A DNA stretch of 42,883 nt from positions 1 through 42,883 of the forward strand of contig JAQIBZ010000088.1 in the NCBI GenBank assembly GCA_027858815.1. Reading direction: 5' to 3'. Both the position numbers and the translations under genes were made by a program. How positions within the stretch are numbered: position 1 is the first letter of the stretch; each line of letters starts with the position of its first letter. Positions 1 to 42,883 of this stretch are shown in pieces. The stretch comes from Desulfobacteraceae bacterium. GTDB lineage: Bacteria > Desulfobacterota > Desulfobacteria > Desulfobacterales > Desulfosalsimonadaceae. The notes under the pieces were generated by a model that was not told the origin of the DNA, made no database searches, and worked only from the letters and a program-made list of their open reading frames with translations.

Positions 1-1
1 A

Positions 2-556
2 TTGTCGGTGTTATTAAGTTCTTTTGTATATGCTGATACTAAAGGGGATATTGACGGAGACGACAAGGTAGGGCTTGCAGAGGCTGTCAATGCCCTACAG
101 GTTGCCTCTGGTCTTGCGGACCAGGTCCGTTCCCGGTGGTGCGATCAGGGCGATGGTACAGTCAAAGATAGGGCAACTGGTTTGGTGTGGCTTCAAAAGG
201 CTGATTGGGGCGGAACAATGACATACGATGAAGCACGCAATCAAGCAGGTATGTTATGTGAAGGCTCAGAAGGCGCAAATTTAAGTGATGGATCAGCCGA
301 AGGAGACTGGCGGATGCCTACAGGACCTGAGTTATATTCGTTAGCAAATGGAATCGACGCCTTCTATTGTGCACATTACTGGGTAGTAAGTGAGTTATGG
401 CAGGTTGCCGGTGAGAGTTGTAAGCTGTATTGGTCTAGCTCCACTGTCCTCGATGAGGCTGGTTGTCAGTGGGGCATGTATTTGCAGCCCGATCTGATGT
501 TTTCACTGGACAGGTCGAGCTCGTATTGGTTGTTGCCTGTGCGCTCGGATAATTGA
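2..556 (+). CDS. DUF1566/Lcl-like protein with a single dockerin-type EF-hand repeat (probably 5'-truncated by the window edge)
   Basis: ORF track; GDIDGDDKVGLAEAVNALQVASGL (dockerin-like) followed by W..GDGTVKDRATGLVWLQKADWGG...WRMPTGPEL...YWSSST, typical of DUF1566. Confidence 0.75.
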   Translation: MSVLLSSFVYADTKGDIDGDDKVGLAEAVNALQVASGLADQVRSRWCDQGDGTVKDRATGLVWLQKADWGGTMTYDEARNQAGMLCEGSEGANLSDGSAEGDWRMPTGPELYSLANGIDAFYCAHYWVVSELWQVAGESCKLYWSSSTVLDEAGCQWGMYLQPDLMFSLDRSSSYWLLPVRSDN

Positions 557-682
557 TTGTTTAGTTCCAGAACGAAAACCTCGATTTTTATTTTTTTCTG
601 AAAAAAAATTTTGTAAAATCTGCTGCCAAACAAAAAAAATTCTAAAAATTTGATCCTATATCGCACCTTGCTATTTAAAATA

Positions 683-1000
683 TTAAAAATATCTATAAAT
701 TGTTACGATTGCCTTTTTTCCGAGCGCACTTATCCTGGCTTCAGCCTCTATACCGCTTTGATTATGCCCCTTTTTTATTTCTTTTTCCTGGATCATGTGG
801 CCTATAATCTGAATATTACGCGCCACCACGGCCAGCGCCACATACCGCTTTAATCCATGTATTGCATGATCCGGGCAGCGATCCAGACCGTGATTATTTA
901 ATGCACTGATCGAGGACTCTATTGCTGAATGTTTGCACTTGGCAGCCTTAAACACCTCTGGATTTTCGATTTCTGGCACATTGACAGAAGTGCCTGACCG
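683..1000 (-). pseudogene. C-terminal remnant of an IS transposase
   Basis: VFKAAKCKHSAIESSISALNNHGLDRCPDHAIHGLKRYVALAVVARNIQIIGHMIQEKE resembles the C-terminus of IS5/ISNCY-like transposases; no catalytic N-terminal part is present. Confidence 0.7.
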
Positions 1001-1193
1001 AAGCGTTTTTGTCGAATACTTCATAAAACGACTGACGGAAAACAATGAGAAATATCTTTCGTCAGAACAATTGTTTGTAAAATTTAAAACCGCCGTAATT
1101 AATAATAGCCCGATGAGGCAGTTCCTGCAATTTGGCGAAATTCGTGAAGCAGACGATGGAGGAGGAGACTTTATTTTTATACATAAATCATAA
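995..1193 (+). pseudogene. C-terminal remnant of a caspase-family (peptidase C14-like) protein
   Basis: RSVFVEYFIKRLTENNEKYLSSEQLFVKFKTAVINNSPMRQFLQFGEIREADDGGGDFIFIHKS resembles the end of prokaryotic caspase-domain proteins (..EGGDFIF..); the catalytic part is missing. Confidence 0.55.
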
Positions 1194-1832
1194 ACTTACA
1201 TGAACCTTCGACCGTAACTTCATTTAATCGTTGGTATAGCAATCGAACAACTTGGTTGCAGAAATGACGGATTAAAAACATGGGGTCTGTTTTATATTGT
1301 TCACCTGGGGGTAAATGAAGCATAGAATGTTTGAAGGCTACCCTGCCTATTGAGCGACGTTTAATAGCGGTATCAATTTAGGCTGGTGTAAGACAACATC
1401 ATCTTGGATGGTTTAAAATATCAAATTGTTATTACTGTATCAATTAATTTCCCATTCTTCTTAAAACACACTCAAGGGAAAACAAGAAGTTTTCGGAGTT
1501 TAGCTTTATTATTCCAAAAATGTAAAACCGTTTTTTGGTGAATAATTTTATGTGCTGCTGCTATTTACGTTTTAAAACGACAGTATTGCAGTAATTTCCA
1601 GGGGTGTATCTTGTCGATAATATACGTAACGATTCCTGTTTCCCGGGACATACAAGATATAGATTTTTTAAAAAGATTCAGATGTTATTGTTGCGTGCAA
1701 TGAGTGCTGGATTATAAAGGAGAGTTATACTGGTGAATATGGTTTGTTTTTTACGATTAATTTAGCTGGCTGCTGAAGGCAAGTAAAACGATTCGGCCGT
1801 AAACTCGAATAATTGATTTTGTCCGAAGAATA

Positions 1833-2585
1833 TTATTCATACCTTTTACCTTGATGCTGCAGCCAACCAGCCACATGAGATCCACTTGGATCTCGATGTG
1901 TCCAATGTATAACACCACCTTTATTATTCCATTCATATTCACCGTAAAACTGAACAGAATCACCTTCTCGAAGAGAGCCAATTCTATGAGCAAGATCTAT
2001 ATTGTGTGCCATTAAGAGTGTTTGTCCAGAGGACAACTTAATGATGAATTTTTGATGTCGGCTGCCAATGTTGTCGTCAGGCAAAAGCTTCATGACAATA
2101 CCTTGGCCAGAAACCTGTAGATTACTTTCATGGTTTGAAAATGCATTGGCTATAATTGCATCGGATTTAATAGAGCTTTTATCTGATATTGAACTCTGAC
2201 TTTCATTAATTCCAGGTCCGGAAGATATCGCGTTATTAATACTCCCAGATTGAAAAAGAAGGAAGGCGACTCCAAGCAGACAACTTAACAACAATAAAAT
2301 TAAGACATAATTTAATGAATTTTTTTTCGGTGGTGGAGTCTGGCTAATCATAGAAGTCGCACGCAAACTTGATTTATTGCCTACCCCTTCAATGACAACG
2401 GCTTTTGCTTTTAATCGATTCTGAGAATCATGCATGGAATCATAAAGGACAATGTCCCCAATTTTGGGCCTTCTGCCACATGTCTTCACACTCGAAATAT
2501 GAAAAAACAGTTTTCCCGTCCCGTCATCTGGAAGGATGAACCCAAACCCACGATTATCTTTCCACTGGCTGATTTTCCCTCTCAT
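1833..2585 (-). CDS. Cold-shock-domain protein with a TM segment and a C-terminal DUF3465-like domain
   Basis: N-term MRGKISQWKDNRGFGFILPDDGTGKLFFHISSV (CSD RNP motif), TM helix YVLILLLLSCLLGVAFLLF, C-term HNIDLAHRIGSLREGDSVQFYGEYEWNNKGGVIHWTHRDPSGSHVAGWLQHQGKRYE. Confidence 0.8.
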   Translation of the reverse strand: MRGKISQWKDNRGFGFILPDDGTGKLFFHISSVKTCGRRPKIGDIVLYDSMHDSQNRLKAKAVVIEGVGNKSSLRATSMISQTPPPKKNSLNYVLILLLLSCLLGVAFLLFQSGSINNAISSGPGINESQSSISDKSSIKSDAIIANAFSNHESNLQVSGQGIVMKLLPDDNIGSRHQKFIIKLSSGQTLLMAHNIDLAHRIGSLREGDSVQFYGEYEWNNKGGVIHWTHRDPSGSHVAGWLQHQGKRYE

Positions 2586-3026
2586 GAATCTCCGGTTGTT
2601 TTTTTTGTGAGTCTCTTAGATATTATATAGAATTCCTACTTTATATCCCACCTCTGATAAATTTTCTATACTCCACTTTTTACTAAAAAACAAAGCTATT
2701 GAATACTGAAAATTTCAGATTGCCAGAATCATTAAAATTAATATGCAATTTGCTGGACTATTGTAGATACTTGCTAAAACCGTCACTATTGTGAAATTTT
2801 TCAGGAGTGCACCTTGTCGATAACTTTACGTAACGTTGCTTGTTTTTTCGATTTAGAAAATAATCTATATATTGTGGTTGTCAAACTATACAAAAAAAAT
2901 CGAATAGATAGTGAACTTTGCAAAAAAAAATGTAATTGCAAATTTTTACTTGCTGAGAAATTCACCGGCCCAAGCGTTTTAAAAGTGATAAATCTTGTTC
3001 GAAGCTCGATGCTGAGCATTCGATGT

Positions 3027-4445
3027 TCATTCCATTATACCTTCCCCATCCAAGGGAATATCCCATTTTTTCATGTATTTCCAGATTGAGACGCGGCTGA
3101 GTCCTAACCAACGTCCGGCTTCAGCTTTATTCCAGGCACAGCTTTTCAGAGCAGCAGTCAATTCAGTCTTTGTCAGTTTAGTTCTTTTTTTTATTTCAGT
3201 CTTATTTGTCGTCTGATCAGGAGCAGGAGCCTCCTTCATCTGAAGAATCTCTATCGGAAGATCAGCTAATTCTATCTGACTGCCGTGGCAGACAACAAAG
3301 GCATGTTCGATTGCGTTTTTCAATTCCCTGACATTTCCCGGCCATGCATAGGCCATTAGTATCTTCAACGTTTCACCGGAAGCACCGGATATCTGTTTAC
3401 CTGTTTTAGTGTTAAATAACTGAATAAAATGTTTGGTCAATATAGGGATATCTTCCTTTCTGTTTCTGAGCGGTGGCAGGTGAATCGGATATACTTTAAG
3501 GCGATAATAAAGGTCTTCGCGGAAAAGACCTTCACGAACCAGAGAAAACAGGTCTTTATTGGTCGCCGTGATAACCCGGAAATCCGTTTCACGTTTAAGG
3601 GATTCGCCGACACGTTCGATTTGTCGCTCCTGAATCGTGCGAAGCAGTTTGAGCTGAATAAATGGGCTGATTTCACCGATTTCATCTAAAAAAACGGTTC
3701 CGCCGTCCGCCTCTTCAAATCGTCCTTTTCGGTCTTTATGTGCGCCGGTAAACGCCCCTTTAATGTGGCCGAAGAGTTCGCTCTCAAGTAATGACTCGGA
3801 AAGCGCGCTGCAGTTAACGGTTACGAGTGGGCCATCTGCGCGGTCGCTATTATAATGATTATCACCGGCCACAAGTTCTTTTCCGGTGCCGCTTTCAACC
3901 TGAATTAAAATAGTCGTATCACTTTTTCCCGCAGCAGTGATTGCCCGATAGACGCCACGCATGGTTCGGCTTTTGCCGATGATATTAGAGAACTGGTGCG
4001 TCTCAGCGAGTTTTAATCCGGCTTCTTTTGTTTTTTCCTGGGCTTCGATAAGTTCCGTCAAATCCGTAATGGTTTCAACAACACCTACCACCACATCGTT
4101 ATTGTTTTTGACAACACAGGCATTTTTTAAAACCGTAATCATTTGGCCGTTTTTGTGAACAAGTTTACATTCTTTTGAATTTACACGACCTTTTTCAAAT
4201 ATTTTGCATTGATGGACATTTTCGGGGCAAGTGCTTTTATAACATTGGTTAAATTGAATCATGCTGCATGTTTTGCCGATGGCTTCATGAGCATCATAAC
4301 CGGTTATTTTTTTCATGGCTGGATTCCAGGAAGTAATCGTACCATCCGGATCCAGAGTAAAGACGCCTTCTGCCATTGAATCCAGCAGCAGAGTGGCAAA
4401 TTGGTTGTTCCAGGTCGGTGGTTTAAAAGAATTCAAATTTCTCAT
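3027..4445 (-). CDS. PAS domain-containing sigma-54-dependent transcriptional regulator
   Basis: PAS ([35 protein letters not shown]), GAFTGA motif, Walker [14 protein letters not shown]-terminal Fis-type HTH ([33 protein letters not shown]). Confidence 0.92.
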
Positions 4446-4477
4446 GCTTTCAAATTATCAGTTCAGTTAATAAAAAG

Positions 4478-4524
4478 TGTTAATTAATATAATATTAACG
4501 TTAATGTGTCAATAGGTTAACACA
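4478..4524. promoter_or_regulatory. Candidate upstream activator sites in the divergent intergenic region
   Basis: Imperfect palindrome TGTGTCAA-TAGG-TTAACACA (4505-4524) and GTTAAT-N9-ATTAAC (4479-4499) beside a sigma-54 activator gene. Confidence 0.4.
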
Positions 4525-4675
4525 AACTATTTTTAAAACCTATTCATTATAATATCTAAAATGAACATCTGATATCATATAATAGTTTGTAAAGATATTG
4601 TAAATTAATGATATAAAACGATTTTAAGGCATATTTAACGGCTCTGTGTATTCCTGTTCTCGTTTTCTCTTTATT

Positions 4676-4691
4676 CGGCACGATAATTGAA
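4676..4691 (+). promoter_or_regulatory. Possible sigma-54 (-24/-12) promoter
   Basis: CGGCACG-ATAA-TTGAA against consensus TGGCACG-N4-TTGCW; GG present, -12 dinucleotide is GA rather than GC; upstream of the 4790 CDS. Confidence 0.35.
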
Positions 4692-4789
4692 TAATATTGA
4701 ATGCCGGTGTGTCTCCGGCATTAACGCTAAAATACTTTGATTGATCTTTTAACTCATGAAAAATAAAAAATATGCAGGGATTTTAACAT

Positions 4790-6190
4790 ATGGTTCGTTT
4801 GATATCAGTGAAATATAATTTTTTGATTGTATGCTTAATACTTTTGGTAATCATTGTCTCGTCCGGTGCTGAGGGTAAGATTGCTTTTCATGAAAAGGGT
4901 CAGCAGCTGAGAATTGTTTTCAGTGGCAACCTTATGGGAAATATAGAGCCGTGCGGCTGAAGTGAAAATCAGGCGGGGGGGCTTTCCCGCCAGAAAACCT
5001 TGATTGATCGGTTGAAAACTGAATCCGGCAATGAGTCAACACTGCTTATCAATGCGGGTAATAATTTTGATATTACGTCTCACGATATTCACATTGCGCC
5101 TTCATATATTGCCAGAGCACTGGAACTCAAAGGAACGGAAGTGATAGCACCCGGCGTTCAGGAAATTACATACGGATCCGAAAAATTCCATAAGTTGATA
5201 GATCAGACGTCTGTCCGGGTTGTGTCCGCCAATGTGCCGAGTTTTATGCCGTATGTTATTTTATCAAAAAACAGGGGCAAAACAAACGTTTTAGTGACTT
5301 CCGTGGTAGATCCGGAATTGCTTTCAAGTACCGTACGAATGGAAAATAAGATTACAGATCCGGTATTGGCACTTCGTAGGATTCAGCAACAGGTTTCCCA
5401 TGATCTTTTTGTCGTTGTCATACATGCCGGTTCTGAAAAGTTATTATCTGTTATTGAAAATTGTCCGGGGATTGATCTGGTCATTGACGCGATATCCCGT
5501 GATGTTGAACAGAAAAATGAACACAAATGTTCCCCGCCGGTTGTTTCAAACAACGAAAACGGAATGTTCGTGGCTTATGTAGATTATGATAGTGAAAATT
5601 CAGCTGGTTCTTATTTTTTAAAACCGGTAAAATTAAGAGCAGTCGTGGGAAAAATCGTTGAAGATCCCGTAATCTCGAACCTTGTAAAAGAGTATGAACA
5701 AAAACGTCAAGCCGGGTTTCAGGATTTATCCGAGGAGTCGATGTTTTCGGCGTCACTTTTTGAAGGTCCTTCTCAATATTTGGGAAGCCGGTCATGTAAT
5801 CTGTGCCATGCTGAGATTAATGAGAGGTGGGCAAACAGTCGCCATGCAAATGCAATGGACAGCCTGGTAAGAAAATCTAAGCACAAGGATCCGGATTGCC
5901 TGTCTTGTCACGTCACTGGTATGGCAGATAACGCTTCGGCATCTGAATTTTTAAGGTTAAATAAAAATCATCCGATGGCAGGTGTCCAATGTGAGGCATG
6001 TCATGGACCGGGTGCTGATCATTCACAGAATCCCTCAGATATTGCCATGCTATCGGTTAATGAAAAAACATGTATACGTTGTCATACAAGTTATACAGAC
6101 CCTGATTTTAATTACAGTCATGAGATCTCTATTGTACATAACGATTGCTTTAAAGATCAATTGATTCAGAAATTTAAATCGTTTTTTTGA
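4790..6190 (+). CDS. Candidate selenoprotein: metallophosphatase-like N-terminal region plus cytochrome c554-like tetraheme domain; Sec at codon 57 (TGA 4958-4960)
   Basis: ATG 4790, signal-anchor VRLISVKYNFLIVCLILLVIIVSSGA; in-frame TGA then continuous ORF to 6190; GNIEPCG[TGA]SENQAGGLSRQKTLIDRL corresponds to the EPCGC..NQ.GGL.RR motif of homologous cytochromes; four CXXCH (CNLCH, CLSCH, CEACH, CIRCH); hairpin 4972-4991. Confidence 0.85.
4972..4991 (+). promoter_or_regulatory. Candidate bacterial SECIS hairpin
   Basis: GGCGGG / loop GGGGCTTT / CCCGCC; loop starts with GG about 17 nt after the TGA. Confidence 0.7.
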
Positions 6191-6200
6191 TCAATTAAAT

Positions 6201-6458
6201 TCAACTTTTCATAGGGGGATTTTTCTTTTTGAAATACAGTACCAGGCTTTTCCCCAGAAGAGGAATAAGCAGTGTGTCAATGTTTCGGATGAGCCTGGGT
6301 TTTTCCATAATATCCCATGTCAGCAGCCGATGATAGAGATTCACAGGTAGTGAATCATCACGCCCCGGGCCGACCAGACATTTCAGCCACCAATAAGGTG
6401 TATGCAGGCTGTGTGCATAATGCGAGCCCTGTTTGATCAATCCTATTTTCTCAAACAT
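6201..6458 (-). pseudogene. C-terminal fragment of a class I SAM-dependent methyltransferase
   Basis: HYAHSLHTPYWWLKCLVGPGRDDSLPVNLYHRLLTWDIMEKPRLIRNIDTLLIPLLGKSLVLYFKKK resembles the methyltransferase C-terminus; no SAM-binding N-terminal part upstream. Confidence 0.6.
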
Positions 6459-6874
6459 TGATAGAAACAGGTACCGGGTCTTGAATTGCGGAAGAACCGG
6501 AGCCCGAATCTGAAACGGAAAGCGGCGGCAGCGACGAGCGCGAGTGGGGTCGCATCTTTAAACTTTAATTTTTCCCGGCGGGTTGTGATTGAGGGCTTAG
6601 TGAAGTTGCTTAACCACTTTTTTTATATTGGGAGAGAAATCAAATCCACAAAATGTGATTCCAGCACAAAATCACAAATTTCATAAACCCAACATAAGAG
6701 AATAATGGTTTTGGGAATTGAAGCACAAAATATGGGATGATTGATTTTTGGAAAATCCTGGAATCGCTATTGAATTCTTCGCTGGCAGGTTAGAGTTTGG
6801 TGGTGAACCTTTTGGAAAGAACGGGTTGTTCATAGACTCCGCGCTTCCCGTCGTCCCAAGCGACTGCATATATT

Positions 6875-7041
6875 TGATGGCTTCGTAAAAAGTCCAAATT
6901 CTTTGTTGCGTTTTATCCTTCGTTTCTTCATGGTACGCTAAGTACAAATCATTACTCAGGATTTGCGCACCTCGCCAATTTTATGATATTAGTGGAACTT
7001 TTTTCTTTGCCATGGGAATCTGACTTTTTACGAGTTTGTCA
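6875..7041. repeat. Dispersed repeat family B, copy 1
   Basis: TGATGGCTTCGTAAAAAGTC ... GACTTTTTACGAGTTTGTCA, inverted ends; internal sequence shared with 25268-25420. Confidence 0.8.
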
Positions 7042-7127
7042 TATTTGCCCTCCAGAATTTACAGCGATAATGCCCCCGATGCCTTACTCATGCCTTTCGA
7101 TCTCGGCCCCGACTAAATAAAACGTCC

Positions 7128-7607
7128 CTAACGACGGATACCGATTTGGCGGCCGATATTCCCAGGCCGCGGCAGGTCAGCATGGGTTTGAGATAGTGAT
7201 TGAATTTCGGTCTGCACAATATCAGGAAAACGGGTTGAACGCCGTTTGTTCAAATCCACGCACAACACCATCTGTTCTAATGTAGCGGCAAGATAGCCCT
7301 TGTCACCCTTTACATGCATTTCAAAATAAAGGTGCAGACGTTTCTGGTCATGATCCAATAATTGCATGTGCACATCCACCATATCCCCCAGCGTAACCTC
7401 ATTATCATAAGTGATGTGATTCTCCAGCACCACCCAGGAGATCCCGGTCGCACGCGTGACGCCTTCTCCCAGTCCCAGCGAATGTACCAGAGCCTCACCG
7501 GCCTGATCGAAAATCAGTAGATAATAGGCCACGTTCAGATGATCGTTATAATCGAGCCATTCCGGTTTGATGACAGTCGTGTGAATAATGGGGCGTAAGC
7601 TGTCCAT
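7128..7607 (-). CDS. Acyl-CoA thioesterase-like hotdog-fold protein
   Basis: VIKPEWLDYNDHLNVAYYLLIFDQAGEALVHSLG ... typical 4HBT-like thioesterase N-terminus. Confidence 0.75.
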   Translation of the reverse strand: MDSLRPIIHTTVIKPEWLDYNDHLNVAYYLLIFDQAGEALVHSLGLGEGVTRATGISWVVLENHITYDNEVTLGDMVDVHMQLLDHDQKRLHLYFEMHVKGDKGYLAATLEQMVLCVDLNKRRSTRFPDIVQTEIQSLSQTHADLPRPGNIGRQIGIRR

Positions 7608-7778
7608 GATCTCTTTCCTTAAAGATATATTTTTGGGTCGAAAATGTGAGACTAAGGGTTTTTTAAGCTAAACCAAATATTTAAATCTTTTTTTGCATAG
7701 TCAGATTGTTATCGATGATAAGCAATTCTGTGAGGCAGAGCAGAGGGATAATTTTTTCCGGTTGGCCTTTTTTATATT

Positions 7779-8576
7779 TCAGGATTCTTTTTTTAAGGTT
7801 TTTCGTTTGATGGTCATCAGACTGACCGGTTCCGGTTTGTCATGATATTTTAGATGTTTTGAAAAATAGAGCCGGGCAGCCTCCATAAAAATTCGAGGTT
7901 TGGTAAGGTGCGGCACGATGGGATGCCGGAGCATCATTTTTAATAAATGAAACGATGTGAGTTCAAGCGGTTTTCCCCGCAGCCTTGCTGAAAATGCTTT
8001 TTCATTATCCCGGATCAGGTCAATGCGGATATCGATTTTATTGTCTGGTTCATTGTCCGGTGGCGGAAAAAAAAAGTCATACTCCCCTTCCAGATTGTTG
8101 AACGGTGATACGTGAAAGACTTTTTGGGTATGGTATTTCTCCATGTCACCGGTGCTTTTTGTTTTGTCCGGAATATACACATGGCGTTCGCCGAACGTAT
8201 TATTGACTTCCACCACAACGGCAACGATTTTATTTTGATCGTCAAAACAATAGTAAAAGCTGACCGGGTTGAAGATAAAGTTTAAATATCGCGCACTGGT
8301 AATTATCTGAATTGAAGAAACAGAGAGTGACGGATCTTTTTCCATTAAAATTCGAAGCAGTTTCTCTTTGATGCTTCCCGGGCGGTCATCTAAATAATCG
8401 GAATCATGAATGGATGCCGGACGCAGCCGGTTATAACCGAACAAAAACAGTTTTTGGTCAAGTTGCTGAAGTTCATCCAGATCCAGGCCATAAAAATAAA
8501 TCTGATATTTGAATTTGTGTAATATCGGCTGATAGCGTTCGTGTTCGACAAATCCTGTATATATTTTTGAATTCAT
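7779..8576 (-). CDS. DUF1365 domain-containing protein
   Basis: MNSKIYTGFVEHERYQPILHKFKYQIYFYGLDLDEL...SARYLNFIFNPVSFYYCFD; start overlaps the stop of the next gene by 4 nt. Confidence 0.9.
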   Translation of the reverse strand: MNSKIYTGFVEHERYQPILHKFKYQIYFYGLDLDELQQLDQKLFLFGYNRLRPASIHDSDYLDDRPGSIKEKLLRILMEKDPSLSVSSIQIITSARYLNFIFNPVSFYYCFDDQNKIVAVVVEVNNTFGERHVYIPDKTKSTGDMEKYHTQKVFHVSPFNNLEGEYDFFFPPPDNEPDNKIDIRIDLIRDNEKAFSARLRGKPLELTSFHLLKMMLRHPIVPHLTKPRIFMEAARLYFSKHLKYHDKPEPVSLMTIKRKTLKKES

Positions 8577-9829
8577 AATGAAATTCCGAATCCTTTGGCA
8601 ACATTGACGCCGGATAAAACCGCATCTTCATGAAAACCATACCGGAAATAGCTGCCGCAGAACCAGGTGTTCTGCTGTCCGTTTAAGCTGTCCAGCTTTT
8701 CCTGGGTGGCAATGGATTCAGATGTATATTGCGGGTGTGAATACATAAATTCAGAGATTTTCATATTTTCAGATATATCGGATTGTGGATTTAACGTCAC
8801 GCAGTAATCATTATTCGTATGCAGGTTGTGCAGCATATTCATGTCATAAGTCATGGTCATGTGCTCAGCCGTTGTTTGCTCCCGTAGATAATTCCATGAT
8901 GAGCGGGCTTTTGCCAGGGGCGGCAGGAAATTTCGATCCGTGTGCAAAATGGTCTGGTTGGCTGTGTAAGCCCAGGGGGACAGGAGGCGGATTTCTTCGT
9001 CAGACGGATCTGCCAGCATGTTAAACGTTTCATCAGCATGTGCCGCAAGGACCACCGCATCAAAAGATAATTCCGCATCGTCAGTCTGAACTGCGACGTA
9101 TCCGTTTTTGCGAATGATTTTCCGGACCGGCGTGTTTGTAGATACCTTTCCGGAAAAGACTTTTAAAAACGCTTTCACATATTCATGGCTTCCGCCTTTA
9201 ATTGAATACCACTGGGGTTGATCCGTTGTCGAGAGCAGGCCGTGGTTTTCAAAAAACCGGGCAAATGTTTCAGCCGGAAAATTCATCATTTTATCATCCG
9301 GTGTCGACCAGATGGCAGCGCCCATGGGAATAATATATTGCCGGATAAAGGGTTGATTAAATCTGTTTTTGTTTAAAAAATCCCCAAGACTCAAATCCTG
9401 GAAGCTGTTATTTTTAATATACTTTAAGGTCAGCCGGTTAAACCGGAGAATATCGTAAAGGAATTTCCAGTACGAGGGGCGAAAATTATTTTTCGGATCA
9501 GCAAACGGAGCGGCACTCGCAAATGTAAATCCGGAGTTCCGGTCATAATATGAAAAAGACATAGGGCATTTGACGCGCTCGACACCCAGCTGATTGATAA
9601 ATTTGATAAAGTTGGGGTAGGTTCGGTCATTATGGACAATAAACCCGGTGTCTATTGGCGTACCGGCATCCGGCCCGTCTTTTAAAACAACCGTATGGGT
9701 ATGCCCGCCCACATAATCATTTTTTTCAAACAAAGTCACCTGGTGTTTGCGCTGAAGAAGATAGGCGGAGACGATACCGGCAACGCCTGAGCCGACAACT
9801 GCGATGTTCATTGACGCTGATTTTTCCAT
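8573..9829 (-). CDS. FAD-dependent amine-oxidase-like flavoprotein (COG2907 type)
   Basis: MNIAVVGSGVAGIVSAYLLQRKHQVTLFEKNDYVGGHTHTV, Rossmann FAD-binding motif; operonic with DUF1365 and a CFA synthase. Confidence 0.9.
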   Translation of the reverse strand: MEKSASMNIAVVGSGVAGIVSAYLLQRKHQVTLFEKNDYVGGHTHTVVLKDGPDAGTPIDTGFIVHNDRTYPNFIKFINQLGVERVKCPMSFSYYDRNSGFTFASAAPFADPKNNFRPSYWKFLYDILRFNRLTLKYIKNNSFQDLSLGDFLNKNRFNQPFIRQYIIPMGAAIWSTPDDKMMNFPAETFARFFENHGLLSTTDQPQWYSIKGGSHEYVKAFLKVFSGKVSTNTPVRKIIRKNGYVAVQTDDAELSFDAVVLAAHADETFNMLADPSDEEIRLLSPWAYTANQTILHTDRNFLPPLAKARSSWNYLREQTTAEHMTMTYDMNMLHNLHTNNDYCVTLNPQSDISENMKISEFMYSHPQYTSESIATQEKLDSLNGQQNTWFCGSYFRYGFHEDAVLSGVNVAKGFGISL

Positions 9830-9836
9830 GAAATCC

Positions 9837-11153
9837 TCAATTCTCTAAAGATTCAGAGTGAACGATACATTCGGTTTTATTATCATATAAAAATTCCCGA
9901 TCCATGGGATAAGTTGTTGTATTGCCCTTTGAAAAAGTGATCTGGTAGAGACGCAATACCGAATTCTCTGTTCGAAAGTATTCAGCACAGAAATTCAAAT
10001 ATGCTTTCCAGGTTCTGCGAAACCGTTCATTGAAATATTCTGAATCGCTGCAGGAGATGCTTTCCCATTTCTGTTCAAAATTATGTGCCCATTGATCCAG
10101 GGTCAGTGCATAATGCCGGCGCAGATTTTCAATATCTAATATTTCAAGACCGAATTCTGCCATGATATTGATGGTTTCACTCAGCCCCGGTAAATACCCG
10201 CCGGGAAATATATGTTTTCGGATAAAAAAATCCGTTTCCATGGGCCGGTCATGGGCGATAAAGTGCAGCAAACCGATACCGCCGTCTTTCAGGCAGTTGG
10301 CCATGGACCGGATCCAGTCACGAAGCTGTCCCTTGCCAGCATGTTCAAAAACCCCGAGGGAGGCATATTTGTCAAATGTCCCGGAGATCTGACGAAAATC
10401 CTTTTCCTGGATGGAAATTTTATCGTCAAGTCCTTTTTCCCGCGCTTTTTTTGCCAGCCACTGGTTCTGGTCTATCGTGGGGCTGACGTTGGTTCCATTT
10501 ACACCATAATTTTCACAGGCATGAAATAACAGCGATCCCCATCCGCCGCCGACATCGATCAAATGTTCCCCGGGTTTTAACATGAGTTTCCGGCACACAT
10601 GGTCCAGTTTGTTTTGTTGCGCTTCGGCAAGTGTCTGGGTGCCGTTTTTCCAGTAAGCACAGGTATAGGTCATGGAAGGATCTAAATATTGCCAGAATAT
10701 TTCATTGCCCCGGTTGTAGTGATGAAGGGCGTTATTTACCGAATGAGCGATTTTCCGGTTGCCGAATTTCACTTCATGCCAGAAATTCCGGAGCCTGATG
10801 ACTGGATTCGGAATTCGTGTCATGCGCAGATTTTCAACCAGGGACGGCCCGGATTCTGCGTCTGCTTTGATGATCAATTTCAGGTCGCCTTCAATATCAA
10901 CTGCCTGCGCAATATAGGATTCGATCAGGCCCCACCCGTTATTGATAATTGAATCGATCTGGGCCCACCGTGTTTTATATCTGATTTTTAATTCCGGCGG
11001 AGAATCCGAGTTCCGGTAGGCAGAACCATCAAAAAATCTGACTTCAATGGAAACCGAAGACTTGCCGATGGTTTCTGCAAAAACTTTTTGAAGGATGCCA
11101 GCAATGGTTGGTATTTTTATCATAGTTGATTGTCTGTGTTCGGGTTGAGTCAA
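9837..11153 (-). CDS. cfa: Cyclopropane-fatty-acyl-phospholipid synthase family SAM methyltransferase
   Basis: HYNRGNEIFWQYLDPSMTYTCAYW...LKPGEHLIDVGGGWGSLLFHACENYGVNGTNVS...YASLGVFEHAGK. Confidence 0.92.
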   Translation of the reverse strand: MTQPEHRQSTMIKIPTIAGILQKVFAETIGKSSVSIEVRFFDGSAYRNSDSPPELKIRYKTRWAQIDSIINNGWGLIESYIAQAVDIEGDLKLIIKADAESGPSLVENLRMTRIPNPVIRLRNFWHEVKFGNRKIAHSVNNALHHYNRGNEIFWQYLDPSMTYTCAYWKNGTQTLAEAQQNKLDHVCRKLMLKPGEHLIDVGGGWGSLLFHACENYGVNGTNVSPTIDQNQWLAKKAREKGLDDKISIQEKDFRQISGTFDKYASLGVFEHAGKGQLRDWIRSMANCLKDGGIGLLHFIAHDRPMETDFFIRKHIFPGGYLPGLSETINIMAEFGLEILDIENLRRHYALTLDQWAHNFEQKWESISCSDSEYFNERFRRTWKAYLNFCAEYFRTENSVLRLYQITFSKGNTTTYPMDREFLYDNKTECIVHSESLEN

Positions 11154-11203
11154 AAAGTTAGTTAATGAATATCTAAATTATATTTGTTGTGTTCAAAATA
11201 TCT

Positions 11204-11665
11204 TCAAACCGAAGTTTCTTCTGCCTTTTCTTTAATAGCGTCCAGGAGCCGGATCGTCAGTCCATGGAGGCGGGAGGGCAAAAAAAGGAGTTTCGCCAAA
11301 AACAGCATCGGCCCCTTAAAGTGTTCGATACTTATCAATTCAACGCCGCTGTCATTTTCTTCAAAGAAAAATTCATGTTCCGCATGGATGCCCATTTTAC
11401 CGCCGCTCCAAACTACTTTTCTGCCGGGTTCACAATGATTTACCTCCGGTGCGATGCGCATGGGAATTATGACCGGTGTAAGCTCAAATGAGATACAGGA
11501 ACCTTTGACCAGCGAATTCCCTGTTTCAAACCGGCATTCCCGGCATACCGGATTCCAGTCCCCCCAGTTGGCAATATCAGAAAACACATCCCAGACCCTT
11601 TGCAGTGGGGCATTGATTTGAATGGTTGCCTTGATGATCATTGTAAATCCTCCGGTAAAAAGCAT
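11204..11665 (-). CDS. SRPBCC domain-containing protein
   Basis: IKATIQINAPLQRVWDVFSDIANWGDWNPVCRE...; start overlaps the preceding gene. Confidence 0.85.
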   Translation of the reverse strand: MLFTGGFTMIIKATIQINAPLQRVWDVFSDIANWGDWNPVCRECRFETGNSLVKGSCISFELTPVIIPMRIAPEVNHCEPGRKVVWSGGKMGIHAEHEFFFEENDSGVELISIEHFKGPMLFLAKLLFLPSRLHGLTIRLLDAIKEKAEETSV

Positions 11666-12639
11666 GCCTGCTGAGACAAAAGTTTACCCGGTCCTTCTGA
11701 TTCTTCAGCCAAAGCATTGCATATGGCCTGTTCCATGCTCAGCAAATTTAAGGGTATCATTTCCCGGATAGTGTTTTCCCGGCAGATGGCTTCGTTGCGG
11801 AGACCTTCGGCCAGCGGTAAGACAACACCTGCCGGCACCGGCGTGATCAGGTTGACCCAGTATGCCGAAAGCTTGAACGGTACCATCGGAACGCCAATGA
11901 TCAAACGTTTAAGCCCTCTGACCCGTGCGTACATTCGCATTAAATCGGCGTAACTGAGTACCTGCGGTCCGCCGATGTCAAGAGACCGGCCGGCAGTTTC
12001 CGGCGTATCCAGGCATCCGGCCAGATAAGCAAGTACATTGTCAATGGAAATCGGCTGAGATTTTGTATACACCCATTTCGGACAGGTGAGCACCGGCAAT
12101 CGCTCCACCAGATACCGCACAATTTCAAAAGCCGCTCCACCGGCTCCGACAATCACGGCTGCTCTTAAAATGGTTGTCTGAACCTTTCCGGACTGTAGTA
12201 TTCTTCCGACTTCCTGGCGGCTGGCCAGATGGTGAGACAGGTTATCAGAGATATCTCCCAGCCCGCCAAGATAAATGATACGGGAAAGACCGGCGTTATC
12301 TGAGGCTTGAAGGAAATTTTCAGCCGCTTTCCGGTCTTTTTCTTCAAAAGCAAGGGTCTCCCGTATGCTTCGTCCGCCCATGGAATGAACCAGGTAATAG
12401 GCCGTATCTATACCTTCTAAGGCCTCGATTAAGGAATCCGGGTCCAGAAGATCTCCATAAACAATTTCCGGTTCGCGGGTTAAAGGAATTGTCAGATCAA
12501 GGGTTTCCGGCGGCCGGACCAGGCAGCGGACCTGGTATCCTTTTTTATCCAATTCATAAAGCAGACGTTTACCGATAAATCCAGTGGGGCCGGTGAGTAA
12601 AATTCGTTTGGGTGTTTTGTTCGTATTTGAAAGCGTCAT
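11638..12639 (-). CDS. NAD(P)H-binding SDR-family protein
   Basis: RILLTGPTGFIGKRLLYELDKKGYQVRCLVRPPE, Rossmann motif; ..DTAYYLVHSMGG.. Confidence 0.88.
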   Translation of the reverse strand: MTLSNTNKTPKRILLTGPTGFIGKRLLYELDKKGYQVRCLVRPPETLDLTIPLTREPEIVYGDLLDPDSLIEALEGIDTAYYLVHSMGGRSIRETLAFEEKDRKAAENFLQASDNAGLSRIIYLGGLGDISDNLSHHLASRQEVGRILQSGKVQTTILRAAVIVGAGGAAFEIVRYLVERLPVLTCPKWVYTKSQPISIDNVLAYLAGCLDTPETAGRSLDIGGPQVLSYADLMRMYARVRGLKRLIIGVPMVPFKLSAYWVNLITPVPAGVVLPLAEGLRNEAICRENTIREMIPLNLLSMEQAICNALAEESEGPGKLLSQQACFLPEDLQ

Positions 12640-12890
12640 AAGATAGGCCGGTTATTTTTAATATATATTTTAAAAGAAAGGTGTTTTTTAAAAACTAACC
12701 AATTTTCGCTTAAAGTTCAATCTTATGTTTTTTAAATAATATTATGTGCAAAATAAAGAATAATGTATTAATGTCTATTTGTTAGATGATGAACTGACAA
12801 ATTGTGTGGATGACGCGACGGTAGGAAGATATGCCGGAAATATTGATATTGAAAAATAACCAGGCATCATGACCGGCAGAGATTATTGCA

Positions 12891-13328
12891 ATGCTTGAAA
12901 CAATGAAATCCATCGCTAAGGAAAACAGTCTTTGTGTCCTTGCAACAGTAAATGAAGATGCCGAACCACACTGTTCCCTAATGGCATATGCCATTGATGA
13001 TGCGTGCAGGGAACTTTATATGGCAACTGGGAAGTCCACCCAAAAATATAAAAATCTGCAAAAGAATCCGACGGTCAGTTTACTCATCGATACAAGAGAA
13101 ATGCAGTTTCGTGAGCAGACCCGCGCGCTGACGATAAGCGGGGTTTATCAACCCATAGAAAATGAAAAAACTAAAACGCAAATTAGGAGTAAATTGTTAA
13201 AACAACACCCGCACCTGAAAGATTTTTTTTCACATGCAGATATCGTCTTTATATGTATCAAATTGCGTTCATTTCTTCTTTTGAATAACGTCTCTGAATC
13301 ACATTATGTTGAAATCAATGATGCATGA
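12891..13328 (+). CDS. Pyridoxamine 5'-phosphate oxidase family protein
   Basis: SLCVLATVNEDAEPHCSLMAYAIDDACRELYMATGKSTQKYKNLQKNPTVSLLID. Confidence 0.85.
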   Translation: MLETMKSIAKENSLCVLATVNEDAEPHCSLMAYAIDDACRELYMATGKSTQKYKNLQKNPTVSLLIDTREMQFREQTRALTISGVYQPIENEKTKTQIRSKLLKQHPHLKDFFSHADIVFICIKLRSFLLLNNVSESHYVEINDA

Positions 13329-13333
13329 CGGTT

Positions 13334-13436
13334 ATAGACTTTCAGATAATTATTTTGGGTACGTTATCGGTCGGGGATATACTCCAGTATTATCCCCTCC
13401 CTGCTGCCTTCCCAAAATTATTATCTGAAAGTCTAT
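13334..13436. repeat. Long inverted repeat (26-bp arms, 25/26 identical)
   Basis: ATAGACTTTCAGATAATTATTTTGGG (13334-13359) and CCCAAAATTATTATCTGAAAGTCTAT (13411-13436); an inner GGGGATA..TATCCCC hairpin lies inside. Confidence 0.85.
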
Positions 13437-13580
13437 AGATCAGTAAACGTTTTTTTGAGTGCGTTACCGGGCAAGAAAAATTATCTATTTTTTAACCGGA
13501 ATGCCCTTTTCTTTAAGTTCATTGAGGACCTTTTCCAATTGTAAGGTATTACAGTCTTTAATTGATGTAAAAAATTGTTC

Positions 13581-13922
13581 TTATGACACAAAGTTAAGAA
13601 TCATGTGGTCATTGGGAACAAAAGTTTCATGCGGCATACCGGCATCTTTTGCCACATAACCGGGCACCCCGATGCCTTCATATCGGGTATAATTCACAAA
13701 CGTTCTGCCGTCAATTCTGACTTTCATTCCAGCTTCCGGGTCCTTTATCGGTACAATCACATTGACATTGTTGTACTGTTTCTTTAATTCCGGATATCCA
13801 AGAGCTTCAGCACGTTTTCCAATGTCTATCTCTATATAGTTTCTTGATCCGATTAAGGCATCATTACGATATTCATCAGCAATGCTGTTTAATACGTTAT
13901 TCAGGTTTGTGTTCATATCCAT
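13581..13922 (-). CDS. Conserved hypothetical protein
   Basis: 113-aa ORF with coherent composition and an AGGAGAT-like RBS (rc of ...atctccttat); family not recognised. Confidence 0.55.
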   Translation of the reverse strand: MDMNTNLNNVLNSIADEYRNDALIGSRNYIEIDIGKRAEALGYPELKKQYNNVNVIVPIKDPEAGMKVRIDGRTFVNYTRYEGIGVPGYVAKDAGMPHETFVPNDHMILNFVS

Positions 13923-14015
13923 ATCTCCTTATAATAAAAATTAAGCCTGGCAGGAGTTTTTTTCTTCCTCTTTAGAAATAAAATAGGACACATTGATGAA
14001 ATGTCAATGAATCGG

Positions 14016-14342
14016 CTATGAAGGTGATTGGGAATTTTGGAAATTTTCATATGCCATCTGCCAGGTTGGAGATATTATTTCCTTTTTAACCGGCCGGCAA
14101 AACCCGAAATGTCCGCACAAGCGGCAGAAAGCCGTCATCTGGTCTGTCATGGGATCGGATTTTTCCGAATAATTGGTCCCGAGCACCAGCCTGATGCATG
14201 GGTTATGGGTTGCCTGATAATCTGACAGCAGGTCAATGATATCAAAAATCCGACTGTGAAGAGTGGGCTCGCCACCCAGAATCCGGATACGTTTCCATTC
14301 TATTTTCTGTTCAATGCTTTGCTTCATCAGGGACTGATTCAT
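14016..14342 (-). pseudogene. Truncated radical SAM protein (C-terminal part)
   Basis: RIRILGGEPTLHSRIFDIIDLLSDY is the post-cluster GGEPTLHP motif of radical SAM enzymes; the N-terminal CxxxCxxC segment is absent. Confidence 0.6.
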
Positions 14343-14383
14343 AAGACATCATGCCATCGTAAAATCACCGGCATGATGTCTTT
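14343..14383 (+). terminator. Stem-loop, possible intrinsic terminator
   Basis: AAGACATCATGCC / GGCATGATGTCTT 13-bp perfect stem followed by TTT(TTT)AG on the + strand. Confidence 0.5.
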
Positions 14384-14415
14384 TTAGTTTTCAGTCTGGT
14401 AAGTTTTCAGTCTGG

Positions 14416-15609
14416 TTATTTGACGGTTTTTCCCCAAACCGCATACACCGGGTCTGATATAAATACATCAGGATAATATTTATCTGTTTCCGGCCGGGGC
14501 CATCCCCTGGATGAAAATGTATTTAATCCGGTGAATTTTCCGGTTCGGAGAAAGTATTCAAGCACCAGCCCCACGCGTTCAAACTCGTGCAGTTCAGACC
14601 ATACACGGATTGTTTTCGGTGGGAACCAGCGGTTGGAAAAAGTTAATGCAAATGTACCACCAGGCCTCAGAACCCTTGCAACATCGGCAAAAACATCATC
14701 CGGATGAATCAGGTATTCCACAGAAACCGTGCAGATGACCAGATCAAAAGAATTGTCTTCAAACGGCAGTTTCGGATTAATATTTAGATCATGAACCCGA
14801 TAATCTGTTAACTGCGGGTTTTCAGACATTTCCTCTGCATTCATGCCGAGACCAACCAGTGACTTCAGGTCTGCGTTATCCGGTATATGCGACCGCCAGG
14901 CGCTCATGAGATCCAGCACATCCATTCCCGGTTGCATCAGCGACCCATAAAGCTCCGAAATGGTACTGATGGCTTTGCTGTCGATATGATTAACAAATCT
15001 CGGCTTTTGATAAAAAAGATCGTCATTGGTTTCATCTTCCCGGTCAAAGGCATTTTCAGAGAAAAAATCTGTGGATCGTCCATTGCCCCGGACCTGCATG
15101 CCGGGTCCGTCCGCCAGACATTCCATCAGCATGGAACACCCCCCTCCACGATCATAGGGTTTTGCGATCGCGTCTTGCACCACCGCTTTAACCGTCAGGT
15201 CGTAATCAGACAGGGGATGATTTAAGTCAACATTGATATGGCCGTTATTGATTCCTGTCACACGAAACGGCTTCAAGTTTCCGGGAAATACATTGGCAAT
15301 CCCGTTGAGTGTGCCCAAAGGATAAAAACGTCCATAACGGGGGGTAATTGTATCGGAAGTAAACTGACCTCGCTTTAAGGTCATTTCATTTGAAGGTGTT
15401 GAGGAAAGAAGTTTTTCTTCTTTGCTGTAAGTGGCTTGAACAATATCACCGGACGCTTTTCCGAGAAGTCGCTCATTCAGTCCCGGCGGCAGAATATCCC
15501 GCCAGACATTTACCGTGGTGTAAAAATTTTCATTGTGTTCGGCATTCTTGCTTTTCCATTTCAATTGGAATTCAATGTTTGCCAAACTGTCATCTGTAAT
15601 AATATTCAT
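14416..15609 (-). CDS. Class I SAM-dependent methyltransferase-domain protein
   Basis: MDVLDLMSAWRSHIP...GMNAEEMSENPQLTDYRVHDLNINPKLPFEDNSFDLVICTVSVEYLIHPDDVFADVARVLRPGGTFALTFSNRWFPPK; start placed at the RBS-preceded ATG 15609. Confidence 0.82.
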   Translation of the reverse strand: MNIITDDSLANIEFQLKWKSKNAEHNENFYTTVNVWRDILPPGLNERLLGKASGDIVQATYSKEEKLLSSTPSNEMTLKRGQFTSDTITPRYGRFYPLGTLNGIANVFPGNLKPFRVTGINNGHINVDLNHPLSDYDLTVKAVVQDAIAKPYDRGGGCSMLMECLADGPGMQVRGNGRSTDFFSENAFDREDETNDDLFYQKPRFVNHIDSKAISTISELYGSLMQPGMDVLDLMSAWRSHIPDNADLKSLVGLGMNAEEMSENPQLTDYRVHDLNINPKLPFEDNSFDLVICTVSVEYLIHPDDVFADVARVLRPGGTFALTFSNRWFPPKTIRVWSELHEFERVGLVLEYFLRTGKFTGLNTFSSRGWPRPETDKYYPDVFISDPVYAVWGKTVK

Positions 15610-15752
15610 AAGGCACCTCGTATTAAATAAATTGTTTAAAGCATTCATACGAAGCCCGGCCCAGGGCATGGTTTAATTCATTTTATAACCATATTACACA
15701 ACAAAGTAAGGCGGTATTTGGAACAATCAAGCAGGAATCATAAATATTTTGA

Positions 15753-17180
15753 TTAAATTTGTGTAAGCTGCCCGACTTTCCGGACATATCCGTTGATATC
15801 GCATTTTCGTTCAAGCCCGGCAGCATTCATATAACGGACTTTACCGAAAATATCCCGTTCTTTCCAGGCCCGGTCATGTTTGCCGAAGATCCAGGCAACC
15901 CCGGCAAATGAGTTGGCATCCCGGCCGTCTAAAAAATATTTATTATTCAGCAAAAGAGTGGTTTCAAAAGCACTGTGAGGCGAGGACGACCATTCCAGAA
16001 TTTTTTTGCCCCAGTACATGCGCATATAATTATGCATGAATCCGGTTGTTTTCATTTCTTCCATGGCTGCGTTCCAGTATGGATCACGCGTTTGCGCCTG
16101 TTCCAGTTCTTTGATTGAATAAATTACCGGCCGCCGGTCTTTTTCATGTTCATTCAGCGTTTTTTTCGCCCAATCCGGCAGACAGTCGTATGTATCGTAA
16201 TTCGGTGTGAAATGGATAAAATTAACAGCTAGTTCCCGGCGAACAATAAGCTGTTCCTGGAAATCGTCTTTTGCTGCCTGATGAATTTCAGTATCAGGCG
16301 TTTTTTCATTTTGTATGCGAAGGGCCAGATAGACCGGGGAGATGTGACCGAAATGCAGGTATGGGCTCATGCAGGATGTATCATCGGTCTGGGGCTGATT
16401 GCTGTGCTGAGAGTAATTTTGAATGCTGTTTTTTAAAAAAGCATCAAATCGCTTTTTTGCATGCGAAAAACCGCCATGAAAAAAGCGCGTAACCGGAGAT
16501 ATGGAATCGTCAAGGTCAAGGTTGCCAAGTATCAAAGCCTGTTGATTATCATCAGTGGGCCGGCTGTTATCTGCAAGGATATTGTTTAGGTTTAATCTGC
16601 TGATATCAAAACTAAGAGATTGATTTTTCAATATAACTTTTTTGACAGGAACGAGAAAACGGGAAAGGTTTTTATGTATTTTTGGCCGGATGGTGCGGGC
16701 GGCATATTCGGCTTTTTCTGAAACCGTTTCAATCGGCACCACCACATCGCTTTCAACCTGGGTGAGTCGACAGGCTGACTCTTTTGCAACGATTTCCCGC
16801 CAGTGTTTCTGGATGCGCGTATATCCCCGGTCACAGATGATCTCAGAGGCATGGCTGCCTGCTTCAAGAGCGGTCCTGTCCGGATCGTCACCCAGTATGA
16901 TCATCCGGATGCCCCGGGATTTTAATGCTTGCATCGTATCAAAAAGGCCCTGGAGCATAAAGGAATAGTGTCTGAGGTTTGCTTCCGGATATCGAGTGGT
17001 GAGACCGAAGACAACGACAACCGGCTTTTTTGTCTCGTTAGCCGTTATTATTGCGTATTCAAGTGCGTGGTTCCAGTGCTCCCGCTGGGACTGCTGCATC
17101 CAGTACAGGACAAATTTCCCTTTTTGAGGCGCATTGCCATTAAGCCCTTTGATTCGTTCCGGTTCAATCGGATGTGTCAT
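15753..17180 (-). CDS. phr: Class II deoxyribodipyrimidine photolyase
   Basis: KGKFVLYWMQQSQREHWNHALEYAI...FVLY..; C-term MHNYMRMYWGKKILEWSSSPHSAFETTLLLNNKYFLDGRDANSFAGVAWIFGKHDRAW. Confidence 0.92.
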   Translation of the reverse strand: MTHPIEPERIKGLNGNAPQKGKFVLYWMQQSQREHWNHALEYAIITANETKKPVVVVFGLTTRYPEANLRHYSFMLQGLFDTMQALKSRGIRMIILGDDPDRTALEAGSHASEIICDRGYTRIQKHWREIVAKESACRLTQVESDVVVPIETVSEKAEYAARTIRPKIHKNLSRFLVPVKKVILKNQSLSFDISRLNLNNILADNSRPTDDNQQALILGNLDLDDSISPVTRFFHGGFSHAKKRFDAFLKNSIQNYSQHSNQPQTDDTSCMSPYLHFGHISPVYLALRIQNEKTPDTEIHQAAKDDFQEQLIVRRELAVNFIHFTPNYDTYDCLPDWAKKTLNEHEKDRRPVIYSIKELEQAQTRDPYWNAAMEEMKTTGFMHNYMRMYWGKKILEWSSSPHSAFETTLLLNNKYFLDGRDANSFAGVAWIFGKHDRAWKERDIFGKVRYMNAAGLERKCDINGYVRKVGQLTQI

Positions 17181-17186
17181 GTTTTT

Positions 17187-18137
17187 TTATGCCTGGTTCC
17201 GCAATCCCAACTCGATCGGGTGCGGATTCATATAAACCTGCGATGCCAGATACGGAACATCATACTTACGGACATAGTGGTTGAGCAGTGTTATCGGCAC
17301 AACTAGCGGCAGATAGTTTTTTTTATACTGATTAATAATTTCCAGCAATTCCTGCTTTTCATCCGAAGGCAGCATTTTTTTAAAATACCCCATAATATGA
17401 ATCAGTACATTTACATTTTTTGGCCGGGTCGTTTTCAGCATCATGGTTTGATTCAATATTTCAACGTAACGCTCAAAGAGTTCTGTCTGTGTTACATCTT
17501 TTGACGATGCCACGAGTTTGCCCATTTCCCGATAATTCTTCTGGTTATGAGACAAAAGCAAAAGTTTATGGCGGGTGTGAAAATCAACCAGGTTGCCCCT
17601 GGTTTTCCCTTTTTTTAAAACTTCCTGCCACCTTTTAAAAACAAAGATTCGCTGGATAAAGTTTTCCCGCAAACCCGGGTCATGAAGCCTGCCTTCTTCT
17701 TCCACGGGCAAAAGCGGGGAGTTCTCTGTAAATATCCGTGCCCAGATACCGACGCCCTGATTGGCAGGCATTCCCTGTTCAGTGTATATTTTTACTCTAT
17801 AGAGCCCGCTGGAGGGGGATTTGCTTTTAAAGATAAACCCGCACAGGTGCTCTTTTTCCAGTTCACGGACACGTTTTTTTGCCCAATTTTTCATTTGGGC
17901 AGTCATGTCTTTTTTTGTTTTATTGGTCATCAGCACAGGGTTGTCAGGGTCTCCCACCAGGCGCATGGTTTCACGGGGGACCGGCAGGCCGCATTCTACT
18001 TCCGGGCATACCGGAACATAATCTACCCATTGCCCCAGTGTCTCTGTCAAATAATGATCATGGGCATGGCCTCCGTTGTATCGGACATTTTTCCCAAGCA
18101 GACAGGCGCTGATCCCAAGTTTTATTTTTTCATTCAT
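17187..18137 (-). CDS. DUF523-DUF1722 (YbgA-like) fusion protein
   Basis: KLGISACLLGKNVRYNGGHAHDHYLTETLGQWVDYVPVCPEVECGLPVPRETMRL (DUF523); LVDFHTRHKLLLLSHNQKNYREMGKLVA (DUF1722). Confidence 0.92.
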   Translation of the reverse strand: MNEKIKLGISACLLGKNVRYNGGHAHDHYLTETLGQWVDYVPVCPEVECGLPVPRETMRLVGDPDNPVLMTNKTKKDMTAQMKNWAKKRVRELEKEHLCGFIFKSKSPSSGLYRVKIYTEQGMPANQGVGIWARIFTENSPLLPVEEEGRLHDPGLRENFIQRIFVFKRWQEVLKKGKTRGNLVDFHTRHKLLLLSHNQKNYREMGKLVASSKDVTQTELFERYVEILNQTMMLKTTRPKNVNVLIHIMGYFKKMLPSDEKQELLEIINQYKKNYLPLVVPITLLNHYVRKYDVPYLASQVYMNPHPIELGLRNQA

Positions 18138-18340
18138 CGGTTATCTCCTTGGCATTATGGTTTTTTGGACAAAAAGCCTTCTAAGCGAATCACTCGGTTC
18201 CCGGCCCGATGATCGGGAGTTCCTTGTCTATTTTAAAGATGGTCAAAAACTCGGCGCCTTTTTCAGATGAAATGCTTCTGCGTTTTATTTGCTTAAGTCT
18301 ATTTCCGTCTCCTGATAATATAAAATTTAGGCTTTAGTCG

Positions 18341-18424
18341 TCGTTTCGGCCAGCACAATGTTATTCCGGCATGCTTCCCCGATAGAAACATTCGGGAATG
18401 ACAAATCTGCTTTGGCCGAAACGA
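18341..18424. repeat. Inverted-repeat element
   Basis: TCGTTTCGGCCAGCA ... TGCTTTGGCCGAAACGA arms around CCGGCATGCTTCCCCGATAGAAACATTCGGGAATGA. Confidence 0.55.
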
Positions 18425-18528
18425 TGATCAAGGCCGAAATTTATTTGGTTATGCAGTTAAGCATAACGGATTATAAGTGGTTATGAAACCTCTGATTACA
18501 TTTTTTGCATTCCAAGGAACATGTCTAT

Positions 18529-18590
18529 GAAACGACAGTATTGCAAAAATTTTTAGCAGTGCGGAATATCGATAACTTTACGTAACGTTT
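18529..18590. repeat. Dispersed repeat family A, copy 3
   Basis: AAACGACAGTATTGCAAAAATTTTTAGCAGTGCGGAATATCGATAACTTTACGTAACGTTT; homologous to 1575-1632, 2776-2837 and rc of 28142-28194. Confidence 0.85.
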
Positions 18591-18591
18591 T

Positions 18592-18714
18592 CTACTTTGC
18601 AAGCAATTCATCCACCTGTTTTTCCGGTTCATGCATTTCGCCGGTGGAAAGATAGGCATCAATGGGCCGTGCTCTGCCGCCCAACAATTCATATACCGGC
18701 TTGTTTTTTTTGCA
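18592..18714 (-). pseudogene. Internal fragment resembling enolase-superfamily (mandelate racemase/muconate-lactonizing) protein
   Basis: NKPVYELLGGRARPIDAYLSTGEMHEPEKQVDELLAK*; KPVYELLGGR is typical of this superfamily. Confidence 0.4.
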
Positions 18715-18726
18715 TCAAAAATAAAA

Positions 18727-18754
18727 AAAGGGGTGCCGGTTTCGGCACCCCTTT
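18727..18754 (-). terminator. Rho-independent terminator of the hdr/met operon
   Basis: AAAGGGGTGCCG-GTTT-CGGCACCCCTTT stem; on the minus strand followed by TTTTTTTATTTTT. Confidence 0.85.
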
Positions 18755-18781
18755 AGAATTTCAATGATGTATCTTTAAAAA

Positions 18782-20101
18782 TTACATTGCTGTCTCCGGG
18801 TGAAAGACGTTCACTTCTTTGAGATCGTCACCCAGATATTCCCGTTCATTGGGCCCGAGAATGCCAAGGGAAAGACAGATCAATGTCCACAGATGAACCA
18901 CCGGATAGTTACCACCATAGTGCTCGCTCAATTCATGAATCTGGGCATGGCAGTTATGGCATCCCGCGATACAATAGTCTGCGCCTGTGGCCTTAATTTG
19001 TTCATCTTTTAACCGGCCATATTCCAAGCGTTCGTCTTTATATCCTGACTGCAGGAACCCGCCTCCGCCACCACAGCAGAAGTTGTTAGAGCGGTTGGGG
19101 GTCATGTCGATAAAATTTTCTTCTCCCACAACCGATTTTACAACAAACCGGAGATCTTCAGCAATGGGATCGCCAAAACTTTTCCGCACGATCTGGCAGG
19201 GATCCTGAACCGTAAATTTTACTTTCAGATCCTTGTTCCAATCTGAATTTACTTTTAATTTTCCTTCACGGATCCATTTTGCATAGTATTCATAAATATT
19301 TTTTACTTCAAAATCATGATCGATGTTAAATTTTTGCAGTCCGTACCGGACTGAGAAAGTGATGTGCCCTCACTCGGTATTGAGATATGTTTTACACCCC
19401 AATTTATGGGTCTGATCAGTTTGTGTCTGGACAATATGTTTCCAGGCATCATCGTCAGAAAGAAACATACAATAGTTCTCACCACCCCATCCCTTGGAGC
19501 CGTATGTCCAGTCGACGCCGGCTAAATGGAGAATTTTCCACAGGGGGAGCATCTCATCCGGTTCGGTTACCGGTTCTCTGGAGTTCTGGTTTAAAAAGAA
19601 TTCAGCACCCTGCTTGTCAATGGGCGCCTGCATATCCTTGAATTCCGGCTGCGCTTCCTGGTACTCTTCCAAAACGTCTTCAACCACAAACTGGAAATCC
19701 TCTCCCGTCGCTCCCATTGCGCTGCAGCTGTCATTTTTCAACGCCATATCGCAGGAGCCTATAATACCCTTGGGTCGTTCCTCTCTGGGCCAGGTCCCGC
19801 GGGCATTGTAAACCAGTTGGGGAATGTTGATTTTCATGGGGCAGACATACATGCACCGATTACACATCGTACACATCCACACCCATTTGGTGCTCATGAT
19901 TTCTTCATCCATGCCTAATGCAGCCATGCGAAGAAATTTTCGCGGGTCCATACCTTCCAGGCCCGTTGCCGGACATCCTGATGAGCAGGCACCACAAGTC
20001 AGGCAAAGATTCAGATTTCCACCTTCCGGCAGGATTTCCTTTACCTTATCTATAAAAGTACTTTTCTTTTTACCACTAAGTTTGATAGCAGGTTCAGCCA
20101 T
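18782..20101 (-). CDS. Candidate selenoprotein: HdrD-like (HdrC-HdrB) heterodisulfide-reductase-type Fe-S protein; Sec at codon 244 (TGA at 19372-19370)
   Basis: ORF 20101-19370 ends in TGA and continues in frame without stops into ORF 19189-18782; two 4Fe-4S motifs CLTCGACSSGCPATG and CTMCNRCMYVCP; CCG motif C-X39-CCG-X36-CHNC counted directly; LNTE[U]GH at the place of the ECGH motif of related proteins; hairpin 19337-19353. Confidence 0.85.
19337..19353 (-). promoter_or_regulatory. Candidate bacterial SECIS hairpin
   Basis: minus strand CAGTCC-GGTAC-GGACTG; loop begins GG, 22 nt after the TGA. Confidence 0.75.
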
Positions 20102-20200
20102 ATAAACTATCCTCCGTTCTTATTTCAATAGATTCGGTACGTAATAATTGTCAGATTCGCACCAAAAAAATTGTGATTTCAATCATTGTCAGATAAATGA

Positions 20201-21853
20201 TCACTCTTTTTTTTGACTGATTCTTTTTTCCATGTCAATAACTATTCTTGCAAAACCGGCAGCCATATTTGATGCAAGCGTCGTAAATTCCAGCCGATCC
20301 TTTTCAATTCCGACTTGTTCAAGTTTTTGGTACGCGTCATTGATTCGCCATTGCGCATACGTGTTGCCGGCTTCGGATTTACAATTCCCATGATGGCAGG
20401 CCAGTACCAGAACACCATCCGCACCTTCAACAAGTGCATCAAGTATATAATGAATATCAATTTTTCCTGCACACGGCACTTTTATCAACTGGAGGCCTTC
20501 CGGGAGTTTATAATTAAACGTTTTGGCTGCCATGCCCGCTTCATAAGCAGAATTTTGGCAGCAGAATGCCAGAATTTTAGGCGCGCTTGCCGTTTCAACC
20601 GCCGCCGCTTCTTTTATGCGCTCGGCCATTTCAGCATCTGTAAAATCAACAAGCTGGATAGCATCCATGGGACATTCACTGGCGCATATGCCGCATCCCT
20701 GACAGGCGATCGAAGATATAATGGCTTTGTCATCCCAGCTGATTGCGCCGTGGGGGCAACAACGGTAGCAGGTCAGGCAGATGGTACATTTTTCCCGGTC
20801 AACGATTGCTTTTGCGGTAAATGATTTTGTTCCTTCACCGATAAGCTGGTTGATGCGCAGAACCATATTGTCGATATCAGTACAGGATTTTGAATAATTC
20901 TGAACGTCACGGGATGAGCCAACGACAAAGATTCCTTCCCGGTTGGAATTCACCGGCAGCCGGTGGACATTTTCTTTTTGCAGAAAACCCATGGGCCCCT
21001 GGTCAATTCGCAAAACTTCAGCCAGAGAAAGATTCGTTTCATCAGCAACCAGGCTTTCTTCCACAACAATGATATCCGGATTGAGTTCGATGTTCTTTCG
21101 AATGACCGGGTCATGGAAACTGACGGTTAAGCTGTCGCCTTCCTGTTTGATAGTCGGCGCTTTTTCAAGTTTGAAATAAATAGCGCCGTTGTCCCTGCCT
21201 TTCTTATAAAGTCTTTCCAGGCCATCATCGGCAACTTTAATGTTATTTACATACACATAAGCACTGCAACCGTCCATGCTGGTAATTTCAGATACGTTGT
21301 TTAAAACGCGTTTCATCAGCAGCGGGCTCCCTTCATGAGCAAAGCCCACGAGAAAAGCAACTGTTTTTTCGCCGTTCTGAATTTCTTTTTTCGTTGTTTC
21401 TGATGCCAGAAGATTTTCAAATTCAGATAATGAAACGACATTGGCGGCCGGGGTCAGTCCATATATTTGGATTAATGAATTAAGCGCGGTATCTGTGGCA
21501 ACAACAACGGCACCGGCTTTTTTTTCTACCATGGTGTCAGCAGATAAAAATTTTAATGTAAAATTTCCGGGGTCGCCGGTGGCTTCCACCAGAGTGGATG
21601 GAGGCAGTATTTCCACATTCGCGTTGTTGGCAACTTCTGTTTCAAGCGCTTTTAAACGGTCAATTTGTGTTGAAGGTATATCCAGTATGGATAAATTGAT
21701 GTCCGTGGCATTATGCTGCGGTACCAGGATGACATTATATCCGCTTTCCGAAATTTGGGAAGCTGCTTTAAGACCGTTATAGCCGCTGCCAATCACTGCA
21801 ATATCCGTAGCCATATCAATTTTTTCTATTTCATTTTGTTGAGTTTGTTTCAT
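20201..21853 (-). CDS. QmoB-like protein: HdrA-type flavin/ferredoxin domains fused to MvhD-like C-terminus
   Basis: IAVIGSGYNGLKAASQISESGYNVILV; CTICLTCYRCCPHGAISW, CQGCGICASECPMDAI; C-term ILAFCCQNSAYEAG...VPCAGKIDIHYILDALVEGADGVLVLACHHGNCKSEAGN (MvhD). Confidence 0.88.
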   Translation of the reverse strand: MKQTQQNEIEKIDMATDIAVIGSGYNGLKAASQISESGYNVILVPQHNATDINLSILDIPSTQIDRLKALETEVANNANVEILPPSTLVEATGDPGNFTLKFLSADTMVEKKAGAVVVATDTALNSLIQIYGLTPAANVVSLSEFENLLASETTKKEIQNGEKTVAFLVGFAHEGSPLLMKRVLNNVSEITSMDGCSAYVYVNNIKVADDGLERLYKKGRDNGAIYFKLEKAPTIKQEGDSLTVSFHDPVIRKNIELNPDIIVVEESLVADETNLSLAEVLRIDQGPMGFLQKENVHRLPVNSNREGIFVVGSSRDVQNYSKSCTDIDNMVLRINQLIGEGTKSFTAKAIVDREKCTICLTCYRCCPHGAISWDDKAIISSIACQGCGICASECPMDAIQLVDFTDAEMAERIKEAAAVETASAPKILAFCCQNSAYEAGMAAKTFNYKLPEGLQLIKVPCAGKIDIHYILDALVEGADGVLVLACHHGNCKSEAGNTYAQWRINDAYQKLEQVGIEKDRLEFTTLASNMAAGFARIVIDMEKRISQKKE

Positions 21854-23103
21854 TATTTGGTCACCCCCACATATTTCAGGACGCCGCTGGCGGCCTGACC
21901 GGCTTGCGCCATTGAAGCGGCAATACTTTTCGGACCCTGTGCGGTGCCGGCAATAAACATACCGTCATTTGAGGTTGATGTTTGATCCAGTACATCAGAA
22001 TTTGCAAAAAACCCGTCTGAGTCTAAGGCGATATTCAGCTGTGCAGAAAGTTTTTCATTCTCTGAATTCGGCATGATACCGATGGAAAGTACTACCATAT
22101 CAAATTCTTCCATTGCCGGAGTACCTTCTGCTTCATCAAAAAGACGCATGTTCAGGTTATCATTTTCGACCGGGAAGATGTCCACCGGAATGCTGCGGAT
22201 AAACCGGATATCATTTTTACATGATTCATAAAATACTGGAAAGCTTTTGCCGATATTCTGAATATCCATATAAAAAATAGTGATATCAAGGTCCGGGTTT
22301 TGGTGTTTGAGCGATTCTGCAGTTCTGAGTGCGTAAGGACAACAAACCTGAGAGCACCAAAGGTTGCCCAGATTTTCATCTCTGCTGCCGACACACTGGA
22401 TAAACGCGACTTTTTGAACTTCTGCACCGTCTGATGGTCTGGCCAGAAATCCTTTTTGACGTTTGATCCGTTCAAGGTCCAGTCCGCTGATGACATTGGG
22501 GAATTTATCATATCCGTAAACGCTTTTACGATTCGGATCAAACGGCGTAAAACCGGTGGCAACGACAACAGCGTCAGCCGTCAGATTTTCAGACGATGCT
22601 TTATCTGATACGGAAATTGCCCCTTCCGGGCAGACCTCTTTTAAAGCAATTTTATTTTCATCAATTTTACTGGTATTGATCGCATACAGCGGGGTATTAT
22701 TTTTTGAATATCCCTGCAAGATCACATTATTTTCTTTGAGTTTATCATAGCAGATACCGCAGTTGGTGCACTTTTGTGCATCAATGAATGCTGCGGATTT
22801 TTTTACTTTTATTGAATATCCATTGTTTTTCTTTATGGTATTCTTTTCAATGGATTCTATTTCAGTGGATAAATGAACATTTATTTTGTCGTTTTCAACA
22901 ACATCTTTAAGCATTTTTTCCACGGAACACGCCCCGCACTGCAGACATTCAGATGTCGCCTTGCAGGTATACTGGATGGCATGCCCGCCCAGAAAGCCGC
23001 TTTTCTCAACAAGATCTACATTCAATCCTGCCTCGGCAAGTTCCTGAGCCGCTGTCATCCCGGCGATACCACCGCCAATGATCATGACATTTTTCGGTTC
23101 CAT
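21853..23103 (-). CDS. hdrA: HdrA-like FAD/4Fe-4S protein
   Basis: NVMIIGGGIAGMTAAQELAEAGLNVDLVEKSGFLGGHA; VAFIQCVGSRDENLGNLWCSQVCCPYALR; CTNCGICYDK. Confidence 0.88.
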   Translation of the reverse strand: MEPKNVMIIGGGIAGMTAAQELAEAGLNVDLVEKSGFLGGHAIQYTCKATSECLQCGACSVEKMLKDVVENDKINVHLSTEIESIEKNTIKKNNGYSIKVKKSAAFIDAQKCTNCGICYDKLKENNVILQGYSKNNTPLYAINTSKIDENKIALKEVCPEGAISVSDKASSENLTADAVVVATGFTPFDPNRKSVYGYDKFPNVISGLDLERIKRQKGFLARPSDGAEVQKVAFIQCVGSRDENLGNLWCSQVCCPYALRTAESLKHQNPDLDITIFYMDIQNIGKSFPVFYESCKNDIRFIRSIPVDIFPVENDNLNMRLFDEAEGTPAMEEFDMVVLSIGIMPNSENEKLSAQLNIALDSDGFFANSDVLDQTSTSNDGMFIAGTAQGPKSIAASMAQAGQAASGVLKYVGVTK

Positions 23104-23168
23104 TTGTTTAACACTCCTTTATTGATTTAGTTGTGTAAGCCGCAGGGTTTATTTGTTAAACAGGAATG

Positions 23169-24092
23169 TTATACCTGTGGTCTTGGAAGCATGCCTGCGC
23201 GCTCGGCAATTTCAGGGACTTTGTGTTCCCATTCAATTGCCATGAGATGAACACCGGCAATGCCCTTCATTTCCTTGAATTCTGCAATTTGTTCACAGGC
23301 CATTTTGATACCTTCATCCGCCTGATCTTTTTTATCAACACCCTTGAGACGGTCGATTACATAGTCCGGAACATCCATGCCCGGAACTTTGGCTTTCATG
23401 TACCGTGCCATACCAAGGCTCTTCATGGGGGTGACACCGGGAAGAATGTATGTTTTTTCAGTTAATCCCATGTCATTGGCGCGTTTGATCCACTCTCGCA
23501 TCTTTTCCATGTTGAAAACGCATTGGGTCTGAATAAAATCAGCCCCGGCCTGGACTTTTTTGGCCAGCCGGAAAACCCGCCATTCAAAAGGTTCAGCAAA
23601 AGGGTTGGCGGCTGCGCCGATAAACATCTTGGGCGGCTCATCAATTTCCTGGCCGTTTAAAAAGGTTCCTTCATCCCGCATGTTTTTGACCATATTAATT
23701 AATTGGGTGGAATCAATATCAAAAACACCTTTGGATTGGGGGTGGTCACCAAACTGCTGGTGATCGCCGGACAGACATAGTATATTTCTGACCCCGTGGG
23801 CATATGCACCGAGAATATCCCCCTGCATAGCCAGTCGGTTTCTATCACGGCATACCATCTGGTAGTTGGGTTCCAGTCCTTCGGCAATGGCAAACAAAGA
23901 TGCTGCCCAGCTGGACATACGCACAACAGCTGTCTGATTATCAGTAATATTTACCGAATCAACCATCCCTTTTAAAGGCTTGGCTTTTTTTCTGAGGGCT
24001 TCAATATTTGAACCGCGGGGGGGGCCCAGTTCTCCGGTAAAGGCAAAGTGACCGGCTGTTAATATCTTTTCGAGTTTACTTCCTGATTTCAT
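23169..24092 (-). CDS. metF: Methylenetetrahydrofolate reductase
   Basis: FAFTGELGPPRGSNIEALRKKAKPLKGMVDSVNITDNQTAVVRMSSWAASLFAIAEGLEPNYQMVCRDRNRLAMQGDILGAYAHGVRNILCLSGDHQQFGDHP. Confidence 0.92.
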   Translation of the reverse strand: MKSGSKLEKILTAGHFAFTGELGPPRGSNIEALRKKAKPLKGMVDSVNITDNQTAVVRMSSWAASLFAIAEGLEPNYQMVCRDRNRLAMQGDILGAYAHGVRNILCLSGDHQQFGDHPQSKGVFDIDSTQLINMVKNMRDEGTFLNGQEIDEPPKMFIGAAANPFAEPFEWRVFRLAKKVQAGADFIQTQCVFNMEKMREWIKRANDMGLTEKTYILPGVTPMKSLGMARYMKAKVPGMDVPDYVIDRLKGVDKKDQADEGIKMACEQIAEFKEMKGIAGVHLMAIEWEHKVPEIAERAGMLPRPQV

Positions 24093-24186
24093 AATCTGTT
24101 CCTCTTCTTAAAATTCTTATATTACCGATGGCGGTGAAAAACCGTATCGATAAACAAAGTATATAAAAGGTTGCTATTATAAATGA

Positions 24187-24864
24187 CTATTCTACTGATG
24201 CTTTTCGTTCTTCATAACCAGGCTGAATCAGTGTCTGCGGTGTCTGATTCCGCCAGTCGTTTGGCGGACAAATTTTTGTGATGTTGGCCAGACGCCCCTG
24301 CTTTGCGAGCCGTTCATAAATCATGTACCAGGCGCAAGGTTGATCTTTATTTATTTCACAGCTTGTCTGGTTGGTGCCTCCGCAGGGACCGTTAAACAGG
24401 CTTTTGGCACACATGGTTACCGGGCAGATGCCGCCGGTCATGCCAAGGACGCATGTTCCGCAGGCTCTGCATCGTTCTTCATACCATCCGACGTCTTTGT
24501 TAACACCGATAAACGTCGTATTAACTGCCGGGAAAACAGGAATTTCCGGATATCGTTCCGCTAAAAACTGAATACCGGCGCCGCATGCCATGGAAAGCAG
24601 AGCATCGTATTCTCCCACGATGTCCTTGATTTCATCTAAAAATTCAAAATCGCACTGGCGTTGAACCGTGGCTTCCCCAAAAGTTGCCGGAACATTTTCT
24701 GATTTCCGGCTTAACTTGAGTTCTGCACTTAAAACACCGACTTCTTTTTCTCCGCCGGCCAGGCAGACCGCAACACACGTTCCACAACCGACCACCAGAA
24801 CTTTTTTATAATCTTGAATCGATTCCTTGATTTCATTAAATGGTTTTCTTTCTGCAACAATCAT
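24187..24864 (-). CDS. metV: Methylene-THF reductase C-terminal/MetV-like zinc/Fe-S protein
   Basis: IVAERKPFNEIKESIQDYKKVLVVGCGTCVAVCLAGGEKEVGVLSAELK...CRACGTCVLGMTGGICPVTMCAKSLFNGPCGGT; start set at RBS-preceded ATG (aaggagggaagcctcATG). Confidence 0.88.
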   Translation of the reverse strand: MIVAERKPFNEIKESIQDYKKVLVVGCGTCVAVCLAGGEKEVGVLSAELKLSRKSENVPATFGEATVQRQCDFEFLDEIKDIVGEYDALLSMACGAGIQFLAERYPEIPVFPAVNTTFIGVNKDVGWYEERCRACGTCVLGMTGGICPVTMCAKSLFNGPCGGTNQTSCEINKDQPCAWYMIYERLAKQGRLANITKICPPNDWRNQTPQTLIQPGYEERKASVE

Positions 24865-25267
24865 GAGGCTTCCCTCCTTAAGTATGTGAAACAAAAGATA
24901 TTTGCCACGAAAATTCTGTACGATGCGAAAGCGCAGAAACAGAGCCGGAAAATATATTGTTTCAAGTGTATATCGTTTTTTAATGCATATTAATTAATTC
25001 AAACAGGGTCTTTGTACATAAAATTCATAAACAAAACAAATTGGGCATCTTAAAAAAAGAAAAAAAGATATAAAACATGAAAAAAAATACAAAGTCAAGC
25101 ATGTTCCTGTTGGCATTTTAAAAAAACAAAAGAATAAAAGAATAAAATTAAAATACACTGGCATTTTATTAAATTGACAGAAAAATTTTACTTGCATAGA
25201 ATACTTAGATTTTAATAGCAGGTAAAACTTATCAGCTACCTGTTGCTTTTTACGGGACCATCAATAC

Positions 25268-25420
25268 TGACGGCTTCGTAAAAAGTCCAAATTCTTTGTT
25301 GCGCTGCATTCTTCGTTTCTTTAAAGTACGCTAAGTACGAATCATCACTCAGAATTTGCGCGCCTTGAATTTGAACTTTTATACTTTGCCGTCGGAATTC
25401 GACTTTTTACGAGAGCATCA
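25268..25420. repeat. Dispersed repeat family B, copy 2
   Basis: TGACGGCTTCGTAAAAAGTC ... GACTTTTTACGAGAGCATCA inverted ends. Confidence 0.8.
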
Positions 25421-25444
25421 AAACTCATGCGGCTGTAAAAGAAT

Positions 25445-26023
25445 ATGTTAAATTATAGAAATCAGGTTCTTGCTGTTGCCGTACTGGTTTGCTGGTGGGT
25501 TTTGACCGGAGTGAATTTATTTGCGTTCAACGCTCCGGAGAATGAACAACAAGCATCCGGGAAAACTGAAGCGCCGTTTTTGAATAACGCTTTGGAGGCA
25601 GTTGCCGATTTTCCGGTATACCTGTATTTTGCTGATAATAATAATCAATACCTTCTGGGTGAGGAAAGAGACGGTCTCGGAGCCGGTGATCCGGTACTAT
25701 TTTGCCGACAGATTATGAATGCTTTGATTCAGGGGCCCCACAGTGGGCTGGTTCCAACAATGCCTTTGGCAACGGAAATCAGAGCAATCTATATTGATGA
25801 AAAAACAGCTTATGTTGATTTTACCCGGGAGATTGCGGTATCGCATTCGGGCGGTATCCTTTCGGAATTGATGACCATTTATTCAATTGTAAACACCCTG
25901 GTGCTGAATGTTGACGGGGTGGATCAGGTCAAAATATTAATAGGGGGACAGGAGGCGGAAACATTATCCGGTCATATTGACATCCGGTTCCCTTTAAATG
26001 CGGATATGCTTTTAATCAGATGA
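25445..26023 (+). CDS. GerMN (Spore_GermN) domain-containing protein
   Basis: [97 protein letters not shown]. Confidence 0.88.
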
Positions 26024-28050
26024 AAAATAATCAAATCAGTCAAATCAGGAATATCGGCATTATTGCCCATATTGATGCGGGAAAAACAACCGTTACCGAA
26101 CGGATTCTTTATTATACCGGTCGATCCCATAAAATTGGTGAAGTCCATGACGGCGAAGCGGTGATGGACTGGATGCCGGATGAGCAGGAACGGGGGATTA
26201 CCATTACCTCAGCGGTCACCACCTGTAACTGGAAAAACAGTGAAATTCAGATTATTGATACCCCGGGCCACGTGGATTTTACCATAGAGGTGGAACGCTC
26301 TTTGCGGGTTTTAGATGGTGCGGTGGGTGTGTTCTGTGCGGTGGGTGGTGTTGAACCGCAGTCTGAGACGGTCTGGCATCAGGCGGATAAATATCTGGTA
26401 CCCAAGATGGCGTTTATTAATAAAATGGATCGTATCGGCGCTGATTTTTTCAGGACCGTAGATATGATCACCCAGCGTTTGAATGCGAATCCCCTGCTAT
26501 TACAGCTTCCCATCGGGCAGGAAGATAGTTTTACCGGGGTCATTGATTTGCTTGAAATGAAGCAGATTATATGGGATTCCGATGATCCCAATGCGGAGAT
26601 TCAAACAAGCGATATTGATGATAAATATGCTGATCAGGCGAAGGAATACCGGGACAAGCTGGTTGAACAGGTTGCGGAAGTAGATGACGAGATTATGGAA
26701 GCATATCTGGAAGAGGCCGCCATATCAGACGATCAGCTGAGGGCAGTCATTCGAAAAGCAACATTGCAGCTAAAACTGGTTCCTGTTTTATGCGGAACTG
26801 CATTGAAAAATAAGGGCGTGCAGCCACTGCTGGATGCTGTTGTCAAGTTTTTGCCCAGTCCGCTTGATGTACCGCCGATTCAGGGGCATCATCCGGAAAC
26901 CGGTGAACTGGTGGAATGCACGGCAAAGAAAAAAGCCCCTCTGGTAGCATTGATTTTTAAAGTTTCCATGATGGAAGGCCGAAAATTATCATTTGTTCGG
27001 GTTTACAGCGGACAGTTGAAGGCCGGGGTGGATGTATACAATCCTTCCCGCAAGAAAAATGAGAAAGTTTCACGAATTTTGCGGATGCACGCCAACAAAC
27101 GGGATCGGGTGGATTCAGCAGATCCCGGCAGTATCGTAGGTGTTGTGGGCCTTAAAGACTCATCCACCGGTGAAACCCTTTGTAATGAAGCCTCTCCGGT
27201 GTTGCTGGAACAAATGGAATTTCACAAACCGGTAATTTCAATTTCAGTGGAGCCCAAAACCCATAATGATCAGGAGAAACTGGATCAGGTGCTGGAAAAA
27301 TTAATGGCAGAAGACCCCACGCTTCAGGTAAAGCAGGATGAAGATACCGGTCAGACCATATTATCCGGGATGGGAGAACTGCATCTTGAAATCATTACCA
27401 GCCGGATGCAGCGGGAGTTTAATACCAATGTGAATATCGGCAAACCCCAGGTGGTTTATCGGGAAACACTGGCCAAAGAAGCTTCTGCATCCGCCGTATT
27501 TGATAAAGAAGTTGCCGGTCAACGGCATTTTGCCGAAGTCGCAATCAAGCTCCGGCCCCTGACCCGCGGCAGCGGCAGTCGTTTCAAATCAGAAATCGAC
27601 CCGGGTCTTATTCCTGAAACGTTTATGGCCGCCATAGAAAAAGGGGTTACGGATGCCATGGAGTATGGTGATTTGATGGGGTATCCGGTGGTGGATGTTG
27701 AATCCGTTCTGACCGGCGGCAGTTACAAGGACTCCCAGGGTACAGAGCTGGCATACACGGTTAGTGCATCCATGGCCTGTCGTGAAGCATTTAAAAAAGG
27801 TGCTCCCTTTTTGCTTGAACCGATTATGGATGTTGAGGTGTTTGTGCCGGAATCTTTTATGGGAGAGGTGATCGGTGATTTAAATTCCCGGGGCGGAAAA
27901 ATTGAGTCTATTTCATCAAAAGCCGACAGCCAGATTATTGCGGCCAGCGTTTCGCTGTCAAAAATGTTCGGTTATGCAACTGCCTTGAGATCTTCTTCCC
28001 AGGGCCGGGGAAATTTTTCAATGAAGTTTTCGCATTTTGATAAGAGTTAA
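26020..28050 (+). CDS. fusA: Elongation factor G paralogue
   Basis: [24 protein letters not shown]..., [49 protein letters not shown] overlap with the GerMN gene. Confidence 0.95.
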
Positions 28051-28141
28051 TGGCATCGACAAAAGTCGGATTTCGACGGCATAGTATAAACGGTCACCAA
28101 TCTCAATATCTTGTATGCCGGAAAATCAGAAAACGGTGATG

Positions 28142-28194
28142 AAAGTTATCGATATTCCGCGCTTCTTAAAATTTCTGCAATACTGCCGTTTTTA
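28142..28194. repeat. Dispersed repeat family A, copy 4 (reverse orientation)
   Basis: GAAAGTTATCGATATTCCGCGCTTCTTAAAATTTCTGCAATACTGCCGTTTTT is the reverse complement of the family A consensus. Confidence 0.85.
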
Positions 28195-28646
28195 GCTACA
28201 AATTGGCACTCGCTGGCATCGATCAAAAGGTATATTTTAAGCCTTGGTGATTGTGTACGGATTTTTCCCTTAGTATTATAAAGGTTTAGGTATTTCAACA
28301 GCTTTTTTGCGTGTTCGGCATCGGGTGTACAAGTGGCGACAGGTGTGTGTCAGATTAAAGAGTTTTCTTTTTTTGTCTTTTAAAGGCGGTTTTTTAGGTG
28401 AAAGAGGGGCGGATTATCGGCAGGATTTTACCAGGGTTTTTTGCTTTTTTTCTTTAACCGCTGATGTTTTTGGGGTGGGATTTTTTAAAAATGATGGGGT
28501 AGAAGTTTCAAGCTTTCTGCAAAAAATCGGATTTTATTTTTTAAAAAATCTGTGTCTGTTTTGTCAAAATTGGAAGGATGGATTTCAACTTTGCGAATTA
28601 AAATTTTAAAAAATGTCTGTTCAACTGAGTCATTCAAAAATCGCAG

Positions 28647-28850
28647 TTAAAGAAAAAATTCCGGATCATTTTCATCTCGCAGGGGTGAGCGCACAAATTT
28701 TGACAGGTCTTCTCTAAACGGGTAGCAGAGATATTCTAATCCTTCCCGGATGCTTTTTGCTTTTTCCTGGTTGTCAAAATCAATGGTTGTGATCAGGTTC
28801 TTTTATTCTTCCAGCAGGATTTTTAATGCATGATGATAGCCGATTTCCAT
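28647..28850 (-). pseudogene. Small conserved-looking ORF interrupted by TAA
   Basis: MEIGYHHALKILLEE*KNLITTIDFDNQEKAKSIREGLEYLCYPFREDLSKFVRSPLRDENDPEFFL*; in-frame TAA at 28803-28805. Confidence 0.35.
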
Positions 28851-29019
28851 GAATGGTCCTTTGTAAAAAATTTTACAGGAAGGGATTTTTTGTTGTGCTC
28901 CTGGACAAAAAACAGAAACGGCGGTTAAAAGAAAAAATAATAACCGCCGTTGTTTGAATGATTATTTGGGGAACGGGTTATAATTCAAGTACAGGAACTG
29001 TTTAATTGCCCGACACCAC

Positions 29020-29214
29020 TCACACGATATTGTCTTTTCTCTTAAATATCCCTGATAGAATTAAATAAAATAATGCAAATACATTAAAAAAAATTGCATA
29101 AAATATCCATCTATACATGTTTAGTCTTCTGGATTTTGCAATAAGAATTACAGTAATTATGGAAAATAAATTAATGATTATTAAGGCATACCGTATTAGT
29201 GAATAATCAATCAT
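29020..29214 (-). CDS. Small membrane protein
   Basis: 64-aa ORF with two hydrophobic helices. Confidence 0.5.
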   Translation of the reverse strand: MIDYSLIRYALIIINLFSIITVILIAKSRRLNMYRWIFYAIFFNVFALFYLILSGIFKRKDNIV

Positions 29215-29218
29215 GATC

Positions 29219-29479
29219 TTATAAAAATATTCCCATTATATATTTATCACAAAGCCCAAAAAGAAAGGCCAACAAGAAAATTACGATTAAGAATTTGATT
29301 CTTTTATCAGCCGATGGATCAATATTACTAGGGTAAAAGATCAAATATATTATGGCAAGAAAGCCAAAAATACTCCCGATTAAAAACCATAGATAAGGAT
29401 TTTTCTTTTCATGTTTGGCGATAAAAAAACAAACAAGAGCTGATATTAGAATATAGACAACACATGTTAATTCAAACAT
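29219..29479 (-). CDS. Small three-helix membrane protein
   Basis: 86-aa ORF, MFELTCVVYILISALVCFFIAKHEKKNPYLWFLIGSIFGFLAIIYLIFYP... Confidence 0.55.
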   Translation of the reverse strand: MFELTCVVYILISALVCFFIAKHEKKNPYLWFLIGSIFGFLAIIYLIFYPSNIDPSADKRIKFLIVIFLLAFLFGLCDKYIMGIFL

Positions 29480-29530
29480 TAATAAGCCCCTATATTATTT
29501 AAAAAAATAGCTACTTCAATACAATCACTA

Positions 29531-29650
29531 TTAATCATAACAAGTGGAATCATATGTAAAGCATGTTAATTTAAAGCTAATGCCACCACCAACTCCTGGA
29601 CTAGCATAATTGCATTTTGTTTTTCCATCTTTTAAGGAATGAGGGTCAAA
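29531..29650 (-). pseudogene. Orphan Cys-containing C-terminal gene fragment
   Basis: reading frame SFDPHSLKDGKTKCNYASPGVGGGISFKLTCFTYDSTCYD* with no start; abuts the RAYT inverted repeat. Confidence 0.35.
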
Positions 29651-30676
29651 GCTTGAATTGTGAATTAAGTTGCTCAAACTGACGCTTTAATTTTTTATCT
29701 TCATCCAGTTTTTGCTTAAATGACTTCACACTGTGGCTCACGGCGGAAAAGCTCTTTCCAAAAAGCTTCCCAATTTCTTCATTCGTCAGCCGGCCGGTAT
29801 TCCACAACAGATAAACCATTAAATCACGATTTTGTTTATCCGCTCCCCGGAGACGTTTTGAAGAAATGTATCGGTCCAGATCAACTTGAAGGGCTTTTGA
29901 AATGCCGACAAGAAACGCTTCCGGATGAAAATCCCCGGCCAGTTGTCTTTGCTGGGGAAATTCCTTATGCGGAGTGTCCGGCAGAAATCGACGGCGGATT
30001 TCTTCCACAAAATTCTGAGCCCCCAGGATCAGACTGTGCCGGAGATCCTCCAGCAGTCGCTTTTCCTCTGCGGCATAACGTTGCACTTTTTCCCGATACT
30101 GCTTCTGGGGGATGGGATTTTTAAAGTAAGACAAAATCAATTCCGTGGACAGCCATTCCGGGCGCTTTTGGTCATATGCGTATACCCCGTAGCTGCTCCA
30201 GGGATAATCTATCAGGCGGTTAACGATCCCTGCCCGTAACGGATTCCGGTGGATATAGCAGGACAATTGCATGACATAGGCATCATTTTGAACCAGAATG
30301 CTTTTATAGCGCCCCTGGAACAGGTGGCCGGTTTTGCCGTGGCAATTGTTAAAGCGGCGGGTATAGGTGCTGCCCATCCACTGCATGGCCTTCTTCAGGT
30401 TCGCAAGACGGGTTTGCACCAGGAGGTGATAATGGTTCGACATCAGAACATAGGCGAAAATATCCACCTCAAACCGAGACGCCATCTCGGCTAACGTTTC
30501 TAAAAAAAGGCGCCGGTCCTCATCGGAAAGATAAATATCCTGCCCGTCATTTCCCCGGGACATTAAATGATAGTACGCGCCTTCATATTCAATTCGCCAT
30601 GCCCTGCTCATAATGATTTTAGTAAAATATTACACGCCGGATGTCAATACTTAATTCACAATTCAAGCTTTGACCC
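29643..30676. repeat. Perfect 27-bp inverted repeat bounding the RAYT gene
   Basis: GGGTCAAAGCTTGAATTGTGAATTAAG (29643-29669) and CTTAATTCACAATTCAAGCTTTGACCC (30650-30676). Confidence 0.9.
29646..30611 (-). mobile_element. REP-associated tyrosine (Y1) transposase, RAYT-like, with C-terminal DnaA-like HTH
   Basis: MSRAWRIEYEGAYYHLMSRGNDGQDIYLSDEDRRLFLETL...YVLMSNHYHLLVQT (HUH-type HYHLL)...HLFQGRYKSILVQNDAYVMQLSCYIHRNPLRAGIV. Confidence 0.92.
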
Positions 30677-31151
30677 CGGACATTGACCCCGGACATGTTT
30701 TTTGATTCTCAAAAATAATATTATTTAATTCTTGAATAAAATCTTTAGACTCAAAAGCCTTTTCATTTGGAATGAAGAGAATTTTTTCTCCAATTTTGTT
30801 AGGCGAATTGAATTTAATCATGATGGGAGCTGGTTTCGAAATTTTCATAAATAATGCTTGATCAACCGACATTGCTGCTTTTATTGGAACCTTTATTTCT
30901 TTTCGAAAATTTGACACATAAAAAAAAGATTCATCCAACCTGACTACCCTCGTAATCCAAAAGAACCTAATAAGATAACAAATAAGAATTAGACAAATAA
31001 CCATATAAACCAGACTTTTGAAATCTATTGGCTCTGCTAATTCCATAATAATACACCACAATAAAAATAATGAAAAAATAAGTGCAAAAAACTTATACAA
31101 AGAAGTCTCTAAAAAATCAGAAGATATATTAATTTTAGATAAGCTATTCAT
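30663..31151 (-). CDS. Two-TM hypothetical protein downstream of the RHS gene (candidate immunity protein)
   Basis: 162-aa ORF with hydrophobic helices FFALIFSLFLLWCIIME and LVYMVICLILICYLIRFFWI; same strand, 69 nt after the RHS stop. Confidence 0.55.
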   Translation of the reverse strand: MNSLSKINISSDFLETSLYKFFALIFSLFLLWCIIMELAEPIDFKSLVYMVICLILICYLIRFFWITRVVRLDESFFYVSNFRKEIKVPIKAAMSVDQALFMKISKPAPIMIKFNSPNKIGEKILFIPNEKAFESKDFIQELNNIIFENQKTCPGSMSGVKA

Positions 31152-31220
31152 AATTTAATATTTATTTTTATAGGTATCTTTTTCAAATATAAACTTGACC
31201 AATATAATTAAATAAAGCAC

Positions 31221-34200
31221 TTACCTGCATCCACTTACGCACATAGACGCACCAAACATCATATCAAAACCGAAATCCCACCCCTCAACCGAATCTATAC
31301 CTAAAGTTCCATAAGCATAACCAACACTAACCGTGGTTAAAGATTTCCCCTTATCTGTAAAGGCAGCAGTTAATGAAATAAAAGATACAGGTCCCCAAAG
31401 ATAATTAGGTCCTTCAAAAATTGCTGGGATTTTCAGTTCTATACTTCCAATAGACCCCCCAGTCCTTGTTGGCTCGCTTATTGATAAACCAGCCATAATA
31501 ATAGCAAATTTTGAATGATATGCTTTCAATCCTTTTGGAGGTTCCGATTGAAGATCAGCAAATATAAGTCCAGCGGCCGCCCGCCCTATTTTTGCACCAC
31601 GAGTTCCTATATATAATTTCCCCCTCCATTTAGTAATCCCTCTCTTTCCATATGATGTTAAGATGCTTTGGGTTCCTAAATTTGTAAGTCCTCCCATTAT
31701 AGCAAGTGAAGCACCAATAGTAGTTAAGGTCGAGAATTCCCCGCTCGGATCAACAAACATGACGGGATTCATGTTCGCATACATGTATTTATGAAGCGTT
31801 ACCGGATCAGACGTCTTACCTGCATAAGGATCAACAGTCACGAACCTGCCGATGGTGGGATTATAGTATCTTGCCCTCAGGTAATAGAACCCGGCATTGG
31901 GGTCGTATTGTTCTCCCGTAAACAGATAACTGTTTTCCGTGGTGCCGGTGCTATTGATCAGGCTTCCGAACGCTTCGTACGTGTAAGTATCAGTCACGGA
32001 TTCAGAACTATCGGTCAACGCCCGAGTGGAACCGAGGCCATCGTAGTGATAATAAGAATCAACACCCGCCCTTTTCTGGCTGACAAGATCGTCGCCGTAC
32101 ACATATTGAACTGTCAAAGAACCGAGATTGTCTCTTTCTTCCAATACTTGCGCGTACTGTCTATTTTTGTCAACGATAAAAGCTGTTTCAGCCCCGTCAA
32201 CATCCTGCGCCACCCGGATTCCGTCCAAGTCGTACTGGTAAGCAGCCCTTGAAGACAAGGTCTCCATGCCGGTCAACTGATTTTCAAAATTATAATCGTA
32301 CGCTATGGACTCTCCGGCAGCAGATTTGGCAATGGTGTTGCCGTTATTATCGTAGCTATACGTATAAACATGCGCCGGGCCGGTCTCCGTCAACAGGCGA
32401 TCATTGATGTCATAATTATAAGAAATCACTCCGGACGAATCGGTCTTACTCAACCGGTTACCCTTGCCGTCGTAAGTGTAGGCAATGGTTTCATTGCCGT
32501 TTGCCGGATCAAGGATTTCCTCCTGCGTGAGCCGATAGATATCATCATATGTATAATTCACCTCCCGGCCCGTGTTTTCAGATACGCTCAACCGGTTTCC
32601 GGCAGGACCAAGGGTGTAATAGTAACTTGATATTATATCGCCATTTGATTTCCGATTTTCAAGATACGTGAGCCGGTTCAAACTATCATACGTATAAGCA
32701 GCAATGGTACCGTTTGGATTTTCTACCTGTTCCCGGTTGCCGTTTTTATCGTACGTATATGCAGTAACCCCGCCATCCGGGTCTGTCACTGTTGCCAAAC
32801 GGCTTAACGCATCATACGTATACGTGGTGGTACCGGAGGCTACGGTCACAGAAGTGCGGTTTCCTTTGGGATCGTATGTGTAAGAGATAATGCTCCCGTC
32901 CGGATCTGTTATCGATGCTAAACGGCCCCGGCTGTCATAAAAATACTGTGTGATCCCTCTGCTGTCGGTTACGGTTTCCCGCTTACCGTCACCCAAATAT
33001 GTATAGCTGATCGAGCTGTTGTCCGGGAATATTTTTTCCGTCAACCTGCCACAACAGGGTGAGTATTCATAGATGACCGTATCACCATTAAAGTCCGTAT
33101 GGGAGGTCATGTTGCCTACAGCATCGTACATCCAGGATTCGCTCATGCCAAGCGGAAGCGTATGAGACACCTGACGGCCTATATCATCATAGGTCCAGTA
33201 TTCCGTATTCCCATTGGGATCGGTATGAGACAGCCGGTTACCGACTTCATCGTATGTATATTCAGTAAGATTTCCGAAAGCATCCGTTACTGACACAAGG
33301 TTTCCGGCCACATCGTACCCAAAAAGAGTAACATTTCCGGCCTGGTCTGTCTCAGTTGCTTTCCGTCCCAGTGCATCGTACCCGGTTGCAGAGAATGTGC
33401 CGTCAGGATAGATGGTTTTCACCTGGCGGTTCAATCCATCATACTCATAAGTTGTTGTCGCACCCTTGGGGTCTGTCATGGATACCTGGTTTCCGGCTGC
33501 ATCATATCCAAAAGATACGGTATTGCCTAATGCGTCAACAACCGCACTCCTGCGACCGGCTTCATCATAAACAAAATCCGTCTGATTGCCGTTTTCATCA
33601 ATGGTGGCATTCATGCGACTGGCATCGTCAAACACCATTTCAGAAGAACTGCCGTCCGTATGGATCACAGCAGTCATCTGGTTATTTTTATCATATTCAA
33701 AATTCGTTATTCTTCCTGCCCGGTCTGTGGTGGATGTGCGGTTACCTTCGCCGTCATACGCAGTCAGCATGGAGGTACCGTCTGCATAATGGATGGCGGT
33801 CTGCTTGCCGTTATTATCGTATTCAAACAGCGTCTCCGCACCATTTTTATCAATGATCCGGGATTCTTTATCCAGATAATTGTATTCGGTCCGGGTCTCA
33901 TTTCCCATGGGATCAACCGTACGGGTGAGACGGTTCCGGATATCATAGGTATTGGTGGTGGTCATAGTCACCGTTTCACCGGTTTCCATGGTCCGGGAGA
34001 CAGACTCGCTCAGTTCGTTTCCGTAACGATCAAAGGACCATTCGGTAACCTTGCCGTTGGGTGCGATTTCCTTGGTCCGGTGGCCGTAAAAATTATATTC
34101 AAATGTTGTGACATTGCCCAGTGCATCGGTTTCCGTGAGCACATTGCCTTTGGTATCATGGGTATATGCCGTGACATTGCCAAGGACATCGGTTTTTTCC

Positions 34201-37200
34201 AAAAGGTTGCCCAGTGCATCATAAACATTAGCAATCATGTTCCCGTTAGGATCAGTCTGCGTCAGCACGTCATTCCGATCGTTGTTTGTATACGTGGTGG
34301 TATTTCCAAGCGGGTCGGTTTCTGTCAGCATGTTGCCGGATTCATCATACGTCCAGTATGTGGTGTTGCCCAAGGCATCGGTTTCAGAGGTCTTATTGTT
34401 GTTTTCATCATAGGCCCAAAGAGAAACACGCCCGTCCGAGTCGGTTTTTTTGGTAACATTGCCCACATTGTCATATTCATACACTGAGGTAAAACCCCGG
34501 CGGTCCGTGATCTCCTGGATATGGTTGGGAACATCGAACCCATAGATGATCTTTCTGTTATCCGCATCAACCAGGCCTATCATTCGGCCAGTAGCGTCAT
34601 ATTCAAACTGTCCCAGAATGGTTCCGTCCGGTGCTTTAATATCTTTTAAGACCGGTTTTTCAAAAATACCCTGTTCATAGGCATATTTGTTCATCATTCG
34701 AACGGCAAACGGCTCGGTGCCTGATTTAATCACCTGTTCGAGCATGCCGTTTTCATCATAATGGTATTCAATGGTTAAACCGAACGGATCGGTAATGGTT
34801 TCGATCCGGTTGCCCACGCCTCGTGTAAAGGCGATGCTTGCGCCGGATGAATGGGTAATGCCCGCATCACTGTAAGCAACGGAATTGCCGTACACATCCG
34901 TGATGCTTTCAATTCCGTTTTCCATGTGAAGGATGTATTGGGTGCCGTCCGGCCGGGTATACCGATACCGTTCTGGTTCGAACGGGTCTGTTCCCCATTG
35001 CATGAGATCGTTTCCGGTGGTGAGCATCAGGCTGCTGCTCGCCACGCCTAATGCTTCAAGGGTTCCCTCAGTACCGTCAATGGCTACAAATTTTGCACTT
35101 AAATTTGAGTGGTTGATAATTGGAACAAGGACGCTGGATTTGGGATTGACATCCATTTTAAACCGCAGGGTCTCTTCATCGGAAAACCGGATCACCACTT
35201 CATGACGGTATTTTTCGATTAAATAATAGGTGGTTAAAAAACCGCCGCCAATTTCTTCCGCCCATCCGGCATCCAGTTCCCGGGTGGTCTGGGGCTTGAC
35301 CGTAGAAGACGGCAGGCTCCAGCCGGGTCCGAAATCACCGGTTGTATCCCGGCTGTCGTATTCGCGTTCCAATGCCAGGGGAAAACCGTTGTTCGGGATG
35401 TTAACATCCATGCCCGGCAGAATCACATGCCCGACTTTCAATTGTCCGTCCACCAGGGCGCAGCCCTGGTCATAGGCTGTGTTTCCGGCCAAGTCCTGGG
35501 CATACAGCAAAAGTTCGTATACCCCGTTTTTCAGGATCGTCGGGTCAAACGTGCCGAGGGTGCCGGTAAAGCTGTTGCCGGATCCTTCGGCAAACTTTTT
35601 CCAACTGCCTGTACCGTATGGCCGGCAATACAGTGAATACATCACACCACTGGTGTCGGACACCTCTCCCATGACATCATAAAGGTCCGTTACCTCCGCG
35701 CAGTCAGTTTCAGACAGGGTGGCGGTCGGTGGCGTGGTGTCAAAAGGATCAAATACCACAAATGTTTTACTGTCTGTTGTTGTATACCCGGCAGCATCGG
35801 ATGCGCTCAACACAACCGTATAAAAACCGGCAGACGGAGCCGTGTAAACAACTTGCCCATCGACTACCGTTAGCGGGTCTTCATTCACCGTCAGGCTCTG
35901 GTCGACAACGCCGACATCATCACCGGTCCAGGCAAAAATAGTGACGGTTTCTCCGATATTGACATTGTCATCAGACAGTCCAAGGTTCACATACGGCGGA
36001 GTTTCGTCTGTTCCGCCCCATGCGCCCAATGAAATATTCATATCCACCGGCGTGTCATACGGAACCATCATTCCGGGCAAAGGGGTTTGAGAAAACACCT
36101 GCCCGGCGGGTTGTGAAGAAATATAAACCTCGGCCAGGTCCCCCACGATCAGGTGCCCGGTGGCAAGGATGGCTGATTCCGCATCCGTTTGGGACATGCC
36201 GGTGAGATCCGGCACCTCGACCTTGGGTACTCCCAGGGACACCACCAGATCAACACTGATTCCAACCTCCACAACCGAACCGGCTGCTGGCTCCTGGGTG
36301 ATCACATGGTCTTCGGCAATGGTCTGGCTGTAGGCATGGTTTGATACGCCGACAACAAGCTGAGCATCGGTAAGGGCGGTTTCCGCATCCCATTGGGACA
36401 TGCCCACAAGATCCGGAACCTGGGTTTTTATTACATCCACCTGACAGTCACAGTCATTGTCAATACCGTCAACAGTGGTTTCTGCAATTTCATAACCGGC
36501 AATTTGGGTATAATCCGGTTCCTGCCAGCCGTCTGCACCGCCGCATACTTTTGTTGCGCCGGCACAAACTCCGCATTGTTTATCCGCCGGCGGAGGTGTG
36601 ACGCCTTCGTCAATAAAGCCGTCACAGTTATTGTCCAGACCATCGCAGATTTCCAGCTGCGGATCGACAGATCCCACACATTCGTCCCATACACCATTTA
36701 CACAGGTCTGCATGCCCATTTCACAGGTACCAACTGAGACACCGCACACGCGTTCTTCTCCGCCATTGCATTCCATGGTGTCTACCACGCTCAATGTGAA
36801 ATACTGTCGATCATAAGCACCGACAGGATCGGTGACTTTGACCGAGACCATGTATTCTCCGGCCGTGTAAGCATCTGGAGACCAGAAGATGAGACCTGAT
36901 GTTTCATCAATGTCCATGCCGTCCGGCGCTATTTCAAGTGTATAGCAAAAGTCTGCGTCTTCATTGTCAATGACATCGAGTTGATAAAGATAATCCAGGC
37001 CTTCTTCCACTTCAATAACCGGCTCGGACGTGATTTCCGGAGACGTATTGGAAAATCCGTCCCATACCGATAAGATGGCAAGATCATACAATAATGGCGA
37101 TTCATCACCTTCCTGAATAGTTAATGTCACATTAACTTCAATATAGCGGGCATCCGGCAAATCCGGTATAATGACACCGCTTTCTGCTTCTTCCCATTGG

Positions 37201-40037
37201 GACCAGGTTGACTCGTCATTTGAAGTGCGGGCCTTGACCTTAATACGGGTTCCGGGCGGTTCATAGCTGTGCCATGAAACGATACCCCATGGAGTGTTTT
37301 CAAATTCACTGTCATAGACGATGGACCAACTGCCGTTTTGGGAGGTAATGTTCCGGGATATAAAGCCGGTCATATCGCTGTAATTGTAAGGATCAGGGTG
37401 GCCTGTTTGTGTAAACTCGACAGAATTTGTAGTCGGATTAATACGCTGGACGCTATTACCATAGCGACAGGTTACCCATACTTTTTCCTCGGAATCGACC
37501 GCAACGCCGGTTGGGTGATTACCAACCGGAATTTGATTTAATATATTCCCTGTTGCAAGATCAAACCGGAAAACTTTATTGTGAGAGGATATGGCCATCC
37601 AACCGTTTCCATTGGAATCTGTAGCAACACCTCTACCATATCCACCAGTGTATTTCTGAAAAATCCACCGTTTATTTACAGGGTCATATTTCCGAATCCT
37701 TCTTGAAGAATACCCTGCTGAATAAATATATCCCTCCGTATCAATGCCTATTCCATAAACATCGCCGTCTGCTCGAATAAACGAGAGCGTGTGTGTGCCT
37801 TCAGGATTAAACGATGTCCCGGCATTCGGATTGTCAACCCTTGTCAGGCCACTGTGCCCTCTTGCCGAAATCCACAAAGTACCGTTTTTATCAACAAGAC
37901 CGCCATAACATCTACGACCGCTGTTAATGGTTTTTAGTTTTGTACCGGTATGACCGTCGTAATAAAACAACATGTAATCATCATATCCGCCCAGCCAAAC
38001 ATTATCATTAGAATCAATGGCGACTGCTCTCACACCGCTGGGTGCTGGAAGATAAAATTCAATGGCCTCATCCTGTCCCCAGGTCAATATGTTGGTTGCA
38101 CCAGTAGACGTAGTGATGACCCCGTCACCGTTCTTGTCTCGGGGATATAACATGATCTTGGTGGCTGACGCCGTGTTTCTGTTCCCGACCCATAGATTGC
38201 CCACGGAATCCACGGTCGTGCGGGAAGGATTGGTTCCGGTTGACGGACCGGTCCGGTATCTGCCGAGCTCTTCACCGGTAATCGTGTTGATTTTGGATAC
38301 TGTGCCTTGGCCTGAATTTGCGATCCAGATAAACGGAAGGGTGTTGACGCCGGCAGTAAGCTGAAGAGAATTGTCATAAGGTTCAATGTTTTCCAAGGTA
38401 CCTTCTTCAAAATTGTCTTCTGTAAATACACCCTGCGGTCTAACGGTTACTGTTGCCGAAGCAAACGCCGTACCGCCGGGACCGGTTGCGGTTATGGTAT
38501 AGTTCGTTGTTTCTGAGGGAGATACTCTTGTCGAACCGTTTGGTCCGATCATGCCGACACCATTATCGATAATTACCGTATCCGCATGCTCGGAGGTCCA
38601 GCTTAAAATCGAAAATCCGCCTTCAAGGATTGTATCCGGATCGGCATTCAACGTTACGGTCGGAATATGATAAACCGTCACGATTGCAGAAGTTGTTGAC
38701 GTGCCTCCCGGGCCTGTTGCCGTAAACGTATAGGTAGTGGTTTCATCAGGAGAAACAAACATTGATCCGTTTACCGCAATATCTCCGATGCCGTTGTCGA
38801 TCACAACGGTATCCGCGTTTTCCGATGTCCAGGATAATTCGCACGAATCACCTTCAATAATTGTTGCCGGATTGACCGCAGCAGTTATTTCCGGCAATGG
38901 GATAACCGTAACAAAAACACTTGCGGTAGCTGTCCCCCCGGGGCCGGTGGCCGTGACTATGTACGTCTTGTCAACGACTGGTGACAGCGGTATTGTACCG
39001 TTTAATTCAACTTCACCAATTCCGTTGTCGATGACAACCGTGTCTGAATGCAGAGATGTCCAGGAAAGATCAAAACTTTGTCCCTCAATAATAGTCGAAG
39101 GGGTGGCTGTCAGAGTCACTCGCGGTAAAGGAATGACAGTCAGGGTCACACTGTCAGACATTGATGCCCCGACATTGGATGCCGTAATTGTATAGGTGGT
39201 AGTTTCTATTGGTGAGACTGTCATGGAGCTATTTAAGACAACATCGCCTATGCCATTATCTATGGATGTTTCAAGCGCAAAATCAGATATCCATGAAAGC
39301 TCGGCGGATTGGCCTTCTATAATGGTATCCGGCATAACGCTCAAATCCACAGTGGGCGGGTTCTGGCAAAATTCAATATTTAAATAGCTCCCCGGAGTAC
39401 TGGAAAGTTTCACCGTGATCGAGTTGGTTGCGGATAAATCTAATGCGGCTGCAAGAAGATAGTCTTTATTTTTAAAATCTTTTTGTTCAAAAATTTCCAG
39501 ACCATTGACATAAATCAAAGCACTGCTGACCCTGTTGCTGCCGTCGTCATCCCCATTAATAACTGTCAAAAATCCTTCACCAGGGGTGGCGATAAATGTT
39601 TCCGTATACACATTCGGTTTGCCTTTGGTCCTGACAAATTGGCTGGGGCCGAATATCAATGGACAATATGTTTTGATTTCAATGGTCAGATAAGACCCGG
39701 GAGTGCTGCTGAGATTTAATATAATCGTATTAATTTCTGATAATTGAACCGGTGCTTTTAAAATATCGGTGTAGTGGTGGAAATCGTTCGGTTCAAAAAT
39801 TAAATCATCATTAATATATATACTGGCACTTGAAACTCTATTGTTTCCATTTTCATCGCCATTTGTGATGAACAGATAATATTCTCCGGGGACTGATTCA
39901 AACGTTTCGGAATAGGTATTCGGTTCACCGGTTGTGCGGGTATACACATTGGGACCAAACAAATTGGCCGCAGATCCTGTAGCCACTATAAAAAAAGAAA
40001 TACCGAAAACAATTAAAGCAAATAGATTTTTTTTCAT
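31221..40037 (-). CDS. Giant secreted RHS/YD-repeat protein (2938 aa)
   Basis: Signal peptide; two N-terminal repeats (FGPNVYTRTTGEPNTYSETF / FGPSQFVRTKGKPNVYTETF); tandem Ig-like (TIIEGQS..LSWTS); NHL/Vgb-like propeller; MopE-like CDGLDNNCDGFIDEG; PASTA-like VPDLVGMSQWDAE; many YD repeats; RHS core YYLRARYYNPTIGRFVTVDP; variable C-terminus. Confidence 0.93.
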   Translation of the reverse strand: MKKNLFALIVFGISFFIVATGSAANLFGPNVYTRTTGEPNTYSETFESVPGEYYLFITNGDENGNNRVSSASIYINDDLIFEPNDFHHYTDILKAPVQLSEINTIILNLSSTPGSYLTIEIKTYCPLIFGPSQFVRTKGKPNVYTETFIATPGEGFLTVINGDDDGSNRVSSALIYVNGLEIFEQKDFKNKDYLLAAALDLSATNSITVKLSSTPGSYLNIEFCQNPPTVDLSVMPDTIIEGQSAELSWISDFALETSIDNGIGDVVLNSSMTVSPIETTTYTITASNVGASMSDSVTLTVIPLPRVTLTATPSTIIEGQSFDLSWTSLHSDTVVIDNGIGEVELNGTIPLSPVVDKTYIVTATGPGGTATASVFVTVIPLPEITAAVNPATIIEGDSCELSWTSENADTVVIDNGIGDIAVNGSMFVSPDETTTYTFTATGPGGTSTTSAIVTVYHIPTVTLNADPDTILEGGFSILSWTSEHADTVIIDNGVGMIGPNGSTRVSPSETTNYTITATGPGGTAFASATVTVRPQGVFTEDNFEEGTLENIEPYDNSLQLTAGVNTLPFIWIANSGQGTVSKINTITGEELGRYRTGPSTGTNPSRTTVDSVGNLWVGNRNTASATKIMLYPRDKNGDGVITTSTGATNILTWGQDEAIEFYLPAPSGVRAVAIDSNDNVWLGGYDDYMLFYYDGHTGTKLKTINSGRRCYGGLVDKNGTLWISARGHSGLTRVDNPNAGTSFNPEGTHTLSFIRADGDVYGIGIDTEGYIYSAGYSSRRIRKYDPVNKRWIFQKYTGGYGRGVATDSNGNGWMAISSHNKVFRFDLATGNILNQIPVGNHPTGVAVDSEEKVWVTCRYGNSVQRINPTTNSVEFTQTGHPDPYNYSDMTGFISRNITSQNGSWSIVYDSEFENTPWGIVSWHSYEPPGTRIKVKARTSNDESTWSQWEEAESGVIIPDLPDARYIEVNVTLTIQEGDESPLLYDLAILSVWDGFSNTSPEITSEPVIEVEEGLDYLYQLDVIDNEDADFCYTLEIAPDGMDIDETSGLIFWSPDAYTAGEYMVSVKVTDPVGAYDRQYFTLSVVDTMECNGGEERVCGVSVGTCEMGMQTCVNGVWDECVGSVDPQLEICDGLDNNCDGFIDEGVTPPPADKQCGVCAGATKVCGGADGWQEPDYTQIAGYEIAETTVDGIDNDCDCQVDVIKTQVPDLVGMSQWDAETALTDAQLVVGVSNHAYSQTIAEDHVITQEPAAGSVVEVGISVDLVVSLGVPKVEVPDLTGMSQTDAESAILATGHLIVGDLAEVYISSQPAGQVFSQTPLPGMMVPYDTPVDMNISLGAWGGTDETPPYVNLGLSDDNVNIGETVTIFAWTGDDVGVVDQSLTVNEDPLTVVDGQVVYTAPSAGFYTVVLSASDAAGYTTTDSKTFVVFDPFDTTPPTATLSETDCAEVTDLYDVMGEVSDTSGVMYSLYCRPYGTGSWKKFAEGSGNSFTGTLGTFDPTILKNGVYELLLYAQDLAGNTAYDQGCALVDGQLKVGHVILPGMDVNIPNNGFPLALEREYDSRDTTGDFGPGWSLPSSTVKPQTTRELDAGWAEEIGGGFLTTYYLIEKYRHEVVIRFSDEETLRFKMDVNPKSSVLVPIINHSNLSAKFVAIDGTEGTLEALGVASSSLMLTTGNDLMQWGTDPFEPERYRYTRPDGTQYILHMENGIESITDVYGNSVAYSDAGITHSSGASIAFTRGVGNRIETITDPFGLTIEYHYDENGMLEQVIKSGTEPFAVRMMNKYAYEQGIFEKPVLKDIKAPDGTILGQFEYDATGRMIGLVDADNRKIIYGFDVPNHIQEITDRRGFTSVYEYDNVGNVTKKTDSDGRVSLWAYDENNNKTSETDALGNTTYWTYDESGNMLTETDPLGNTTTYTNNDRNDVLTQTDPNGNMIANVYDALGNLLEKTDVLGNVTAYTHDTKGNVLTETDALGNVTTFEYNFYGHRTKEIAPNGKVTEWSFDRYGNELSESVSRTMETGETVTMTTTNTYDIRNRLTRTVDPMGNETRTEYNYLDKESRIIDKNGAETLFEYDNNGKQTAIHYADGTSMLTAYDGEGNRTSTTDRAGRITNFEYDKNNQMTAVIHTDGSSSEMVFDDASRMNATIDENGNQTDFVYDEAGRRSAVVDALGNTVSFGYDAAGNQVSMTDPKGATTTYEYDGLNRQVKTIYPDGTFSATGYDALGRKATETDQAGNVTLFGYDVAGNLVSVTDAFGNLTEYTYDEVGNRLSHTDPNGNTEYWTYDDIGRQVSHTLPLGMSESWMYDAVGNMTSHTDFNGDTVIYEYSPCCGRLTEKIFPDNSSISYTYLGDGKRETVTDSRGITQYFYDSRGRLASITDPDGSIISYTYDPKGNRTSVTVASGTTTYTYDALSRLATVTDPDGGVTAYTYDKNGNREQVENPNGTIAAYTYDSLNRLTYLENRKSNGDIISSYYYTLGPAGNRLSVSENTGREVNYTYDDIYRLTQEEILDPANGNETIAYTYDGKGNRLSKTDSSGVISYNYDINDRLLTETGPAHVYTYSYDNNGNTIAKSAAGESIAYDYNFENQLTGMETLSSRAAYQYDLDGIRVAQDVDGAETAFIVDKNRQYAQVLEERDNLGSLTVQYVYGDDLVSQKRAGVDSYYHYDGLGSTRALTDSSESVTDTYTYEAFGSLINSTGTTENSYLFTGEQYDPNAGFYYLRARYYNPTIGRFVTVDPYAGKTSDPVTLHKYMYANMNPVMFVDPSGEFSTLTTIGASLAIMGGLTNLGTQSILTSYGKRGITKWRGKLYIGTRGAKIGRAAAGLIFADLQSEPPKGLKAYHSKFAIIMAGLSISEPTRTGGSIGSIELKIPAIFEGPNYLWGPVSFISLTAAFTDKGKSLTTVSVGYAYGTLGIDSVEGWDFGFDMMFGASMCVSGCR

Positions 40038-41153
40038 AAATCACCTTTTTAAAAATTAATGGCGCCTGTTCAGGAATAATTTAAAAACAATATGTTAAGG
40101 GCTGATTTCCTGTTAATCGCAAATTAACTCCCAATAGTTATTAGGTCCCATTTACCTACTGAACAGCAGAAAGGACAATAAGCACTCGGATCAATAAATA
40201 GAGCGTTTTTTAATTTGTTCATTGGGGTCGGATCAATGTTCAGTAAAAAGAATAAAGCCTGCTAAACAGGCTCTCATCACCATGATCCTGGTTTTGGCCG
40301 CTAACGTACCGCTAAGGACTGTTCTTTTAAAACAATAAAAAAACCAGGCGATATAAACCAGCAACCCACTGATTTCTTGTTATAAAATATTAAATTCAGG
40401 TATTGATATTGTGTAAAATATTATCTTAATTGCTGGCAGCTGGAGGAGAGAAATAATGAGGAATAAGATTCTGCCGTCGCCCTAAACGCCCAGAGATCAA
40501 TTGATATGAAGCCGACAAAACAACCACAATCATCTGTTTTGGCAAAAACCGACTTCTGGCCTCAATAATATTGCATGCTTGAGGAAATCGCGCTTGACAA
40601 CCTTATGGCTATCTTCTCTGACGATTATAGGAAGCTTTTGTTAAACTATTTCAGAAAACAAACATGTTTACGTTAATTATAAGTTAACTATCCAATGTTT
40701 ATAGATTTGAGGAATGAATGACATAATACTTTAGTGTAGTTTTTATGTCAAGGGATAATTGCGAGTAGTGTCGCATCGTGATAGTTGCAACGGCGCAAAG
40801 CCTTGCAAATCAATGCTCCATCATAAAATGATACATAGATTTTTTTCTCCTGCAAACGATTGCTGCAATTTTGCATTAACGTTAACGAGAGGTAAGCTAT
40901 TGAACAAAGGAAATTTTCCAGATTGCTGTCCATAGTCCTCACCGAGAAAATCATTCTCACCAGTGCATATAGCAATAGCAAGTCGACCCTTCAAAAGAAA
41001 TTTGACCGACGCAATATATGGTGGTTCCCCTCATTTTATCACGGATATTTTTCTTAAGGGGGTGAAGAAATAGGGTAAAATATAGCTCTGATGCCGGTTA
41101 CCTTTTCTTTCCGGTTTTTTATATTGCCACAAGCCAATTCACTAATAATGAAC

Positions 41154-42596
41154 CTATTTTCTATCTGTTTCCTTTTCCTGGATGTTATCAAAAAAAGGGC
41201 GGGGCTTTTCCAGGTCTTTGAGCTGTTTTTTGATCTTTTCTATTTGCTCAGGGATTGTTTCATTCTCTAAGGCTTTATTTAGATGAAATTTTGCATTTTG
41301 CAGATGTTTGGTTTTTATGTAATATTGCCCCAGATTGTAATGGGCACTGCCTAACCGGTTTAGCTTGCCTTCACTTTCTCCCAGAAAAAAGTAGGTGTCC
41401 GTATTATCAGGATTGGCCGCTATGATTGCTTTAAATGTTTCAGACGCCTCATTATAAAGGTTGAGCGCCATCTGGGACCGGCCTTTATATGTGCGGCCGA
41501 TATCAGCGTTTAAGGATGAGTTTGATTTTTTTTCAAACGTTTTTAAAGCTTCGGGATATTCTCCGGTTAGAAAGTAGGCAATGCCTAAATCGATGGCGAT
41601 ATCGGCATCAGCTGGATTATTTTTTAATGCGATTTTCAGGTGATTGACTGCGGCCTTAGGATTTCCTTCCCGATTCAGGGTAAGACCGTATCCATATTGT
41701 GCCATAACATTGTCCGGATTATTTTTAACCCGGTCCTTGAAAAGGCGCAAGGCCGTATCCGGATCACCATAAAGCGCCAGCATCCGGGTATGTGCTTTTT
41801 CAAATGCATCATTTTTTTCAATCGCCGGAGCATCTCTGTTTTCCAGCAGATTATCAAGGTTCATAATTCGTTCTTCGGTAGCCGGATGGGTTTTAAGATA
41901 CGTTGGAATTTCCCCGTCAAACCAGTCCACGGCCTGAAGCTTTTTTAATAGAGAGAGAAGGCCATTGAGATTGTATCCGGCTTTTTGAAGATACGTTCGG
42001 CCGATCTGGTCTGCCTGCATTTCATTTTCCCGGCTGTAGGCCAGGGCCATAGATTGTCCGGCAGCCATGGACCCAATGGTCAGTGCACTGCCCACGCTTG
42101 CTGCTCCGCCTATTCCGATTAAAATACCGGCGATCACGCCGGCCATGGTTGCGAAGTTTGTTTTTTTTGATTTTTTCATCATTTCGGAAATATGCCGGCA
42201 GGCGACATGGGCAATTTCATGGGAAATCAGCGCGGCCAGCTCATTTTCATTTTCCAGTGCGCAGAATAAACCGGAAAAGATAAAGATATTTCCCGCCGGG
42301 CCGGCAAACGCATTGTATACATCCTGGCGAACCGCATAAAATGTATAGTTAAGGGGCTGAGGCGGCATTACGGATACGATTTTTTGGCCAATTTTATTGA
42401 TATAATCATTTATAACAGGATCTTCAATCACGTCATATGCTTCAAAAACGGCTTCAAGGAATTCAACAGACAGCTCTTCTTCTTCTTTGATTGTCAAAGA
42501 AGATGCTGTTTCAGGCGTTATGATACCGCAGAGGAAAATAACAACAGCGGTCATTGCGGCAATAAATTTTTTAAATTTACACATAGATATATTCAA
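41154..42596 (-). CDS. M48-family metalloprotease with TPR repeats (BepA/YfgC-like)
   Basis: NELAALISHEIAHVACRHISEMM (HEIAH), NEMQADQIGRTYLQKAGY, C-terminal TPRs. Confidence 0.92.
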   Translation of the reverse strand: MNISMCKFKKFIAAMTAVVIFLCGIITPETASSLTIKEEEELSVEFLEAVFEAYDVIEDPVINDYINKIGQKIVSVMPPQPLNYTFYAVRQDVYNAFAGPAGNIFIFSGLFCALENENELAALISHEIAHVACRHISEMMKKSKKTNFATMAGVIAGILIGIGGAASVGSALTIGSMAAGQSMALAYSRENEMQADQIGRTYLQKAGYNLNGLLSLLKKLQAVDWFDGEIPTYLKTHPATEERIMNLDNLLENRDAPAIEKNDAFEKAHTRMLALYGDPDTALRLFKDRVKNNPDNVMAQYGYGLTLNREGNPKAAVNHLKIALKNNPADADIAIDLGIAYFLTGEYPEALKTFEKKSNSSLNADIGRTYKGRSQMALNLYNEASETFKAIIAANPDNTDTYFFLGESEGKLNRLGSAHYNLGQYYIKTKHLQNAKFHLNKALENETIPEQIEKIKKQLKDLEKPRPFFDNIQEKETDRK

Positions 42597-42633
42597 TGTA
42601 TTAATTAATGGATTCGATTTATTTGATTATTTT

Positions 42634-42760
42634 TGATGGCAAAGAAAAAAGTTCCAGATTCAAGGCGCACAAATTTTGAGGAATGAGGCGTAATCAGTCT
42701 ACTCCGCAGTGACGAAAAATGCAGTGCAACACAGAATTTGGACTTTTTGCGAAGCCATCA
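42634..42760. repeat. Dispersed repeat family B, copy 3 (reverse orientation)
   Basis: TGATGGCAAAGAAAAAAGTTCC...CAAGGCGCACAAATT...GAATTTGGACTTTTTGCGAAGCCATCA, homologous to rc of copies 1 and 2. Confidence 0.75.
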
Positions 42761-42812
42761 ATTTATAACATTCTAATCCTTATGATTGTGACTCAGCAGG
42801 AGGAAAATCAAT

Positions 42813-42883
42813 ATGTTCCGGTCCATATCTAAAAGCATCATGGCAAAACTGATCGTCCAATTCTTTATCGTGGGCTTAATACC
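42813..42883 (+). CDS. Start of a membrane protein (truncated by window end)
   Basis: AGGAGG RBS then MFRSISKSIMAKLIVQFFIVGLIP, a sensor/chemoreceptor-like N-terminus. Confidence 0.5.
   Translation, partial: MFRSISKSIMAKLIVQFFIVGLI

Follow-up and report, generated by a model that had tools for sequence, protein, structure and literature searches.

The gene at positions 4790-6190 (plus strand) of the window, the 42,883-nt stretch of DNA analysed here in its entirety (Desulfobacteraceae bacterium, GCA_027858815.1, contig JAQIBZ010000088.1, positions 1-42,883; genome label G000), almost certainly encodes a member of the UshA-like PCGU family in which, judging from sequence comparison, the UGA at 4958-4960 is read as selenocysteine. 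Taken as a whole, the product is quite likely a selenocysteine-containing, exported tetrahaem protein of this family that has lost its metal site and acts as a periplasmic oxidoreductase. The original prediction had called a selenoprotein at this place, and that call is borne out by the conservation of the TGA, by an alignment column restricted to Sec and Cys, by constraint and covariation in the SECIS hairpin and by the presence of sel genes in the genome.

The frame opens at ATG 4790 and closes at the TGA stop 6188-6190, with the in-frame TGA 4958-4960 as its sole interruption. Reading across this codon gives ...FSGNLMGNIEPCG-U-SENQAGGLSRQKTLIDRL..., with the motif GNIEPCGU-SENQAGGLSR. This TGA is unique in the 42.9-kb window in being preceded by at least 30 and followed by at least 200 open codons. 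The encoded protein comprises, in this order, a hydrophobic N-terminal segment, a UshA-like domain and four CXXCH haem motifs, and the following features were mapped:

4790-6190, plus strand: complete selenoprotein gene, 466 residues, with UGA as Sec57; same-genus relatives keep the TGA at 56-57% identity
4790-4870, plus strand: putative signal peptide or signal anchor (residues 1-27), modelled with a hydrophobic helix at 7-26
4901-5725, plus strand: UshA/5'-nucleotidase-type domain, residues ~38-312; fold match to E. coli UshA
4952-4960, plus strand: Cys55-Gly56-Sec57 motif, with Sec codon TGA 4958-4960; C, G and C/U identical in 39/39 relatives
4972-4991, plus strand: SECIS hairpin, stem GGCGGG (4972-4977) / CCCGCC (4986-4991), loop GGGGCTTT (4978-4985)
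5795-5809, plus strand: haem motif 1, CNLCH, residues 336-340; Cytochrome_C554, Pfam PF13435
5897-5911, plus strand: haem motif 2, CLSCH, residues 370-374
5990-6004, plus strand: haem motif 3, CEACH, residues 401-405
6071-6085, plus strand: haem motif 4, CIRCH, residues 428-432

The cytochrome c554-like tetrahaem domain PF13435 was matched with 55.1 bits (cut-off 20.8), together with the four CXXCH motifs, and no lipobox cysteine was seen in the N-terminal signal segment. The exported tetrahaem architecture proposed earlier was thus found again, with a signal segment from which export is predicted and all four haem motifs present; the coordinates then given for the frame and its EPCGU codon proved correct to the base. 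Also confirmed was the observation that the open reading frame track begins at 5000: the mechanical list breaks the gene into 4790-4960 and a piece with a false TTG start at 5000. Standard ORF calling stops at the UGA, and the signal peptide and the active motif are lost from the gene call.

A TGA occupies the identical codon in three relatives of the same genus, G026 (57% identity), G028 (56-57%) and G033 (57%). When compared with these relatives, pN lies well below pS on either side of the TGA, the upstream part comprising residues 38-56. Just behind the TGA, pS falls to 0.42-0.47, against 0.52-0.63 overall, which is the expected outcome if the RNA is constrained as well. Over a wider set of 39 relatives, the column of residue 57 holds Sec in 34 and Cys in five, and nothing else. 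The earlier proposal that the TGA sits at the Cys column of related proteins therefore passed the alignment check, and the family motif EPCGC..NQ.GGL.R given there tested positive. The five Cys (PCGC) homologues are distant, coming from Planctomycetota, Myxococcota, Latescibacterota and Bdellovibrionota. Tetrahaem PCGC versions were seen at L062, L063, L064 and L066 (Planctomycetota, Myxococcota and Bdellovibrionota), some of them below the cut-off of the NCBIfam model NF041198. An ordinary stop, in a pseudogene or between two genes, would make this TGA a nonsense mutation or a sequencing error. Traces of pseudogenes do exist in the genus, namely a 3' remnant in G030 and the G033 copy, which is frameshifted further on and lies on a contig whose title gives cov_2.22. 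Against this, the three relatives from the genus share the TGA at the same codon, as do most of the phylum's NF041198 loci, and purifying selection acts downstream of it. We rejected a nonsense mutation or sequencing error at 4958-4960, since conservation contradicts it, and consider an ordinary stop extremely improbable.

The hairpin and the sel genes argue in the same direction. The original prediction had placed a SECIS-like hairpin about 17 nt behind the TGA; the hairpin is there, and the distance was approximate, the gap from the TGA to the base of the stem being 11 nt and the loop starting 21 nt from the U of UGA. A search of the window against Rfam at the gathering threshold gave no matches. 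Folded by itself, the hairpin is unremarkable against dinucleotide shuffles (z -0.08), the stretch being rich in G. Dinucleotide shuffles were replaced by covariation and by a test in which codons are permuted while the protein sequence stays fixed. The fold check suggested earlier thus failed with dinucleotide shuffles but succeeded with protein-preserving ones, the window stem being stronger than codon shuffles predict (p 0.002). The same holds for 25 of the 34 Sec members at p<=0.05, with a combined p of 1e-25 that is optimistic since related sequences are not independent, and for none of the five Cys members. When 30 distinct Sec members were aligned without gaps, 83.9% of the cells of the six-pair helix proved to be paired, and 28 double changes were counted versus 9.9 in shuffled alignments and at most 19 in slid versions of the helix. 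The 30 nt of the hairpin are nearly invariant although the relatives differ at >40% of residues. In most family members a loop of sequence GGUCU begins at +22, counted from the U of UGA. Codons of a conserved Gly-Gly-Leu make up the loop, so that constraints on RNA and protein overlap there. Such constraint, detected by both codon shuffles and covariation, counts against an ordinary stop.

Also counting against an ordinary stop, the genome carries selB (contig C127), selA (C370) and selD (C660). The selD gene (G000:C660:810-1727) in turn codes for a selenoprotein, having a single in-frame TGA, a trait shared with several other members of the genus. No tRNA-Sec was detected above the cut-off in the 663 contigs of the G000 assembly, whereas nine of the 11 genomes of the genus have one. 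Low-scoring matches in G000 (<=40 bits) were not accepted as tRNA-Sec, because weak matches of similar score occur where a true tRNA-Sec exists. In the relatives examined, tRNA-Sec adjoins a peptidase gene (M20-type, as read from the sequence), and this gene was not found in the G000 assembly either. The joint absence points to an assembly gap, which is the likeliest explanation. Of the machinery whose presence was to be checked, selA, selB and selD were therefore recovered, and the tRNA-Sec gene is missing along with its neighbour.

The best family match of the window protein is NCBIfam NF041198 (UshA_like_PCGU, 'UshA-like (seleno)protein') with 207.6 bits and E 2.9e-61, below the cut-off of 275 and falling into two pieces. 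Same-genus relatives score 230.8 and 217.2 bits against this model. Matches over the cut-off occur in 66 of the 395 genomes of the phylum, and among the matches listed all but about 16 contain an in-frame TGA. The window protein carries PCG[U/C] in a UshA-fold domain followed by four CXXCH motifs, and it groups with its same-genus relatives and two more Desulfobacterales proteins (G722 and G625) in a supported clade (99/99). The gene is a divergent Desulfobacterales branch with the same architecture as the known family, formally outside the curated model. The family itself is already on record as NF041198, and only the window gene and its divergent clade miss the cut-off. Since ORF calls are cut at the UGA and the curated model misses this clade, such genes are mis-annotated in genomes of sulfate reducers. 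The family was listed as 'COG0737, UshA-like, CxU' in a 2008 ocean survey (PMC2398784), and UshA-like (seleno)proteins are also covered by later reviews (PMC9312934, PMC13188914). In the literature on MccSep, multihaem selenoproteins and the function of the UshA-like family, no characterised function was found.

The term 'metallophosphatase' applied earlier to this protein holds for the fold and fails for the chemistry. The model of the N-terminal domain aligns with E. coli UshA (1ush) over 271 residues with Z 28.3 and rmsd 2.7, and with SoxB at a slightly lower Z of ~26. Eight metal- and phosphate-site residues (D, H, D, N, H, H, H, H/Q) were taken from an ordinary UshA encoded in this genome, and the window protein retains one of them, H212. 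Family members keep between 0 and 4 of the eight, exactly one being kept in 23 of 39. The columns identical in 39/39 are instead G50, C55, G56, C/U57, G63, G64 and G90 (window numbering), with P54 kept in 38/39. Haem motifs are kept in 34-35 of 39, the remainder being mostly truncated sequences, and every intact member examined has four CXXCH. The whole family thus appears, at the level of its sequences, to have lost the ancestral phosphatase metal site but to have kept both its haems and its site for selenium. A rival reading is a functional metallophosphoesterase, nucleotidase or SoxB-type sulfur-ester hydrolase to which a haem domain was added and in which Sec would serve as a metal ligand; it could be reconciled with the UshA/SoxB-type fold and with CGU aligning close to the first metal-binding motif. 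Such a hydrolase is improbable: the window protein lacks seven of the eight site residues, the 39 members each retain at most four, and the C-terminal substrate-binding domain of UshA is absent, with the tetrahaem domain in its place. We rejected a phosphatase function on the loss of the metal-site residues, without which hydrolysis of phosphate esters is unlikely.

Motif and domain logic lean modestly towards an exported, periplasmic redox enzyme in which a Cys-Gly-Sec centre is wired to haems. On the comparative evidence, SelB and tRNA-Sec decode the UGA at 4958-4960 as Sec, guided by the hairpin directly behind it; the protein, given its signal segment and CXXCH motifs, would then be exported and receive four c-type haems. 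Its UshA-fold N-terminal domain, devoid of a metal site, would probably not hydrolyse phosphate esters, and the conserved reactive centre would be Cys55-Gly56-Sec57, which lies near what was once the first metal-binding loop in the sequence. We infer that the Cys-Sec pair could cycle between a selenolate/thiol state and a selenenylsulfide or substrate adduct, with the tetrahaem domain passing electrons to or from it. Candidate substrates are a chalcogen oxyanion, a persulfide or disulfide, or a metal ion. In the predicted structure the haem domain has a pLDDT < 50. In several other, related lineages the gene adjoins genes for multihaem cytochromes, namely a c3-type protein with a cytochrome-b561-like part and a NapC/NirT-type protein rich in haem motifs, and for a DUF1684 protein.

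The same evidence, an exported tetrahaem protein, strong conservation limited to PCGU and the haem motifs, and multihaem cytochromes as neighbours, would also suit a binding or carrier protein whose Cys-Gly-Sec captures a soft metal or a selenium, tellurium or arsenic species that the haems then reduce or sense. This is a less probable reading, and no resistance or uptake genes lie next to the window gene. Extending the redox reading to the entire PCGU family, we tentatively propose an as yet unrecognised type of redox enzyme: a former phosphatase fold that would have lost its dimetal centre, with Cys-Gly-Sec near the pocket and a tetrahaem domain wiring it to respiratory multihaem cytochromes, so that a periplasmic substrate could be reduced or oxidised. 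Known since 2008 only as 'UshA-like', the members of this family are pseudo-phosphoesterases in which Cys-Gly-Sec and four haems are strongly conserved, and their function is therefore testable as redox chemistry rather than as nucleotidase activity.

The window gene is monocistronic and lies outside any cytochrome operon. Divergently upstream of it is a gene for a sigma-54 regulator (PAS/NifA-like; 3027-4445, minus strand), and convergent to it is a methyltransferase remnant (6201-6458, minus strand), an 85-residue C-terminal piece. Its full-length counterparts (251 residues) in the same-genus relatives G026, G028 and G033 are intact and likewise convergent, with 75% identity to the piece over 80 residues; the 5' part of the window copy appears to have been lost or displaced. 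No shared operon was found around the window gene, the same-genus relatives having in common only the convergent methyltransferase/glycosyltransferase neighbours. Beside the same pair of genes in G030 (L010 / L156), all that is left of the selenoprotein gene is its final 40-odd codons, a gene loss caught in progress, and six of the 10 other genomes of the genus gave no match to the gene. Together, the patchy distribution and the G030 remnant indicate an accessory trait that the genus can do without and is losing. Elsewhere in the window, positions 31221-40037 (minus strand) encode a protein of 2938 residues that contains RHS repeats and a PASTA domain.

With NF041198 the window protein shares the signal segment, the pseudo-UshA domain, PCG-Sec with GGL and a basic residue after it, the SECIS over the GGL codons and the C-terminal tetrahaem domain, but it scores below threshold and belongs to a separate Desulfobacterales clade. 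The UshA-like selenoprotein family 2 (NF049981) resembles it in its UshA-like fold and in the loop that carries Sec; in contrast to the window protein, its members are shorter, with no CGU motif and no haem motifs seen. Membership in family 2 was rejected on score (35.5 bits, cut-off 140). Two loci of this genus/family, L012 and L013 (genomes G025 and G032), are likely members of NF049981; their in-frame TGA falls in that loop too, and they lack both haems and the UshA metal-site residues. ExtKL (NF040886) and MccSep (PDB 9wt8-9wtc) are, like the window protein, exported multihaem selenoproteins, but there is no sequence match to them beyond the haem motifs (E 0.0012 and 1.8), and ExtKL membership was rejected on score. 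E. coli UshA and the 5'-nucleotidases, as well as SoxB, share the fold of the N-terminal domain; relative to UshA, the window protein is devoid of the metal-site residues and the C-terminal domain and has gained Sec and haems. As for the hairpin, the SECIS of E. coli fdhF, in a reference sequence confirmed as fdhF, has a GGUCU loop at +22, the same as most members of the family, whereas in the window clade these positions read GGGCU and the stem is moved one base outward.
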